Assembly (NCBI RefSeq): GCF_003076755.1
Contig: NZ_QDKM01000003.1
Location: 62,001 to 126,000, forward strand
DNA: 64,000 nucleotides
Reading direction: 5' to 3'
From: Pararhodobacter oceanensis
GTDB taxonomy: Bacteria; Pseudomonadota; Alphaproteobacteria; Rhodobacterales; Rhodobacteraceae
In this document: positions 1-64,000 of the stretch, piece after piece
Numbering within the stretch: position 1 is the first letter of the stretch
How the letters are laid out: each line of letters starts with the position of its first letter
Position numbers and translations under genes: made by a program
Notes under the pieces: generated by a model
What the model was told of the DNA's origin: nothing
What the model saw: only the letters and a program-made list of their open reading frames with translations
Database searches by the model: none

Positions 1-1
1 G

Positions 2-2059
2 ATGGGCGCCGATATCGCGGTTGGCTCGGCCCAGCGCTTCGGCGTGCCCTTGGGCTACGGCGGCCCGCACGCGGGCTTTATGTCTTGCGCCGACCAGCAC
101 AAACGCCAGATGCCGGGGCGGATTGTCGGGGTCTCGATCGACTCGCGCGGCAATCAGGCCTACCGCCTCGCGCTGCAAACCCGCGAGCAGCATATCCGCC
201 GCGAGAAAGCCACCTCGAACGTCTGCACCGCGCAGGCACTCTTGGCGGTGATGGCCTCGATGTATGCGGTGTTCCACGGCCCGCAGGGGCTGCGCGCGAT
301 TGCCGAGCGCGTGCATTCGATGACCGAACGCCTCGCACGGGCGCTCAAAGCCGCCGGTGCCAAGGTCGAGATCACCGATTTCTTCGACACGATCACCGTC
401 GAGGTCGGTGTCGGGCAGGCCGGTATCATGGCCGCCGCGCGCCATCAGGGGCTGAACTTTCGCAAGGTCGGCACCCGCCATGTCGGTATCTCGCTGGATG
501 AAACCTGCGACGAATCCGTGCTCCAGCGCGTGCTGGCCGCCTTTGGCATCACCGGCGTGCCGCCGCACCGTGCCCAGCGCGGTTTCGCTTCGGACCTAGC
601 GCGGGAAAGCGCCTATCTGACGCATCCGATCTTTCATATGAACCGCGCCGAATCCGAGATGATGCGCTATATGCGCCGCCTCTCCGACCGCGATCTGGCC
701 CTCGACCGGGCGATGATCCCGCTCGGTTCCTGCACAATGAAGCTGAACGCCGCCGCCGAGATGATGCCGATCTCTTGGCCCAAATTCGCCACGCTGCATC
801 CCTTCTGCCCGCCCGAGCAGGCGGCGGGCTATGCCGAGATGCTCGAAGACCTCAGCGCGAAACTCTGCGAGTTGACCGGCTATGACGCAATGTCGATGCA
901 GCCCAACTCCGGCGCGCAGGGCGAATATGCGGGGCTTCTGACGATCAAAGCCTACCACAAGTCGCGCGGCGATGAGGCCCGTGACATCTGCCTGATCCCG
1001 ATGTCGGCGCATGGCACCAATCCGGCCTCGGCGCAGATGGCCGGGCTCAAGGTGGTGGCGGTGAAATCCGCGCCCAACGGTGATATCGACGTCGAAGATT
1101 TCCGCGACAAAGCCGCCACCGCCGGTGACCGCCTCGCCGCTTGTATGATCACCTACCCCTCGACCCACGGCGTGTTCGAAGAAACCGTGCGCGAGGTCTG
1201 CAAGATCACCCACGAGTTCGGCGGTCAGGTCTATATCGACGGCGCCAATATGAACGCCATGGTCGGGCTGGTGAAACCCGGTGAGATCGGTGGCGACGTC
1301 AGCCACCTGAACCTGCACAAGACCTTCGCCATCCCGCATGGCGGCGGCGGGCCGGGCATGGGGCCAATCGGCGTCGGCGCGCATCTCGCGCCCTTCCTGC
1401 CCGGCCACCCCGAAACCGGCGGCTCCGAGGGTCCGGTCTCGGCGGCGCCCTACGGTTCGGCGTCGATCTTGCTGATCTCATGGGCCTATTGCCTGATGAT
1501 GGGCGGCGAGGGGCTGACGCAGGCGACCCGCGTGGCGATCCTAAACGCCAACTATATCGCCTCACGCCTGCGCGGCGCCTATCAGGTGCTGTTCATCGGC
1601 AACCGTGGCCGCGTGGCGCATGAGTGCATCCTCGACACCCGCCCCTTTGCCGAGTCTGGCGTCACCGTCGACGATATCGCCAAACGCCTGATGGACTGCG
1701 GCTTTCACGCACCGACGATGAGCTTCCCTGTCCCCGGCACGCTGATGGTCGAACCCACAGAATCCGAGACCAAGGCCGAGATCGACCGTTTCATCACCGC
1801 GCTCTTGACCATCCGCGAGGAAATCAAAGCGGTTGAAGCGGGTGAGATCAGCGCCGAGGACAGCCCGCTGCGCCACGCGCCCCACACGGTCGAAGACCTC
1901 GTCGCCGATTGGAATCGCGCCTATAGCCGCGAACAGGGTTGCTTCCCGCCGGGCTCATTCCGGGTCGACAAATACTGGCCGCCGGTGGGCCGTGTCGACA
2001 ACGTCTGGGGCGACCGTAACCTCTCCTGCGTCTGCCCGCCAATGTCGGATTACGCCTAA
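2..2059 (+). CDS. gcvP: Glycine dehydrogenase (decarboxylating), P protein, 3' part
   Basis: This is the C-terminal 685 residues of the PLP-dependent P protein of the glycine cleavage system, which decarboxylates glycine and passes the aminomethyl group to lipoylated H protein. The reading frame is open through the left edge, so the ATG at position 2 is internal; full-length proteins are about 950 residues. The PLP-lysine motif [15 protein letters not shown] is present (Lys440 of the fragment). The segments [14 protein letters not shown] and [10 protein letters not shown] are also typical of the family. gcvH and gcvT should lie upstream, outside the window. A hairpin and a type I intergenic repeat follow the stop codon. 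Confidence 0.97.
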
Positions 2060-2067
2060 CCCACAGC

Positions 2068-2097
2068 AGGGGCGCCGCACCAAAACCCGGCGCCCCT
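2068..2097 (+). terminator. Hairpin downstream of gcvP
   Basis: A perfect 10-bp stem (AGGGGCGCCG / CGGCGCCCCT) with a 10-nt loop begins 8 bases after the gcvP stop. No good T-tract follows, so it may act with the adjacent repeat element rather than as a simple intrinsic terminator. Confidence 0.6.
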
Positions 2098-2160
2098 CAT
2101 CTGTCCATAAATATCCTGGGGGTGAGCAGCAAAGCTGCGAGGGGGCAACGCCCCCTTCTT
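2098..2160 (+). repeat. Type I intergenic repeat, copy 1
   Basis: This copy starts with the variant TCATCTGTCCATAAATATCC, then CTGGGGGTGA. Two hairpins follow: GCAGC-AAA-GCTGC and GGGGGC-AAC-GCCCCC. The same architecture recurs behind paaK and era. It lies in sense orientation downstream of gcvP and upstream of valS. Confidence 0.75.
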
Positions 2161-2295
2161 GCATGGGTCGCAGCATGCATCGCCCCCTTCCCTCTTGCCC
2201 GCAGCTTGGCTAAACAGCGGCAAAGGCGAATTCTCGCTATTTGCCCCCGATACGCTGCCAGAACCGCCGCCCTATACGCCGCCGAGGATCACCGC

Positions 2296-5190
2296 ATGAG
2301 CATGGATAAGACTTTCAACGCCGCCGAAGCCGAGGCCCGCATTGCCGCCGCCTGGCAGGAAACCGGAGCCTTCCGCGCCGGCAAACATGTGGGTAACGCC
2401 GAGACCCGCAGCTTCAGCATCATGATCCCGCCGCCGAATGTCACCGGTAGCCTGCATATGGGCCATGCGTTCAACAACACCCTGCAGGATATCCTCGTGC
2501 GCTGGCACCGGATGCGCGGCTTTGACACGCTCTGGCAGCCGGGGCAGGACCACGCCGGTATCGCAACCCAGATGGTGGTCGAGCGCGAGTTGGCCAAAGA
2601 CCCCGCCAATCCAAAACGCCGCGATATGACCCGCGAGGATTTCACCGCGAAAATCTGGGAGTGGAAGGCGCAATCGGGCGATACGATCATCGGCCAGTTG
2701 CAGCGTCTGGGCTGCTCCTTGGATTGGGACCGCAACGCCTTCACCATGTCCGGCGCTCCCTCGGCCCCTGCCGGTGAAGAAGGCAATTTCCACGACGCGG
2801 TGATCAAGGTTTTCGTCGATCTCTACAACAAGGGCCTGATCTACCGTGGCCAGCGGCTGGTCAATTGGGATCCGCATTTCGAGACCGCAATCTCCGATCT
2901 CGAGGTCGAGAATACCGAGGTCGACGGCCATATGTGGCACTTCAAGTACCCGCTCGCCGGGGGTGCCAGCTATGAATATGTCGAGCGCGACGAGGACGGC
3001 AATGTCACCCTGCGCGAGACCCGCAATTACATTTCGATCGCCACCACCCGCCCCGAGACCATGCTCGGCGACGGCGCGGTTGCGGTGCACCCCGATGATG
3101 AACGCTACAAGCCCATTGTCGGCATGCTTTGCGAAATCCCCGTCGGCCCGAAAGAACACCGCCGGTTGATCCCGATCATCACCGATGAATACCCCGATCC
3201 CGACTTCGGCTCGGGTGCGGTGAAGATCACCGGCGCGCATGATTTCAACGACTACGCGGTTGCCCAGCGCAACAATATCCCGCTCTATAACCTGATGGAC
3301 ACCAAGGCGCGGATGCGCACGGATGGCCTCAGCTATGAAGACAGCGCGCAGATCGCCAAGGCAATTGCCGAGGGCCGCACCGATCCGAAATCCGTCGATG
3401 TGACCACCATCAACCTCGTCCCCGAAGAGCTGCGCGGCCTCGACCGGTTCGACGCCCGCAAAGCGGTGATCGAGGCGATCAACACCGAGGCGCTGGCGGT
3501 CACTGTGTTGACGAAATCCATCGACCCCGAAACCAATGCCGAGCATCTGGAACTCAAACCGCTGGTCGAAAACAAGAAGATCATGCAGCCCTTCGGCGAC
3601 CGCTCGAAAGTCGTCATCGAGCCCTTCCTGACCGACCAATGGTTTGTCGACGCCGAGAAAATCGTCGGCCCCGCGCTCGATGTGGTGCGTGACGGCACGG
3701 TCAAGATCATGCCGGAGTCGGGTGAGAAAACCTACTACCACTGGCTGGAAAACATCGAGCCCTGGTGCATCTCGCGCCAACTCTGGTGGGGGCATCAGAT
3801 TCCGGTTTGGTATGATGAAGAGGGCAAGCAGTATTGCGCCGCGAGCGAGGCCGAAGCACAGGAGCAAGCCCCCGGCAAGACCCTGCGCCGCGACCCCGAC
3901 GTCCTCGACACATGGTTTTCCTCCGGCCTCTGGCCCATCGGCACGCTGGGCTGGCCCGAGCAAACCCCCGAGTTGCAGAAATACTTCCCCACCGACGTGC
4001 TCGTCACCGGCCAAGACATCCTGTTCTTCTGGGTCGCCCGCATGATGATGATGCAGCTTGCCGTGGTCGGGGAAATCCCCTTCCACACCGTCTATCTGCA
4101 CGGCCTTGTGCGCGACGCCAAGGGCAAGAAAATGTCGAAATCCTTGGGCAATGTCGTTGATCCCTTGGAGATCATCGACGAATTCGGCACCGATGCGCTG
4201 CGCTTTACCAATGCCGCGATGGCCTCGCTGGGTGGCGTGTTGAAAATGGACACCCAGCGGATCACCGGCTACCGCAATTTCACCACCAAACTGTGGAACG
4301 CCGCCCGTTTCGCCGAGATGAACGGCGTCTTCGAGGGGGCGCCGGTCAATGGCGTGCCAACCCCTGAGGCGACGCTCAACCGCTGGATCATCGGCGCCAC
4401 CGCCCGCACCCGCATCGCGGTGGATGAGGCGCTCGCCGCCTACCGCTTCAACGACGCCGCGCAGACGCTTTATGCCTTTGTCTGGGGCAAGGTCTGCGAC
4501 TGGTATGTCGAATTCTCCAAGCCGATGTTCGACGGTGACGCGGCCGATGAAACCCGCGCCACCATGCGCTGGGTGCTGGATCAATGCCTGATCATGCTGC
4601 ACCCGATCATGCCCTTCATCACCGAGGAACTCTGGGAGGTCACCGGCACCCGCGACACAATGCTGGTGCACGCCGAATGGCCCAGCTACGGCGAAGAGAT
4701 CATCGACGCCGAGGCCGACCGCGAGATCAACTGGGTGATCCATCTGATCGAAGCGGTGCGCTCGTCACGCCAGCAAATGCGCGTGCCGGCGGGACTGAAA
4801 CTGCCGATGCTGGCGCTCAACCAGAACGCCGCGGCGAAATCCGCTTTTGCCAACAACCAAACGATGATCGAACGCCTCGCGCGGATCGACGGGCTGACCG
4901 AAGCGCCCGCGCTGCCCAAAGGCGCGCTCACCGTCGCGGTCGAGGGCGCCAGCTACGCGCTGCCGCTCGACGGCGTCATCGACATCGAGGCCGAAACCGC
5001 GCGGCTGGGCAAGGCGATGGAGAAATTGACCAAGGAAATGGGCAGCCTGAAGGGGCGGCTCAACAATCCCAATTTCACCGCCAAAGCCGGTGACGAGGTG
5101 GTCGCCGACACCCGCGCGCAGCTGGCCGAGAAAGAAGACGAGGCCGCCCGCCTTGGCGACGCCATCGCCAAACTGGAAGCGATGGCCTAA
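2296..5190 (+). CDS. valS: Valine--tRNA ligase
   Basis: Cytoplasmic class I aminoacyl-tRNA synthetase that charges tRNA-Val and edits mischarged threonine. I place the start at the ATG at 2296, preceded by GAGGA; the frame stays open to 2122 but that stretch is not conserved-looking. This gives 964 residues. The HIGH-type motif is HMGH (54-57) in [13 protein letters not shown], and the KMSKS loop is KMSKS (612-616). The C-terminal 60-70 residues form the usual valyl-tRNA-synthetase coiled-coil arm, rich in Glu, Lys and Ala. It is monocistronic, with a strong terminator 28 bases after the stop. Confidence 0.98.
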
Positions 5191-5218
5191 GCCGCCGCAA
5201 CCCAGCGCAGATCCCCAA

Positions 5219-5250
5219 GGCTCCCGACCTCGCATCGGGAGCCTTTTTTC
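5219..5250 (+). terminator. Intrinsic terminator of valS
   Basis: A perfect 9-bp stem GGCTCCCGA / TCGGGAGCC with a 7-nt loop is followed by six T residues (5244-5249). Confidence 0.9.
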
Positions 5251-5304
5251 ATGCCAACGACCCATCGCCAAAAGAAAAACGCAGGAAAGGTTCCCCCTCC
5301 CTGC

Positions 5305-5330
5305 GTCTTCATCTTGCTGAAAATACTCAC
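5305..5330 (+). repeat. Short repeat motif related to the type I repeat
   Basis: The string TCTTCATCTTGCTGAAAATA plus CTC closely matches another at 39122-39148 (TTTCATCTTGCCTAAAATAC plus TC). It resembles the 5' box of the type I repeat without the hairpins. It sits between the valS terminator and the convergent end of rhlE. Confidence 0.45.
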
Positions 5331-5342
5331 CTTACGCAGGTG

Positions 5343-6719
5343 TCACCCGTCGCGACGGCCACCACCGGCTTTGCGCCGCTGGCCACCCGCCCCGCCACCG
5401 GGGCCACGGCGGCGCTGCTTGTTGCCGCCGAATTCCTCGGCATAGGCCGGATGCAGCCCCGCTTTCTTGGCTTTGCCGCCACCGCCGGGCTTGCCCGATT
5501 TCGCCGTCACCGCGCCTTTGCGCGACGCCGGACGTCCGCGCCCACCGGTTTGTTTGCGAGCCTCGGCACGGGCCTCTTCGGCCATCGCGCGCGGCCATTC
5601 CTCGCCACCGATCACTTCGATCTTCTGGCGCAACAAGGTCTCAATGGCACGCAGATCACCAACCTCGGCAGGGGCGCAAAACGCCACCGCGCGCCCGTCA
5701 CGACCCGCACGCGCCGTGCGGCCGATCCGGTGGATGTAGTTTTCCGGCACATTCGGCAGATCAAGGTTATAGACATGGCGCACCAGCGGAATATCCAGCC
5801 CCCGCGCCGCCACATCGGTGGCCACCAGAACCTTGGTCTCGCCACTGCGGAAGGCCGCCAACGCGCGCTCACGCTGGCCTTGGCTCTTGTTGCCGTGGAT
5901 CGAAGCCACTTCAAAGCCCCAGGAGGCCAGCAGACGCGAAAGCTTCTCGGCCCCGTGTTTGGTGCGCGAGAATACCAGCGCCAATTCCTCGGGATGCTCG
6001 CGCAGATAGCTTTCCAAGAGCTTGGGCTTATCGCCCTGCGCCACATAATGCACCGCTTGCTCGACCTTATCGGCGGCCTTGCCCGAGGGCGAGACCTGCA
6101 CCTTGACCGGGTGGTTCAGGAAGGTTTCGGCGATCTCGTTCATCTGCGACGACATCGTTGCCGAGAACAGCAGCGTTTGCCGCTCTTCGGGCAGGTAGCG
6201 CGAGATTTTGCGCAGCGCGTGCACGAAGCCGAGGTCGAGCATCTGGTCGGCCTCGTCAAGCACCAGCATCCGCACTTGGTTCAAGGTCACCGCGCGGCGC
6301 TCAAGCAAGTCAATCAGCCGCCCCGGCGTCGCCACCAGAATATCGCAGCCGCGTGCCAGCCGGTCGGACTGCCGGTTCAGCGAGGCACCGCCCACCACTT
6401 TCACAACGCTGGTTTGCAAGCCGTTGGTCAAGGTGGTCAGCGAATCCGCGATCTGGTTCACCAGTTCACGGGTCGGCGCAAGGATCAACGCGCGGGCGGT
6501 TTTCGGATCGGGTTTGCCCGCGTCATCCAGCGCATGCACAATCGGCAGGCCAAAGGCGAGGGTCTTGCCGGTGCCGGTCTGCGCCAGTCCAAGCAGGTCG
6601 CGGCCTTCCATCACGGCGGGAATCGAGCGCGCCTGAATCGGTGTCGGTGCGGTGAGCCCCATGCGTTCGAGCGCGCGGGGAAGGCTTGGAATCAATCCAA
6701 GCATCGAAAAATCGGTCAT
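5343..6719 (-). CDS. rhlE: DEAD-box ATP-dependent RNA helicase, RhlE-like
   Basis: A 458-residue RNA helicase for remodelling structured RNA, likely in ribosome assembly or decay. The helicase motifs appear in order: Q motif (TPIQ), motif I AQTGTGKT, Ia PTRELVNQI, motif II DEAD, motif III SAT, and motif VI HRIGRTARAG. The last ~60 residues are rich in Gly, Arg and Lys, the basic RNA-binding tail usual for RhlE. I chose the ATG at 6719 (MTDFSMLGL) because AAAGGA lies just before it; the frame extends 36 codons further without family-like sequence. It is divergent from a cold-shock protein gene. An inverted repeat covers its ribosome binding site. Confidence 0.93.
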   Translation of the reverse strand: MTDFSMLGLIPSLPRALERMGLTAPTPIQARSIPAVMEGRDLLGLAQTGTGKTLAFGLPIVHALDDAGKPDPKTARALILAPTRELVNQIADSLTTLTNGLQTSVVKVVGGASLNRQSDRLARGCDILVATPGRLIDLLERRAVTLNQVRMLVLDEADQMLDLGFVHALRKISRYLPEERQTLLFSATMSSQMNEIAETFLNHPVKVQVSPSGKAADKVEQAVHYVAQGDKPKLLESYLREHPEELALVFSRTKHGAEKLSRLLASWGFEVASIHGNKSQGQRERALAAFRSGETKVLVATDVAARGLDIPLVRHVYNLDLPNVPENYIHRIGRTARAGRDGRAVAFCAPAEVGDLRAIETLLRQKIEVIGGEEWPRAMAEEARAEARKQTGGRGRPASRKGAVTAKSGKPGGGGKAKKAGLHPAYAEEFGGNKQRRRGPGGGAGGQRRKAGGGRRDG

Positions 6720-6750
6720 ACATGTCCTTTCGGGAGACAGTGAGACATGT
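6720..6750 (-). promoter_or_regulatory. Inverted repeat covering the rhlE ribosome binding site
   Basis: In the rhlE mRNA, ACATGTC (6750-6744) can pair with GACATGT (6726-6720), which abuts the start codon. The 17-nt loop together with the 3' arm holds the Shine-Dalgarno AAAGGA. Folding would partly hide the ribosome binding site. A regulatory role is inferred only. Confidence 0.4.
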
Positions 6751-7036
6751 ACGGCTCGGAATTGGCGGTCCATGTCAGGGCCCGGGCAAAATCGCACAGC
6801 GGACCAAGTTGACGCCAATGCGCGCAATTTCGGGGGAAGTCAAGCCTCCGCGCGGTTACGTTGCGTTGATTGGCAGCTTTTGCTTGATATTTTTCCGAAT
6901 CATGGCAGTATTCCCTTGTGACAACCGACTATTCTGCGTCCGCCCGCCTCTTTAAGGCAGCCCGCACGACCTAGATTTGGCTGCACGGCCCCAACGGCAA
7001 TCTCGCCAGAGGGTAATTAGAGAAGAGGATACGGAT
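6751..7036. promoter_or_regulatory. Intergenic region between rhlE and the cold-shock gene
   Basis: This non-coding region should hold divergent promoters for rhlE and the cold-shock gene, plus a cold-shock 5' leader. It is locally AT-rich around 6880-6930. I cannot assign -35/-10 boxes with confidence, and I see no ORF, tRNA or strong repeat in it. Confidence 0.5.
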
Positions 7037-7243
7037 ATGGCCACCGGCACCGTAAAATGGTTCAACTCCACCAAAGGCTACGGCTTCATCGCACCCGATG
7101 GCGGTGGCAAGGACGTGTTCGTCCACATTTCCGCGGTCGAGCGTGCGGGTCTGACCGGCCTGCAGGACAACCAGAAGATTGAATTCGACCTGCAGTCGGG
7201 CCGCGATGGCCGCGCCTCGGCCAGCGAGCTGAAACTGCTGTGA
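7037..7243 (+). CDS. Cold-shock protein (CspA family)
   Basis: A 68-residue single cold-shock domain protein, a nucleic-acid chaperone that binds single-stranded RNA or DNA. RNP1 is KGYGFI (13-18) and RNP2 is VFVHIS (27-32), following the canonical TGTVKWFN start. The ATG at 7037 has GAGGAT eight bases upstream. The frame opens earlier, at 6977, but that leader does not look like the family. It lies divergent to an RNA helicase gene, a sensible pairing for cold adaptation. An intrinsic terminator follows. Confidence 0.96.
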
Positions 7244-7285
7244 TCACAGGCTGATCGCGCCCTGCGGTGCATCTGACAGATTTGA

Positions 7286-7314
7286 ACCCCGCCGGACCGC
7301 CGGTGGGGTTTTTT
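7286..7314 (+). terminator. Intrinsic terminator of the cold-shock gene
   Basis: The 10-bp stem ACCCCGCCGG / CCGGTGGGGT (one G-U pair) has the loop ACCG and runs into a T-tract at 7309-7314. The TAA stop codon of the convergent ATPase gene (7313-7315) lies inside that T-tract. Confidence 0.88.
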
Positions 7315-7849
7315 AATCTGCGGCGTTCTGCGCCAAGATCGCTTCGACTCGCTCTGCCACTGGCGCTTTGGGCAATGTGATCACAGTGAACCCCTGCGCC
7401 GGATAAAATGTGCAGAGCCGCTCGTATTCCGCAACCGCCGCCGCAAACCCGTGCCGCCGCGCCGCATCCTGCTGATAGATCTCCGGCCAAGGCGGGGCCA
7501 TGAACACCAGCGGATCAAATATGGCCAGCGCTTCGGCGCCATCCGGCACCTCCGCCCCGCAATGCTGCAAGGCGGCCATCGCATCGCCCAGACCGCGATC
7601 AAAGAACACCCATTCATTGGCGTCTTCCACCGCAGTAAGATCAGCCAGCGCCAGATCAAACGCCCGCCGCGCAAATCCCTGCGGATTAACCCAAGGCAAA
7701 GCACGCCCCTCGCCGGCCAGTTCCTCCGCAACAATCCGCCGCCCGGGTTCCTCAACGGTGGCATAGCCGCGCGCTGCCAGCGCAAGCAACAGGGTCGATT
7801 TCCCGCCGCCCGAACAGCCCGAAATGATCGTCAGGCGTGTCCCTGTCAC
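7313..7849 (-). CDS. Predicted AAA-type ATPase / nucleotide kinase-like protein
   Basis: A 178-residue P-loop NTPase resembling the small single-domain predicted ATPases (AAA_28 type). The Walker A motif GCSGGGKS is at residues 11-18. The segment WVFFDRGLGDAMA resembles the LID/substrate region of P-loop kinases. The substrate is unknown. I chose the GTG at 7849, because the protein then starts three residues before the first beta strand, and it overlaps the upstream gene's stop as GTGA with GGGGGTGGA upstream. It is the last gene of a three-gene operon. Confidence 0.8.
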   Translation of the reverse strand: MTGTRLTIISGCSGGGKSTLLLALAARGYATVEEPGRRIVAEELAGEGRALPWVNPQGFARRAFDLALADLTAVEDANEWVFFDRGLGDAMAALQHCGAEVPDGAEALAIFDPLVFMAPPWPEIYQQDAARRHGFAAAVAEYERLCTFYPAQGFTVITLPKAPVAERVEAILAQNAAD

Positions 7850-8169
7850 TCCACCCCCAGCGCCGCGCGCACCGCAGGCGTCCAGCCCAGATGCATCTCG
7901 CCACCCGCATGGATCACCGGCCGTTTCATCAATGCCGGATACGCGACCAACAGATCCCCGGGCGCCCGCGCGCGCTCCTCTTCGGACAACCCGCGCCATG
8001 TCGCCGACGCCTTATTCAGCGCCTTTTCGGGAAACGCCGCCAGCAACCCGCCAATCTCGGCCGCGTTCAACGGCTCTTGGCGCACATCCCGCAGCACCGC
8101 CCCCGGCAAAGCCTTCAACGCCTTGCGGCAGGTGTCGCAATTGCGCAGCCCCCAAATCTCGATCGTCAT
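7846..8169 (-). CDS. ArsC/Spx-like thioredoxin-fold protein (YffB type)
   Basis: A 107-residue protein of the ArsC/Spx thioredoxin-like superfamily. The N-terminal strand is followed by the CDTC motif (Cys11, Cys14), then RKALKAL and a late RPVIHAGG segment. That segment is the usual RP(V/I) signature of ArsC-like proteins. True arsenate reduction is unlikely to be its role without an ars context; YffB-like proteins are of uncertain function. It begins inside the upstream membrane-protein gene (ATGA) and ends overlapping the ATPase gene (GTGA), so translation of the three genes is probably coupled. Confidence 0.82.
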   Translation of the reverse strand: MTIEIWGLRNCDTCRKALKALPGAVLRDVRQEPLNAAEIGGLLAAFPEKALNKASATWRGLSEEERARAPGDLLVAYPALMKRPVIHAGGEMHLGWTPAVRAALGVE

Positions 8170-8354
8170 CTCTTCTTTTGCTCCTCTATCCACACTGCGA
8201 TGACCGCCAGCGCAGCCACCAAAATCAATCCCCAGACCGCCAGCGCGACCCAGCCGCGGTAACCTGCCAGAACACCGGCAATCACATCGCCCCACAGCAC
8301 CACCGCAAGCAACGCAACGGCCACGCAAGGCCCGATGATCCGCCTGATCCTCAC
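8166..8354 (-). CDS. Small two-helix membrane protein
   Basis: A 62-residue hydrophobic protein of unknown function. Two predicted transmembrane segments (about 6-28 and 34-55) are separated by GYRG, and it has the charged tail EEQKKR. I chose the GTG at 8354 because GGGGAGG stands 5-8 bases upstream; the frame also allows a start at 8384. Its stop overlaps the next gene's start as ATGA, which supports expression as the first gene of this operon. Confidence 0.6.
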
Positions 8355-8454
8355 ACCCCGCCTCCCCGCGCCCGCCGCGCGCAATCGCGCAATCGCGCAT
8401 TTGCATCCCCGCAGCCCGCAGGCTAAACCGCGCGCAACCAGACAGGAGCCCGCT

Positions 8455-9177
8455 ATGATCCTCTATCCCGCCATCGACCTCAAGGACGGCAATTGCGTCC
8501 GCCTCTACAAAGGCGAGATGGAACAGGCCACGGTGTTCAGTGACAACCCCGCTGCACAGGCAAGCGCCTTTGCCGATCAAGGTGCCGAATGGCTGCATCT
8601 GGTTGATCTGAACGGCGCTTTTGCCGGCGCGCCGGTCAATGCCGCGGCGGTCGAGGCGATCCTCGCTGCGGTCAGTATCCCCTGCCAATTGGGTGGCGGC
8701 ATCCGCGATATGGCGACGATCGAGGCCTGGCTCGACAAGGGCCTGCGCCGGGTGATCCTTGGCACCGTTGCGGTGGAAAACCCGCAGCTGGTCAAAGACG
8801 CCGCCCGCGCTTTCCCCGGCCAAGTCGCGGTCGGCATCGACGCGCGCAATGGCCGCGTGGCGACCAAAGGTTGGGCCGAGGACACCGAGGTTGAAATGAC
8901 CGATCTCGCCAAAGCCTTCGAGGACGCCGGTGTCGCCGCAATCATCTACACCGATATCGACCGCGACGGCGCCATGCAGGGCCCGAATGTCGAAACCACC
9001 GCCGCACTGGCCCGCGCTACCAGCATTCCGGTGATCGCCTCGGGCGGGGTATCTTCGCTTGAGGATCTGATCGCCCTGCGCGATTGCGGCGCGCCCCTGA
9101 ATGGTGCGATTTCGGGCCGTGCGCTCTATGACGGCAAGCTCGATCTGGCCGAGGCGCTCAAAACCCTCAAAGCCTGA
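8455..9177 (+). CDS. hisA: Phosphoribosylformimino-5-aminoimidazole carboxamide ribotide isomerase
   Basis: A 240-residue TIM-barrel isomerase of histidine biosynthesis that converts ProFAR to PRFAR. The first catalytic aspartate is Asp8 in YPAIDLKDG, and the second lies in [12 protein letters not shown]. Phosphate-binding loops LGGGIRD and IASGGVSS are present. AGGAG precedes the ATG at 8455. hisH and hisF are not adjacent here: the upstream neighbour is divergent and the downstream one is a convergent regulator. So the gene stands alone, unlike the common hisHAF arrangement. A type I repeat follows within 6 bases. Confidence 0.97.
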
Positions 9178-9182
9178 CCCAA

Positions 9183-9304
9183 TCATCTGTCCAAAAATAT
9201 CCACGGGGGTTCCAAGGGGGCGCGTGCGCCCCTTTGGGCGGGTGCAGGGTGGCAACCCGCACTGGACGAGGGGGTTCGATGCCCCCGAGGCCCGCCCCAG
9301 CAAC
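9183..9304 (+). repeat. Type I intergenic repeat, copy 2 (long form)
   Basis: It begins TCATCTGTCCAAAAATATCC ACGGGGG, like copy 1. A near-perfect hairpin of CCAAGGGGGCGC with GCGCCCCTTTGG follows. After that come nested GC-rich palindromes, including GAGGGGGTTCGATGCCCCCG. It is in sense orientation behind hisA. Confidence 0.7.
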
Positions 9305-9318
9305 ACCCCGTCAGGGCC

Positions 9319-9918
9319 TCATGACGCCGACGACACCCCGCCCAAACCATCCAATACCAGCGTCGTTGCCAGTTCCGCATAGTCTTCACGGGTGACCGGC
9401 CCGCCGTCTTTGAACCACATATAGACCCAGTTCATCATCCCGAATATGGACATGGTGACCGGCATCACCAGACGCGGTTCCAGATCCGGGCGCAGCAAGG
9501 GAATGATACGGCTAAAACAGCGCACAATGCGCCGTTCAATCGCCAGAAGTTCGGCGCGCAGAGCCTCGGGCAGGGTGGCGGTGCCGTTCAATTGCACCTT
9601 ATGGGTGTCATCCGCACCACGGTAATTCTCCAGCACCGCGCCGACCAATACGCGCAGCCGGGCGCGAGGCTCAAGCGCCGGATCATCCGCCCCCTCTACC
9701 GCCATCACCAGATCCTCCAGATGACTGCGGATAATATCGAAAATCAGCGCGTCCTTGCTGGCGTAATAGTGATAAAGCAGCGCTTTTGACACGCCCGCCT
9801 GCGCCGCGATCTGCGCCATCGAGGCTTTGTCCATCCCCTGTTCAGCCAGAACACGCGCGGCGTTTTGCAAGATGGCGCGCTGTTTGTCTTCGAAATCAGC
9901 GGCGCGGGTGCGGGCCAT
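9319..9918 (-). CDS. TetR-family transcriptional regulator (probable phenylacetate regulator)
   Basis: A 199-residue TetR-type repressor. The helix-turn-helix spans about residues 33-52 (MAQIAAQAGVSKALLYHYYASKD), and a helical ligand-binding domain follows. The ATG at 9918 has GGAGAT upstream. It lies 88 bases behind paaK on the same strand, separated by a type I repeat. By context it may control the paa genes in response to a CoA thioester, as the TetR-type PaaR does in other proteobacteria; this is inference. A matching palindrome is found upstream of paaG. Confidence 0.85.
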   Translation of the reverse strand: MARTRAADFEDKQRAILQNAARVLAEQGMDKASMAQIAAQAGVSKALLYHYYASKDALIFDIIRSHLEDLVMAVEGADDPALEPRARLRVLVGAVLENYRGADDTHKVQLNGTATLPEALRAELLAIERRIVRCFSRIIPLLRPDLEPRLVMPVTMSIFGMMNWVYMWFKDGGPVTREDYAELATTLVLDGLGGVSSAS

Positions 9919-9940
9919 AGCAGGATCTCCGGTCTCATGA

Positions 9941-10006
9941 GGCAGGGGGCCTTGCCCCCTCGCAGCCAAGCTGCTCACCCCCAGGATATTTAGGGCATAA
10001 AGTGGG
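9941..10006 (-). repeat. Type I intergenic repeat, copy 3
   Basis: Reading along the minus strand directly from the paaK stop: CCCACTTTATGCCCTAAATA TCCTGGGGGTGA. Next come the hairpins GCAGC-TTG-GCTGC and AGGGGGC-AA-GGCCCCCT. The architecture equals that of copies 1 and 6, with different loops. Confidence 0.75.
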
Positions 10007-11317
10007 TTAAAGCTTTGTGCGGTTGTCCACCACTCGCTTGGCCTTACCCTCCGAGCGCGCGGCGCCGCCGGGGTCATGCACGGTGATCTTGGTCGAGACC
10101 CCGACCACCGATTTGATGTGATGCGCCAGTTCTTTTGCCGAGGCCTCACGCGCAGCGCTCTCGGCGGCGGCCATCGTGGCTTCGACATGCACGCACATAC
10201 TGTCCATCCGGCCGGTGTTCAGCAGTTCGATCTGGAAATGCGGCGCGAGACCGGCGCATTTGAGGATCTGCTCCTCGATCTGGGTCGGAAACACATTCAC
10301 CCCGCGCAGGATGATCATATCATCCGAGCGGCCGGTGATCTTCTCCATCCGCCGCATGCTGCGCGCGGTGCCGGGCAGCAGGCGCGTCAGGTCGCGGGTG
10401 CGGTAGCGCACCATCGGCAGCCCCTCTTTGGTCAGCGTGGTAAACACCAGCTCGCCCAATTCGCCGTCAGGCAACACCGCGCCGGTTTCGGGGTCGATGA
10501 TCTCGGGATAGAAGTGATCCTCCCAGATATGCAGCCCGTCTTTGGTTTCGACGCATTCATTGGCCACGCCCGGCCCCATGATCTCGGACAGCCCATAGAT
10601 ATCCACCGCGTGCATATCAAACGCCTCTTCGATCTCGCGGCGCATCGCATTGGTCCAAGGTTCGGCGCCGAAAATCCCCACTTTCAGCGAACTGGCCCGC
10701 GGATCAAGCCCGCGGCGGTTATACTCATCGAGAACCGAGAGCATATAGCTTGGTGTCACCATGATGATCCGCGGTTTGAAATCATCAATCAGCGTCACCT
10801 GCCGTTCGGTCATCCCGCCCGAGATCGGCACCACCGTGCAACCCAGCCGCTCGGCCCCGTAATGCGCGCCCAGCCCGCCGGTGAACAGCCCGTAGCCATA
10901 GGCGTTGTGCAGCATATCGCCGGGCCGCCCACCCGAGGCGCGGATCGAGCGCGCCATGACATCGGCCCAGACATCAATATCATGCTTCGTATAGCCGACC
11001 ACGGTCGGCTTACCGGTGGTCCCTGACGAGCCATGCACCCGCACCAGATCGCGCTGCGGCACGGCAAACATGCCAAACGGATAGGTGTCGCGCAGGTCGG
11101 CCTTGGTGGTGAAGGGAAACTTCGCCAGATCCGCCAGCGTCATCAGATCATCCGGCGTCACCCCGTGCTCGTCAAAGCGCTGCTTGTAGAACGGCGAATT
11201 CGCATAGGCATGGCGCAATGAGCGTTTCATCCGGTGGAATTGCAGCGCCGCAATCTCGTCGCGCGAGGCGGTTTCAATCGGATCAAGATCACCGGGCCGT
11301 GGGGAAAGATCGTCCAT
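10007..11317 (-). CDS. paaK: Phenylacetate--CoA ligase
   Basis: A 436-residue adenylate-forming ligase that makes phenylacetyl-CoA from phenylacetate, ATP and CoA, the entry step of aerobic phenylacetate degradation. The P-loop motif VHGSSGTTGKPTVVGYT is at about residue 94-110. YGLSEIMGPG, MVRYRTRDLT and the C-terminal GRSDDMIILRGVNVFPTQIE are family-typical. The ATG at 11317 follows the paaI stop by three bases, with GGAG eight bases upstream. It is the third gene of paaG-paaI-paaK. Confidence 0.96.
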   Translation of the reverse strand: MDDLSPRPGDLDPIETASRDEIAALQFHRMKRSLRHAYANSPFYKQRFDEHGVTPDDLMTLADLAKFPFTTKADLRDTYPFGMFAVPQRDLVRVHGSSGTTGKPTVVGYTKHDIDVWADVMARSIRASGGRPGDMLHNAYGYGLFTGGLGAHYGAERLGCTVVPISGGMTERQVTLIDDFKPRIIMVTPSYMLSVLDEYNRRGLDPRASSLKVGIFGAEPWTNAMRREIEEAFDMHAVDIYGLSEIMGPGVANECVETKDGLHIWEDHFYPEIIDPETGAVLPDGELGELVFTTLTKEGLPMVRYRTRDLTRLLPGTARSMRRMEKITGRSDDMIILRGVNVFPTQIEEQILKCAGLAPHFQIELLNTGRMDSMCVHVEATMAAAESAAREASAKELAHHIKSVVGVSTKITVHDPGGAARSEGKAKRVVDNRTKL

Positions 11318-11320
11318 GAG

Positions 11321-11758
11321 TCACTCCGATTGGGCTGGGGGCAGATGGGTGCCTTTGACGGTGCGCGAATGGCCACGGAATTCGGCGATGATCTCGCCGT
11401 TCTGGTTGGCAACCCGCACATCATAAATCCCGCCGCGCCCCTTTCGCCATTGCTCGCGCGCGCTGGCGGTCAATATGTCACCGGCAAAGGCAGGCGCGAG
11501 GAAACTGACACTGGCCATCTGCGCCACGGTGCGCTGGTTGTAGGTGTTGCAGGCAAAGGCAAAAGCGCTATCGGCAAGGGTGAAAATATAGCCGCCGTGG
11601 CAGGTCTTGTGGCCGTTGGTCATCTCGGGGCGCACCTGCATGGTCATCACCGCGCGCCCCGGCGCCACATCCGAGAGGCTCATGCCCAGGTGCTGGCTTG
11701 CGCTGTCGCCGTCCCACATCGCTTGGCTGCTGGCATTGGCAAGCTCTTGCGGGGTCAT
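11321..11758 (-). CDS. paaI: Hydroxyphenylacetyl-CoA thioesterase
   Basis: A 145-residue hotdog-fold thioesterase, thought to clear dead-end CoA esters in the phenylacetate pathway. The core HGGYIFTLADSAFAFACN holds the catalytic Asp region typical of PaaI. Its ATG overlaps the paaG stop (ATGA), and paaK follows three bases after its stop. Both the sequence and the operon position support the name. Confidence 0.93.
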   Translation of the reverse strand: MTPQELANASSQAMWDGDSASQHLGMSLSDVAPGRAVMTMQVRPEMTNGHKTCHGGYIFTLADSAFAFACNTYNQRTVAQMASVSFLAPAFAGDILTASAREQWRKGRGGIYDVRVANQNGEIIAEFRGHSRTVKGTHLPPAQSE

Positions 11759-12549
11759 TTGCCTTTGAACTCCGGCGTGCGCTTGTCAAAGAAGGCGATC
11801 ACCCCTTCGGCGTAATCCTCAGAGCGTCCGGCAATCCTCTGGTTGTCGCGCTCGACATCCAGTTGCGCGTCAAAACTGTTGGTCGCCGCCGCCTGGATCG
11901 ACATTTTGGTCAATCCCAGCCCCCGCGTCGGGCCGCTGGCGAATGTCGCCGCCTGCGCCCGCGCCACGGCCATCAGCTCCGCGTCCTCGACCGCCTTCCA
12001 GATCAGCCCCCATGCCTCGGCCTGTTCCGCGCCCAAAGGTTCGGCGGTCAGCGCCAGCCCCTTGGCGCGCGCCTCGCCCAATAGGCGCGAGAGCGACCAA
12101 GAGCCGCCCGCGTCAGGTGACAGGCCGATCTTCGAGAATGCCTGAATAAACCGCGCGGATTTCGCCGCAAACACAATGTCACAAGCCAGCGCGATATTCG
12201 CCCCGGCCCCCGCTGCCACCCCGTTGACCGCCGCGATCACCGGCTTTTCCAGCGCGCGGATCAACCGCAGGGTCGGGTTATAAAACGTCTCGAGCGTGTG
12301 GCCCAGATCCGGCGGGCCGTCCATTTTGCGCGGATCGCGGTCGCCCAGATCCTGCCCCGCGCAAAACCCGCGACCGGCACCGGTGAGCAGCACGCAGCGA
12401 ACCTCGGCCTCGTCATGGGCGCGCTGAAACGCGGCGCGCAGGGCCAGATGCATCTCGTCATTGAACGCATTCAACCGCTCGGGCCGGTTCAAGGTGATCT
12501 CCAACACGCCTTCAGACAAAGTTAGCAATATGCTGTCAGAATCGCTCAT
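11755..12549 (-). CDS. paaG: Enoyl-CoA hydratase/isomerase, probable 1,2-epoxyphenylacetyl-CoA isomerase
   Basis: A 264-residue crotonase-fold protein. The oxyanion-hole segments are GAGRGFCAGQDLGD and NGVAAGAGANIALACD. SPDAGGSWSLSRLLG carries the Asp found in the PaaG subgroup. It is expected to isomerise ring-1,2-epoxyphenylacetyl-CoA to the oxepin. I start at the ATG 12549 (MSDSDS), with GGTGGA upstream; the frame allows a GTG three codons earlier. It is the first gene of the operon. The epoxidase paaABCE and paaZ are not in the window. Confidence 0.9.
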   Translation of the reverse strand: MSDSDSILLTLSEGVLEITLNRPERLNAFNDEMHLALRAAFQRAHDEAEVRCVLLTGAGRGFCAGQDLGDRDPRKMDGPPDLGHTLETFYNPTLRLIRALEKPVIAAVNGVAAGAGANIALACDIVFAAKSARFIQAFSKIGLSPDAGGSWSLSRLLGEARAKGLALTAEPLGAEQAEAWGLIWKAVEDAELMAVARAQAATFASGPTRGLGLTKMSIQAAATNSFDAQLDVERDNQRIAGRSEDYAEGVIAFFDKRTPEFKGK

Positions 12550-12591
12550 CGGGTCCACCGGCTGGAGAATACGGATTTCACGATTCCATAG

Positions 12592-12605
12592 GCTGACCGG
12601 TCAGT
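12592..12605. promoter_or_regulatory. Candidate TetR-type operator upstream of paaG
   Basis: GCTGACCGGTCAGT contains the perfect 10-bp palindrome TGACCGGTCA, with 6 of 7 bases matching in the extended arms. It lies 42 bases before the paaG start codon. Its centre ACCGGT is common in TetR-family operators. The regulator encoded behind paaK is the obvious candidate to bind it. Confidence 0.5.
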
Positions 12606-12701
12606 CAACGAATATTGGCACAAGACCCTTGCCACACGTATAGGTTGCAATCATTATGAATGGCAACCTGAGCGTGCTGACCCTTGAGGCGAGCGATCCT
12701 G

Positions 12702-13466
12702 ATGACACCGCCAGATGCCAGTTCTCACATCGCGAGCCTCCCGGTTGCAGGACGGGTGCGAACCCCTGCTCAGATCCTCCAGCTGCGCGCGCCTCCATTG
12801 CCCCTATGGAAGCGCGCTTTTGATCTTTGGACCGCGGCGATGATCACCCCTTTTGTGGTGCCATTGATCGGGGTCTTTGCGCTGGTGATGCTGATTACCG
12901 AGGGGCGCCCGGTGTTTTATGGCGCAGAACGGATGAGGACCCCGCGCAACAGCTTCACCCTGTGGAAATTCCGCAGCATGCGCCCTGACCCCGATGACTG
13001 GGGCGTGTCGGGCACCGATAAACAACACCGGATCACCCGTTTTGGCGGCTGGTTACGACGGCGGCGTCTGGATGAACTGCCGCAGCTTTGGAACCTCTGG
13101 CGCGGCGATATCTCGGTGGTTGGCCCGCGCCCGCCAGATCGCCGCTATGTCGAGAAATATCCCGAGATCTACGCCCAAGTGCTGCAAACCCGCCCCGGTC
13201 TGACCGGCCTTGCCACCGTGGCCTATGGGCGCCATGAGGAAATGCTGCTGGCCCGTGTCAGCACCGCCGAGGAGACCGAGGCGCTTTACTGCCGTGCATG
13301 CGTGCCGCGCAAAGCGCATATCGACCTGATTTATCAGCGCAACCGCAGCCTCTGGCTTGATCTGGGGATCGTGCGCCGCACCTTGTTTCCCAAACGCCGC
13401 GCATCACCACAGCGTCAATTGCGTCGAGGCTTCCGGCGCGCTTTCGGGATCGCCCAGCGTCGATAG
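12702..13466 (+). CDS. Bacterial sugar transferase (ExoY/WcaJ-type priming glycosyltransferase)
   Basis: A 254-residue membrane-associated enzyme that would transfer a sugar phosphate to undecaprenyl phosphate to start polysaccharide assembly. One hydrophobic segment (about 45-65) precedes the catalytic domain. That domain holds the motifs KFRSM, RRRRLDELPQLWNLWRGDIS, VGPRPP and RPGLTGLA. The ATG at 12702 is preferred; a TTG lies six codons earlier. No other polysaccharide genes are nearby. The last 63 bases overlap the 3' end of the convergent dinB. Confidence 0.9.
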   Translation: MTPPDASSHIASLPVAGRVRTPAQILQLRAPPLPLWKRAFDLWTAAMITPFVVPLIGVFALVMLITEGRPVFYGAERMRTPRNSFTLWKFRSMRPDPDDWGVSGTDKQHRITRFGGWLRRRRLDELPQLWNLWRGDISVVGPRPPDRRYVEKYPEIYAQVLQTRPGLTGLATVAYGRHEEMLLARVSTAEETEALYCRACVPRKAHIDLIYQRNRSLWLDLGIVRRTLFPKRRASPQRQLRRGFRRAFGIAQRR

Positions 13467-14549
13467 GGTGACGCCGATCAGCCTGATGCCCTTGGCGGTG
13501 GGAAATAATGGCTCAAAAAGGGCAAAAGCCAGCTCCTCGATCTCGGCGAGATCAGCAAAGGGCACCGAGAGGGTGCGGCTGCGGGTGATCTGCTGGAAAT
13601 CGGCGTATTTGACCTTGAGGGTCAGACTGCGGGCGTTCATCTTTTTCGCCTGCAAATGCCCCCAAACCCGCTCCGCCAGTTTCACCACCTCCAGACGTGC
13701 GGGCTCAAGTTCATTGATATCATTGAGAAAGGTATCCTCCGAGCCAATCGACTTGCGCTGCCGGTGTGGCTGCACGGGCCGCGTGTCGATGCCGCGCGAA
13801 ATCCGGTGATACCAGCCGCCGGATTTGCCGAAATGCTCTTGAAGGAAGGCCAGTGGCAGTGCCCGCAGATCGGCGCCGGTATGGATGCCCAGCCGCTGCA
13901 TTTTCGCCGCCGTCGCGGGGCCGACACCATGGAACTTGCCCACCGGCAACGCGGCGACGAACTCGGCGCCCTGCTCGGGGCGGATCACCGCCTGCCCGTT
14001 GGGCTTGTTCAGATCCGACGCCAGTTTCGCCAGAAACTTGCAATAGGAAATCCCCGCCGAGGCATTGAGGCCGGTGACCTCCTTGATCCGCGCGCGCACC
14101 TGTTGCGCCAATTCAGTGGCGGCGGGGATATTCTGGTGGTTCACCGTCACGTCAAGATAGGCCTCATCCAGCGACAGAGGCTCGATCAGATCGGTATGTT
14201 CGGCGAAAATCGCACGGATTTGCCCCGAGACCTCACGGTAGACATCGAACCTTGGCGGCACGAAAATCAGCGCCTCGCATTTGCGCCGCGCGGTCACCGA
14301 GGGCATCGCCGAGCGCACGCCGAATTCGCGCGCCTCATAGCTGGCCGCCGCCACCACACCGCGCGGACCGGCCCCGCCCACCGCCACCGGCTTGCCGCGC
14401 AACTCGGGATTGTCGCGCTGTTCGACCGAGGCATAGAAGGCATCCATATCGACATGGATGATCTTGCGGATGGCTGCAGGATCGGATGCGGGATCAGATC
14501 GGGGATTGGCTGGGGGCGCGGCTTTGCTCACGGGGTGCGACGGGTCCAA
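13404..14549 (-). CDS. dinB: DNA polymerase IV
   Basis: A Y-family translesion polymerase of 381 residues if it starts at the TTG at 14549. A GTG at 14531 is an alternative, and neither has a clear ribosome binding site. Active-site motifs are DMDAFYASVEQRD and SLDEAYLDVT; a helix-hairpin-helix thumb and the little-finger domain follow. The protein ends in QLTLW, matching the C-terminal beta-clamp-binding motif of the family, so the 3' end is genuine although it overlaps the facing sugar transferase gene. Confidence 0.96.
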   Translation of the reverse strand: MDPSHPVSKAAPPANPRSDPASDPAAIRKIIHVDMDAFYASVEQRDNPELRGKPVAVGGAGPRGVVAAASYEAREFGVRSAMPSVTARRKCEALIFVPPRFDVYREVSGQIRAIFAEHTDLIEPLSLDEAYLDVTVNHQNIPAATELAQQVRARIKEVTGLNASAGISYCKFLAKLASDLNKPNGQAVIRPEQGAEFVAALPVGKFHGVGPATAAKMQRLGIHTGADLRALPLAFLQEHFGKSGGWYHRISRGIDTRPVQPHRQRKSIGSEDTFLNDINELEPARLEVVKLAERVWGHLQAKKMNARSLTLKVKYADFQQITRSRTLSVPFADLAEIEELAFALFEPLFPTAKGIRLIGVTLSTLGDPESAPEASTQLTLW

Positions 14550-14780
14550 ACAATAGGGAATATTTGGGACAATAGCAGAACATTACCCCGCGCACAGCCC
14601 CCGCACCCTCAATACACCGCCAATACATCCCCGCGCTGCCCCTCCATTGGCGTCACGCTTGCACAATGGCGCGGGATTGGGTCAACTGCTGGAAGCAAGG
14701 CCCACCCGGGCCGCGAATAGGGGCGTCAGCCCTGATTCGGCTGCCATAACAAAAAATGATCAACTGGAGGATTGACCCCT

Positions 14781-15776
14781 ATGACCATGACCAAACTCAC
14801 TGCTTTTGCGCTGACCACCGCGCTGACCGCTGGCGTCGCCTTTGCCGACGGCCATGAGGACCGCACCGGCTGGCCCGAAAGCTTCACCGTCGGCACCGCA
14901 TCGCAGGGCGGCACCTATTTCGCCTATGGCTCGGGCTGGGCCAACCTTGTGGCCGATGAACTCGGCCTGACCGGCGGCGGCGAAGTCACCGGCGGCCCCA
15001 TGCAGAACATGGCGCTGGTGCACACCGGCGAAGCCCAGTTCGGCATGACCACCATGGGTCCTGCGGCGGAATCGCTGGCCGGCACCAACCCGATCGCACC
15101 GGGTCTGCAGATGACCAACGCCTGCGCGATGTTCCCGATGTATCAAACCCCGTTCAGCGTCACCGCGCTTTCCTCTTCGGGGATCGCTTCGGTCGCGGAT
15201 ATCCCGGACGGCGCGCGCATCGGCTTTGGCCCGGCGGGCTCGACCTCGGACACCTATTTTCCGCGCATGATGGAAGAGCTGGGCGTCAACTTCGAGCGTC
15301 GCAACGGCGGCTGGACCGACCTTGGCGGCCAGTTGCAGGATGGTCTGCTGGACCTGATCGCCTTTGCCGCGGGCATCCCGATTCCGGCGGTCTCGCAGCT
15401 TGAGGTGCAAACCGATGTGAATATCATCGAGTTCACCGCAGAAGAGCAGGCGCAGATCATGGCGGCCTTCCCGGTCTCCGAGTTCAACATCCCCGCCAAT
15501 ACCTATAGCACGCTCGAAGCCGATGCGCGCTCGGTGTCGATGTGGAACTTCGCGATTGCCAATTGCGACCTGCCCGCCAGCTTTGTCTATGCAGTGGTCG
15601 ACACCGTGATGTCGGACAACGACCGTATGGTCAGCATCCACCGCGCGGCGCAATCGACCACGCCGGACAATTGGGACAAGAACGGCGTGATGATGTGGCA
15701 CCCGGGCGCGGCCCAGTGGTTCACCGAACATGCCGGCGCGGAAATTCCCGCTGACATGATCCACGGCGATATGTAA
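14781..15776 (+). CDS. TAXI-family TRAP transporter solute-binding protein
   Basis: A 331-residue periplasmic receptor. An N-terminal signal peptide (hydrophobic FALTTALTAGVAFA, likely cut before DGHED) precedes the TAXI-domain opening FTVGTASQGGTYFAYGSGWA. It binds the substrate and hands it to the fused permease encoded at 16642. The ATG at 14781 has GGAGG ten bases upstream. The ligand cannot be read from the sequence. It is followed by a strong hairpin that would let it be made in excess over the downstream proteins. Confidence 0.94.
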   Translation: MTMTKLTAFALTTALTAGVAFADGHEDRTGWPESFTVGTASQGGTYFAYGSGWANLVADELGLTGGGEVTGGPMQNMALVHTGEAQFGMTTMGPAAESLAGTNPIAPGLQMTNACAMFPMYQTPFSVTALSSSGIASVADIPDGARIGFGPAGSTSDTYFPRMMEELGVNFERRNGGWTDLGGQLQDGLLDLIAFAAGIPIPAVSQLEVQTDVNIIEFTAEEQAQIMAAFPVSEFNIPANTYSTLEADARSVSMWNFAIANCDLPASFVYAVVDTVMSDNDRMVSIHRAAQSTTPDNWDKNGVMMWHPGAAQWFTEHAGAEIPADMIHGDM

Positions 15777-15785
15777 TCATGGATC

Positions 15786-15813
15786 GGGCGGGCCCTTGGC
15801 GGCCCGCCCTTTT
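15786..15813 (+). terminator. Terminator/attenuator after the TAXI binding protein
   Basis: A perfect 9-bp stem GGGCGGGCC / GGCCCGCCC with a 6-nt loop is followed by TTTT. It lies in the 51-bp gap between the receptor gene and the flavoprotein gene. Confidence 0.8.
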
Positions 15814-15827
15814 CAACAAGGCTCTGT

Positions 15828-16520
15828 ATGTTTTCCCGCTCCCATATTGCCTTCGAGGCGCTCGAACTCCCCGACCGCGCCAATCTGAGTGACGCCGAGG
15901 CATTGGCCGCGGCACAGGCGGCTCTGGCCAGCCTGCGCACCCGCCATTCGGTGCGCGACTTTGCCGACACGCCGGTCCCGCGCGAGATTATCGAAACCTG
16001 CGTGCTGGCGGCAGGCACCGCGCCTTCGGGGGCGAATCACCAGCCGTGGCATTTCGTGGCAATCTCGAACCCTGCGCTCAAGCACCAGATCCGCCTCGCC
16101 TCCGAGGAAGAGGAACGCAAGTTCTACGAGGGCGGCGCGGGTGATGAATGGCTCAAGGCGCTGGAGCCGATCGGCACCAATGAAGACAAACCGCATCTCG
16201 ATATCGCGCCATGGCTGATCGTGGTCTTTGCCCAGCGCTGGGGCGAATTCGATGACGGCACGCGGTTCAAGAATTACTACGTGCCCGAAAGCGTTGGCAT
16301 CGCCACCGGCTTTCTGATCTGGGCGCTGCATAACGCCGGTCTCTCGGTGTTGACCCATACGCCCAATCCGATGAAATTCCTCAACGCGGCGCTGGACCGC
16401 CCGGCTTCGGAAAAGCCGGTGATGATCCTTGCGGTCGGCCATCCTGCCGAGGATGCGACCATTCCACGCGTGGCCAAGATCAAGAAACCCCTGGACCAGA
16501 TTCTCAGCATCAGGGATTAA
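15828..16520 (+). CDS. Nitroreductase-superfamily flavoprotein, iodotyrosine deiodinase-like
   Basis: A 230-residue FMN-dependent protein. The FMN-contact regions are RTRHSVRDF (38-46) and AGTAPSGANHQPW (62-74). The active-site lid residues of iodotyrosine deiodinase (human Glu157, Tyr161, Lys182) align without gaps to Glu96, Tyr100 and Lys121, and Trp108 and Thr117-Asn118 also match. THTPNPMKFL and the end KKPLDQIL also fit this subfamily rather than ordinary nitroreductases. The likely activity is reductive dehalogenation of halotyrosines or a related phenol, using a flavin reductase. It lies between the two TRAP transporter genes, so its substrate may be what the transporter imports; that link is inferred. 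Confidence 0.85.
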   Translation: MFSRSHIAFEALELPDRANLSDAEALAAAQAALASLRTRHSVRDFADTPVPREIIETCVLAAGTAPSGANHQPWHFVAISNPALKHQIRLASEEEERKFYEGGAGDEWLKALEPIGTNEDKPHLDIAPWLIVVFAQRWGEFDDGTRFKNYYVPESVGIATGFLIWALHNAGLSVLTHTPNPMKFLNAALDRPASEKPVMILAVGHPAEDATIPRVAKIKKPLDQILSIRD

Positions 16521-16641
16521 ACACCATTACGCGGGGCGCGCTGACAGGCGCTTAGGACGGGTGGCTTCAAGACCACCGCCGCCCCATTTTCGACCCGACC
16601 GAATCTTCGCGAGGGTTGCACCGCTTTTCGGGGGACACCGA

Positions 16642-18927
16642 ATGACTGACTCAACCAAGATTACGGCCGAGGCCGATCCGCTGATTGACGGCCCGGTGTT
16701 GGCCCAAGGCGTCGACGAAGAACCCGTCGAGCGCAACCGCCGCCTGTTTGCCGGCGGGCCGCTGATCTTCATCGCCACCTTCGCCACGCTCTATGCCGCT
16801 TTCCACATGCTGGCGCTCAATGGCGTCTCGATCCGCAGCTGGACCGGCGTCAACCTGCCCTATCTGCCGCAATTCCCCATGGAGACGTGGAATTTCCGCA
16901 TCGTCCATATCTCGGGCGCGTTGGCGCTGGGGTTTTTGCTGTTTGCCGCGCGCTTGTTTCGCGACGAGGATGCGCCCGCCACCCCGCTGCTGAGCAAGGC
17001 CGGATATCTGCTGCTGATTCCGGTGGCGATTGCGCTCTGGACGGTGGTCAGCTTCATCCTCTTGGTGAACTCGGGCGACTTGCCGCAGATGAGCGGGCTG
17101 GCCACTTGGGCCGCCTTCCCCGGCACTGAAATTTACCAGCGCGAGATCACTTGGTTCGGCATTCCGCTGTTGATCGCCACCGGCGGCGCGATTGCGCTCG
17201 GCTGGTTCGAGAATGCCCCGCGCAAGGGCTTTGCCACCTCCGATGTCGTGCTGGCGCTCTGCGCGGTCTTGGTCGCGCTCTATCTGATCCCGATCTATTC
17301 CACCGCCGCGCGCAACTCGGTCGGCACCTCCTTCGTGCCGATTGGCGTTGCCTTCGCCGCTACTGCGGGCACCGCGCTGATCTTGGAACTCACCCGCCGT
17401 GTGGCAGGTCTGGCTCTGGTGATCATCACCGGCGTGTTTCTGGTCTATACCTTCACCGCGCATCTGCTGCCCGGCATTCTGGCGGTGCAAACCCCCTATG
17501 ACTGGAAGCGGTTCTTTGGCTTTGTCTATACCGACGCCGGTATCTTGGGGCCGACCACGGCGGTGTCCTCGACCTATATCATCCTGTTCATCATCTTTGC
17601 CGCCTTCCTGCAGGCGTCGAAAGTCGGCGATTACTTTGTCAACTTCGCCTTCGCCGCCGCCGGACGCGCGCGCGGTGGGCCGGCAAAAGTGGCGATCTTT
17701 GCCTCCGGTCTAATGGGAATGATCAACGGCACTTCGGCGGGCAATGTGGTGGCGACCGGTTCGCTGACCATCCCGCTGATGAAAAAGGTCGGCTACCACA
17801 AGAAGACCGCCGGCGCGATTGAGGCCGCAGCCTCGACCGGCGGGCAGATCATGCCGCCGATCATGGGCGCGGGCGCCTTCATCATGGCCGAGATCACCGG
17901 CATTCCCTATACCGACATCGCGATTGCCGCGATCATTCCGGCGGTGCTCTATTTCGCCTCGATCTACTTTATGGTTGATCTTGAGGCCGCCAAACTCGGC
18001 ATGCGCGGGATGCGCGATGACGAGCTTCCCGTGCTCAAGAAAATGCTGCGGCAGGTCTATCTGTTCATCCCGATTATCATCCTGATTGCGGCCCTGTTCA
18101 TGGGCTATTCGGTGATCCGCGCGGGCACTCTCGCCACCGTCGCCGCGGTGGTGGTCAGCTGGCTCACGCCGCACCGGATGAATATCGCCTCGATCCTCAA
18201 AGCCTTCGAGCTCGCAGGCATCATGTCGATCCAGATCATCGCGGTCTGCGCCTGTGCCGGTATCATCGTCGGTGTGATCTCGCTGACCGGCGTTGGCGCG
18301 CGGTTTTCCTCGATGCTCCTGGGCATTGCCGAAGCCTCGCAGCTCTTGGCGCTGTTCTTCGCCATGTGTATCGCGATCCTTCTGGGGATGGGCATGCCGA
18401 CCACGGCGGCCTATGCGGTTGCCGCCTCGGTGGTCGCGCCGGGTCTGGTGAACCTCGGCATTCCGCCCCTGACCGCGCATTTCTTCGTGTTCTACTTCGC
18501 GGTGGTCTCGGCGATCACCCCGCCGGTGGCGCTGGCCAGTTACGCGGCGGCGGGGATATCGGGCGCCAACCCGATGGAGACTTCGGTCGCCTCTTTCAAG
18601 ATCGGCATCTCGGCCTTCGTCGTGCCGTTCATGTTCTTTTACAACAGCGCGATCCTGATGGACGGCACATGGTTTGAAATCATCCGCGCCACGATCACCG
18701 CGCTGATCGGCGTGTTCCTGCTTTCGGCCGGTGTGCAGGGCTGGTTCATCGGCAGTCGCGCGGCGTGGTTCATCCGCGCGGCGCTGGTGGTCGCGGCGCT
18801 GTTCATGATCGCGGGCAGCTGGACCACCGATGCGATCGGTCTGGTGGCAGTCGTCGCGATCTACTTCGTGCAAAAGCTGTTCCAGCCGCCCGCCGATGCC
18901 GGTTTCGACGTCCGCGGCGCTGACTAA
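16642..18927 (+). CDS. TRAP transporter fused permease (TAXI type)
   Basis: A 761-residue inner-membrane protein joining the small DctQ-like and large DctM-like subunits. About 17-19 hydrophobic segments run from residue ~38 to the end. DctM signatures include GMINGTSAGNVVATGS, GGQIMPPIMGAGAF, GMGMPTTAAYAVAA and SAITPPVALASYAA. The ATG at 16642 has GGGGA upstream; the frame stays open further, through the end of the flavoprotein gene. It moves substrate with sodium ions, using the TAXI receptor encoded 0.9 kb upstream. Confidence 0.95.
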   Translation: MTDSTKITAEADPLIDGPVLAQGVDEEPVERNRRLFAGGPLIFIATFATLYAAFHMLALNGVSIRSWTGVNLPYLPQFPMETWNFRIVHISGALALGFLLFAARLFRDEDAPATPLLSKAGYLLLIPVAIALWTVVSFILLVNSGDLPQMSGLATWAAFPGTEIYQREITWFGIPLLIATGGAIALGWFENAPRKGFATSDVVLALCAVLVALYLIPIYSTAARNSVGTSFVPIGVAFAATAGTALILELTRRVAGLALVIITGVFLVYTFTAHLLPGILAVQTPYDWKRFFGFVYTDAGILGPTTAVSSTYIILFIIFAAFLQASKVGDYFVNFAFAAAGRARGGPAKVAIFASGLMGMINGTSAGNVVATGSLTIPLMKKVGYHKKTAGAIEAAASTGGQIMPPIMGAGAFIMAEITGIPYTDIAIAAIIPAVLYFASIYFMVDLEAAKLGMRGMRDDELPVLKKMLRQVYLFIPIIILIAALFMGYSVIRAGTLATVAAVVVSWLTPHRMNIASILKAFELAGIMSIQIIAVCACAGIIVGVISLTGVGARFSSMLLGIAEASQLLALFFAMCIAILLGMGMPTTAAYAVAASVVAPGLVNLGIPPLTAHFFVFYFAVVSAITPPVALASYAAAGISGANPMETSVASFKIGISAFVVPFMFFYNSAILMDGTWFEIIRATITALIGVFLLSAGVQGWFIGSRAAWFIRAALVVAALFMIAGSWTTDAIGLVAVVAIYFVQKLFQPPADAGFDVRGAD

Positions 18928-18949
18928 AACCATTCGCCAAACACTCAAA

Positions 18950-18973
18950 GGCCGCCCTTCGGGGCGGTCTTTT
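18950..18973 (+). terminator. Intrinsic terminator of the TRAP permease gene
   Basis: An 8-bp stem GGCCGCCC / GGGCGGTC (one G-U pair) is closed by the stable tetraloop TTCG and followed by TTTT. Confidence 0.88.
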
Positions 18974-19008
18974 CACAGACCCGCCCAAGGTTGCCCCCGA
19001 GGTTTTGC

Positions 19009-20184
19009 ATGGTCACCAACGCCCCCGTCATAGACATCGACCGCGAGGCCTTCTGGCACGATCCCTACCCGACGCTGGCGCATCTGCGCGCCTCTGCCCC
19101 CGTCGCTTACGTGCCGCAACTCAATGCCACGCTGCTGACGCGGCGCGGTGACATTTGGACCTGCGAAAAGAACACCGCGGTGTTCTCCTCCGAGCAGCCC
19201 GAGGGTCTGATGACCCGCCTGATGGGGCAAAACATGATGCGCAAGGACGGCGCGGCGCATCAGGCCGAGCGCGCAGCGATTTTCCCCAGCACCTCGCCAC
19301 GCACCGTGCGCGACATCTGGCTGGCGCAATTCCAAGCCGCCGCCACAAGCATCCTCGACGCCCTCGCGCCGCAGGGCCGCGCCGATCTGGTCAGCGATTA
19401 CGCCCTGCCGCTCGCCGCCGAGGCGCTCAAGGCGATCACCGGCCTGACCAACATGAGCGCCGCCGAGATGGACCGCGTATCGCAAGGCATGATCGACGGC
19501 TGCGCCAATTACGCGGGCGATCCGCAGGTCGAGGCGCATTGCCACGCCTGCACCGCCTCAATTGACCGCCATATCGACGCCCGCATCGCCGAGATTGACG
19601 CGCGTCCCGACGCTTCGCTCCTTTCGGTGCAGCGCCGCGCCGGATTGGAGGACGCGCAAGTTCGGGCGAATATCAAACTGGCAATCTCGGGCGGGCAGAA
19701 TGAACCGCGCGACGCCATCGCCGGCACGATCTGGGCGCTGCTCACCCATCCCGAGGCCCTCAATGCCATCCAGACCGGCCATGCCACATGGCGCGACGGT
19801 TTTGAGGAATACGCCCGCTGGATCTCGCCCATCGGCATGTCCCCGCGCCGCATCGCGCAGCCCTTTACGCTGCACGGCACCACGCTCGAGCCCGGCGATA
19901 TGGCGTTCCTGATGTTCGGCGCCGCCAACCGCGACCCGGCCTGTTTCGCCGATCCCGAGCGTTTCGACCTCACTCAGAACCGCAGCAAATCCATCCCCTT
20001 CGGCGCCGGCCCGCATTTCTGCGCCGGCGCCTGGGCCGCCCGCGCCTTGATCGCCGAGGTCGCCCTGCCGATGGCCTTCGCCCGCCTCCCCCGGCTGCGC
20101 CTCGACCCCGACCATGCAGCGGTGTTCGGCGGCTGGGCCTTCCGCGGCCCGCTGTCGATCCACGTCCAATGGGACGCCCCCTAA
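19009..20184 (+). CDS. Cytochrome P450 with atypical I-helix
   Basis: A 391-residue soluble bacterial P450. The heme-ligand loop is FGAGPHFCAG (331-340; Cys338 the thiolate ligand), and the ExxR pair is EYAR (267-270). The I-helix reads GGQNEP (228-233) instead of the usual (A/G)Gx(D/E)T, so the acid-alcohol pair for O2 activation is replaced by Asn-Glu. The ATG at 19009 has GAGG six bases upstream. It stands 35 bases behind the TRAP terminator on the same strand. The substrate is unknown, and no ferredoxin or reductase gene is adjacent. Confidence 0.93.
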   Translation: MVTNAPVIDIDREAFWHDPYPTLAHLRASAPVAYVPQLNATLLTRRGDIWTCEKNTAVFSSEQPEGLMTRLMGQNMMRKDGAAHQAERAAIFPSTSPRTVRDIWLAQFQAAATSILDALAPQGRADLVSDYALPLAAEALKAITGLTNMSAAEMDRVSQGMIDGCANYAGDPQVEAHCHACTASIDRHIDARIAEIDARPDASLLSVQRRAGLEDAQVRANIKLAISGGQNEPRDAIAGTIWALLTHPEALNAIQTGHATWRDGFEEYARWISPIGMSPRRIAQPFTLHGTTLEPGDMAFLMFGAANRDPACFADPERFDLTQNRSKSIPFGAGPHFCAGAWAARALIAEVALPMAFARLPRLRLDPDHAAVFGGWAFRGPLSIHVQWDAP

Positions 20185-20300
20185 CCCCACTTTATGCCCT
20201 AAATATCCTCGGGGGATCCCAAGGGGGTGGAAAACCCCCTTGGCCGCGCGCGGGGCGGGCCCCGCCGGTTTGCACGGGGCTCGATGCCCCGCGCAAACCG
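20185..20300 (+). repeat. Type I intergenic repeat, copy 4
   Basis: It begins at the base after the P450 stop: CCCCACTTTATGCCCTAAAT ATCCTCGGGGG. A perfect hairpin CCAAGGGGG / CCCCCTTGG (20219-20243) follows, then further GC-rich palindromes. It probably terminates P450 transcription. Confidence 0.75.
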
Positions 20301-20368
20301 CCCCCTTCAACGCAAATGGACCACCCTAAGGGTGGCCCATTGCCAAAGATCGCACTCGCTACAAACGC

Positions 20369-22264
20369 TTAAGCGACAAACAGCTCTCGCGCCTCAGACC
20401 CATTGAGCACCGGACGCGCCGCGGCAAAACCCGTGCCCGCCGCCAGCTCTGGGAACAGCCCGAGCAATTCCGCCCGCGTCTGCGTATCCAGCGCATTGAG
20501 CACTGCCTCGCTGGGTTGGAAGCTCTCGCTCCAGCTACCCTCGGCGCGGATGATCTCATGGCGCTCGCACATCACATGGATATAGCTGACCGCCTCAGGC
20601 GCCTCTTGCGTCACCTCCGGCAGTGCCAAGAGATCCGCCGCCGTCACCAGAACCTCACGCTCACCGAACATCAGCTCCGCCCGTGCGCCGGTCACCAGCA
20701 TCCGGTGGCGCGGCGAGACGCGGAGGTCCTGCTCGGGCAGACCGGCGCCCAAAGCGCCCGCAGCGATGCGGATCGGCGCCGCCTGCGGGCAGGTCGCCAG
20801 TTCCGCCGCCGCCAAATCACGCCGCCCAACCCAAGCCAGCGGCTGATAGCCGTTGTCGCGGGTCAGCACCTTGTCGCCCGGCGCAAGATCCTCGACCGCG
20901 CGTTTGCCGCGCAAAGTGTCGATCATTGTGCCCGGGGTAAAGCAGATGATTTCCTCGAAATTCTCGAAATCCATCCGCGAGCCATCGGGGAAGTTCACAT
21001 AGCCGGTGTAGGTCGTGGTGCCATCGCCATTGTCGGTCGAATGGGTCACCGTCACCGCCGGAGCCGGATCACCGGGCGCGGGCTCGGGCAAGACCAGCGT
21101 GTCAAACCCGTCCGACCCATTCACCGTGCCAGTGGTCGTGGTGACAATCTCGACACGGTCATCACCCGAGCCCAGATCCAGCCGCTCGATTTCCTCGAAA
21201 CTGGCGGTCGAACCCTCATTCGACATCGTGCCTTCTTCGTCGCCGGTATAGATGACCTGCACATCCTCGGTGATCGCCGAGCCATCAAGCGTATCGCCCG
21301 CGGTCTCGCCGGTCTCGCCGCCGACAATCTCGTGATTGCCAAAACCGTCGAAGACCTGAAACACATCATCGCCCGAGCCGCCGTAAGCCAGATCATTGCC
21401 GCCATCGAGCACCAGCGTGTCATTGCCAAAGCCTGGCTCTGCCGCATCACCGGGCGCGCGTCCGCCAAGGTCACCGTCAATCGCATCGCCGTAGAGTGTG
21501 TCATCGCCCTCGCCGCCGACCAGCAGATCATCACCGGCGCCGCCGATCAGCTTGTCATCACCCGCATTGCCATAAAGCGAGTCGTTGCCGTCATTGCCCC
21601 AGATCGAGTCGTGACCCTCGCCGCCCATGATCGAATCGTCGCCATCATTCCCGAACAGGAAGTCATTGCCCGCGCCGCCGTCGATCGTGTCATCGCCGCG
21701 CCCGCCGCGAACGGTGTCATCACCGCTATGCGCATCAATCCGGCTGCCGGAATTATCGGCTTCATCGCCCTGCGCATCGGTATAGCCCGATTCAATACTG
21801 TCATTCCCATCGGTGCCATCTACCACCCCGTCAGGGATCGCCTCACCGGCGCTGGTCGCCGCCATATCGCTCTCGTCCAGCGGGCCTGCGCCGCTGACAC
21901 TCTCCAGCACCACCGCCGAGGTATCGCCATAGCTCGCGGCACCATCCATGAACATGCCGACCTTCGAGCCATCGCTCAGGGTGACAATGGCAAAGGGCAC
22001 ACCCGTCGCCGTCGAGGCGCCATTGTCGTAATGCACCGTGGTCGCATAGGTGGTGATCTCGGTGACACTCAGCGGCGCGCCATTGACCGCCACCGTATCG
22101 CCCACCGCCAGAACATCCGGCGTCGCGGTGGTCGTCTCATAGCTGTCCGAGCTGGAATCGATCCCGCCGCCCGGGCTGCCTGCGCCATTGAAGGTCAGCG
22201 TTTCACCCGCTGCGGTCGGGCCGCCCGGGGACAATGTCAGGGTGTTCAGAGATAGGTCACTCAT
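20369..22264 (-). CDS. RTX calcium-binding protein with C-terminal Hint domain
   Basis: A 631-residue acidic protein. Residues 1-140 are Ser/Thr/Asp-rich without a recognised domain. Residues about 148-310 carry repeated nonapeptide-like units (GGAGNDFLF, GGEGHDSIW, GNAGDDKLI, GGAGDDLLV, GGEGDDTLY) of the hemolysin-type calcium-binding kind. From Cys441 (CFTPGTMIDT) to about 600 there is a Hint domain of the type common in Rhodobacteraceae. Export by a type I system and self-processing at the Hint domain are expected from the family but not shown here, and no ABC exporter gene is adjacent. GAGGAAAAG precedes the ATG. Confidence 0.88.
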   Translation of the reverse strand: MSDLSLNTLTLSPGGPTAAGETLTFNGAGSPGGGIDSSSDSYETTTATPDVLAVGDTVAVNGAPLSVTEITTYATTVHYDNGASTATGVPFAIVTLSDGSKVGMFMDGAASYGDTSAVVLESVSGAGPLDESDMAATSAGEAIPDGVVDGTDGNDSIESGYTDAQGDEADNSGSRIDAHSGDDTVRGGRGDDTIDGGAGNDFLFGNDGDDSIMGGEGHDSIWGNDGNDSLYGNAGDDKLIGGAGDDLLVGGEGDDTLYGDAIDGDLGGRAPGDAAEPGFGNDTLVLDGGNDLAYGGSGDDVFQVFDGFGNHEIVGGETGETAGDTLDGSAITEDVQVIYTGDEEGTMSNEGSTASFEEIERLDLGSGDDRVEIVTTTTGTVNGSDGFDTLVLPEPAPGDPAPAVTVTHSTDNGDGTTTYTGYVNFPDGSRMDFENFEEIICFTPGTMIDTLRGKRAVEDLAPGDKVLTRDNGYQPLAWVGRRDLAAAELATCPQAAPIRIAAGALGAGLPEQDLRVSPRHRMLVTGARAELMFGEREVLVTAADLLALPEVTQEAPEAVSYIHVMCERHEIIRAEGSWSESFQPSEAVLNALDTQTRAELLGLFPELAAGTGFAAARPVLNGSEARELFVA

Positions 22265-22464
22265 AGTCTTTTCCTCGATAACTCACCCGCAGAGGGCCTG
22301 GTCCAATCTACATTCCGAGCGGGCGCATATATTAAGGGGGATTGCGCATCGGCGCTGCACTCGGGCTCATTCCACTGACAAGCAGGAATATCGGGAGTTT
22401 ATGCAGTAAATCAGTCCGAAAAACGTCAATTGTTGGGCGGGTGGAAACAGGGTGTTCAAACTCT

Positions 22465-23370
22465 TTACGCGTCCATTGCGGCCCGGCACCGCGGAATCAT
22501 AAAGTCGATAAACCCTTGCACCTTTGGATCTTGCAGCTTGCGATGCGGGTAGAGGCAAGTCAAGACAGAGGGCAGCGGCGGCGTTTCCGGCAGGATTTCA
22601 ACCAGTTCGCCGTTCTTCAGGGCGCCTTTGACCTCGAAGCGCGGGACATTGGCAATGCCCTTACCATCCAGCGCCCAATTGAGCAGCACATCCCCTTCAT
22701 CGGCATCAAACCGGCCATTGGCGACGATTTTACGCGGCCCGTCTTCGGTTTCCAGCATCCAGAAATAATCCGGCGAGCGCGGGAATCGCAGCAATAGGCA
22801 ATGATGGGCGGGTTCCATTAAATCCCGCGGATTGCTCACCGGCCCGTGTCGCTCCAGATATTCCGGGGTGGCACAGAGCACCCGCGGCACATCCGCGACC
22901 TTGCGCTGCTTGAGGTTGGAATCCCGCGGCGTGCCCAGAAAAAACGCCACATCCAGCTCCTCCTCGAACAGATCGACGCGGCGATCGGACAGCCGCAAAC
23001 GCACATCGACATGGGCGAAAGCCTCGCAATATTCGGGCACCAAAGGCGCCACCAAACGCCGCCCGATGCCCAAAGGCGCGGTGACCCGAAGGGTGCCGCG
23101 CGGATTGCTGGCGATCCCTGCCAGCGAGGCTTCGGCATCCTCCAATGTCGAAATCACCCGCCGCGCCTGATCATAGAACATCCGTCCGGCCTCGGTCGGC
23201 ACCAGTTTGCGCGTGGTGCGGTTCAACAACCGCGTGCCCAGCCGCGCCTCCAGCTCCTTGATCCGCTTCGAGGCCACCGCTGGCGTTAACCGCAGATCCC
23301 GCCCGCCCGAGGTGATCGAGCCCAGCTCCACCACCCGCACGAAAACCTTGATGCTCTCCAAATAAGCCAC
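22465..23370 (-). CDS. LysR-family transcriptional regulator
   Basis: A 301-residue regulator with an N-terminal winged helix-turn-helix (about 1-60, including LTPAVASKRIKELEARLGTRLLNRTTR) and a LysR substrate-binding domain. I chose the GTG at 23370 (AYLESIKVFVRVVELGS), the common N-terminus of this subgroup, with GGGGGGA upstream; an ATG lies eight codons earlier. The target is unknown. The divergent neighbour is an M20 amidohydrolase gene about 300 bases away, a usual arrangement for a LysR target. Confidence 0.9.
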   Translation of the reverse strand: MAYLESIKVFVRVVELGSITSGGRDLRLTPAVASKRIKELEARLGTRLLNRTTRKLVPTEAGRMFYDQARRVISTLEDAEASLAGIASNPRGTLRVTAPLGIGRRLVAPLVPEYCEAFAHVDVRLRLSDRRVDLFEEELDVAFFLGTPRDSNLKQRKVADVPRVLCATPEYLERHGPVSNPRDLMEPAHHCLLLRFPRSPDYFWMLETEDGPRKIVANGRFDADEGDVLLNWALDGKGIANVPRFEVKGALKNGELVEILPETPPLPSVLTCLYPHRKLQDPKVQGFIDFMIPRCRAAMDA

Positions 23371-23421
23371 AAATCCCCCCGTTTGCGCGATCATACCGCC
23401 CTCGCCGCCCCCGCCGCCAGC

Positions 23422-23510
23422 AACTTTATGCCTTAAATATCCCGGGGGAATGCACCGCCCCGCGGGGCATGTTGGGGCAGCGCCCCATCGGCTTGGCCGC
23501 AGGCCATGGC
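23422..23510 (+). repeat. Type I intergenic repeat, copy 5
   Basis: AACTTTATGCCTTAAATATC CCGGGGG is followed by TTGGGGC-AGC-GCCCCAT and GGCTTGGCC-GCA-GGCCATGGC palindromes. It is the only copy lying in a divergent intergenic region (LysR gene and hipO-like gene) rather than directly behind a gene in sense. Confidence 0.65.
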
Positions 23511-23667
23511 GTGTGCGATCCGCAGGATCGCCGGGGCTGACGCGGGCGTGGGCCCTGCGCCCGCACCCGTGTCAGCGCAACTCCCTACCGCCCAGCGCAA
23601 CCGAGGACCGGCTTGCAACCCGCCGCGCTTCTCGGGCAAGTTGACGCGACACTAACCAGAGGTTCCC

Positions 23668-24822
23668 ATGACCATTCCCCAGCGCCTGCGCGATTTCGCC
23701 GATGATCTGACCGCCATCCGCCGCGATCTGCACCAACATCCCGAACTCGGCTTCGAGGAGGTCCGCACCTCCGGCATCGTCGCCCAGCACCTGCGCGACT
23801 TTGGCATCGAGGTGACCACCGGCATCGGCAAGACCGGCGTGGTCGGCGTGCTCAAGGGCAACCGCCCGGGCCGCACCATCGGGCTGCGCGCCGATATGGA
23901 TGCGCTGCCGATCGATGAGCAAACCAACCTGCCCTATGCCTCGAAAACCCCCGGCGTGATGCATGCCTGCGGCCACGACGCGCATACCGCGATCCTTCTG
24001 GGCACCGCCCGCTATCTCGCCGAGACCCGCGATTTTGCTGGCACCGCGGTGTTCATCTTCCAGCCGGCCGAAGAAGGCTTGGGCGGCGCCCGCGCGATGA
24101 TCGCCGAAGGGCTGTTCGAGCGCTTCCCTTGCGATGAAATCTACGGGCTGCACAATTCGCCCTACACCGAACCCGGAAAAATCGGCGTGCGCCCGGGCAA
24201 GGCGATGGCGGGGGCGAATTTCTTTGATATCGAGATCACCGCCAAAGGCTGCCACGCCGCCACGCCGCATAACGGCATCGACAGCATCGTGATCGCCTCG
24301 GCGCTGGTGCAGCAATTGCAATCCATCGTCGCGCGCAATGTGCCGGCCCATGAGAAAGTGGTGCTCTCGGTCACCCAGATGCACGCGGGCTCGGCCTATA
24401 ACGTGCTGCCCGAGGTCGCCACGCTGGCCGGCACGGTGCGCTATTTCGACCGCGATCAGGCCGAGATGGTCACCCAGCGCATGCAGGATCTTTGCGACGG
24501 CATGGCGCGCAGCTACGGGGTCGAGATTTCGCTAGCAATGCGCAATGTGTTCGACGTGCTGGAAAATGATCCCGAAATGTCGCAGGCGCTCTATGAGGCG
24601 GCGCAGGGTCTCGTCGGCGAGGATGCGTTTTTGCACGACAGTCAGGTGATGGGCTCCGAGGATTTTGCCGATATGCTGCAGGTCGTGCGCGGCGCGCATT
24701 GCACCATCGGCCATAGCGGCTCGGTGCCGCTGCACAATCCGGGCTTTGTGCTCGATGACGCGCTCTTGCCATTGGGCGCGGCACTGATGGCGCGGATGGT
24801 CGAGACCCGCGGCGGCGCTTAA
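23668..24822 (+). CDS. M20-family amidohydrolase (hippurate hydrolase-like)
   Basis: A 384-residue zinc-type aminoacylase/carboxypeptidase homologue that hydrolyses N-acyl amino acids. Metal-site motifs are MHACGHDAH and FQPAEEGLGG. RRDLHQHPELGFEE at the N-terminus and MGSEDFADML near the C-terminus are diagnostic of the HipO/IAA-amino-acid hydrolase group. AGAGG precedes the ATG. The exact substrate is not determinable. It is convergent with doxX, with a shared hairpin between them. Confidence 0.93.
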   Translation: MTIPQRLRDFADDLTAIRRDLHQHPELGFEEVRTSGIVAQHLRDFGIEVTTGIGKTGVVGVLKGNRPGRTIGLRADMDALPIDEQTNLPYASKTPGVMHACGHDAHTAILLGTARYLAETRDFAGTAVFIFQPAEEGLGGARAMIAEGLFERFPCDEIYGLHNSPYTEPGKIGVRPGKAMAGANFFDIEITAKGCHAATPHNGIDSIVIASALVQQLQSIVARNVPAHEKVVLSVTQMHAGSAYNVLPEVATLAGTVRYFDRDQAEMVTQRMQDLCDGMARSYGVEISLAMRNVFDVLENDPEMSQALYEAAQGLVGEDAFLHDSQVMGSEDFADMLQVVRGAHCTIGHSGSVPLHNPGFVLDDALLPLGAALMARMVETRGGA

Positions 24823-24837
24823 CGCGACAAAATGATC

Positions 24838-24864
24838 GCGCCGCAGAGCCTTTGCCTGCGGCGC
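24838..24864. terminator. Shared hairpin between convergent hipO-like gene and doxX
   Basis: A perfect 9-bp stem GCGCCGCAG / CTGCGGCGC with a 9-nt loop lies between two convergent stop codons. It has no T-tract, so terminator function is only probable. Confidence 0.55.
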
Positions 24865-24896
24865 ATTCCACGTCTTGCGGGAGGATCAGAGCGACG

Positions 24897-25364
24897 TCAC
24901 CGCTCCAGCCCTAACAACCGATCCAGCGACAGCCGCCCCGGCCCATAGGCCAGCAGCACCAGAAAGCTTGCCGCCCACAGCCCGTGGGTGACCCAAGCGT
25001 TCGGATAGACGAAAATCTGGATCACCAGCGTCATCCCCAAAAGCGCCAGCGCCGAGAGGCGGGTGAACAGCCCCACGATCAGCAGCACCGAAAACACATG
25101 TTCGGCAATCGTCGCCATCACCGCGGCCAGCGCCGAGGGGATGATCGGCAGCGCGTATTCATGCTCGAACAGGAACCATGTCGAATCCGCAATCGCAAAG
25201 CCCTCGACCTTGGTCTGGCCGGATAGGAAAAACACCCAAGCCACGAACACCCGCGCCGCCAGCCCGACCAGATCCTTGGGCACCAGCCGCCCGATCAGCG
25301 CATTCAACGCCTGCACTCTTCCGCGCAGCCCGAGGGCGGCTGGGGTTAAACTGGAGTCGGTCAT
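24897..25364 (-). CDS. DoxX-family membrane protein of the bufferin operon
   Basis: A 155-residue integral membrane protein with four predicted helices. Motifs are [20 protein letters not shown] and [25 protein letters not shown], typical of DoxX. The ATG at 25364 overlaps the bufC stop (ATGA) and has AGGAGA upstream. The frame continues further upstream without family-like sequence. DoxX genes commonly accompany DUF692/DUF2063 pairs. A role in redox handling or membrane steps of peptide maturation is inferred, not shown. Confidence 0.9.
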
Positions 25365-26104
25365 AGGGTCTCTCCTGTGATAGCGGTGATCAGCCCGTGT
25401 TTCAGCAATAGCGCCAGTATCCGTGTCGGGTCTCCGTGCCCTGCGGCCGCGCCGAGACTCCGCCCCGCGTGCAACTCGCGCAGCACCGCGCAATCTGCGG
25501 CCTCCAGCGGAATCACCGGCACCTCAAACGCCGGCAAACGCGCGATCAGGGCAAATTCGGCGCCCGTGGGCAGTGGCTGCGCCTCGGCGCCGGGCTGGTT
25601 GTTGGTCCAGATGCTGACCACCGGCCAGGCGCTGCCAAAGGCCGCCACCGAGGGCGCCAGTGTCAGCCGCAGCCCCGAGGGATCACCGCGCGTCAGCGCC
25701 GCCGGATCGGCGACGGGCGCATCCGCCGCGTGATAGGCAAGCCCGCGCGCCCATTCCAGCCGCGCCACATCGCCCAGATAGGGCAGACCGGCGGCAGGCG
25801 GGAACCCCTCGATAAACCCTGCGAACTCCGCGCCCCAGTCGATCAGAACCGGCGTTTGCGGCGGATGACTGGCGGCAAATGCCCGCCCCATCGCAGTGAA
25901 AAACGCTGCCCCGACCAACCGCTCGACCACCGCAAACCGCTGCGACAGGGCGCTGCACAGCCCGTGCTGCACGTTGTTGCGGTAGACCAGAAACCGCCGC
26001 TCTACCGCATCCGCCTGCGCCAGCCCGTCCGGCGTGGCCGTGGTCCAAAGCGCGTTGTGAAATCGTGCCTGCATCGCCGCGTGAGAATCAAGCAGCGCAG
26101 TCAT
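25361..26104 (-). CDS. bufC: DUF2063 partner protein, BufC-like
   Basis: A 247-residue protein with the N-terminal DUF2063 domain (about 8-100; [18 protein letters not shown] is diagnostic). It is annotated in databases as putative DNA-binding, but it serves as the partner of the MNIO enzyme, probably recruiting the precursor peptide. The ATG at 26104 lies inside the end of bufB (17-bp overlap), with AAAGG upstream; a GTG directly precedes it. It is translationally coupled to both neighbours. Confidence 0.9.
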
Positions 26105-26945
26105 CACGCGCGCCTTTCAAGATCCCATCGGCGCGCGCAGCCTCGGCCTGTAGCACCGCGAATTCGGGAATATCATTATCCCATTCCACCAGCGCAGGCA
26201 GCGGACCGGCGCGCGCGATCACCTCGGCGAATAGCGTCCAGACCGGATCAGCGACGGGGCGCGCGTGGCTGTCGATCAATAAGGGACCGTCCGGCAGTTC
26301 CTCGCTGTCATGCCCCGCAAGATGGATCTCGCCGACCAGTTCCAGCGGGAACTCGGCCAGATAGGCGCGCGGATCAAACCGGTGGTTGGTGGCGCTGACA
26401 AAGACGTTGTTGACGTCCAAGAGCAGCCCGCAACCGCTGCGCCGCGCGATCTCGCGCAGGAAATCGACCTCACCCCAAGTGCTATCCTCAAAAGTGACAT
26501 AGGTCGCGGGGTTCTCCAGCAACATGCGTCGGCCCAGCGCCTCTTGGGTCTGTTCGATATGGGCGCAAATCACCGCCAGCGTCTCATCGGTATAGGGCAG
26601 CGGCAGTAGGTCATTGAGCCAAGCTGCCCCATGCGAGGACCACGCCAGATGCTCGGAAAAACTCGCCGGTTGATAGCACTCGATCAAGACCCGCAAACGG
26701 GCCAGATGATCGCGGTCCAACGCGCCCGCGCCACCAATGGACAGGCCAACCCCGTGCAGCGAGATCGGATAGTCGGCGCGTAACCGCTCCAGCATCGCAT
26801 GCGGCGCCCCGCCCGCGCCCATGTAATTCTCGGCGTGGACCTCATAGAAACCGGTGGCCTCGGGGCTGGCGAGGATCTGCGGGTAATGCTCGGGCTTGAA
26901 GCCAAGGCCGGAACGGGCGGGCAGCGAAGTCGGGATCAACAGCAT
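26088..26945 (-). CDS. bufB: DUF692 multinuclear non-heme iron oxidase (MNIO), BufB-like
   Basis: A 285-residue TIM-barrel enzyme of the DUF692 (MNIO) family. Members modify cysteines of peptide precursors using iron and O2, giving thiooxazole-type groups in bufferins. Candidate metal ligands are in EVHAEN (35-40), His64, SEH (97-99), LEN (143-145), DVNN (177-180), EIHLAGH (206-212), DSH (225-227) and EWD (254-256). GGAGGA precedes the ATG. It follows bufA after 86 bases containing a hairpin. Its product is predicted to act on BufA in the cytoplasm before export. Confidence 0.93.
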
Positions 26946-26987
26946 AGGGTCCTCCGGCGGCGGGCAAAATCATTGCGGAAAGGCTCG

Positions 26988-27018
26988 AAAACGGGGGCAG
27001 GCACGCTCGCCCGCCCCC
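26988..27018 (-). terminator. Partial terminator/attenuator between bufA and bufB
   Basis: On the transcribed minus strand, GGGGGCGGGC pairs with GCCTGCCCCC (one G-U) around the loop GAGCGT. CG and then TTTT follow. It is placed to lower transcription of the enzyme genes relative to the peptide gene. Confidence 0.6.
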
Positions 27019-27031
27019 AAAGACGCGCGGC

Positions 27032-27337
27032 TCAGGCCGGCAGGTCGCGGTTCATGCTGACATAGGAGCCGTCGCGCATCGTGCCGTCCTCCATCGCCGG
27101 CATCTCGATCGAGTTGCAGGTGCCCGCCGGAACAAGCGTCCAGGCGTTGCCCTGATAATCCATCGTCGAGGTGCCCGCACAGGTGGTGCCCGGTCCGGCG
27201 GCGCAATCGTTCTCACCCGCCATCGAGACGCCAAAGCAGCGCTCCATATCGGCGTGTTCCTCGGCCTGCACCGCGCCTCCGGCGAGGGTCAAAGCGGCAG
27301 CCACCGAAGCGGCAAGAAGTTTGGTCGAATTGTCCAT
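27032..27337 (-). CDS. bufA: Bufferin-type precursor peptide (DUF2282), BufA-like
   Basis: A 101-residue secreted peptide precursor. The signal peptide has a hydrophobic core [15 protein letters not shown] and likely cleavage after AVQA (residue 25). The mature part has exactly four cysteines (34, 45, 53, 74) in the family pattern ERCFGV, ENDCAA, TTCAGT, GTCNS. Bufferins of this family are copper-binding peptides in which two of the four cysteines are converted by the MNIO enzyme. AGGAGAGAG precedes the ATG at 27337. It is the first gene of the operon and is divergent from the sigF-like gene. The residues GPGTTC depart from the NGHSC-like version I recall for related peptides. Confidence 0.92.
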
Positions 27338-27388
27338 GGGTCTCTCTCTCCTGTTGAAGCCTGCGGTGTTGCGGGCCTGACTGACAGG

Positions 27389-27421
27389 ACGCGGGGACGC
27401 CGCGCTGCGTTACGCGGTTCA
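27389..27421 (-). promoter_or_regulatory. Candidate ECF-sigma promoter of bufA
   Basis: On the minus strand, TGAACC (27421-27416) and CGTC (27399-27396) are separated by exactly 16 bases. This fits the common ECF pattern of an AAC-containing -35 and a CGTC -10. The predicted start would give a leader of about 50 nt before bufA. The divergent sigma gene is the natural candidate to use it. Confidence 0.5.
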
Positions 27422-27506
27422 CGCAGGCGTGACATCCGCCGGTTTTTCCGTGATGTTTGGGACAGGCGATGTAACAACACTTGCAAATGACCCGTAAGGA
27501 GACTGC

Positions 27507-28055
27507 GTGACCACGCCAGATGAGCCAAGCTGGGAAGAGCTGATGCGCGCAGCAAACCGGGGCGAGCAGCGCCCCTATGCGCAGCTTTTGCAGGCGATCA
27601 CGCCAGTGGTGCGCGGCATAGTGCGGGCACGTGGCAGCGGGCTCGGACCCGAGGGTTGCGAGGATGTGGTGCAAGAGGTGCTCTTGACGATTCATCTCAA
27701 ACGACAGACATGGCGCGAGGATGCACCGCTGCGGCCTTGGCTCTATGCGGTGACCCGTCACAAGGTGATCGACGCGTTTCGCGCGCGGGGCAAACGCATC
27801 GACCTGCCGGTCGATGATTTCCTCGAGGTTCTGGCGGCTCCGCCCGGACCCGACCCGCTGGCGGCACGAGATATGGACCGCGTGATCAATGAGTTGGACC
27901 CGCGCGCCGCGCAGATCGTGCGCGCGATTGGCATCGACGGCGAGAGCGCCGCAGACACTGGCGCCCGTCTGGGTATGAGTGAGGGGGCGGTGCGCGTTGC
28001 CCTGCACAGGGCGCTGAAATCTCTCGCAAACCTGCGGGAAAGGATGATCGAATGA
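27507..28055 (+). CDS. sigF: ECF RNA polymerase sigma factor, SigF-like
   Basis: A 182-residue sigma-70 family protein with only regions 2 and 4. Region 2 (about 25-90) includes CEDVVQEVLLTIHLKRQTW and PWLYAVTRHKVIDAFR. Region 4 (about 128-180) includes DGESAADTGARLGMSEGAVRVALHRALKSL. The GTG at 27507 has AAGGAG seven bases upstream. Its stop overlaps the nrsF start (ATGA). By pairing with a DUF1109 gene and a DUF2282/692/2063 operon, it matches the Caulobacter SigF arrangement that responds to heavy metals. Confidence 0.93.
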   Translation: MTTPDEPSWEELMRAANRGEQRPYAQLLQAITPVVRGIVRARGSGLGPEGCEDVVQEVLLTIHLKRQTWREDAPLRPWLYAVTRHKVIDAFRARGKRIDLPVDDFLEVLAAPPGPDPLAARDMDRVINELDPRAAQIVRAIGIDGESAADTGARLGMSEGAVRVALHRALKSLANLRERMIE

Positions 28056-28684
28056 GAACCGAGGATCTGATCGCCGTTCTGGCCGCCGACACCGCCCCGC
28101 AGACCACGCCGGGGCAGCGGATGCTGCGCGCCCTGCCACCGGCGGCGGTGTTGACGCTGCTAGCGCTGGTCATGGTCTGGCAGGTGCGCCCCGATCTGGC
28201 GCAGATCATGGCCTCGCCCGCGGCGCTGAAAACCATCGTGCCGTCGCTGTTCGGGCTGGTGACACTCTGGCTCGGGCTCGGTGTAATGCGCCCCGAATCG
28301 CGGGCGCGGGTTCAATGGCTAGTGCTTGGCGCAATGCTGGCGATCAGTGCCGCGGTCCTCGGCGCGGTGTTGGCAACGGTCGGCCTGTCGGGGCTGATCG
28401 CGGCGCTGGATACGCCCTCGCTGTTGATCTGTTTCCTGTCGATCCCGCTCTTGTCGGCTTTGCCCTTGGCGGCGATCTTTTGGGCGATGGCCTCGGGCGC
28501 GCCCGCCCATCCGCGCCACGCCGGAATCGCTGCGGGCGCTCTGGCCGGAGCGATTGGCTCGGCCGCCTATTCGCTGCATTGCCCCGAGGATTCGCTGCTG
28601 TTTTGCCTGCCCGCTTACGGCGCAAATATGGTGATCGTGGCGGTGATCGGCGGGTTGCTCGCGCCCCGAATCTTGCGCTGGTAA
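28052..28684 (+). CDS. nrsF: NrsF-type anti-sigma factor (DUF1109), six-helix membrane protein
   Basis: A 210-residue inner-membrane protein. A short cytoplasmic N-terminus (MRTEDLIAVLAAD) precedes six predicted helices (about 30-48, 62-79, 90-110, 118-142, 158-175, 188-205). Cysteines are at 127, 177 (in SLHCPEDS) and 185. In Caulobacter NrsF, two conserved cysteines, recalled as 131 and 181, are needed for metal-triggered release of SigF; 127 and 177 here have the same spacing. It is co-translated with the sigma gene. Confidence 0.9.
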   Translation: MRTEDLIAVLAADTAPQTTPGQRMLRALPPAAVLTLLALVMVWQVRPDLAQIMASPAALKTIVPSLFGLVTLWLGLGVMRPESRARVQWLVLGAMLAISAAVLGAVLATVGLSGLIAALDTPSLLICFLSIPLLSALPLAAIFWAMASGAPAHPRHAGIAAGALAGAIGSAAYSLHCPEDSLLFCLPAYGANMVIVAVIGGLLAPRILRW

Positions 28685-28702
28685 GCACCACGCGCGCCCG
28701 CG

Positions 28703-29479
28703 TCAGTCCTTGCTACGAAACAACCCGCGTGCTTGCGGCGGCGGCAGCCTCGCGCCACGGCGGCGCACCACCGGCACGGCATATTCCGCCGTTGGATGCG
28801 GCGGCAGCCCGTGGAACCGGTGCCAGAACATCCGCCCGCCGCGCATCCGCCACATCCGCACGCTCAGCAGCACACCGGCCAGAAACCCGCCGATATGCGC
28901 CCAGAAGGCCACCGAGGAGGACGATGCAGGCGTCGACATCCCGCCCCAGACCTGCAGCGCGAACCACAGGCTCAAGAGCAACCACGCAGGCATCGCGATG
29001 ATGCGAAAGGCCACGACGAGGTAGAACCCGACCTCGACCCTTGCGCGCGGGAACATCAGGAAATACCCGCCCATAACCCCCGCCACCGCGCCCGAGGCGC
29101 CGGCCACCGGCACCTCGCTGTGCAGCGCCGAGACATATTGCATCAGTGCCGCCAGCACCCCGCACAGCAGGTAGAAACCGAGGAACTTCAGATGCCCCAT
29201 CTCGGCCTCGAGGTTGTCGCCGAAAATGCGCAGAAACAGCATGTTGAGGCCGATATGAAACCAACCACCGTGCACAAACACCGAGGTCAGCGGCGTATAC
29301 AGCCCCTCGCCCGATGTCAGCCGCGCGGGCACCATCCCCCAAGTGCGAAACACCTCGTCAATGCTGGCGCCGGTGCCCGCTGGCCAATAGGCCAGAAACA
29401 CCGCGACATTCAGCGCAATGAGCGCATAGGTGACATAGGGCGTATGGCCCGAGGGATTGCGATCGCGGATCGGTAGCAT
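28703..29479 (-). CDS. Rhomboid-family intramembrane serine protease
   Basis: A 258-residue membrane protease. The catalytic Ser129 lies in GASGAVAG and the catalytic His195 in AHIGGF. HGGWFHIGLNMLFLRIFGDN (70-89) is the conserved L1/TM2 segment. The C-terminal 50 residues are basic and Pro-rich. I start at the ATG 29479 (MLPIRDRNP); the longer frame runs into putA. It follows putA by 31 bases on the same strand, so it may be co-transcribed with it. It has no obvious functional link to proline use. Confidence 0.92.
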   Translation of the reverse strand: MLPIRDRNPSGHTPYVTYALIALNVAVFLAYWPAGTGASIDEVFRTWGMVPARLTSGEGLYTPLTSVFVHGGWFHIGLNMLFLRIFGDNLEAEMGHLKFLGFYLLCGVLAALMQYVSALHSEVPVAGASGAVAGVMGGYFLMFPRARVEVGFYLVVAFRIIAMPAWLLLSLWFALQVWGGMSTPASSSSVAFWAHIGGFLAGVLLSVRMWRMRGGRMFWHRFHGLPPHPTAEYAVPVVRRRGARLPPPQARGLFRSKD

Positions 29480-29510
29480 CTGCCTGACTTCCGCGATCTG
29501 CAGCCCTGCG

Positions 29511-32500
29511 TCAAGCGCCAGATACCTCGGCCAGCAATTGCGCGTTGCCCCCCGAGGCGGTGGTATCCACGCAGACATGGCGCTCGGTCAGCGCATGAGC
29601 GGCATCGGGATGCGTGGTGATCAGGGGCAGGATCGGCCCCGAACGCACCGCCAGAGCCTGCGCATATGCGCGCGCCTGCGCGGCCTCGCCCCACCAGAGC
29701 ACGCCGCTGAGGCCGCTCGCGGTGGTAAGCCAGTCCGCTGGCACTGCACCGCCTGCAGTCACCGCAACACCGCCGAAAGCGCGGATCGCCGCCACCTGCG
29801 AAGCCTCGGCCTCAGGCCCCGGTCCAAGGCACAGCACTGGCCCGCGCGGATGCAGGCTCAAGCGGTTTGATTCGCCGGTCGGCCCGGGCATATCGCGGGT
29901 GGTAAGCGCGGCGTCGCGGTGCGGGGCATTCAGCGCCTGTTGCACCGCGTCCAGATTGGCGGCGGGTTGATCCACGGCAGCCACCTCGGGCGCCGCCACC
30001 GGCATCGCCAGCCGCGCCACATATTCCGGCCCGCCCGCTTTCGGGCCGGTGCCGGACAGCGCCTCGCCGCCAAACGGCTGGCTGCCAACCACCGCGCCGA
30101 TCTGGTTGCGGTTCACATAGGTATTGCCGACGCGCATGGTCTCGACGATCTCTTGCACGCGGTCGTCAATGCGGGTGTGCAGCCCGAAGGTCAGCCCGTA
30201 GCCGCGCGCGTTGATCGCCGCCATCACCTTGGGCAGATCCCGCGCCTTGAACCGCGCGATATGCAGCACCGGCCCGAAGACCTCGCGCTCCAGCTCCTCG
30301 ATACCGCTGACCTTGATCGCCACCGGCGCGATGAAATGCCCTTGATCGGGCGCGCGCAACTCATGCAGCACCCGCCGCTCGCGCCGCGCCTTGCTGACAT
30401 AACTGCGGATACCGCCAGCGGCCTCGGCGTCGATCACCGGCCCGACATCTGTCGAGACCAGCCACGGATCGCCGATCTCCAGCGCATCCATCGCCCCGTA
30501 GAGCATCTGTAGCAAGTGATCGGCCACATCCTCTTGCACATAAAGGCACCGCAGCGCCGAGCACCTTTGCCCCGCCGATTGGAACGCACTGGCGACGACA
30601 TCGCGCACCACCTGTTCGGGCAGCGCGGTGCTGTCGACGATCATCGCGTTGAGCCCGCCGGTCTCGGCGATCAACGGCGCGCCGGGGTCGAGATGTTCGG
30701 CCATGGATCTGCGGATGATCTGCGCGGTCTCGGTCGAGCCGGTGAAGACCACGCCGTCAACGCGCGGATCACGGGTCAGCGCCGCGCCGACCACCGCCCC
30801 GTCGCCGGGCAGGAGTTGCAGCGCATGGGACGGCACCCCCGCTTCCAGCATCAGACGGGTGGCAAGATCGGCGACCAATGGCGTTTGCTCGGCGGGTTTG
30901 GCCAGCACCGCATTGCCCGCGGCCAAGGCGCCGGCGATCTGGCCGGTGAAAATCGCCAGCGGAAAGTTCCACGGCGAGATACAGACCAGCCGCCCGCGCG
31001 GTGTCATATCTGTGGTGATCCGCGCCGCGTAATAGCGCAGGAAATCCACCGCCTCGCGCAATTCGCCCTCGCAATCGGGCATGCTCTTACCGGCCTCCCG
31101 CGCCAGAATCGCATAGAATTCGCCTGCGTTCGCCTCATAGGCATCGGCGGCGCGGTTGAGGATCGCGGCGCGCTCCTCGGCGCTTGCGTCCCATACACGG
31201 GCCGCGCCCAATGCGGCGTCGACATCGGCGGCACTGGCCAGCGTGACCTGCCCGACACGCTCCTCAGACCGCGCGGGGTTCATCACCGGCACAACCTCAT
31301 CGCTTTGCACTGGCACCGCCAGACGCGGCGCGGCGCTGAACTCTTGGCCCACAAATGCCCCGCGCGCGGCATCGATACGCGCGAAATCCCCGCGAGCCAT
31401 CAGGTCATGCCCCACCGAATTCCGCCGCTCGGGCAGGAACAATTCCGGCCCTTTCGGCAGCGCAAAAGGCTGATGCGCAGCGAAGGGACAGGCGGCAACC
31501 TCTTCGGCGGGCACCTCTTCATCGACAATCTGGTTCACAAAGGAGGAATTCGCCCCGTTTTCCAGCAAGCGCCGCACCAGATAGGCCAGCAAGTCGCGAT
31601 GCGCCCCTACCGGCGCGTAAATCCGGCAATGCGTGCCCTCGGATTTCAGCACGATATCATGCAGCGCCTCGCCCATCCCGTGCAGCCGCTGGAACTCATA
31701 GCTGTCGCGGTCCAGCCCCGCCGCCATTTCCAGCACCGCCGCAACGGTATGCGCGTTATGGGTGGCGAACTGCGGATAGAGCCGATCAGTCAGGCCCAAC
31801 AGCTTGCGGGCATTGGCGATATAGCTGATGTCGGTGGCGGTTTTGGCGCTGAACACCGGAAACCCGTCAAGCCCGAAAACCTGCGCGCGTTTGATCTCGG
31901 TGTCCCAATAGGCGCCCTTGACCAGCCGCACCATCAGGCGGCGATCAAGCCGCTCGGCCGTCGCCGCCAGCCAGTCGATCATCGCTCCCGCGCGCGGACC
32001 GTAGGCCTGCACCACAACACCGAACCCGTCCCAACCCTCAAGCGCGGGGTCCGAGAGCACCTCGGCAATCACGTCGCGCGACAGCGCGAGGCGGTCTTGT
32101 TCCTCGGCGTCGATATTGAAGCCCATACCGTGACGCGCCGCCAGCCGCGCCAGCTTGCCGACCCGCGGCACCAATTCGCGCATCACCCGCTCGCGCTGGC
32201 CCTCCTCGTAGCGCGGATGCAGCGCCGAAAGCTTCACCGAAATCCCCGGATTTTTGCGCAGATCGTCGCTGGTGCAATTCGTCCCGATCGCCTCGATCGC
32301 GGCGGCATAGGCGGCCTGATAGCGCAGCGCATCCGCATCGGTGCGCGCCGCTTCGCCCAGCATATCATAGGAATAGGTATAGCCGCGCGCCTCCATGCCT
32401 GCGCCGCGTTTCATCGCCGACTGGATGGTCTCGCCCAGCACGAACTGGCGCCCCATTTCCTTCATCGCGCGGCCCACGGCGGTGCGGATCACCGGCTCGC

Positions 32501-32936
32501 CCAAGCGTTTCACGGCGGCACGCAGATGGCCGGCCACCCCCGGTTCGCCCTCATCCAAAACGCGGCCGGTCAGCATCAACGCCCATGTCGAGGCATTGAC
32601 CAAGGACGACGACGAGCGCCCCAGATGGGTGCCCCAATCCGAGGGCGAAATCTTATCCTCGATCAGCGCATCGACGGTGCTGGCATCCGGCACCCTGAGC
32701 AGCGCTTCGGCCAAACACATCAGCGCCACGCCTTCATCGGTGGACAGCCCGTATTCGGCCAGAAACACCTCCATCAAACCGGGTTTGGCGCCGCTACGGA
32801 TCGCCTTGACCAGCGCCGTGCCACGCGCGACGATGGCCGCGCGCGTCGCCTCATCCAACGCGGATTGCGCGATCAAATCGGTGACAATATCCGCTTCGGC
32901 GGCAGGGATTGGAAAGTTCAGAGGATCAGTGCGCAT
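29511..32936 (-). CDS. putA: Bifunctional proline dehydrogenase / L-glutamate gamma-semialdehyde dehydrogenase
   Basis: A 1141-residue enzyme that oxidises proline to glutamate with FAD, then NAD. The proline dehydrogenase domain fills about 60-480 (MVRLVKGAYWDTEIKRAQ is diagnostic). The aldehyde dehydrogenase domain spans about 510-1000, with its catalytic Cys792 in SAGQRCSALR and its Glu in AETGGLNAM. A further C-terminal domain follows. There is no N-terminal ribbon-helix-helix DNA-binding domain, so it does not repress itself; control is left to the divergent Lrp-type regulator. The ATG at 32936 has GGTGA upstream. Confidence 0.97.
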   Translation of the reverse strand: MRTDPLNFPIPAAEADIVTDLIAQSALDEATRAAIVARGTALVKAIRSGAKPGLMEVFLAEYGLSTDEGVALMCLAEALLRVPDASTVDALIEDKISPSDWGTHLGRSSSSLVNASTWALMLTGRVLDEGEPGVAGHLRAAVKRLGEPVIRTAVGRAMKEMGRQFVLGETIQSAMKRGAGMEARGYTYSYDMLGEAARTDADALRYQAAYAAAIEAIGTNCTSDDLRKNPGISVKLSALHPRYEEGQRERVMRELVPRVGKLARLAARHGMGFNIDAEEQDRLALSRDVIAEVLSDPALEGWDGFGVVVQAYGPRAGAMIDWLAATAERLDRRLMVRLVKGAYWDTEIKRAQVFGLDGFPVFSAKTATDISYIANARKLLGLTDRLYPQFATHNAHTVAAVLEMAAGLDRDSYEFQRLHGMGEALHDIVLKSEGTHCRIYAPVGAHRDLLAYLVRRLLENGANSSFVNQIVDEEVPAEEVAACPFAAHQPFALPKGPELFLPERRNSVGHDLMARGDFARIDAARGAFVGQEFSAAPRLAVPVQSDEVVPVMNPARSEERVGQVTLASAADVDAALGAARVWDASAEERAAILNRAADAYEANAGEFYAILAREAGKSMPDCEGELREAVDFLRYYAARITTDMTPRGRLVCISPWNFPLAIFTGQIAGALAAGNAVLAKPAEQTPLVADLATRLMLEAGVPSHALQLLPGDGAVVGAALTRDPRVDGVVFTGSTETAQIIRRSMAEHLDPGAPLIAETGGLNAMIVDSTALPEQVVRDVVASAFQSAGQRCSALRCLYVQEDVADHLLQMLYGAMDALEIGDPWLVSTDVGPVIDAEAAGGIRSYVSKARRERRVLHELRAPDQGHFIAPVAIKVSGIEELEREVFGPVLHIARFKARDLPKVMAAINARGYGLTFGLHTRIDDRVQEIVETMRVGNTYVNRNQIGAVVGSQPFGGEALSGTGPKAGGPEYVARLAMPVAAPEVAAVDQPAANLDAVQQALNAPHRDAALTTRDMPGPTGESNRLSLHPRGPVLCLGPGPEAEASQVAAIRAFGGVAVTAGGAVPADWLTTASGLSGVLWWGEAAQARAYAQALAVRSGPILPLITTHPDAAHALTERHVCVDTTASGGNAQLLAEVSGA

Positions 32937-33050
32937 AAATTCACCCAAAAACGCAATTTTCCTGACAATACACCCGTTGCACCCGCGTTGTTTCCCGATT
33001 ACCCCTGAACGGCAGATAAAATGCCCTATTAATGCATTGGTGACAGGACG
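32937..33050. promoter_or_regulatory. putA-putR divergent control region
   Basis: This 114-bp region between divergent starts must carry both promoters and the binding sites for the Lrp-type regulator. The stretch around 33018-33042 (ATAAAATGCCCTATTAATGC) is AT-rich against a GC-rich background and is the best place for them. I cannot define individual sites. Confidence 0.5.
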
Positions 33051-33524
33051 ATGAACTGCGACGACTTGGACAGCTTTGATCTGGCGATTCTGGGCATCAT
33101 GCGACAGGACGGGCGGATCAGCGTCACCGAACTGGCCAGCCGCATCAGCCTGTCAAAATCGCCGACACAGGCACGGCTCAAACGGCTGGAGCGTGACGGC
33201 TATATCACCGGCTATCAGGCGCTCTTGGATCATCAGCGGTTGGGGCTGGGCCATGTGGTGTTCGTCGAAGTGCGGCTCAATGACACCCGCGAGAGCGCCC
33301 TGCGCGCCTTTGCCGAGGCGGTGCATGCCACGCCCGAGATCGAGGAATGCCATCTGATTGCCGGTGCATTCGACTACCTGCTGAAGGTGCGCAGCGCCAA
33401 TATCCACAATTACCGCCAGATCCTCGCCGAGCAAATCTCGCGCCTGCCGCATGTCTCATCGACCTCGACCCATGTGGCGATGGAATCGGTCAAGGAAAGC
33501 GGCGGCACCAGCGCCACCGGCTGA
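33051..33524 (+). CDS. putR: Lrp/AsnC-family proline-responsive activator
   Basis: A 157-residue Lrp-type regulator. The N-terminal helix-turn-helix (about 8-55, DLAILGIMRQDGRISVTELA and then SKSPTQARLKRLERDGYITG) precedes a RAM/ligand domain with HLIAGAFDYLLKVR. Its position divergent from a putA lacking a DNA-binding domain matches PutR of other alphaproteobacteria, which activates putA in the presence of proline. AGGA precedes the ATG. Confidence 0.93.
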   Translation: MNCDDLDSFDLAILGIMRQDGRISVTELASRISLSKSPTQARLKRLERDGYITGYQALLDHQRLGLGHVVFVEVRLNDTRESALRAFAEAVHATPEIEECHLIAGAFDYLLKVRSANIHNYRQILAEQISRLPHVSSTSTHVAMESVKESGGTSATG

Positions 33525-33586
33525 CCCACCCTTGCGCCGCCCGCGCCATGCACTATCTATAAGGTCAGGAAATACGGGGCGTTGAT

Positions 33587-34060
33587 ATGATCCGATACGC
33601 GCTGAAATGCGAAAAAGACCACAGATTTGAAAGCTGGTTCGCCTCGGCGTCGGCCTATGACACGCTGCGCAAGGCGGGGCATGTCAGCTGCGTCGAGTGC
33701 GGCAGTGTCGAGGTGGAGAAAACCTTGATGGCGCCCGCCGTGACCGCGACCAAAGCCCCCAAGACCACCCCTGCCGCCCCGCCCGCAAAGGGCAGCGCGG
33801 ATGCTGCCGCGCGCACCGCCACCGAAGGCGCGCTGAGCACCCCGCGTGAGGCGAAGCTGGCCGCGCTGCGCCGCAAGGTCGAGGCAAACTCGGATTATGT
33901 CGGCAATAACTTCGTCTCGGAAGCCCGCGCCATGCATCTGGGCGACGCGCCCGAGCGGCCGATCTGGGGCGAGGCGCGGATCGACGAGGCCAAGGCGCTG
34001 GTCGATGACGGGGTGCCGGTGCTGCCGCTGCCGTTCATTCCGCGCTCAAAGACCAACTGA
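33587..34060 (+). CDS. DUF1178 family protein
   Basis: A 157-residue protein of unknown function, widespread in alphaproteobacteria. The N-terminus MIRYALKCEKDHRFESWFAS and the motif CVEC are diagnostic. Cys8, Cys35 and Cys38 could bind zinc. An Ala/Pro/Thr-rich linker (about 52-80) separates the two conserved parts, and the second half holds YVGNNFVSEARAMHLGDAPE. It is followed by lysC on the same strand after 164 bases. Confidence 0.9.
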   Translation: MIRYALKCEKDHRFESWFASASAYDTLRKAGHVSCVECGSVEVEKTLMAPAVTATKAPKTTPAAPPAKGSADAAARTATEGALSTPREAKLAALRRKVEANSDYVGNNFVSEARAMHLGDAPERPIWGEARIDEAKALVDDGVPVLPLPFIPRSKTN

Positions 34061-34224
34061 CCCCCGCCGAACCGCGCCCCACACGCGACCTGCTGTCGCA
34101 GAACCGCCGGTCTGCAGCGCCTATCCGCCTTGTAATGCTGCAAACTCTTGCGCGCCGCGCCTGCCGCGCGTAAGAGAAGCCGCGCCGCACATCGGGTGCG
34201 GGGCAGGTTTTTGCGGGGGCTGGA

Positions 34225-35496
34225 ATGCCTACTTTGGTGATGAAATTCGGCGGCACCTCCGTCGCCAACCTCGAGCGCATCGCGAATGTCGCCGAGAAAA
34301 TCTCGCGCGAGGTCGAGCGCGGCTATAATGTCATCGTCATTGTCTCGGCCATGTCGGGCAAAACCAATGAATTGATCGGCTGGGTCAATGACACCTCCGA
34401 TATCTATGACGCGCGCGAATATGACGCGGTGGTCGCCTCGGGCGAGAATGTCACCGCCGGATTGATGGCGCTGCGGCTGCAGGAAATGGGCGTCTCGGCG
34501 CGCAGCTGGCAGGGCTGGCAAGTGCCGATCAACACCACCTCGGCGCATTCGGCGGCGCGGTTCGTGTCGATCCCGCGCGACAATATCGAGGCGAAATTCG
34601 CCGAAGGCTTCCGCGTCGCCGTGGTCGCGGGCTTTCAGGGCGTCAGCCCCGAGGGCCGCATCACCACGCTGGGCCGCGGCGGCTCGGACACCACCGCGGT
34701 CGCTTTTGCCGCCGCTTTCGAGGCCGAGCGCTGCGATATCTACACCGATGTGGACGGGGTCTATACCACCGACCCGCGGATCACCGCCAAAGCCCGCAAG
34801 CTGGATAAGATCAGCTACGAAGAAATGCTTGAACTCGCCAGCCTTGGCGCCAAAGTGCTGCAAACCCGCTCGGTCGAGCTGGCGATGCGCTACGGGGTGC
34901 GGCTGCGGGTGCTCTCGTCGTTTGACGAAACCGATGAAACGTCCGGCACTATGGTCTGTGACGAGGAGGAAATCATGGAATCTAAAGTCGTCTCGGGCAT
35001 CGCCTTTTCGCGTGACGAAGCCAAGGTCACCCTCGTTACCGTCGAGGACCGGCCCGGCATTGCCGCCGCAATCTTCGGCCCCTTGGCCGATGCCGGTGTC
35101 AACGTCGATATGATCGTCCAGAACATCAGCGAAAAAGACTATGACGAGGTCCATCCGGGCGCGGTCACCGATATGACCTTTTCCTGCCCGATCGACCAGA
35201 TCAACCGCGCCCGCAAAGCGATGGAGAACGCCAAGGCCGCTGGCTCGATCAACTATGAAAACCTGATCGTTGATGCGGATGTCTCGAAGGTTTCGGTGGT
35301 CGGCATCGGCATGCGCAGCCACACCGGCGTTGCCGCCAAGATGTTCCGTGCGCTGGCCGCCGAGGGCGTCAACATCAAGGTGATCTCGACCTCCGAGATC
35401 AAGATCTCGGTGCTGATCGACCGCAAATATATCGAACTCGCGGTACAAACCCTGCATGATGAATTCGATCTGGGCGCCCCCGCCGACGACGTTTAA
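34225..35496 (+). CDS. lysC: Aspartate kinase
   Basis: A 423-residue aspartokinase that phosphorylates aspartate at the head of the lysine, threonine and methionine pathways. The catalytic N-terminus has KFGGTSV (7-13) and GRGGSDTTAVA. Two ACT domains in the last ~160 residues (VEDRPGIAAAIF, VVGIGMRSHTGVAAKMF) imply feedback control by end products. GGGGCTGGA precedes the ATG. The next gene is ptsP, a linkage common in alphaproteobacteria. Confidence 0.97.
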   Translation: MPTLVMKFGGTSVANLERIANVAEKISREVERGYNVIVIVSAMSGKTNELIGWVNDTSDIYDAREYDAVVASGENVTAGLMALRLQEMGVSARSWQGWQVPINTTSAHSAARFVSIPRDNIEAKFAEGFRVAVVAGFQGVSPEGRITTLGRGGSDTTAVAFAAAFEAERCDIYTDVDGVYTTDPRITAKARKLDKISYEEMLELASLGAKVLQTRSVELAMRYGVRLRVLSSFDETDETSGTMVCDEEEIMESKVVSGIAFSRDEAKVTLVTVEDRPGIAAAIFGPLADAGVNVDMIVQNISEKDYDEVHPGAVTDMTFSCPIDQINRARKAMENAKAAGSINYENLIVDADVSKVSVVGIGMRSHTGVAAKMFRALAAEGVNIKVISTSEIKISVLIDRKYIELAVQTLHDEFDLGAPADDV

Positions 35497-35515
35497 ACAC
35501 GGGCTGGCGCGCAAA

Positions 35516-35541
35516 CGGGCAGTGCTCTTGCGCGCTGCCCG
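35516..35541 (+). other. Inverted repeat between lysC and ptsP
   Basis: A perfect 7-bp stem CGGGCAG / CTGCCCG with a 12-nt loop is flanked by GGCGC and GCGCC, which can extend it. No T-tract is present. It may be a weak terminator or an mRNA processing structure. Confidence 0.35.
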
Positions 35542-35670
35542 CGCCAAAAGCACTGCGGCCCCTTGCGTGCCTAGCGCCGATATATGGCCGCCTTGCCGTT
35601 TCCCTTATAAGCTGAGTTGGTTTACTGTTGGCCCGCCCTGCCTTGATAGCACGTGAGGACGCACGCCCTG

Positions 35671-37977
35671 ATGCCAGATCGTAGCGACAGCGAAAGCGAA
35701 AGCCGCAAACTCCTGCGCCGGTTGCGGGACACTTTGGCCGAGCATGGGCAGGGTCAGGAACGGCTCGACCAGATCACCACTTTGATCGCCGAATCGATGC
35801 ATGCCGAGGTCTGCTCGATATACCTGTTTCGCGACAGCGAGACGCTGGAGTTATGCGCCACCCAAGGGTTGAACCCCGAAGCCGTGCACAACACCCGCCT
35901 GCGGCTGGGCGAGGGTCTGGTTGGCCGCGTCGCGCGCAGCGGTCAGGTGGTCAATACCGCCGACGCCCCCTCCGAACCCGGTTTCCGCTTTATGGCCGAG
36001 ACCGGCGAAGAGTGTTTCTCCAGCTTTCTGGGCGTGCCGGTGCAGCGTCTGGGCGAGAAACTCGGCGTCTTGGTGGTGCAATCTCGCAATGCCCGCGCCT
36101 ATTCCGACGATGAAATCTATGCGCTGGATGTGGTCGCGATGGTGCTCGCCGAGATGACCGAACTGGGCGCGTTCAACGGCAATGGCAGCGCGATTTCCGG
36201 CCCGCACGAGCATCCGGTGATGCTGCGCGGCGGCTCGGGGCAAGAGGGCACCGCCGAGGGCAATGTCTGGCTGCATGAGCCGCGGGTGGTGATCACCAAT
36301 TTCGTCAATGACGATCCCGACGCCGAGCTTGAGCGGCTGCGCGAGGCGGTGACCGAATTGCGCGGCTCGGTCGGCGACCTGCTGCGTATGGCCGCCGATG
36401 CCGACAAAGAGCACCGCGAAATTCTCGAGGCTTACCAAATGTTTGCCAATTCGCGCGGCTGGCTGCGGCGGATGGAGCAAGGCATTGAAAGCGGCCTCTC
36501 CGCCGAGGCCGCGGTCGAAAAAGACCAGTCGATGACCCGCGCACGCTTGCAACAGGTGCCCGATCCCTATCTGCGCGAACGGCTCTATGATCTCGACGAT
36601 CTGGCCAACCGCCTGCTGCGCATCCTGACCGGACAGGGCCGCGACACCGGTGCGATGATGCCCGACCGGCCAATTCTTGTGGCGCGCAATATCGGCCCCG
36701 GAGAACTTCTGGAATACGGCAACCGCCTCAAGGGCGTGGTGCTCGAAGAAGGCTCGGTCGGCTCGCATGCGGCGATTGTCGCGCGGGCGCTGGCGATCCC
36801 ACTGGTGGTGCATTGCGACCGCATCACCATCGAGGCGCTGAACGGCGACACGATCATCGTCGACGGCGACGAGGGCGTGGTGCATCTGCGCCCCGATGAC
36901 AGCGTCGCGGCGGCGTTTCGCGACAAGATCATCATGCAGACCCGCGCCGCCGAACGCTATGCGGCGCTGCGCGACAAACCGGCGATTGCCCGCTGCGGCG
37001 CACAGGTGGCGCTGCATATGAACGCCGGCATTATGGCCGATCTCCCCTCGCTCGAAGGCTCGGGTGCCGAGGGCGTCGGCCTGTTCCGCACCGAATTGCA
37101 GTTCCTCTTGCGCAACTCAATGCCTCGGCGCTCGGAACTGGCCGCACTCTACGCCCGCGTGCTCGATGCCGCTGGCGACCGCCGGGTGGCATTCCGCACG
37201 CTCGATATCGGCTCGGATAAGGTCATGCCCTATATGAACCGCCCCGAAGAGCCGAACCCGGCGATGGGCTGGCGGGCGATCCGCGTCGGGCTCGACAAGC
37301 CCGGCGTGATGCGGATGCAATTGCAAGCGCTGATCCGCGCCGCCAATGGCGGGCCACTGACGGTGATGTTCCCGCTGATTGCCGAGATGGGCGAATTCAT
37401 CAGCGCCCGCGATATCCTCCTGCGCGAGATCGAGCGCGAGGCGCGGCTCGGCCATCCGCTGCCGAAATCGCTGGAAGTCGGCGCGATGCTGGAAACCCCG
37501 AGCCTCGTCTATGCGCCGGATGCCTTCTTTCAACTGGCGGATTTCATCTCCATCGGCGGCAATGACCTCAAGCAGTTCTTCTTTGCCGCCGACCGCGAGA
37601 ACGAGCTGGTGCGGCGGCGCTATGACGGGCTTTCGGTCAGCTTTTTGACCTTCATTCAAAAGATCATCGAACGCTGCGCCGAGGCCGGCACCCGCCTGTC
37701 CTTCTGCGGTGAGGATGCGGGGCGTCCGATTGACGCGCTGGCGCTTGCCGGTGCGGGGATGCGCGCGCTCTCGATCCGCCCCGCCACCATCGGGCCGGTC
37801 AAAGAGCTGATTCTGCGCGCCGATCTCTCCGAAGTGGCGCAGATTATCGAAGACGCCAAGCAGCAGGGGCTCGATTCCGTGCGCCCGCAGCTGGTCTCCT
37901 ATGTGCGCAGCCTGCCGCCTCTGGACCGCTCGCAGTTTCAGCCCGCATTGAACGGCGTGACCTCGCCCGACACCTGA
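35671..37977 (+). CDS. ptsP: Phosphoenolpyruvate--protein phosphotransferase, nitrogen PTS enzyme I (EI-Ntr)
   Basis: A 768-residue EI-Ntr that uses PEP to phosphorylate NPr in the regulatory nitrogen PTS. An N-terminal GAF domain (about 20-160, binds glutamine in homologues) is followed by the enzyme I N-domain, the phospho-histidine loop GSVGSHAAIVARA (His366) and the C-terminal PEP-binding barrel (GLFRTELQFLL, SIGGNDLKQFFFAADRENE). I chose the ATG at 35671 with GAGGA upstream; a GTG lies six codons earlier. The last 40 bases overlap the end of the convergent GNAT gene. Confidence 0.96.
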   Translation: MPDRSDSESESRKLLRRLRDTLAEHGQGQERLDQITTLIAESMHAEVCSIYLFRDSETLELCATQGLNPEAVHNTRLRLGEGLVGRVARSGQVVNTADAPSEPGFRFMAETGEECFSSFLGVPVQRLGEKLGVLVVQSRNARAYSDDEIYALDVVAMVLAEMTELGAFNGNGSAISGPHEHPVMLRGGSGQEGTAEGNVWLHEPRVVITNFVNDDPDAELERLREAVTELRGSVGDLLRMAADADKEHREILEAYQMFANSRGWLRRMEQGIESGLSAEAAVEKDQSMTRARLQQVPDPYLRERLYDLDDLANRLLRILTGQGRDTGAMMPDRPILVARNIGPGELLEYGNRLKGVVLEEGSVGSHAAIVARALAIPLVVHCDRITIEALNGDTIIVDGDEGVVHLRPDDSVAAAFRDKIIMQTRAAERYAALRDKPAIARCGAQVALHMNAGIMADLPSLEGSGAEGVGLFRTELQFLLRNSMPRRSELAALYARVLDAAGDRRVAFRTLDIGSDKVMPYMNRPEEPNPAMGWRAIRVGLDKPGVMRMQLQALIRAANGGPLTVMFPLIAEMGEFISARDILLREIEREARLGHPLPKSLEVGAMLETPSLVYAPDAFFQLADFISIGGNDLKQFFFAADRENELVRRRYDGLSVSFLTFIQKIIERCAEAGTRLSFCGEDAGRPIDALALAGAGMRALSIRPATIGPVKELILRADLSEVAQIIEDAKQQGLDSVRPQLVSYVRSLPPLDRSQFQPALNGVTSPDT

Positions 37978-38426
37978 TCCCAAGCACCGGGTTGCAGCGC
38001 ATAGCCCAAGACCCGCTCGGGGTTGGTCGGCGGCGGCATCACCACATGATCCAGCCGGGTAAAACCGAACCGCTGGTAATAAGAGGCATCGCCCACCAGC
38101 AACACGCGCTCCCAGCCCAAGGCCCGCGCCGCATCCACCGATTCGCGGATCAACATCTGCGCCAGCCCTTCGCCTTGCCGCGTCGGATGCACCGCCACCG
38201 GCCCGAGCAACAGGCAAGGGTCGCCGCCGACCAGCACCGGCCATTGCCGGATCGCACCGACCACCGCGCCACTGCGGTCGCGCATCACCAGACAGAGCCC
38301 CGCCACCGGTGCCACCGCCTCGCGCAGCCGGTAGGACGAGAGCGCGGTGCGCCCGGGCGCAAAGCACAAATCGTAAAGCGCCTCGACCTCCCAGTGGTCG
38401 TCAGCTTGTTCTTGCGCCAGATCCAC
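37938..38426 (-). CDS. GNAT-family N-acetyltransferase
   Basis: A 162-residue acetyltransferase of unknown substrate. The acetyl-CoA site is VHPTRQGEGLAQMLI, and the typical late motif VLLVGDASYYQRFGF is present, as in YhbS-like proteins. The frame is open to 38486 (TTG), but the GTG at 38426 has GGAGG five bases upstream and is preferred. It overlaps ptsP tail to tail by 40 bases. Confidence 0.85.
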   Translation of the reverse strand: MDLAQEQADDHWEVEALYDLCFAPGRTALSSYRLREAVAPVAGLCLVMRDRSGAVVGAIRQWPVLVGGDPCLLLGPVAVHPTRQGEGLAQMLIRESVDAARALGWERVLLVGDASYYQRFGFTRLDHVVMPPPTNPERVLGYALQPGAWDQVSGEVTPFNAG

Positions 38427-38501
38427 CTGCGCCTCCGGCCATAAATCGCTGGACTCGCCCCTAGCATGCGATAAATCCAAGATCAAACCATAGGAGAGCT
38501 A

Positions 38502-39110
38502 ATGTTCTACCGCCCTGCAGATGGCCACGGGCTGCCGCATAATCCGTTCAACGCGCTGATCACCCCGCGCCCGATCGCCTGGGTCTCGACCCGCGACAGC
38601 GAGGGCCGTGAGAACCTCGCACCCTATTCCTTTTTCAACGCCGTCGCCTATACGCCGCCGCAGGTGATGTTCACCAATACCGGCGCGAAATCCGACCGCG
38701 AGGGCGGCAAGGACAGCGTCTCGATCATCCGCGAGACCGGCGTATTCTGCATCAATATTGTCTCTCGCGCGCTGATCGACGCGATGAATGCCAGCGCCGA
38801 ACCACTCCCGCGTGAGGTGGATGAATTCACCCATGCCGGGCTTGAACGCGCCGAATGCACCTCGATCCCCTGTTCGCGGGTGGCCGCGGCACCGGCGGCG
38901 CTGGAATGCCGCGTGACCCAGATTGTGCCGCTTCTGGGCCGTGACAATTCCATGGTGATCGGCGAGGTCACCGGCATCTATATCGATGACGCCTGCCTGA
39001 TCGACGGCCGTTTCGCCTATGAAACCTTCACCCCACTCGGGCGTTTGGGCTATCACGACTACGCCTATGTCACCGAGCCCTTCACCCTCAATCGCCCCGG
39101 TCAAACCTAA
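38502..39110 (+). CDS. Flavin reductase-like, FMN-binding split-barrel protein
   Basis: A 202-residue protein of the flavin reductase/HpaC-like family. PRPIAWVSTRDSEGRENLAP and YSFFNAVAYTPPQVMF form the FMN-binding barrel entry. Such proteins reduce FMN with NAD(P)H or act as flavin-dependent oxidoreductases. AGGAGAG precedes the ATG. There is no partner monooxygenase next to it. A short repeat motif follows the stop by about a dozen bases. Confidence 0.9.
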   Translation: MFYRPADGHGLPHNPFNALITPRPIAWVSTRDSEGRENLAPYSFFNAVAYTPPQVMFTNTGAKSDREGGKDSVSIIRETGVFCINIVSRALIDAMNASAEPLPREVDEFTHAGLERAECTSIPCSRVAAAPAALECRVTQIVPLLGRDNSMVIGEVTGIYIDDACLIDGRFAYETFTPLGRLGYHDYAYVTEPFTLNRPGQT

Positions 39111-39121
39111 CCGTAAGTCCC

Positions 39122-39148
39122 GGTTTCATCTTGCCTAAAATACTCATT
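39122..39148 (+). repeat. Short repeat motif, second copy
   Basis: TTTCATCTTGCCTAAAATAC TC matches the string at 5305-5330 and resembles the type I repeat 5' box. It lies in sense behind the flavin reductase-like gene, without the hairpins. Confidence 0.45.
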
Positions 39149-39235
39149 CCACCGCACCGCCACACGCCGCCGCCAGCCGATTAAGCGCTGGCGCGCGCGC
39201 AAGCGGGATGGCGGGCGGGAGCGCCGCGCGCGCGC

Positions 39236-40651
39236 CTATGTCTGCAACACCGCACCGGGGTTCAGAATGCCCACGGGATCGAGCAACCCCTTCAGCCCGC
39301 GCATCACCGCCAGCGAGACCGGATCACCGTAGCGCTCCAGATCCGCAGTTTTAAGCCGCCCGACCCCGTGTTCGGCGCTGACCGAGCCACCGAGCTTGGC
39401 CACCTCTTCGTGCACCGTATCCATCACCTGTCGGCGTTGTCCGTCATAGGCGGCCCGCGTTTCGCCCTCGGGCGCGAAAACGTTGAAATGCAGGTTGCCG
39501 TCGCCCAGATGGCCAAAGCAATTGACCCGAAACCCGCCCAACCGCGCCACCGCCGCCAGTGCCGCTTCGATGAAGGCGGGCAGGGCCTCCAGCGGCAGCG
39601 ACACATCATGGCTCGAGACCGAGCCAATCAGCCGGTTGGCTTCCGGTATCGCTTCGCGCAGCGCCCAGAATTGCGCCCGTTGCGCTTCGTTCTGCGCGAT
39701 CACCCCGTCGAGCGCCAGACCGGCCTCGGCGGCCTCTTCAAACAGCGTCTCTAATTCACCTTCGGGGCTCAATCCCGCCGGCAAGCCCAGATCGACCAAG
39801 ACCACCCATTCGGGCGGCACGTCGAAGGGTTGGCGCACATCCGGCAATTTTTCGGCCAGAAACCGCAGCCCCATGCCGCCGATCAACTCGAACCCCGAGA
39901 CGCCTTCGCCCAGCCGTGCCTGCGCCAGTGCCAGCAACTCAAGCGCGGCGGCGGGCGAGGGCACCACCAGCATCGCCGCGCCCGAGCGTGCCGGACGGCT
40001 GACCATGCGCAGGCTGGCGGCACTGATAAAGCCCAGCGTGCCCTCCGACCCGACAAACAGATGCCGCAGGTCATAGCCGAGATTGTCCTTGCGCAGCCGC
40101 TTGAGCCCATGGATCACCCGCCCGTCGGCCAGCACCACCTCCAGCCCCAGCACCTGCTCGCGCATATTGCCCCAGCGCAGCACACCGGTGCCGCCTGCAT
40201 TGGTCGCCAACAGCCCACCGATCCGCGCCGAACCCTCAGAGCCCAGCGAGACCGGAAACAACCGCCCGACGCCTTCAGCGGCGGCCTGCACATCGGCCAG
40301 AATACAGCCCGCTTCGGCGATCATCACATTGCCCGCAGGCTCCACCGCGCGCAGGCCGGTCATCCGCTCGGACGAAATCAACAGTGGCAGCGGCCCCTCA
40401 GTCATCACCTGCCCGCCAACCAATCCAGTGCCGCCGCCATAAGGCACCACGCCCACCTGTGCCGCCTGTGCCGCGCGCAGGATCACCGCCACCTCTTCAG
40501 GCGTGCGCGGACAGGCCACCGCCGCTGCCTGCCCAAAGTAGCGCCCGCGCGGCTCACTCAGGTCACGCTCCTCGGGCGCACGCAGTGCCGCATCGGGCAA
40601 TTGCTCGGCCAGATGCGCCAGAAATTCCGGGCCTGCGGGGTTCAACGCCAT
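39236..40651 (-). CDS. FAD-linked oxidase (GlcD / D-2-hydroxyacid dehydrogenase type)
   Basis: A 471-residue flavoprotein with an N-terminal PCMH-type FAD domain (PYGGGTGLVGGQ, LGSEGSARIGGLLATNAGG) and a C-terminal FAD-oxidase domain. HLGDGNLHFNVF and SAEHGVGRLK near the end are the metal and substrate signatures of the D-2-hydroxyglutarate/D-lactate dehydrogenase group. It probably oxidises a D-2-hydroxyacid and passes electrons to a quinone or ETF. AAAGGAG precedes the ATG. The specific substrate is not readable. Confidence 0.93.
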   Translation of the reverse strand: MALNPAGPEFLAHLAEQLPDAALRAPEERDLSEPRGRYFGQAAAVACPRTPEEVAVILRAAQAAQVGVVPYGGGTGLVGGQVMTEGPLPLLISSERMTGLRAVEPAGNVMIAEAGCILADVQAAAEGVGRLFPVSLGSEGSARIGGLLATNAGGTGVLRWGNMREQVLGLEVVLADGRVIHGLKRLRKDNLGYDLRHLFVGSEGTLGFISAASLRMVSRPARSGAAMLVVPSPAAALELLALAQARLGEGVSGFELIGGMGLRFLAEKLPDVRQPFDVPPEWVVLVDLGLPAGLSPEGELETLFEEAAEAGLALDGVIAQNEAQRAQFWALREAIPEANRLIGSVSSHDVSLPLEALPAFIEAALAAVARLGGFRVNCFGHLGDGNLHFNVFAPEGETRAAYDGQRRQVMDTVHEEVAKLGGSVSAEHGVGRLKTADLERYGDPVSLAVMRGLKGLLDPVGILNPGAVLQT

Positions 40652-40687
40652 GCCGCGCCGCTCCTTTACGTTAAGCCTAACCGCCGA

Positions 40688-41281
40688 TTAACCGACATTC
40701 GTCCGCCCCCGCCGGTCGCTGCGCAGATTGGCGTAAAGCACATGATTGCGCCAGCGCCCGTTGATCTGCAAATAGCTCTGCGCGATACCCTCGTATTTGA
40801 AACCGGATTTCTCCAGCACGCTGCGCGAGGCGACATTCTCGGGCAGGCAAGCGGCCTCAATGCGGCTCAGGTCCAGCGTGGTGAAGGCATAGCTCACCAA
40901 GCCATGGATCGCCTCGCGCATATAGCCCTGCCGCGCAAAGGGCTGGCCGATCCAATAGCCGATGGTGCCGACCTGCGCCGGACCGCCGCGGATATTCTCC
41001 AGCGTGATCGCGCCCAGCAGCAACCCGTCGCTGCGCCGGGTCAGAAACACCGGCAATCCGGTGCCCTGCGCCTGCAGCCGCGCTGCCCATTGCACACGCG
41101 CGCTAAAGCTGCGGCGGGTCAGGTGATCGGGCGACCAGGTCGGTTCCCATTTGGTCAGGAACCCGGCGCTGGCCTCACGCAATGAGGCCCATTGCCGGTA
41201 ATCGCCATGTTCGGGCAGCCGCAACACCATACGCTCGGTTTCCAGCCGGAACCGCCGCCGCGCGCGGACAAGGCCCAGCAT
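40688..41281 (-). CDS. GNAT-family N-acetyltransferase, RimJ/RimL-like
   Basis: A 197-residue acetyltransferase resembling those that acetylate ribosomal protein N-termini. IGYWIGQPFARQGYMREAI is the acetyl-CoA-binding region, and RIEAACLPENVASRSVLEKS is the following conserved helix. The start overlaps the M16 peptidase stop by one base (TGATG), so it is translationally coupled as the last gene of thrC-M16-rimJ. Confidence 0.9.
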   Translation of the reverse strand: MLGLVRARRRFRLETERMVLRLPEHGDYRQWASLREASAGFLTKWEPTWSPDHLTRRSFSARVQWAARLQAQGTGLPVFLTRRSDGLLLGAITLENIRGGPAQVGTIGYWIGQPFARQGYMREAIHGLVSYAFTTLDLSRIEAACLPENVASRSVLEKSGFKYEGIAQSYLQINGRWRNHVLYANLRSDRRGRTNVG

Positions 41282-42540
41282 CAGGCGACAAGCCTCTCGC
41301 GCAACGCCTCCAAGGGCGGCGCATCCGCCACCGGCCCATAAAGCGCCATGCTCAACCGGCCCGAAGCGGCGGTTTTCTCGGCAAATGCACGGATCGCATC
41401 CAGATCAACCGCGTCGATCTTCTCGATGGTCTCCGACAGGCTTGGCACCCTGCCCCAAACCGCCAGCAGCCGCGCCAGACGCTCGGCGCGGCTCGAGGGG
41501 CTTTCCAGCCCCATCAACAGCCCCGCCTTCATTTGGGTGCGGGCGCGGGCGACTTCGGCCTCGGACATATCTTGCGTCGAGCGGCGCAACTCATCAATCG
41601 TCAGCATCGCCAGATCAGCCAGATCGCGCCCGCCGGTGCCGGCATAGATGGTCAGCGCGCCGGTGTCCTCATGAGCGCCGGCCTGCGCAAAGGTCGTGTA
41701 ACACAGCCCGCGCTCTTCGCGCAGCTTCTGGAACAGCCGCGAAGACATGCCGCCACCCATCACAGAAGAATAAATCTGCGCAGTGAACAGATCGGCGTCG
41801 CGGTAGCCCGGCCCCTCCAGTGACAGCGCGAAATGCGCCTGCTCGAGGGTCTTAATCTCGCGCCGCTCATTGCAGGCAAAGCGCGCGGGTTCCGCCAGCG
41901 GCATCTCGACCGCAGGCAGATCGCCGAACAGCGCCTCGGCCAACCGCACGATCCGGTCGTGATGCACCGCGCCCGAGGCCGCCAGGATCATCTGCCCCGG
42001 CCCGTAGTGCCCCGCCACAAAACCGCGCAGATCCTCGGCACCGTAATTGGCGATCCGCTCGGCAGGGCCAAGGATCGGCCGCCCCAGTGCCTGATCGGGA
42101 TAGGAGGCCTCTTGCAGCCAGTCGAAAATCACATCGTCGGGGGTATCGAGCGCCTGCCCGATCTCTTGCAGGATCACATGCCGCTCAACCTCGATCTCGC
42201 GCGCATCAAACGCCGGATTGAGCACGATATCGGCGATCACATCCATCGCCAGCGGCACATCGGCCTCGAGAACTCGGGCGTAATAAGCAGTCATCTCGCG
42301 GCTGGTATAGGCGTTGATATAGCCGCCAACATCCTCGATTTCCTCGGCAATTTGCAAAGACGTGCGTTTGGCGGTGCCTTTGAATGCCATATGTTCGAGG
42401 AAATGCGCGATGCCGTTTTGCTCGCTGCGCTCATGGCGCGCACCGGCGGTGACCCAGACGCCGACCGCCGCCGAGGCCAGCCCCGGCATCGGCTCGGTGA
42501 CAATACGAAACCCGTTGTCCAGAGTTGTGATCTGCTGCAT
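41281..42540 (-). CDS. M16-family zinc peptidase
   Basis: A 419-residue homologue of mitochondrial processing peptidase. The inverted zinc motif HFLEH (46-50) is followed by the distal Glu region EVERHVILQEIG; the domain is a single two-part M16 unit. Substrates in bacteria are poorly known. Start and stop both overlap their neighbours by one base (TGATG), so it is tightly coupled to thrC. The thrC-M16 linkage is common in alphaproteobacteria. Confidence 0.94.
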   Translation of the reverse strand: MQQITTLDNGFRIVTEPMPGLASAAVGVWVTAGARHERSEQNGIAHFLEHMAFKGTAKRTSLQIAEEIEDVGGYINAYTSREMTAYYARVLEADVPLAMDVIADIVLNPAFDAREIEVERHVILQEIGQALDTPDDVIFDWLQEASYPDQALGRPILGPAERIANYGAEDLRGFVAGHYGPGQMILAASGAVHHDRIVRLAEALFGDLPAVEMPLAEPARFACNERREIKTLEQAHFALSLEGPGYRDADLFTAQIYSSVMGGGMSSRLFQKLREERGLCYTTFAQAGAHEDTGALTIYAGTGGRDLADLAMLTIDELRRSTQDMSEAEVARARTQMKAGLLMGLESPSSRAERLARLLAVWGRVPSLSETIEKIDAVDLDAIRAFAEKTAASGRLSMALYGPVADAPPLEALRERLVA

Positions 42541-43928
42541 CAGGCCCCCGTTCGCTCTAGGATCAGCGCTTGCAAGGCGGCAAGGTCGCCGGTCATGCGG
42601 GTGACGCGCTCTTCGCGCTCAAATAGATCTGCCATCCGTGGCGGCAGCGCCGGACGTATGCCGGTGGCAGCCTCGACGGCATCGGGGAATTTTGCCGGAT
42701 GCGCGGTGGCCAGCGTGATCATCGGCGTCGCGCCAAGGTGATCGACGGCGACAGCGGTGCCAACAGCGGAATGCGGGCACAATAGCTCGGCGGATTGCGC
42801 CAGCGTGGTCTTGATGCTCGCCGAGGTTTCCGCCTCGGACACGCGACCGGAAGTAAACACTTCACGCAGCGCCTGCAAAGCGCCTTGGCTGACGGTAAAG
42901 GCCCCGGTGGATTTCAACTCATCCATCACCTGCGCCACCGCCGCGCCCTCGCGCCCATAGGCATCAAACAGCGCGCGCTCGAAATTCGACGAGACCTGAA
43001 TATCCATCGACGGGCTGATCGAGGGATGCACCTTGTCGGTCTGATAGACGCCGGTGGTCAAGCAGCGGTGCAGAATGTCGTTCTGGTTGGTGGCGATCAC
43101 CAGCTTTTCAATCGGCAAGCCCATCTGCCGCGCGATATAGCCCGCGAAGATATCGCCGAAATTGCCGGTCGGCACGGTGAAGCTGACCTTGCGGTGTGGC
43201 GCACCAAGGCTGACCGCCGAGGAGAAATAATAGACCACCTGCGCCAACACCCGCGCCCAGTTGATCGAATTCACTCCCGCCAACCGCACCCGGTCGCGGA
43301 ACTCGAAATCGTTGAACATATCCTTCAAGAGGCCCTGACAGGTGTCAAAATCCCCGTCCACCGCCAGCGCATGCACATTGGCGTCCGCCGCGGTGGTCAT
43401 CTGGCGGCGCTGCACCTCGGACACACGGCCATGCGGAAACAGGATGAAGACATCGACATTGCTCAGGCCCCGAAACGCCTCGATCGCCGCTGAACCGGTG
43501 TCGCCCGAGGTCGCACCGACAATCGTCACCCGCTCGCCCGAGCGTCCCAAGGAGGCTTGGAACAACTGCCCGATCAACTGCATGGCAAAGTCTTTGAACG
43601 CCAGGGTCGGGCCGTGGAACAATTCCAGCAGGAAATGATTGGGCGCCAGTTGTTTGAGCGGCGCGCGCGCATCATGCCCGAAACCGGCGTAAGCCTGCGC
43701 GATCAGGGTCTTGAACTCGGCATCGGTGAAAGTGTCGCCGATAAACGGCTTCATCACCGTAAAGGCGATCTCTTCATAGCTTTGCCCTGCCATCGCGGCA
43801 ATCTGCGCATGGCTCAGGCTGGGCACGCTCTCGGGCAGATACAGGCCGCCGTCGCGGGCTAGCCCGGTCAGCATCGCCTGTTCAAAGCTCAATTCAGGGG
43901 CCGCGCCACGGGTGGAGATGTATTTCAT
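42540..43928 (-). CDS. thrC: Threonine synthase
   Basis: A 462-residue PLP enzyme that converts O-phosphohomoserine to threonine. MKYISTRG opens the protein, and the PLP lysine lies in TLAFKDFAMQLIG. GATSGDTGSAAIEAFRG is the phosphate-binding loop. The ATG at 43928 has GAGGAT upstream. It follows surf1 by ten bases on the same strand. Together with lysC in this window it covers the first and last steps of the threonine route. Confidence 0.97.
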   Translation of the reverse strand: MKYISTRGAAPELSFEQAMLTGLARDGGLYLPESVPSLSHAQIAAMAGQSYEEIAFTVMKPFIGDTFTDAEFKTLIAQAYAGFGHDARAPLKQLAPNHFLLELFHGPTLAFKDFAMQLIGQLFQASLGRSGERVTIVGATSGDTGSAAIEAFRGLSNVDVFILFPHGRVSEVQRRQMTTAADANVHALAVDGDFDTCQGLLKDMFNDFEFRDRVRLAGVNSINWARVLAQVVYYFSSAVSLGAPHRKVSFTVPTGNFGDIFAGYIARQMGLPIEKLVIATNQNDILHRCLTTGVYQTDKVHPSISPSMDIQVSSNFERALFDAYGREGAAVAQVMDELKSTGAFTVSQGALQALREVFTSGRVSEAETSASIKTTLAQSAELLCPHSAVGTAVAVDHLGATPMITLATAHPAKFPDAVEAATGIRPALPPRMADLFEREERVTRMTGDLAALQALILERTGA

Positions 43929-43938
43929 AGGGATATCC

Positions 43939-44619
43939 TCAGGCCGTCTGTTGCCTGATACGCCAAACAAGAATGACTGTCATCACCGCCCAGACAAAGG
44001 CCAGCGAAAACCACGTGACGGCATAGCCGAAATGATCGTTTTTGATCCCGGCGGTGGTGATCGGCACCGGCACGAGCCCCTGCACCCGCGGCGCATCCTC
44101 CCGCGCGATGATCATAATCGCCTCGGTATCCAGATACTCCGCAATCGGATCGGCATCGCGCGAGAACCACAGATCACGGTCCAGATCGGGCGCGGGGGTG
44201 AAACTGTCGGAATCCAGCGGCCAAAGCAGGTTGCCAGTAACCTCGGCCTGCGGCGCCGCCAATTCCTCTTGCAGACGCGCCGCATCCGAGATGAACCCGC
44301 GATCGACCAGCAGGCGCCGCCCCGTCTCGGTCTCGAGCACCGCGATCACACGGCTGCCGGTGCCGCGCTCGCGCTGGCTCGAGAGCACATGCACCGCTTC
44401 GCCGGTATAGCGCCCCGCAGCCTCGACCGGCAGATAGCGGTCGGCCTCGCGGTCAGGCGCCTCGGGCACCGCCACGGGGTCGGCATGAATGCGGGCTTCG
44501 ATATTGGCGATGATGGCGGCTTTCCATTCCAGCCGCGCGACCTGCCAATTCCCCAAGGAAAGCAGGATCGCCACCCCGATGATCCCGAATAGCACCGGCC
44601 CGATCATCCGCTTTAGCAT
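43939..44619 (-). CDS. SURF1-family cytochrome oxidase assembly protein
   Basis: A 226-residue membrane protein with one helix at each end (about 8-24 and 203-221) around a periplasmic domain, the SURF1 layout. GNWQVARLEWKAAII, GFISDAARL and HFGYAVTWFSLAFVWAV are conserved signatures. It helps insert heme a into oxidase subunit I. It lies downstream of ctaE after a hairpin-containing gap. Confidence 0.94.
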   Translation of the reverse strand: MLKRMIGPVLFGIIGVAILLSLGNWQVARLEWKAAIIANIEARIHADPVAVPEAPDREADRYLPVEAAGRYTGEAVHVLSSQRERGTGSRVIAVLETETGRRLLVDRGFISDAARLQEELAAPQAEVTGNLLWPLDSDSFTPAPDLDRDLWFSRDADPIAEYLDTEAIMIIAREDAPRVQGLVPVPITTAGIKNDHFGYAVTWFSLAFVWAVMTVILVWRIRQQTA

Positions 44620-44737
44620 AAGGCAAGGTCCAATCCTGTGGCGCCGGTTCTATGGTGGTCCCGGCCCAGATATGCCTCCGGCAACGCCATGGCAAGACGC
44701 GCCCTGTCACGCAGGGCTGCGGGTCTCAAAACTGCAA

Positions 44738-44758
44738 CGGGGGGCCAAATGCCCCCCG
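44738..44758 (-). terminator. Hairpin between ctaE and surf1
   Basis: A perfect 8-bp stem CGGGGGGC / GCCCCCCG with a 5-nt loop. On the minus strand TTGCAGTTTTGAG follows. A second smaller stem (GCCCTG / CAGGGC) lies at about 44701-44717. Likely a partial terminator after the structural cox genes. Confidence 0.65.
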
Positions 44759-44793
44759 CGCCTGATCTCATAGATCTGCGGTGATCCCGTGGG

Positions 44794-45597
44794 TTAGCCT
44801 TGGCCCCAGACGTAGATCGCGGCGAACACAAACAGCCAGACCACATCCACAAAGTGCCAATACCAGACCGCCGCTTCGACGCCGACGTGACGCTCGGCGG
44901 TGAAATGCCCGGAGCGGGCGCGCATATAGCAGATGAACAGGAAGATCGTGCCGACCAAGACGTGGAAGCCGTGGAAACCGGTCAGCATGAAGAAGTTCGC
45001 GCCATAGATATTGCCGGCAAAGCCAAAGCCCGCATGGCTGTATTCATAGGCCTGCAGCAGGGTGAACAGCCCGCCAAGGATCACCGCGAGGATCAGCCCG
45101 TGCTGCACGTCCTTGCGGCTTTCATTGTGCACCAGCGCGTGATGCGCCCAGGTCGCAGCACAGCCCGAGAGCAGCAGGATCAGCGTGTTGATCAACGGCA
45201 GGTGCCAGGGGTTGAAGGTCTCGACACCGGCGGGCGGGAACACGCCGTCGATGATCGGGCTCATCGGTCCCATCGGATAGAGCGCGTGTTTGAAGAAGCT
45301 CCAGAACCACGCCGAGAAGAACATCACCTCGGAGACGATGAACAGGATATAGCCATAGCGCAGCCCGATCGAGACCACCGGCGTGTGATCGCCTGAATGG
45401 CTTTCGACCACCACATCGGACCACCAGGCATACATCACGTAGAACACGCCGATCAGACCCATAAAGAAGATCCACGGACCGGATTCGTGCATCCACATGA
45501 TCGCGCCGACCATCATCACGAAGGCCGAAACCCCGCCGACGAATGGCCAGACCGATGGTGGCAGGATGTGGTAATCATGGTTCTTTTCGTGCGCCAT
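44794..45597 (-). CDS. ctaE: Cytochrome c oxidase subunit III
   Basis: A 267-residue inner-membrane protein with seven predicted helices. [18 protein letters not shown] opens it, and [18 protein letters not shown] and [15 protein letters not shown] are classical subunit III motifs. It supports proton uptake and stability of the aa3-type oxidase. It follows ctaG after 78 bases. Subunit I (ctaD) is not in the window. Confidence 0.97.
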
Positions 45598-45675
45598 GGT
45601 GTGTTCCCTCAGGTTTTCCCGTTTCGAACCGCTGTTGCGGCTTTCTAGCTTTGCCCCCGTTCTACCGGAAGCCGT

Positions 45676-46251
45676 TTAGTTTGTCTCGACCATCGCCGCC
45701 TGTTGTTCCGGCAAATCGGTCGGATGGAAGGTATAGGACAGGGTGATCGTGTGCATGCTGGCCGCTTCGACGTCGTCCACCACCTCGGGGTCGACATAGA
45801 AGGTCACCGGCATCAACACCCGCTCGCCCGGCTGCAACACCTGGTAGGTGAAGCAAAAACAGTCGATCTTGATGAAATAACTGCCCGCCGAATAGGGCGC
45901 GACATTGTAGCTGGCGGTGCCGGCGATCACTTCATCGGTCGGATTATAGGCCTCGTAGAACGCGATACCGGTCTCGCCGATGCGCAACTCCATGGTCCGC
46001 TCGACGGGTTTGAACTCCCAGGCAAAGCCGCGCTCGATCGAGGCGTCGAAACGGACGCGCACGGTCTGCTCAAGGATCTCCTCCGAGCCCGCGCCAGCGG
46101 TCTGCGTGGTGCCGCCATAGCCGGTGACGCGGCAGAACAGATCGTAAAGCGGCACCGCCGCCCAGCCCATCCCGGCCATGAACAGCACCACCGCCACCGC
46201 GCCGACGGCGGTGCGGGTCGTGCCGCTCAGGTTGCGCCACCTGTTGATCAT
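45676..46251 (-). CDS. ctaG: Cytochrome c oxidase assembly protein CtaG/Cox11
   Basis: A 191-residue copper chaperone with one N-terminal membrane helix (about 13-32) and a periplasmic domain. The copper-binding motif CFCF sits in DCFCFTYQVL. It delivers Cu to the CuB site of subunit I. Its start overlaps the stop of the small upstream gene (ATGA). Confidence 0.96.
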   Translation of the reverse strand: MINRWRNLSGTTRTAVGAVAVVLFMAGMGWAAVPLYDLFCRVTGYGGTTQTAGAGSEEILEQTVRVRFDASIERGFAWEFKPVERTMELRIGETGIAFYEAYNPTDEVIAGTASYNVAPYSAGSYFIKIDCFCFTYQVLQPGERVLMPVTFYVDPEVVDDVEAASMHTITLSYTFHPTDLPEQQAAMVETN

Positions 46252-46457
46252 TGCTCTGGCTCCGCCACCGGCATTTGGTTCGCGGGATCAATCTCGCTGC
46301 GGTAGGTGTGATCGGCGCCCTGCATGAGCGAACCGTTCTGCACTTTGACCACCGTCAGCCCGAAGACCAGCGCGATAAAGGCGGCCAGCGTCAGGCCAAC
46401 GCCCAGATTGCGGCTCCAGCGACGGGTGTGCAACTCGTGATCCTGATGGATTGCCAT
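46248..46457 (-). CDS. Small membrane protein of the cta operon
   Basis: A 69-residue protein with one predicted helix (about 19-38, GVGLTLAAFIALVFGLTVVK), a basic N-terminus (HTRRWSR) and an acidic tail. It sits between ctaB and ctaG, one base after the ctaB stop and overlapping ctaG by ATGA. Small proteins occupy this slot in many alphaproteobacterial cta operons. A role in oxidase assembly is inferred from position only. Confidence 0.8.
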   Translation of the reverse strand: MAIHQDHELHTRRWSRNLGVGLTLAAFIALVFGLTVVKVQNGSLMQGADHTYRSEIDPANQMPVAEPEQ

Positions 46458-46458
46458 C

Positions 46459-47418
46459 TCAAAACCCCCAACCAATGGCGGCCGCCAAGGCCCCTGCGGG
46501 CGCGGTGGCCTCGATCAGGAAGGCCGCGAAATGGCCGAACAGATAGATCAGCGACAGCCGGAAAAAGCGCCGCTCGACGTGGTATTTATCGGCCTCGGCA
46601 GCAGGTTCCGCGCGGCGCCAGATGCGCCATGCGCCGATCAGGAACAACAGGTTCAGGACCAGTGCCACCGCCAGATAGATCGGCCCGCCAATCGAGGTGA
46701 AAGCAGCGGCCAGCGCAAAGGGCACCAAGGCCACGGTATAGACCAGAATATGCGTGCGGGTGGTGCGGCGCCCGTGGGTCACGGTCAGCATCGGCACCTG
46801 CGCATCGTGGTAATCGCCCTTCATGAACAGTGCCAGCGCCCAGAAATGCGGCGGCGTCCACATGAAGATCACCATGAACATCAGCGCCGCCTCGATGCTG
46901 ACGCTGCCCATGGCTGCGGCCCAGCCGACCATCGGCGGAAACGCCCCCGAGGCGCCACCGATGACGATATTCTGCGGCGTCGAACGCTTGAGCCACATCG
47001 AATAGACCACGGCGTAGAAAAAGATCGTGAAGGCCAGAAGCCCCGCCGCCAGCCAGTTCGTCGCCAGCCCCAGCATCACCACCGAGATCCCCGACAGCGC
47101 CACGCCAATCGCCAGCGCCTCACCCTCGGTGACTTTGCCCGCGGGGATCGGACGCTTTTGCGTGCGGCTCATCACCCGGTCGATATCGGCGTCCCACCAC
47201 ATATTGAGCGCGCCTGATCCGCCGGCGCCCAGCGCGATAAAGATCACCGCCGCCAGCGCTTCGATCGGATGCAGCGACACCGGCGCGACCAACAGGCCGA
47301 CCAATCCGGTGAACACCACCAGCGACATCACCCGCGGCTTGAGCAGCTGGACATAATCGCCGAATCCGGCCTCGCCGGTCGTCGTCTGCCCTGCAATGTC
47401 GGCTTGAATGTCGCTCAT
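46459..47418 (-). CDS. ctaB: Protoheme IX farnesyltransferase (heme O synthase)
   Basis: A 319-residue UbiA-family prenyltransferase with about nine helices that makes heme O from heme B. The first Asp-rich motif is NMWWDADIDRVMSRTQKRP, and the second region is KGDYHDAQVPML. LLKPRVMSLVVFTGLVGLL opens the membrane part. It lies 64 bases behind ctaC, with an inverted repeat in the gap. Confidence 0.97.
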   Translation of the reverse strand: MSDIQADIAGQTTTGEAGFGDYVQLLKPRVMSLVVFTGLVGLLVAPVSLHPIEALAAVIFIALGAGGSGALNMWWDADIDRVMSRTQKRPIPAGKVTEGEALAIGVALSGISVVMLGLATNWLAAGLLAFTIFFYAVVYSMWLKRSTPQNIVIGGASGAFPPMVGWAAAMGSVSIEAALMFMVIFMWTPPHFWALALFMKGDYHDAQVPMLTVTHGRRTTRTHILVYTVALVPFALAAAFTSIGGPIYLAVALVLNLLFLIGAWRIWRRAEPAAEADKYHVERRFFRLSLIYLFGHFAAFLIEATAPAGALAAAIGWGF

Positions 47419-47435
47419 TTTACCCTCTGGGACTC

Positions 47436-47477
47436 AATGACCGCGCCCCCATCTTGCCGGAGGCGCGGCCAGTCATT
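47436..47477 (-). other. Bulged inverted repeat between ctaC and ctaB
   Basis: On the minus strand, AATGAC-tgg-CCGCGCC pairs with GGCGCGG-TCATT around a 14-nt loop. No T-tract follows. It may protect the ctaC mRNA 3' end or partly terminate, so that subunit II is made in excess. Confidence 0.4.
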
Positions 47478-47482
47478 CTGTC

Positions 47483-48358
47483 TTAGTCGTTCGCCGCCAG
47501 CTCGATGGCAGCCTCGCCGGTATATGCCGCCATATTCTCGGCGCCCTGCTCTTCCAGCCATGCGATATAGTCCTCTTGCGGCACTGCGCGGACCACAATC
47601 GGCATGAACGAGTGGGCCTGCCCGCAAAGCTCCGAACACTGGCCGAAATAGATGCCCGGCTCGTCAACATTGAACCACAGCTGCGCCAGACGGCCCGGCA
47701 CCGCGTCCTGCTTGACGCCGAATGCGGGGATCGTCCACGAGTGGATCACATCCGCACCAGTCACCTGCATCACCACATTCTGGCCAACCGGAACCACAAC
47801 CTGCGAATCCGTCGCCAGAAGGTAATGGCGGTCTTCATAGCCGAACTCGGCCAATTCGTCGCGCTCGAGCATGTAGCTGGCGAATTCGACGTTATGGTCG
47901 ACATATTCATAGCCCCAATACCACTGGTAGCCGGTGACTTTGATCGTCACATCCGCCTCGGGCATGACCTGCGAGCGGAACAGCGCCGGCACGGTGAACG
48001 AGCCGATGGCGATCAGAATGAAGATCGGCAGAATGGTCCAGGCGATCTCGATCGGCGCGTTATGCGAGAAGCGCGCGGGCACCGGATTGGCGCGGCGGTT
48101 GTGGAAAATGATCACCCAGGCCAGCAGCACGCAGACCAGCAGCGTGATCGCGCCGATGATATAGAGCACGAAATTGTCGATCCACTGGGTCTCGGCCATG
48201 ATCGAGGTCGCCGGTGTCTGGAAATTCAGCCCGCCGTTATGGGGCTCGCCCAGAAACGGCAGATCCTGTGCCAGCGCCTGACCCGCCGCCACAATCGACA
48301 GCATCGCACCACCGAAACCGGCAGCAAAACGTGTGTGGTCCTTGAAAAGATGCATCAT
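47483..48358 (-). CDS. ctaC: Cytochrome c oxidase subunit II
   Basis: A 291-residue subunit with a signal peptide (about 1-30, ending AAGQALA), two helices, and a periplasmic cupredoxin domain. The CuA site is DVIHSW plus [23 protein letters not shown] is the conserved aromatic stretch for cytochrome c electron entry. GGGAAC precedes the tandem ATGs. It is the first gene of the cta cluster and is divergent from tldD. Confidence 0.97.
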
Positions 48359-48571
48359 GTGTTCCCGTTCTTACGCGGCGCTTCGCCCGTCATTCTTTCC
48401 GCCGAAATTACCGTCCAAGCGACCTGCATCAGGAGGCGCAAACACAAATCGGCGGTTTCCCTCTCTTCTAAAATCATATTAGCTTCGGCAGAACAAGCCA
48501 AACCCATGCTTCAGATCGCCACGTTTTGACCTAAGTCATAGACGCGTGCCCCTGAAGCGAAAGGATTTTTC

Positions 48572-50014
48572 ATGCCAGCAGCCGTAAAGTCGCAGGTCGC
48601 GACCGACATTTTTAATCCGTTTGAAACGATGATCGACCGGGATCAGGCGCTTGCCACACTGCGCGAGGCCGTCGCCGGTGCCGATGACGGCGAGCTGTTT
48701 CTCGAGCGGCGGCGCTCCGAATCACTGGTGCTGGATGACGGGCGTATCCGCTCGGCGGGCTATGACGCCGCCGAGGGTTTCGGGCTGCGCGCGGTGCGCG
48801 GTGATGTCGCGGGCTACGCCCATTCGACCCAGATCACCGAAGCCGCGCTGAAACGTGCCGCCGCCACCGCGCGGCTGGCGGTGGGCGCAGGCGGCGGCAC
48901 ATTGGCCGATGCGCCCGCTGGCACCAATCGCCAGCTTTACACCGATGCCGATCCGATCTCGGACGCCAGTTTCCCCGCCAAGATCGAGACCCTGCGCCAG
49001 ATCGACGACTATCTGCGCAGCCTTGATCCGCGGGTGGTGCAGGTCACCGCCTCTTTGGCCGCCTCGCTGCAAGAAGTCGCGATCCTGCGCCCCGAGGGCG
49101 GGGTGACCCATGACATCCGCCCGATGGCGCGGATCTCCATCGCGGTGATTGTCGAGCGTGAGGGCCGCCGCGAATCGGGCCATTACGGCGGCGGCGGGCG
49201 GATTGGCCTCTCGGGCCTGATGGAGCCCGACCATTGGCAACCGATCGCCAAGGAAGCGCTGCGCGTCGCCTGCGTCAATCTCGATGCCGCCCCCGCCCCC
49301 GCCGGATCGCTCGATGTGGTGCTTGGCCCCGGCTGGCCCGGTATCTTGCTGCATGAGGCGGTGGGCCACGGGCTCGAGGGCGATTTCAACCGCAAGAAGA
49401 CCTCGGCCTTTGCCGGTCTGATGGGCGAGCGCGTGGCCGCCCCCGGTGTCACCGTGCTTGATGACGGCACGATCCCCGACCGGCGCGGCTCGCTGACGGT
49501 GGACGATGAGGGCACCGCGTCGAACCGCAATGTGCTGATCGAGGACGGCATTCTGGTCGGTTATATGCAGGACCGCCAAAACGCGCGGCTGATGGGGGTC
49601 AAACCCACCGGCAACGGGCGCCGCGAAAGCTATGCCCATGCGCCGATGCCACGGATGACCAACACCTATATGCTTGGTGGCCATGGCGAGCCGGGCGATC
49701 TGGTGCGCAGCATGAAAGACGGCATCTGGGCGGTCGGTTTCGGCGGCGGGCAGGTGGATATCACCTCGGGTAAATTTGTCTTCTCCTGCACCGAGGCCTA
49801 CCGTGTGCGCGACGGCAAGATCGGCGAGCCGGTGAAGGGTGCGACGCTGATCGGTGACGGGCCCAGCGCGCTGAACAATGTGCGCGGCATCGGCAATGAC
49901 ATGGCGATGGACCCGGGTATCGGCAATTGCGGCAAGGCCGGACAATGGGTGCCGGTCGGGGTGGGCCAGCCCAGCCTGCTGATCGGCGGGCTGACGATTG
50001 GCGGCGTCTCCTAA
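48572..50014 (+). CDS. tldD: Metalloprotease TldD
   Basis: A 480-residue TldD/PmbA-family zinc protease that works with TldE/PmbA on small unfolded or modified peptides. The metal motif is HEAVGHGLEGD (HExxxH). MTNTYMLGG and FSCTEAYRV are family-typical. AAAGGA precedes the ATG. TldE is not in the window. Such proteases process some ribosomal peptides elsewhere, but nothing here links it to the buf genes. Confidence 0.96.
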   Translation: MPAAVKSQVATDIFNPFETMIDRDQALATLREAVAGADDGELFLERRRSESLVLDDGRIRSAGYDAAEGFGLRAVRGDVAGYAHSTQITEAALKRAAATARLAVGAGGGTLADAPAGTNRQLYTDADPISDASFPAKIETLRQIDDYLRSLDPRVVQVTASLAASLQEVAILRPEGGVTHDIRPMARISIAVIVEREGRRESGHYGGGGRIGLSGLMEPDHWQPIAKEALRVACVNLDAAPAPAGSLDVVLGPGWPGILLHEAVGHGLEGDFNRKKTSAFAGLMGERVAAPGVTVLDDGTIPDRRGSLTVDDEGTASNRNVLIEDGILVGYMQDRQNARLMGVKPTGNGRRESYAHAPMPRMTNTYMLGGHGEPGDLVRSMKDGIWAVGFGGGQVDITSGKFVFSCTEAYRVRDGKIGEPVKGATLIGDGPSALNNVRGIGNDMAMDPGIGNCGKAGQWVPVGVGQPSLLIGGLTIGGVS

Positions 50015-50040
50015 GGGTGATTCCCCTGCGGCGGGCGTAG

Positions 50041-50060
50041 GGTGCGTGATTCCACGCACC
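50041..50060 (+). terminator. Hairpin downstream of tldD
   Basis: A perfect 8-bp stem GGTGCGTG / CACGCACC with loop ATTC lies 26 bases after the tldD stop. No direct T-tract follows; a run of T comes 32 bases later. Confidence 0.5.
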
Positions 50061-50204
50061 TTACCGGCAGATTGGCCGCATTTTATCGGTTTTTTTCGCA
50101 CTCAACCCTCAATTGAACATCAATTACCTCAGGTTGAACATCTTTTGTTTACATTCTGTTAACCTATCTGCCTCAGGCTCAAATTTGAATGAGGCGAGGC
50201 GCAC

Positions 50205-51356
50205 ATGGACGGGAATAAACTTTCTTCTCCCAGACCCTTCACCCCACCCACCACGGAAGAAGACCGGCTGCTGTGGCTCCGTCTCATTCGCTCTCGCCGC
50301 GTTGGTCCGGCGACGTTTTTCCGGTTGTTCACCGAACATGGCTCTGCCGCCGCCGCGTTCGAGGCCCTGCCCGGCATCGCGCGCGCCTCGGGGCTCAGCG
50401 ATTACACCCCCTGCACCCATAAGGCCGCCGAACGCGAACTCTCCCTCGGCCGCTCCAAAGGCGCGCATCTGCTCTGTCTCGGTGATCCCGATTACCCCGC
50501 CGCACTGGCCGCGCTCAGTGATCCGCCGCCGGTGCTCTGGGTGATGGGCCAGTTGCGCCTGCTCGAGCAGCCTGCCGTGGCCTTGGTCGGCGCGCGCAAT
50601 GCCTCCAGCCTCGGGCTGCGCACCGCGCGCAAACTCGCCGAGGGGCTGGGGTTTCACGGTTTCACCACCGTGTCCGGCCTCGCCCGCGGGATTGACGCGG
50701 CCGCGCATGGCGCCTCGCTGAAATCCGGCACCGTGGCGGTGATGGCGGGCGGCGTCGATATGATCTATCCGCAGGAAAACGCCCCCCTCGCCGCCGCCAT
50801 CGCCGATCAGGGGCTGCGCATTTCCGAGCAACCGATAGGGCTGCAGGCACAGGCCCGCCATTTCCCCCGCCGCAACCGGCTGATCTCGGGGCTCGCCCGC
50901 GCGGTCATCGTGATCGAGGCCGCCGAGGGATCGGGCAGTCTGATCACCGCCCGCGATGCGCTCGATCAGGGCCGCGAGGTGCTGGCGGTGCCCGGCCATC
51001 CGCTCGACGCGCGCGCAGCGGGTTGCAACCAGTTGATCCGCGGCGGCGCGGTGCTGGTGCGCGATGTGGCGGATGTGATCGAAGCGCTGGAAAACAGTGT
51101 CGCCCCCCGCACCCAGCCATCCGCCGACCTGTCCGACACCCCGCAACACGCCCCCCAGCGGCCACCGGCGAAACCTCTCGACACGCTCTCCCTGCACCGG
51201 ATGATCCTCGACAGCCTCGGCCCCGCGCCGGTCGCCGAGGACCAACTGCTGCGCGACCTCGGCCAGCCCGGCGCCACCGTCGCCGCCGCGCTGTTGTTCC
51301 TCGAACTCGATGGCCGCGTCCTGCGCCAACCCGGCGGGCTTTTGTCGCGCGCCTGA
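50205..51356 (+). CDS. dprA: DNA processing protein DprA
   Basis: A 383-residue single-strand DNA-binding protein that loads RecA during uptake of transforming DNA. The Rossmann-like domain holds VALVGARNASSLGLR, SGLARGIDAAAH, GGVDMIYPQEN, PRRNRLISGLA and EGSGSLITARDA. A Pro-rich linker and a short winged-helix (DML1-like) domain follow. GAGGCG precedes the ATG. Competence genes are not adjacent. A 12-bp tandem duplication covers its stop codon. Confidence 0.96.
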   Translation: MDGNKLSSPRPFTPPTTEEDRLLWLRLIRSRRVGPATFFRLFTEHGSAAAAFEALPGIARASGLSDYTPCTHKAAERELSLGRSKGAHLLCLGDPDYPAALAALSDPPPVLWVMGQLRLLEQPAVALVGARNASSLGLRTARKLAEGLGFHGFTTVSGLARGIDAAAHGASLKSGTVAVMAGGVDMIYPQENAPLAAAIADQGLRISEQPIGLQAQARHFPRRNRLISGLARAVIVIEAAEGSGSLITARDALDQGREVLAVPGHPLDARAAGCNQLIRGGAVLVRDVADVIEALENSVAPRTQPSADLSDTPQHAPQRPPAKPLDTLSLHRMILDSLGPAPVAEDQLLRDLGQPGATVAAALLFLELDGRVLRQPGGLLSRA

Positions 51357-51372
51357 TCACGCGCCTGATCAC
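51349..51372 (+). repeat. 12-bp tandem duplication over the dprA stop
   Basis: GCGCCTGATCAC occurs twice in direct succession (51349-51360 and 51361-51372). The dprA TGA lies within the first unit. Confidence 0.8.
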
Positions 51373-51546
51373 CGGCCGAACTGCCGCTTTTGCCGCACCC
51401 CAAAAGCCGCTTTTGACCAATGCTGACGCCTTTCTGCACAGCCTCCAGATTGACAACACCCCCCCTTCGCCCCCATCTATGCCGCGCAACAATCCCCCAA
51501 AGTCGCGCGCTTTTGTGCCAAAGGGTGTGTAAATTCAGAGGTTTAA

Positions 51547-54360
51547 ATGGCAGTAGTAGTCGTCGAGTCCCCGGCTAAGGCCAAAACAATCAACAAATAT
51601 CTTGGCGACAACTACACGGTTCTGGCCTCTTTCGGGCATGTCCGTGACCTTCCGCCCAAGGATGGATCGGTCGATACCGAAAATGATTTCGAGATGAAAT
51701 GGGAGGTCGCGACAGATAGCAAAAAGCATCTGCGCGCGATCACCGATGCGCTCAAAGCCGACAACGACCTGATCCTCGCGACTGACCCCGACCGCGAGGG
51801 CGAGGCGATTTCATGGCATCTGACCGAGGCCCTGCTGAAGTCGAAAGCGATCAAAAAGGACACGCCGGTCAAACGCGTGGTGTTCAACGCAATCACCAAA
51901 ACCGCCGTTACCGAGGCGATGGCCAACCCGCGCGACGTCGATATGGAACTGGTGCGCGCCTATCTCGCCCGCCGCGCTCTGGACTATCTTGTGGGCTTCA
52001 ACCTCTCGCCGGTGCTCTGGCGCAAACTGCCCGGCGCAAAATCGGCGGGCCGTGTGCAATCCGTTGTGCTGCGGCTGATCGTCGAGCGCGAGATGGAGAT
52101 CGAGGCCTTCCGCGCGCAGGAATACTGGAGCGTCGCCGCCGGTCTCACCACCCCGCGCGGCGCACAGTTCAACGCGCGACTGACCACTATGGGCGGCAAG
52201 CGGCTTGAGAAATTCGACCTGCCCACCGCCGAATCCGCCGAACTCGCGGTGCAGGCGGTCTCGTCGCGCGATCTCTTCGTGCAATCGGTCGAGGCCAAAC
52301 CCGCCAGCCGCAACCCGACCGCGCCCTTCATGACCTCGACCCTGCAGCAAGAGGCCAGCCGCAAATTCGGCATGGGTGCGAAACAGGCAATGTCGGCGGC
52401 GCAGCGGCTCTATGAGGCCGGCCATATCACCTATATGCGGACCGACGGCATCGACATGGCGCCCGAAGCAGTGCAGGCCGCCCGCGCCGAGATCGAGACG
52501 CGTTTCGGCAAGGACTATGTGCCCGCCTCGCCGCGGATCTATAAGAACAAAGCCAAAAATGCACAGGAAGCCCACGAATGTATTCGCCCGACCGATATGT
52601 CGGCGGATACCGAAAAGCTGCGCCTGACCGATAGCGACCAGCGCCGTCTCTATGACCTGATCTGGAAGCGCACGATTGCCTGCCAGATGGAAGCCGCGCG
52701 GATGGAACGCACAGTGGCCGAGATCGGCAGCAAGGACGGCCAAGTTGGCCTGCGCGCCAATGGTCAGGTGATGCTGTTTGACGGCTTCCTCAAAGTCTAT
52801 GAAGAAGGCCGCGACGACGACAGCGAAGACGATGGCCGCCTGCCGCAGCTTGCGCAGGGCGACGCGCTGGCCAAAGCCAAGGACAGTCTCGCCGCCGATT
52901 TTGCCAAAGCCGCGCCCGAGGCTGCCGATAGCGTGGTGGAGAGCACCAGCGATGCGCTGCAACGCGCCGCCGGAGCGCTCTTGTCGCTGGATGGCGCGAT
53001 CTTGGGCCAGCAGCATTTCACCCAGCCGCCGCCGCGCTACACCGAGGCGACGATGGTCAAACGGATGGAAGAACTGGGCATTGGCCGCCCCTCGACCTAT
53101 GCCTCGATCGTCACCACGATTCAGGATCGCGGCTATGTGCGCAAAGACAAAAACCGCCTGATCCCCGAGGATAAGGGCCGTCTGGTCACGATCTTCTTGG
53201 TCAATTATTTCGGCCGCTATCTGCAATATGATTTCACCGCCGATATGGAAACGCAGCTTGACGATATTTCGGCGGGCGCGCGTGACTATAAGGACGTTCT
53301 GGCCCGTTTCTGGCGCGATTTCTCCGCGGCGATCGAGGAAACCTCGGAACTGCGGATTACCGAAGTCCTTGACAAGATTGACGAAGTTCTCTCGCCGCAC
53401 CTCTACCCGCCGCGTGAGGATGGCTCGGATCCCAAGGTCTGCCCGACCTGCGGGATCGGTCGTTTGAACCTGAAAACCGCGCGCTCTGGCGGGGCCTTTA
53501 TCGGCTGCAACAACTACCCCGAATGCCGCTACACGCGCCCCCTTTCGGGCGATGAAGGCGACGCCGAACTCTCCGGCGACGGCAAGCTACTGGGCTATGA
53601 CGCCGATGAGGGGATTTACCTGCGCAACGGTCGTTTCGGCCCCTATGTGCAGCGCGGCAAAGTCACCGAAGAGAACAAGAAACCGCCGCGCGCCAGCCTG
53701 CCCAAAACCTGGACCACCGACAGCATCGACCTTGAGCGCGCGCTGACCCTCCTGTCACTGCCGCGTCAGGTTGGCACGCACCCCGAGGACGGCGAGCCGA
53801 TTGAATCCGCAATCGGGCGCTTTGGCCCCTATGTGCGCCACAATAAGACCTATGCCAATCTGCCCGATGTCGAGGAAGTCTTCACCATCGGGATGAACCG
53901 CGCGGTTGAACTTCTGGCCGAGAAAGCCGCGCGCGGTGGTCGTGGCGCAGCGGCTAAACCGTTGAAAGAACTGGGCGATCACCCCGATGGCGGGGCGATC
54001 AATGTGATGCCCGGTCGCTACGGGCCCTACGTCAAATGGGAGAAGATCAACGCCACGATCCCCAAAGAGATCGAGCCCGAAGCGGTGACACTGGAACAGG
54101 CGCTGGAGTTGATCGCGGCGAAAGCGGCGACCAAGCGCAAGCCTGCCGCCAAGAAAGCCGCCGCCAAGAAACCGGCAGCGAAAAAACCGGCGGCCAAGAA
54201 GACCGCGGCAAAGACGACTGCCGAGAAGAAACCGGCCGCCAAGAAGGCTCCGGCCAAAAAGGCGACCGCGAAAACCTCGAGTTCGAAAGCGGCCACGGCA
54301 AAGAGAGCGGCGGCCAAGAAAGCCGAGGACACCGCCACTGACGAGGGCAGCGCCGAGTAA
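51547..54360 (+). CDS. topA: DNA topoisomerase I
   Basis: A 937-residue type IA topoisomerase that relaxes negative supercoils. The TOPRIM domain opens VVVESPAKAKTINKYLG, with DPDREGEAISWH. The catalytic Tyr296 lies in HITYMRTDGID. A zinc finger uses Cys632, 635, 654 and 660. Repeated C-terminal topo-C units (GRFGPYVQRG, GRFGPYVRHN, GRYGPYVKWE) follow. The last ~80 residues are a Lys/Ala-rich tail of AAKK-type repeats, histone H1-like. It follows dprA on the same strand after 190 bases. Confidence 0.97.
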   Translation: MAVVVVESPAKAKTINKYLGDNYTVLASFGHVRDLPPKDGSVDTENDFEMKWEVATDSKKHLRAITDALKADNDLILATDPDREGEAISWHLTEALLKSKAIKKDTPVKRVVFNAITKTAVTEAMANPRDVDMELVRAYLARRALDYLVGFNLSPVLWRKLPGAKSAGRVQSVVLRLIVEREMEIEAFRAQEYWSVAAGLTTPRGAQFNARLTTMGGKRLEKFDLPTAESAELAVQAVSSRDLFVQSVEAKPASRNPTAPFMTSTLQQEASRKFGMGAKQAMSAAQRLYEAGHITYMRTDGIDMAPEAVQAARAEIETRFGKDYVPASPRIYKNKAKNAQEAHECIRPTDMSADTEKLRLTDSDQRRLYDLIWKRTIACQMEAARMERTVAEIGSKDGQVGLRANGQVMLFDGFLKVYEEGRDDDSEDDGRLPQLAQGDALAKAKDSLAADFAKAAPEAADSVVESTSDALQRAAGALLSLDGAILGQQHFTQPPPRYTEATMVKRMEELGIGRPSTYASIVTTIQDRGYVRKDKNRLIPEDKGRLVTIFLVNYFGRYLQYDFTADMETQLDDISAGARDYKDVLARFWRDFSAAIEETSELRITEVLDKIDEVLSPHLYPPREDGSDPKVCPTCGIGRLNLKTARSGGAFIGCNNYPECRYTRPLSGDEGDAELSGDGKLLGYDADEGIYLRNGRFGPYVQRGKVTEENKKPPRASLPKTWTTDSIDLERALTLLSLPRQVGTHPEDGEPIESAIGRFGPYVRHNKTYANLPDVEEVFTIGMNRAVELLAEKAARGGRGAAAKPLKELGDHPDGGAINVMPGRYGPYVKWEKINATIPKEIEPEAVTLEQALELIAAKAATKRKPAAKKAAAKKPAAKKPAAKKTAAKTTAEKKPAAKKAPAKKATAKTSSSKAATAKRAAAKKAEDTATDEGSAE

Positions 54361-54384
54361 CCTCTGGGCGCTTAAATTCAGGAC

Positions 54385-54409
54385 GCGCGGGCCGCTAGAA
54401 CGCCCGCGC
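54385..54409. terminator. Hairpin between convergent topA and the PLD-like gene
   Basis: A perfect 8-bp stem GCGCGGGC / GCCCGCGC has a 9-nt loop that contains the TAG stop of the facing gene. It lacks a T-tract. Probably serves both directions. Confidence 0.5.
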
Positions 54410-56308
54410 GATCCAGCCGATCCGCGCCAGCCTCTGGAACAAGCGCGGCACCTCCTGTCCCGAAGGATAGCGCGTTCCCTGCGCGACATAGCTACGGATC
54501 ACACCCGTGATCTGCCGCGACACGCCGCGATCCATGATCACCAGCCCGTTCTCCATATCATGGTGGAAACTGCGCAGGTTTAGGTTCGTTGAGGCAACCA
54601 CCGTTAACCGACCGTCAATCACGATCAGCTTGCTGTGCAACAGCCGCGGAAACGGGTCATAGTCGATGAAATGCACCCAATCGGCGAAGTCATTGGCGAA
54701 CATCCGGTTGAAATTCGACACCATGTAATCGGCCAACTCACGCACCCGCACCGTGGTCACCACTTCGACGCGGACACCGCGCGCCCGCGCACGCTGCAAT
54801 GCGGCGAAAATCTCGGGTGGCAGATTCAGATAGGGGATCGCGATCTCGATGGAATGCTGCGCCGCGTCAATCAACCCGGTGTAATAGGGCAGTTGCGCCG
54901 CACCGTCGGCAAAGGGCACCGAAATGAAATGCCGCAACCGCCCCTCGACCTGCGCGCTGGCCTGCTGCACGGGACCGGCAGGGCGCGGCCTCTGGCTGTC
55001 GAAATCACGGTGCCAAAGCGCCGCCATATGCTGGATCGCACCATGGGTCGCGCGGTCCGAACGCAGCTCGATCTCGAAGTCATCATAAGAGGTGAAGCCC
55101 CCAGTCACCCGCGCCTCTTCGGGGTCATATTGGTGCAACTCGGGAAAGGCCGAGAGGTCGCGCGGCAGCTCGTAGAAATACCCCTCATGTAGGTTGCGCC
55201 CGCCAATCATCACCCGTGAGCGCCCTGCATCGCGCGCCAGCGTGGCGAAGAATTTGACATGGGTGGTGCGGTGCAGACGCCCCAATTGCCCCTCAAACCC
55301 CTGCGCCGCCGAGGCGGGCATGCGGAAGGGCTGCAATTGCACCGTCGGATAGCGCGCCGCCAGCCCTTCAAACAGCCGCCGGTCAGCCTCGGTCAGGAAG
55401 ACATCGGCGACCAGAATGCGCACGATGGTGCCCCGCGCGGCGTGATAGGCCAGCATCCGCGCCATCAAGGCACCCGCAAAATCCGCGTTCAAGTTCAGAT
55501 AGTTAAGATAGATCAGATCCAGCTGCGGCGCGCGTGAGAAATCCAGCGGGATATCCGGCGTGCCATGTTCCAGCAGGTCGGCAGGCAGGCGGCGACCGGT
55601 CAGCGCCTCGACCTTGGCATTCAACGACTCGGCCCCGCCCGGCAGGATCCGCGTCGCGCCCAGCGGCAGCGGACAGGTGATCGACAGCCCCGCCCCGCCC
55701 AGAAAAGCGCTTGCCAGCGGGTCACCTGTCGCGGGCATCTGACAGCCGGGATGGCGGGCATCGACACGGGCCAACTCGGGCCGCGAGACCTCCTCACGGC
55801 GCAGGCGGAGCACATAGGGCGCGCCCCCGCCCGGCGTGACGGTCAGATCGCAGCGGGTCACCGCAGGGTCCAGCGCCAGCCAGGTGCGATGACGCTCGCG
55901 CGGGCCCAAGACCACGGAAATCGTCTGCCCCGGCGCGACCCATGCCGGACGCGTCGCCAGATGCGTCGAGGGGCGCGCATATCCCCGCGCATCGCAGGTG
56001 GCGCGCAGGGTCATCCGCGAGCGCGCGCGGTTGAGAAAACTGATCGAAATCTCCCCCGCCTCGCGGCCGGTGAAGTAATACAGATCCTGCCCTTCGGCGG
56101 GCCCTGCGCGGCTGACCACCAGATAATTCATCGCATGGCGACCGCCGACCTGCGGATACGCCTGCACCGGCTCGGCATGGGCGGGCGGGGTGAATGCGCC
56201 GCGGGTCACCGCATCGGGCGGGCTGCCCGAGATTGGCCGGATGCCCCCCGCACAGGCTGTCAGCCCAAGCAGCGCAGCCACCAACAACCCTGTCCAACCC
56301 CTTGTCAT
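54395..56308 (-). CDS. Phospholipase D / cardiolipin synthase-like lipoprotein
   Basis: A 637-residue protein with a lipoprotein signal (LLGLTAC, lipidated Cys19), so it is membrane-anchored outside the cytoplasm. Two PLD-type motifs are present: HVKFFATLARD, where the usual Asp of HxKx4D is not in register, and a complete HSKLIVIDG with STNLNLRS. Homologues are cardiolipin synthases or nucleases; the substrate is unknown. The frame runs on upstream to 57913, but that part is antisense to scoA-scoB. The ATG at 56308 fits the lipoprotein signal. Confidence 0.85.
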   Translation of the reverse strand: MTRGWTGLLVAALLGLTACAGGIRPISGSPPDAVTRGAFTPPAHAEPVQAYPQVGGRHAMNYLVVSRAGPAEGQDLYYFTGREAGEISISFLNRARSRMTLRATCDARGYARPSTHLATRPAWVAPGQTISVVLGPRERHRTWLALDPAVTRCDLTVTPGGGAPYVLRLRREEVSRPELARVDARHPGCQMPATGDPLASAFLGGAGLSITCPLPLGATRILPGGAESLNAKVEALTGRRLPADLLEHGTPDIPLDFSRAPQLDLIYLNYLNLNADFAGALMARMLAYHAARGTIVRILVADVFLTEADRRLFEGLAARYPTVQLQPFRMPASAAQGFEGQLGRLHRTTHVKFFATLARDAGRSRVMIGGRNLHEGYFYELPRDLSAFPELHQYDPEEARVTGGFTSYDDFEIELRSDRATHGAIQHMAALWHRDFDSQRPRPAGPVQQASAQVEGRLRHFISVPFADGAAQLPYYTGLIDAAQHSIEIAIPYLNLPPEIFAALQRARARGVRVEVVTTVRVRELADYMVSNFNRMFANDFADWVHFIDYDPFPRLLHSKLIVIDGRLTVVASTNLNLRSFHHDMENGLVIMDRGVSRQITGVIRSYVAQGTRYPSGQEVPRLFQRLARIGWIARAF

Positions 56309-56416
56309 GGGCCAAAGAATACTGCGGCCACGGCCATGCGCAAGAGGCCGGATGCGATGATTGACTTCGCCGCAGTGCCGCGTCACAAGGTTGAGCATCG
56401 ATAAACGGGGGACATT

Positions 56417-57130
56417 ATGAAGAAAATCTATGGCTCCGCGGCCGAGGCCCTTGACGGCCTTATGTTCGACGGAATGACCATCGCGGCAGGGGGGTTCGGC
56501 CTGTGCGGCATTCCGGAACTTCTGATCGCGGCAATTCGGGATATCGGCACCAAAGACCTGACCGTGGCGTCCAATAACGCGGGCGTTGACGACTTCGGGC
56601 TGGGTGTTTTGCTGCAGACGCGGCGGGTGAAAAAGATGATCTCGTCCTATGTCGGCGAGAATGCCGAGTTCATGCGCCAGTATCTGGCCGGTGAGCTGGG
56701 GCTTGAATTCAACCCACAGGGCACTCTGGCCGAGCGTATGCGCGCAGGCGGTGCCGGCATTCCCGGCTTCTACACCAAAACCGGTGTCGGCACGGTGATC
56801 GCGGACGGCAAAGAGCACAAGGACTTCCCCACCGGACCCGAAGGCGCCGCCGAGACCTATATTATGGAGAAGGGCATTTTCGCCGATCTGGCGATTGTCA
56901 AAGCCTGGAAAGCCGATGCCACCGGCAATGCGATCTTCCGCAAGACCGCGCGCAACTTCAACCCGCCCGCCGCGATGTGTGGCCGGGTCTGCGTGCTCGA
57001 GGTCGAGGAAATCGTGCCCACCGGCTCGCTGGACCCTGATCACATCCATCTGCCGGGCATCTATGTGCACCGCCTTATTCAGGGCGATCACGAGAAGCGC
57101 ATCGAGCAACGCACGATTTCGGAGGGTTAA
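56417..57130 (+). CDS. scoA: Succinyl-CoA:3-ketoacid CoA transferase subunit A
   Basis: A 237-residue family I CoA transferase alpha subunit. The N-terminus MKKIYGSAAEAL and the motif GGFGLCGIPELLIAA are typical, and KAWKADATGNAIFRKTARNF is a strong family signature. It moves CoA from succinyl-CoA to acetoacetate for ketone body use. CGGGGGAC precedes the ATG. scoB follows after three bases. Confidence 0.96.
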   Translation: MKKIYGSAAEALDGLMFDGMTIAAGGFGLCGIPELLIAAIRDIGTKDLTVASNNAGVDDFGLGVLLQTRRVKKMISSYVGENAEFMRQYLAGELGLEFNPQGTLAERMRAGGAGIPGFYTKTGVGTVIADGKEHKDFPTGPEGAAETYIMEKGIFADLAIVKAWKADATGNAIFRKTARNFNPPAAMCGRVCVLEVEEIVPTGSLDPDHIHLPGIYVHRLIQGDHEKRIEQRTISEG

Positions 57131-57133
57131 GCT

Positions 57134-57763
57134 ATGGGTTGGGATCGCAACCAAATGGCCGCACGTGCGGCGCAGGAACTGGAAGACGGCACCTATGTGA
57201 ACCTCGGGATCGGCATCCCGACCTTGGTGTCCAACTACATCCCCGAGGGCGTCGAAGTGACCCTGCAGTCCGAGAACGGCATGCTCGGCATGGGCCCGTT
57301 TCCGACCGCGGAAAATCTGGACCCCGATCTGATCAACGCTGGCAAGCAGACGATCACCGAGCTGCCGCAGACCTCGTATTTCGACTCGGCGCAGAGCTTT
57401 GGCATGATCCGTGGCGGCAAGATCGCGATGGCGATTCTGGGCGCGATGGAAGTGGCCGAGAACGGTGATCTGGCGAACTGGATGATCCCCGGCAAGCTGG
57501 TCAAAGGCATGGGCGGGGCGATGGATCTGGTCGCCGGTGTCCGCCGTGTGGTGGTGGTGATGGACCACGCCAACAAACACGGCGTGTCGAAAGTGCTCAA
57601 GGAATGCACCCTGCCGCTGACCGGCAAGGCGGTGGTCGACCGGATCATCACCAATCTGGGCGTGCTCGATGTGGTCGAGGGCGGGCTGAAGATTGTTGAA
57701 CTGGCCGAGGGTGTCAGCGAAGACGAATTGCGCGCCGCCACCGAAGCGACGCTGGTCAATTAA
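57134..57763 (+). CDS. scoB: Succinyl-CoA:3-ketoacid CoA transferase subunit B
   Basis: A 209-residue beta subunit partnering ScoA. The catalytic glutamate is in [26 protein letters not shown] and [10 protein letters not shown]-like [11 protein letters not shown] are family signatures. It ends before a strong hairpin. No acetoacetyl-CoA thiolase gene is next to it in the window. Confidence 0.96.
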
Positions 57764-57796
57764 GCCGGTTTGCTGCGGCAAGCTAGAGTCAAGTGA

Positions 57797-57830
57797 AGGG
57801 GCGGCCTCAGGGCTGCCCCTAATTGTTTTC
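57797..57830 (+). terminator. Terminator of scoA-scoB
   Basis: A 10-bp stem AGGGGCGGCC / GGCTGCCCCT (one G-U pair) with loop TCAG is followed by AATTGTTTTC. Confidence 0.8.
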
Positions 57831-57854
57831 ACAATCTGTGCGTCGACGCGACAA

Positions 57855-57990
57855 GGGCCGCACCCGACCCTGGGTGGGCGCATACACCGATTGGGCAATG
57901 CACTGCGCGTCAAAGCACTGATGTCGGTTGAGCAGCAAGTGACATCACCAGTGCGCCCTCCCGGGGGGAGGGTCGGGCGCGGCCCGGGCT
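57855..57990 (+). repeat. Type II palindromic repeat, copy A
   Basis: The left arm GGGCCGCACCCGACCCT is repeated in inverted form at the right end (AGGGTCGGGCGCGGCCC). Between the arms lie about 71 bases, including ATGACATCACCAGTGCGCCC-like sequence shared with copy B. The right arm carries its own CCCTCCC/GGGAGGG-type hairpin, and a CGGGC-TGAT-GCCCG stem closes the element. It lies between the scoB terminator and lepB. No transposase or flanking target duplication is seen. Confidence 0.75.
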
Positions 57991-58225
57991 GATGCCCGTG
58001 CCAAACAGTGGATCATAGGCCAGTCCGATGCCGTCCCGTGTCAAAAGCCCGCGTTTACAGGCATTCCCTTTGCTCGAAACTCACCCCTAACCCACCCCCG
58101 CCACTGCAACACCCATCGCCCCCACACCCCGCCGCCCGCAACCTCACCTTGACACCCGCGCCCTGCCGCCGCATGAAACGCCCCATAACGCCGCCCCTCA
58201 CTGCGGCGGCAGATCAGGAGCCGAC
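57991..58225. other. Non-coding stretch upstream of lepB
   Basis: The rest of the 462-bp gap between scoB and lepB. It is C-rich on the plus strand and carries no convincing ORF, tRNA or repeat. It must contain the promoter of the lepB-rnc operon, but I cannot place it. Confidence 0.5.
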
Positions 58226-59017
58226 ATGAGCACTGCGACGGGTAAATCCGACGGCATTTGGGAAACCATCAAAACGGTTTTCTGGGCATTGGTGATTGCG
58301 GGCCTGTTCCGCACGCTGTTTTTCCAACCCTTCTGGATCCCCTCGGGCTCGATGAAAGAGACGCTGCTGATCGGCGATTTTCTCTTCGTCAACAAAATGG
58401 CCTACGGCTATTCGCGCTATTCCTGCCCCTTTGCCATCTGCCCGATCTCGGGGCGTATTTTCGCCTCCGAGCCCGAGCGCGGCGATATCGTGGTGTTCCG
58501 CCATCCGGTCGCGGGCACGGATTACATCAAACGCTTGATCGGCCTGCCCGGTGACCGCGTGCAGATGCGCGAAGGCGTGCTTTATATCAATGACACGGCG
58601 GTGCCGCGCGTGGCCAGCGGCGAATTTATCGAGGAATACGCCCCGCAAGGCGGCGCCGGTCAGCGTCCGCGCTGCGAAAACGGGCCTGTGGGCTCGGGCG
58701 GCGATTGCATCAAATCGCGCGCCATCGAGACCCTGCCCAATGGCGTCAGCTATCCGGTGCTGAACATCGAGGACAACGGGTTTGCCGACAACACGCCGGT
58801 GTTCACCGTCCCCGAGGGGCATTTCTTCTTCATCGGTGACAACCGCGACAATTCGGTGGATTCGCGCTTTGGCCAGAACGCTGGCGGCGTCGGCTTTGTG
58901 CCCTTCGAGAACCTGATCGGCCGCGCCGACCGGGTGATGTTCTCCTCCGCCGGTCGCTCGATGCTGGCGTTCTGGACCTGGCGTTCCGACCGGTTCTTCC
59001 ATCCTTTGGGTGAGTGA
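58226..59017 (+). CDS. lepB: Signal peptidase I
   Basis: A 263-residue inner-membrane protease that removes signal peptides. One N-terminal helix (about 15-32) is followed by the catalytic Ser42 in PSGSMKETL and the general base Lys102 in [22 protein letters not shown] is the conserved box E. AGGAG precedes the ATG. Its stop overlaps the rnc start (TGATG), so it heads the classic lepB-rnc-era order. Confidence 0.97.
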
Positions 59018-59724
59018 TGGTTCGGCGCGCCGAGGCCACAAAACTCTCTGCCGAGATGAAAGCCTTTGCGGCGCGTCTCGGCCATGAGTTTCAACGCCCC
59101 GAACTCCTGATCCGCGCACTGACCCATGCGTCAGCGGGCTCGATCACCCGCCCGCACAACCAGCGGCTGGAGTTTCTCGGCGACCGCGTGCTCGGGCTGG
59201 TGATCTCGGAGGCGCTGTTTTCCGCCGACAAAAAAGCCACCGAAGGCCAATTGGCGCCGCGTTACAACGCCTTGGTGCGCAAGGAAACCTGCGCCGATAT
59301 CGCCCGCCAGATGGATCTGGGCGCGGTCTTGCGGCTCGGTCGCTCCGAGATGCTATCGGGCGGACGCCGCAAGAACGCGCTATTGGGCGACGCGATGGAG
59401 GCGGTTCTGGCGGCGGTCTATCTCGATGGCGGTCTGGACGCGGTGCGCAGCCTGATCCTGCACCACTGGAAACAACGCATCGACGGCGTCGAACAAGACG
59501 CCCGCGACGCGAAAACCGCGTTGCAGGAATGGGCGCAGGCACAGGGCAATCCGCCCCCCGACTATGTCGAAATCGAGCGTTCCGGCCCGCCGCATGCGCC
59601 GGTCTTCACCATCGAGGCGCGGGTCACCGATGGCCGCAGTGCGCGGGCCAGCGCCGGATCGAAACGCATGGCCGAACAGGCCGCGGCCAAAGCGCTATTG
59701 GCGCGCGTCGAGACCGGATCATGA
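59017..59724 (+). CDS. rnc: Ribonuclease III
   Basis: A 235-residue double-strand-specific RNase. The catalytic signature reads [20 protein letters not shown], and the second acidic site is [18 protein letters not shown]-terminal dsRNA-binding domain ends in [18 protein letters not shown] use the ATG at 59017, which overlaps the lepB stop; a GTG precedes it. Its own stop overlaps the next gene as ATGA. Confidence 0.96.
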
Positions 59725-60599
59725 GCCTGTTGAAAGACGCGAACCACCGTGGCGCCCTGTTCATGGTCGCCGCGATGGCGGCTTTTGCCGTGGAAGACGC
59801 GCTGTTCAAAGCCGCCACTCTCAACCTGCCGCCAGCCCTCGTGCTGGTGATCTTTGGCGCCACCGGCATGGTGATCTTCGCCGTGGTCGCGCGGATGCGC
59901 GGTGAGGGCGCATGGCCCACCGGCGGCATCTCGCGCGGGCTCGTGGTGCGCTCAGCGTTCGAACTGGCCGGACGGCTGTTTTTCGCCCTCGCACTGGCCT
60001 TCGCCGGTCTCGCCGCGACCTCGGCGATCTTGCAGGCCGCGCCCCTCGTGGTCACCGTCGGCGCGGTGTTCGTGCTTGGCGAGCGCGTCGGCTGGCGGCG
60101 CTGGACCGCGATTGCCGTGGGTTTCATCGGCGTGCTCTTGGTGCTGCGTCCCTCGGGCAATATGATCGAGGCCACCGCGCTCTTTGCGATCCTCGCCACC
60201 ATCGGTTTCGCCGGTCGCGATCTGGCCACGCGGGTCTCGAAACCCTCGGTCACCAACGCCCAACTGGGCACTTTGGGCTTTGCGGTGATCATCATTGCCG
60301 GTCTGCTGGTGCAGGCGGTCAGCCAGACGCCCATCGCCCTGCCCGCCCCGCGTGATGCACTGCTGTTGGTGGGCGCCGGTATCGCCGGAGTGCTCGCCTA
60401 TTCCGCGCTCACCGCCGCGATGCGCACCGGCGATGTCAGCGCCGTCACCCCGTTTCGCTATACGCGGCTGTTGTTTGCGATGATCATCGCCGTCACCCTG
60501 TTTGGCGAGCGCCCCGATGCGGTGATGCTGATCGGCTCAGCGCTGATCGTCGGCAGCGGGCTGTTCACCCTGTCACGCAGCCGCCCCAAATCCGGCTGA
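59721..60599 (+). CDS. EamA/DMT-family transporter
   Basis: A 292-residue membrane protein with ten predicted helices forming two EamA repeats, typical of small-metabolite exporters. [23 protein letters not shown] and [25 protein letters not shown] are characteristic. The substrate is unknown. The ATG overlaps the rnc stop (ATGA), so it is co-translated with RNase III. It sits inside the otherwise standard lepB-rnc-era cluster. 82 bases separate it from era. Confidence 0.92.
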
Positions 60600-60681
60600 C
60601 AGACTCGCAACACCGCATACCCCATATGGCACAAGCGCCAAGGATGGTATAAGGCCGCTGCGACAACAAAGGATATACTCC

Positions 60682-61593
60682 ATGACCACTCGCGCGGGCT
60701 TCGTCGCCCTGATCGGAGAACCCAACGCCGGAAAATCGACGCTGCTCAACCGGATGGTCGGGGCAAAAGTGTCGATTGTGACGCATAAGGTGCAAACTAC
60801 CCGCACGCGGATCCGCGGTATTGCGCTCGATGGCGAGGCGCAGATCGTCTTCGTCGACACGCCCGGCCTGTTCCGCCCGCGTCGGCGGCTCGACCGTGCA
60901 ATGGTTGCGGCGGCTTGGGGCGGGGCAGCCGATGCCGAGATCATCGTGCTGCTGATCGAGGCGCATCGCGGCATCACCGAGGGCGTGCGCGCGATCCTCG
61001 AGACCCTGCGCGAGCGGGTCACCCCGAACCAGAAGGTCGCGCTGGCGATCAACAAGATCGACCGCGTCAAGGCGCAGGTGCTGCTTGATCTGACCAAACA
61101 GATGAATGACGCCTATCCGTTCATTGAGACCTTCCTGATCTCCGCCGAGAAAGGTCATGGCACCGACAAGCTGCGCCAATGGCTCGGCCAGAGCCTGCCC
61201 GAGGGCCCGTGGCTCTATCCCGAGGACCAGATCGCAGATCTGCCGCTGCGGATGATCACTGCCGAGATGACCCGCGAGAAATGCACCCTGCGCCTGCATC
61301 AGGAACTCCCCTACCAGCTCACCGTCGAGACCGAGGGCTGGGAAGAACGCAAGGACGGCTCGGTGCGCATCGACCAGATGATCTATGTCGCCCGCGACGG
61401 CCATAAGGGCATCGTGCTTGGCAACAAAGGCGAGACGATCAAAGGCATCAGCCAGTCCGCCCGCGCCGAGATCGGCGAGTTTCTCGGCCGCACTGTGCAT
61501 CTGTTCTTGCAGGTCAAAGTCCGCGAGAACTGGCTCGAAGACAGCGAGCGCTATGACGAGATGGGCCTGAACTTCAAAGACGGCAACGCCTGA
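60682..61593 (+). CDS. era: GTPase Era
   Basis: A 303-residue GTPase that aids 16S rRNA maturation and 30S assembly. G1 is GEPNAGKST, G3 DTPG and G4 NKID. The C-terminal KH domain has GHKGIVLGNKGETIKGI, which binds the 3' end of 16S rRNA. AAAGGA lies upstream of the ATG. A type I repeat starts at the base after its stop. Confidence 0.97.
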   Translation: MTTRAGFVALIGEPNAGKSTLLNRMVGAKVSIVTHKVQTTRTRIRGIALDGEAQIVFVDTPGLFRPRRRLDRAMVAAAWGGAADAEIIVLLIEAHRGITEGVRAILETLRERVTPNQKVALAINKIDRVKAQVLLDLTKQMNDAYPFIETFLISAEKGHGTDKLRQWLGQSLPEGPWLYPEDQIADLPLRMITAEMTREKCTLRLHQELPYQLTVETEGWEERKDGSVRIDQMIYVARDGHKGIVLGNKGETIKGISQSARAEIGEFLGRTVHLFLQVKVRENWLEDSERYDEMGLNFKDGNA

Positions 61594-61657
61594 CCCCACT
61601 TTATGCCCTAAATATCCTGGGGGTGAATTCGCACAGCGAAGAGGGGGCAACGCCCCT
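61594..61657 (+). repeat. Type I intergenic repeat, copy 6
   Basis: CCCCACTTTATGCCCTAAAT ATCCTGGGGGTGA is followed by the hairpins TTCGC-ACA-GCGAA and GGGGC-AAC-GCCCC. The first stem differs from the GCAGC/GCTGC stem of copies 1 and 3 yet keeps its pairing. It is in sense behind era. Confidence 0.75.
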
Positions 61658-61777
61658 TCACTCGGCTGCCCCCACAGCTCCAGCACAAAGTGCCGCGCCC
61701 GACGAAGCATCAGCGACGTCGCAAAACCGCCTGACATATGTGCTGATTTGCAGAAAACCCTTACCGCCAAGCGCAAA
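61658..61777. other. Non-coding stretch between repeats downstream of era
   Basis: Part of the 541-bp gap between era and the GT87 gene. I see no ORF, tRNA or clear promoter here. Confidence 0.5.
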
Positions 61778-61921
61778 GGGCCGCGCCCGACCCTGGGTGG
61801 GCGCCCGAAACCTTGCTACAATGCGTGCGCTTTAAAGCATCAATTTCGCTTGGGCTGTGAATGACATCACCAGTGCGCCCTCCCATGGGGAGGGTCGGGC
61901 GCGGCCCGTGGTTCCCACGGG
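61778..61921 (+). repeat. Type II palindromic repeat, copy B
   Basis: The terminal inverted repeat GGGCCGCGCCCGACCCT is perfect over 17 bp, with about 70 bases between the arms. The inner block ATGACATCACCAGTGCGCCC is shared with copy A. The closing stem is CCCGTGG-TTC-CCACGGG, where copy A has a different but also paired sequence. It lies between era and the GT87 gene. Confidence 0.75.
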
Positions 61922-62134
61922 CGCGACGGTTGAACGGTGGTGACCGAAAACCCCTCCTCGCTCGGTAACGTCATAATCTCAAACCACACGCCCCAGCCAG
62001 CAACCGCAACACCCGCTTCACCTTTCTGCCATTCCCATATTGCCACCCCCGCCCCCTACCGCTTACCCTGCCCGCACCGCGTCGCCGGCTGGCGTCCACC
62101 GACAGCCCACCCCTTCGGAGATTTCGCCCCATAA
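61922..62134. other. Non-coding stretch upstream of the GT87 gene
   Basis: C-rich, like the sequence before lepB. It presumably holds the promoter of the GT87 gene, but no motif is clear. Confidence 0.4.
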
Positions 62135-63358
62135 ATGCCGGCTCAAACCCCGCCCCCTGCCCCCAAAGCCTCCCTCGCGGCGCGGCTACTCACCGGCCTG
62201 ATCATCGCGGTCTTCTTCGCCGTCATCGTGCAATTGGCCAATCTCGTGCCCGTGCTCGGCGCGCATAACCTGCTGGTCGATTTCGACGCCTTCTATATCG
62301 TCGGCCAACTCGCGTGGGAGGGCCGCGCCGCCGAGGCCTACGATTCCGCCGCCATGGCCCGGATCCAGCGCACGCTGGTCGCCCGTGAAGGCTTCATGCC
62401 CTGGACCTATCCACCGCAATTCGATCTCCTTGCGATGCTGTTGCCCGGCTTGCCGCGCGGCCTGTCTTACGGGCTGTTCACCGGCCTCACCCTCGCCGCC
62501 TATCTATGGGTCTTGGCGCGCCTCGCCGGGCGCGAGTTCGTCTGGATCCTGATCGCCCTCGCACCGCCAATCTATGTCACCGTCACCATCGGCCAGAACG
62601 CCTTTCTGACCGGCGCCCTGATGGGTCTCTTCGTGCTCGCCACATGCGCCACCCAAAACCACCGCCGCGCCTTGGCGGGCTGGCCACTGGGGCTCTTGGT
62701 GCTCAAACCGCATCTCGGCATTGGGCTGGGCATTCACGCGCTGGCCGCGGCCCGTTGGCGGGTGCTGGCGCTGGCCATCGGCATTGCGCTGGCCTCCTCG
62801 GCGCTTGCCACATGGGTGCTGGGCCCCGAGATCTGGGCGGCATTCCTCGCCGGTGTGCGCCAAGCCGGCGAGGCGCTGCGCACCGGCTTCTACCCGCTGT
62901 TTCGCATGACCTCACTCTATGCTGCCCTCCATACCGCGGGCCTCGCCCCCAACCTCGCGCTTGCCGCACAGGCCACCATCGGGATCGCCGCCTGCGCCGC
63001 CATCGCCCTCGCCGTGCGCCGCGGCCTGCCGCTCCACCAGACCCTCGCCATGGCCTGTTTGACCTCCGCCTTGGTCAGCCCCTATCTTTACGACTACGAT
63101 ATGGTGGTCACCGGCATCGGGCTGGCCCTGATCGCGCCGGATCTGCGCGCGCGCAGCACATGGTTCGACCGCGCCGTGCTGCTGGCGCTGATCTGGGTCG
63201 CCGGCGGCTGGGGGATGATCCACGCGATTGCCGGTATTGACCTGCCCGAAGCCACCCGTGCCGCCAATGCCCGCGCGACCTTCTCCTATGGCGCTATCGC
63301 CTATCTGCTGGTCCTCGCATTGCTGTTTCGCATCCTGCGCCGCCCCAAGATGACCTGA
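62135..63358 (+). CDS. GT87-family (DUF2029) membrane glycosyltransferase
   Basis: A 407-residue integral membrane protein with about 10-12 helices. The first periplasmic loop carries LLVDFDAFYIVGQLAWEG, the acidic motif typical of polyprenyl-phosphate-dependent mannosyltransferases of this family. MPWTYPPQFDLLAMLLP and LKPHLGIGLGIHAL are further family motifs. Donor and acceptor are unknown. The start is likely, but its ribosome binding site (GGAGAT) is distant at 14 bases. Confidence 0.85.
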   Translation: MPAQTPPPAPKASLAARLLTGLIIAVFFAVIVQLANLVPVLGAHNLLVDFDAFYIVGQLAWEGRAAEAYDSAAMARIQRTLVAREGFMPWTYPPQFDLLAMLLPGLPRGLSYGLFTGLTLAAYLWVLARLAGREFVWILIALAPPIYVTVTIGQNAFLTGALMGLFVLATCATQNHRRALAGWPLGLLVLKPHLGIGLGIHALAAARWRVLALAIGIALASSALATWVLGPEIWAAFLAGVRQAGEALRTGFYPLFRMTSLYAALHTAGLAPNLALAAQATIGIAACAAIALAVRRGLPLHQTLAMACLTSALVSPYLYDYDMVVTGIGLALIAPDLRARSTWFDRAVLLALIWVAGGWGMIHAIAGIDLPEATRAANARATFSYGAIAYLLVLALLFRILRRPKMT

Positions 63359-63423
63359 CGGCAGGAACGGGCACAGCGGCGCGGATCCCTCGACATAGCC
63401 GCGTTTCCCTGCAAAATACGCCG

Positions 63424-64000
63424 ATGCATCCGTTCCTTGATCACCCGCGCCCCTTGGCGATTGCCCATCGCGGCGGCTCGCTCGAGGCCGAGGAAAACAC
63501 CATGCCCGCCTTTGCCCATGCCATCGGGCTGGGCTATTCGCATATCGAGCTGGACGTCCACGCCACCAAGGACGGCGAGGTGATGATCCACCACGACCCG
63601 ACCCTGCAGCGGATGACCGGCGATCCGCGCGCGATTGCCGATCTCACCTATGCCGAACTCGCGCAGGTCCGCACCCATGGCGGCGCCGAAATCCCGCGCC
63701 TGGCTGATCTGCTTGAGGAACACCCCGAGACGCATCTCAATATCGAGACCAAATCCGACGCCGTCATCGCGCCCTTCGCCCGTCTCGTCACCCGCACCGG
63801 CGCTCTGCCACGCATCGGCACCGGCAGCTTCAACCCCGCCCGCACCCGTCGCTTGCAGCAGTTGCTCGGCGAGGGCCTGTGCTGGTCGCCCGCGCATCTT
63901 GGCGTTGCTGGTCTATGGCTCAAAAGCTGGCGCATTCCCCTGCGCAGCGGCGGTTTCCCGGTGGTGCAAGTGCCGCCCAGATGGCGCGGCATCCCGCTGG
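63424..64000 (+). CDS. Glycerophosphodiester phosphodiesterase, 5' part
   Basis: The frame starts at the ATG 63424 and runs open off the right edge (192 codons visible). AIAHRGGSLEAEENTMPAF is the N-terminal GDPD motif with the catalytic His and Glu. ELDVHATKDGEVMIHHDPTL holds the second His and further metal ligands. It hydrolyses glycerophosphodiesters to glycerol-3-phosphate and an alcohol. There is no signal peptide, so it is probably cytoplasmic. It follows the GT87 gene by 65 bases. Confidence 0.93.
   Translation, partial: MHPFLDHPRPLAIAHRGGSLEAEENTMPAFAHAIGLGYSHIELDVHATKDGEVMIHHDPTLQRMTGDPRAIADLTYAELAQVRTHGGAEIPRLADLLEEHPETHLNIETKSDAVIAPFARLVTRTGALPRIGTGSFNPARTRRLQQLLGEGLCWSPAHLGVAGLWLKSWRIPLRSGGFPVVQVPPRWRGIPL

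Follow-up and report, generated by a model that had tools for sequence, protein, structure and literature searches.

The window, a 64,000-nucleotide stretch of the Pararhodobacter oceanensis genome (contig NZ_QDKM01000003.1, positions 62,001 to 126,000), carries a compact block of six genes (Table 1), in which bufA-bufB-bufC-doxX lie divergently from an ECF sigma gene that adjoins a DUF1109/NrsF anti-sigma gene. The preliminary description had delimited this block (24897-28684) and assigned its strands correctly, and HMM searches, which it had proposed as a check against DUF2282, DUF692 (MNIO), DUF2063 and DUF1109, placed all six genes above their Pfam cut-offs. Its statement that the genes of the operon have coupled starts holds for bufB/bufC, which overlap by 20 nt or 17 nt depending on whether bufC starts at GTG 26107 or at ATG 26104, and for bufC/doxX (4 nt), as it also does for sigF/nrsF (4 nt), but not for bufA and bufB, whose 86-nt gap contains a strong hairpin.

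Table 1. Genes and predicted regulatory features of the bufferin locus, in positions of the window
Feature	Position	Strand	Details
bufA (Buf1/DUF2282 precursor, 101 aa)	27032-27337	-	Pfam PF10048 86.1 bits, cut-off 22.4
bufB (MNIO/DUF692 bufferin maturase, 285 aa)	26088-26945	-	MbnB_TglH_ChrH PF05114 350.6 bits, cut-off 25
bufC (DUF2063 partner protein, 248 aa)	25361-26107	-	PF09836 80.8 bits, cut-off 27.2
DoxX-family membrane protein, 155 aa	24897-25364	-	PF07681 64.6 bits, cut-off 23.6
sigF (ECF sigma, ECF16/SigF-like, 182 aa, GTG start)	27507-28055	+	Pfam Sigma70_r2 (region 2) 37.9, cut-off 24; Sigma70_r4_2 (region 4) 42.5, cut-off 25.7
nrsF (DUF1109/NrsF membrane anti-sigma, 210 aa)	28052-28684	+	PF06532 138.5 bits, cut-off 26.8
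Predicted SigF promoter of bufA	27388-27413	-	GTAACG-N16-CGTC; -10 ends 50 nt before ATG
Predicted SigF promoter of sigF	27471-27496	+	GTAACA-N16-CGTA; -10 ends 10 nt before GTG
Hairpin 13 nt past bufA stop	26993-27018	-	10-bp stem (one G-U pair), loop of 6 nt

SigF passes the NCBIfam model NF009165 (212.4, cut-off 198). NrsF (85.2 against 300 for NF042994), BufC (61.4 against 142 for HvfC) and the DoxX protein (54.1 against 80 for HvfX) score below the corresponding NCBIfam equivalog cut-offs, so that these three are best regarded as family members, NrsF lying outside that narrow equivalog, and not as certified orthologues; BufC had no sequence match among solved structures at E values up to 0.1. 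The association of bufA, bufB and bufC is not due to chance, because their order recurs in 110 other loci, 80 fetched with the MNIO protein of the window and 30 with DUF2282: bufA immediately precedes bufB in all 110, and bufB precedes bufC in 108. The complete bufA-B-C-doxX order was seen in 76 of the 80 loci fetched with the MNIO protein, the loci fetched with DUF2282 being about 3 kb each and stopping short of doxX. Within the same family, Rhodobacteraceae, DUF2282 was present in 106 of 149 sampled genomes, and in 13 NrsF was encoded no more than 5 kb away.

GTAAC-N16-CG(A/T) sites precede both sigF and the buf operon in the window. The pattern GTAAC-N16/17-CGTM has 15 matches in the 4.08-Mb genome, and two of these form a back-to-back pair in the 169 nt that separate bufA from sigF. 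As the same motif read backwards gives 210 genome matches, raw motif counts depend strongly on base composition, and the promoter case rests instead on where the site pair lies and how well it is conserved. Among 62 distinct divergent gaps the bufA site was found in 55, the sigF site in 61 and both in 54 (the exact sites being missing in seven gaps and one gap, respectively), whereas such sites appeared in 20 and 17 of 1194 control windows taken from the same loci and in 19 of 1240 shuffled gaps. These conserved back-to-back sites lend sequence support to the earlier proposal that the adjoining sigma factor governs the bufferin operon. The start of sigF falls 8-14 nt past its own -10 box in 53 of 61 loci, implying a nearly leaderless sigF mRNA; no description of a sigF start so close behind its own -10 box was found in the literature. 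A downstream start at Met13 was rejected because many relatives have Leu at this position, while the stretch ahead of it is conserved group by group.

In its general plan the system is already known, and the locus is ordinary in kind because the standard copper-bufferin cluster of Caulobacter vibrioides has the same layout; SigF/NrsF genes are a recognised component of Buf1 clusters. Genes CC3252-CC3257, described as the bufferin-1 locus, comprise nrsF, sigF, DUF2282, DUF692, DUF2063 and DoxX, and their operon is reported to be SigF-dependent with the motif GTAACC-N16-CGAA, mutants of NrsF C131 and C181 having also been published (PMC3511200, PMC8224329). Judged by published description and not by alignment, the two loci share the six families, their order and divergence, a SigF-type promoter pair and two NrsF cysteines 50 residues apart. 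In the window these are Cys 127 and Cys 177, which occupy two conserved columns with Cys in 68 of 69 rows each (window included); the Caulobacter protein is absent from that alignment, and its C131/C181 were matched by the 50-residue spacing and the description. The loci differ in BufA length (101 aa against 93 aa in CC3254) and in their -10 boxes (CGTC/CGTA against CGAA), and a genome-wide search for further MNIO or DUF2282 genes of a second operon gave one match of each only, whereas Caulobacter has two such operons. The window locus is very probably a Buf1-type bufferin operon under a divergent ECF16-type SigF with NrsF, predicted to be copper-responsive. The earlier claim of a bufferin system under SigF is therefore supported, yet it was already known from Caulobacter.

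Beyond the locus, the CGAM variant of the motif has 27 genome sites beside the 15 CGTM sites; downstream open reading frames were inspected for the CGTM set, and the CGAM set was counted only. A CDP-alcohol phosphatidyltransferase gene (PF01066) with a site 20 nt upstream was dropped as a regulon member because any site occurred in only two of 14 homologues (those of 28 matches that passed 1e-8, from 21 NrsF-positive genomes), and at other distances. The case for msrP as an additional SigF target, which it is in Caulobacter, is less firm. The gene was compared between 16 NrsF-positive genomes (our own and 15 of 21 searched, G129 being omitted as below cut-off) and 19 genomes with DUF2282 and without NrsF (of 21 searched in list order, the less complete G008 and G022 being skipped). 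An exact site was present in 4/16 NrsF-positive against 0/19 NrsF-negative genomes, and the site of the window genome itself has one mismatch (GAAAC). When up to one mismatch was allowed, 11/16 and 9/19 genomes had sites, with no clear separation. The looser pattern G(T/A)AAC...CG(A/T)(A/T) occurred in 9/16 against 0/19 but is only suggestive, because it was chosen after the rows had been seen. In NrsF-negative genomes msrP often has GTTAC...CGTG instead (7/19).

The msrP homologue, with its one-mismatch site on the same contig as the window, bears on the nature of the signal. SigF/NrsF may mainly sense oxidants (hypochlorite, ROS) or other thiol-reactive metals (Cr, Cd), in which case the bufferin operon would be one arm of an envelope response to thiol/methionine stress and not a copper response. 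In Caulobacter, SigF is responsive to dichromate and to cadmium, and ECF16 relatives are reported to respond to HOCl or ROS and to have methionine sulfoxide reductase targets in common (PMC8315932). Among them, Brucella BcrS/AbcS likewise pairs an ECF sigma factor with a six-TM DUF1109 anti-sigma bearing two conserved Cys 50 residues apart, but is hypochlorite-responsive and adjoins a methionine-rich peptide gene (PMC8315932); that article mentions neither DUF2282 nor bufferin by name. In Caulobacter, however, where the layout is the same, copper is reported to induce the SigF regulon, and the sigF mutant was sensitive to copper but showed no increased sensitivity to chromate or cadmium (PMC8224329). 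We therefore consider a primarily oxidant- or Cr/Cd-sensing system somewhat unlikely, although such signals and copper are not mutually exclusive.

The hairpin between bufA and bufB is followed by a G and then by TTTT at 26988-26991. Of 108 distinct loci, 93 reach a post-bufA stem score of at least 8, compared with 1-5% across four controls, among them shuffled versions of these same stretches; stems with loops above 10 nt or beyond 60 nt (70 nt in the phylum sample) were excluded from the counts. In the phylum sample, consisting of the 30 best DUF2282 matches of a phylum-wide search, this score was reached in 7/7 loci of the own family (own locus included), 5/15 of other families of the same class and 1/8 of other classes, and the hairpin is therefore not a universal bufferin feature. 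In three loci of this sample (L177, L184 and L191) bufB does not come after bufA. It could be argued that the hairpin does not regulate anything and arises from the high G+C content of these intergenic regions, as the stems are rich in G+C, the window MFE z-score is modest (-1.8 against mononucleotide shuffles) and the stem is mostly missing outside the class; the recurrence of the stem well above shuffles of the same stretches makes this improbable. The hairpin is accordingly retained as a candidate leaky terminator or RNA stabiliser. No description of a conserved strong hairpin after the bufA stop was found in the literature, and this element and the short sigF leader look like conserved RNA-level details that appear under-described.

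BufA has four cysteines, as first noted (Cys 34, 45, 53 and 74), all kept in 116/116 aligned rows (window included; 110 distinct), and a hydrophobic N-terminus ending in ...AVQA that, judged by eye, resembles a Sec signal. Copper binding and cysteine modification of BufA would be expected from Caulobacter bufferin-1 and related peptides. Precursors with no MNIO gene nearby may be unmodified (PMC12452194), but that BufA should be unmodified or otherwise modified and bind metal through free thiols is very improbable here, since a DUF2063 partner lies beside bufB, and BufB passes the equivalog NF050167 MNIO_BufB (385.2, cut-off 310) and matches every one of the 29 His, Asp, Glu, Asn or Cys columns that are at least 95% conserved across 110 other rows. 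BufB also gave a phmmer match to 3bww (1.4e-42). In the captophorins (fontiphorin, oxazolin, gonophorin) an MNIO and a DUF2063 partner (PME1) are likewise described as installing 5-thiooxazole on cysteines, although their precursors carry EGKCG repeats and not the four-Cys DUF2282 domain of BufA (PMC13097082). The gig operon (gold-induced genes) of Cupriavidus metallidurans, likened here by description, is said in PMC8224329 to be the same cluster, and PMC12452194 counts it among the bufferin clusters.

The likely working of the locus, its signal, chemistry, export and copper binding being modelled on characterised relatives, is as follows. Copper in excess, or else a different thiophilic metal or an oxidant, would act on the two NrsF cysteines and release SigF, and the freed SigF would transcribe bufABC-doxX and sigF-nrsF from the back-to-back promoters. 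BufB and BufC would turn the two central BufA cysteines (Cys45/Cys53) into thiooxazoles, and BufA, exported via Sec, would sequester copper in the periplasm. To this we add that the hairpin may lower expression of the enzymes relative to the precursor and that sigF may be translated from a nearly leaderless mRNA. It is quite possible, though we propose it tentatively, that in Rhodobacteraceae and many rhizobial operons a hairpin variable in sequence and conserved in structure keeps the precursor far above the maturase, either by terminating transcription leakily or by stabilising the 3' end, and that ECF16 sigF is autoregulated through a nearly leaderless mRNA, the ribosome-binding site lying ahead of the point where this transcript begins, with the result that basal transcripts (from another promoter) and induced transcripts (from its own) are translated differently.

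With this locus, a copper-buffering peptide system already in print gains one further genome, and the clear promoter prediction makes the regulation testable. The conserved hairpin would account for cells producing the peptide in excess of the enzyme. The nearly leaderless sigF transcript is a hint that could be relevant to the weak autoregulation which has been reported for sigF of Caulobacter.

All six genes that the preliminary description had placed at 24897-28684 are present as claimed and pass the Pfam cut-offs (see table), although NrsF, BufC and DoxX score beneath the narrower NCBIfam equivalog cut-offs and BufA matched none of the NCBIfam models. The coupled starts reported for the minus-strand genes hold for bufB/bufC and bufC/doxX, which overlap, as do sigF/nrsF, but not for bufA/bufB, which are separated by 86 nt.

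Features of the bufferin locus and of other genes mentioned in the text (window positions unless a locus is named)
Feature	Position	Strand	Description	Family match
bufA	27032-27337	-	DUF2282 precursor, first in transcription order	Pfam above cut-off
bufB	26088-26945	-	MNIO (DUF692) maturase, second	Pfam above cut-off; NCBIfam bufferin maturase cut-off passed
bufC	25361-26107	-	DUF2063 partner, third	Pfam above cut-off
doxX	24897-25364	-	DoxX-family membrane protein, fourth	Pfam above cut-off
sigF	27507-28055	+	ECF sigma factor	Pfam above cut-off
nrsF	28052-28684	+	membrane anti-sigma	Pfam above cut-off
Strong hairpin, then GTTTT	26993-27018	-	between bufA and bufB	
msrP homologue	L137:605-2133	-	contig C3 of this genome, some 60 kb ahead of the window	PF00174
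631-aa protein	20369-22264	-	RTX calcium-binding repeats	Hint_2 domain

Two sets of loci were compared, the best 80 of 578 matched by the MNIO protein and another 30 obtained by searching family genomes for DUF2282. Across these 110 loci bufA is always directly upstream of bufB, bufB is upstream of bufC in 108, and a SigF match is present in 69; the full order A-B-C-doxX is visible in 76 of the 80 MNIO-fetched loci. Judged by this order kept in relatives, the gathering of the genes is not due to chance. Several rhizobial loci (including L030, L032, L034, L035 and L040) carry two tandem bufA-like genes ahead of bufB.

The bufA/sigF gap contains two predicted SigF promoters, GTAACG-N16-CGTC facing bufA and GTAACA-N16-CGTA facing sigF. 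Among 62 distinct divergent gaps (of 68, including the window and loci from an NrsF search of family genomes; in tandem-bufA loci the scored gap may span the first bufA), the bufA site was found in 55, the sigF site in 61 and both together in 54. Equal-length windows elsewhere in the same loci contained a site in 20/1194 cases on one strand and 17/1194 on the other, and shuffled gaps in 19/1240. The bufA-site spacer is 16 in 55/55, with 15 and 16 permitted, and the fourth base of the -10 element is A in 61/61 sigF sites and C in 10/55 bufA sites, including that of the window. With the pattern relaxed slightly, so that GAAAC counts as well as GTAAC, a site precedes bufA in 16 of 47 loci without a divergent sigF, several of which are short, so that a more distant sigF would escape notice; these 16 include all six loci (L020, L024, L027, L028, L031, L045) in which SigF lies downstream of doxX instead. 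Genome-wide (4.08 Mb), GTAAC-N16/17-CGTM occurs 15 times, two of them in this gap, versus 210 times for the reversed pattern used as a control, and motif counts therefore depend on base composition. An identical 26-nt CGAA-type site recurs at five positions of the genome (C4:69, C8:112554, C9:66, C13:69 and C21:8986), three of them <100 bases from a contig start, and is probably a repeat at contig breaks rather than a promoter.

Of 61 distinct gaps, 53 place the sigF start 8-14 nt past the end of the -10 box, the relatives' start codons being chosen by script as those nearest to the alignment, and in the window the GTG is just 10 nt past the predicted box (27471-27507, +). Transcripts usually begin 5-8 nt from the -10 box, which would leave sigF a leader of just a few nucleotides and put the AAGGAG at 27496-27501, ahead of the GTG, upstream of the transcript. 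The conserved start spacing suggests that the sigF mRNA may be nearly leaderless. Such short leaders exist, since the mapped SigF-dependent transcript of Caulobacter CC2907 begins 7 nt ahead of its start codon. Among the matches listed in a literature search, and in the available part of PMC4842269, there was no report of a nearly leaderless sigF.

For the hairpin between bufA and bufB, the 60 nt downstream of the bufA stop were scored as paired bases minus penalties, and 93 of 108 distinct loci reached the threshold of 8. The pair table cannot count as independent proof, because the stems had been selected by their pairing; the claim rests on the controls, in which a score of at least 8 was reached by 4.4% of 864 shuffles, 1.2% of 864 stretches in bufB, 2.5% of 432 in bufA and 4.7% of 107 taken upstream of bufA. 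The stem is kept in most family relatives and is weak outside the family (7/7 in the same family, 5/15 in the rest of the class and 1/8 in other classes) with arm sequences that vary by locus, and also occurs in loci without SigF. The 8 nt past the stem hold a mean of 2.26 T versus about 1.2 expected by composition, with no T in 14/93 loci, and the MFE z-score of the window's hairpin is only -1.8. These features are consistent with a leaky terminator or stabiliser favouring precursor over enzyme. No report of this hairpin was found among the matches listed in literature searches, and the words "hairpin" and "terminator" do not occur in PMC12452194.

Each of the two NrsF columns with Cys 127 and Cys 177 keeps the residue in 68 of the 69 aligned rows, of which 65 are distinct and one is the window's. 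The two cysteines are 50 residues apart, like C131/C181 of Caulobacter NrsF, whose replacement affected basal expression of SigF-dependent genes and released SigF, according to the available text of PMC3511200.

As to a wider regulon, the gene after the msrP homologue of this genome encodes a ferric-reductase-like membrane protein (PF01794), and the two are probably msrPQ; only a one-mismatch SigF-type site (GAAAC-CGTA) lies 74 nt upstream of the msrP homologue. An exact site precedes msrP in 4/16 genomes with NrsF versus 0/19 without, and a site with at most one mismatch in 11/16 versus 9/19, which is suggestive at best of msrPQ being a SigF target as in Caulobacter. In seven of the 19 NrsF-lacking genomes (L238, L240, L244, L248, L251, L252, L253), GTTAC-N15/16-CGTG stands before msrP at a similar position and may serve a different sigma factor. 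A CDP-alcohol phosphatidyltransferase gene (PF01066) on contig C2 of this genome has a SigF-type site 20 nt ahead of it (L123:1501-1526); the site is not conserved in relatives.

DUF2282 was detected in 63 of 299 genomes of a phylum sample and in 106 of 149 Rhodobacteraceae genomes, and NrsF in 23 of the latter (22 above cut-off), own genome counted in both family figures. By manual comparison of positions, 13 genomes have the two no more than 5 kb apart, a slight undercount as G118, scored as having them on different contigs, has SigF and a partial NrsF match by bufA (L098); they are on separate contigs in five genomes, and NrsF occurs without DUF2282 in another five. SigF-coupled bufferin operons are, by these counts, a minority arrangement in the family.

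The genes and layout are as in Caulobacter CC3252-CC3257, which the available parts of the published accounts describe as SigF-dependent and metal-responsive, with a GTAACC-N16-CGAA site and a demonstrated need for both promoters (PMC3511200); copper induces all six genes there, two values by a looser test only, and a sigF mutant is copper-sensitive (PMC8224329). Buf1 clusters with a sigma factor and NrsF are a described class (PMC12452194), and bufferin-1 bears thiooxazoles (PMC12452194, PMC13097082; likewise from the parts available). Because this locus, class and chemistry are published, the window locus is a further example of a known system and not new in kind. The earlier proposal that the organism would make a modified copper-binding peptide under SigF is well supported.
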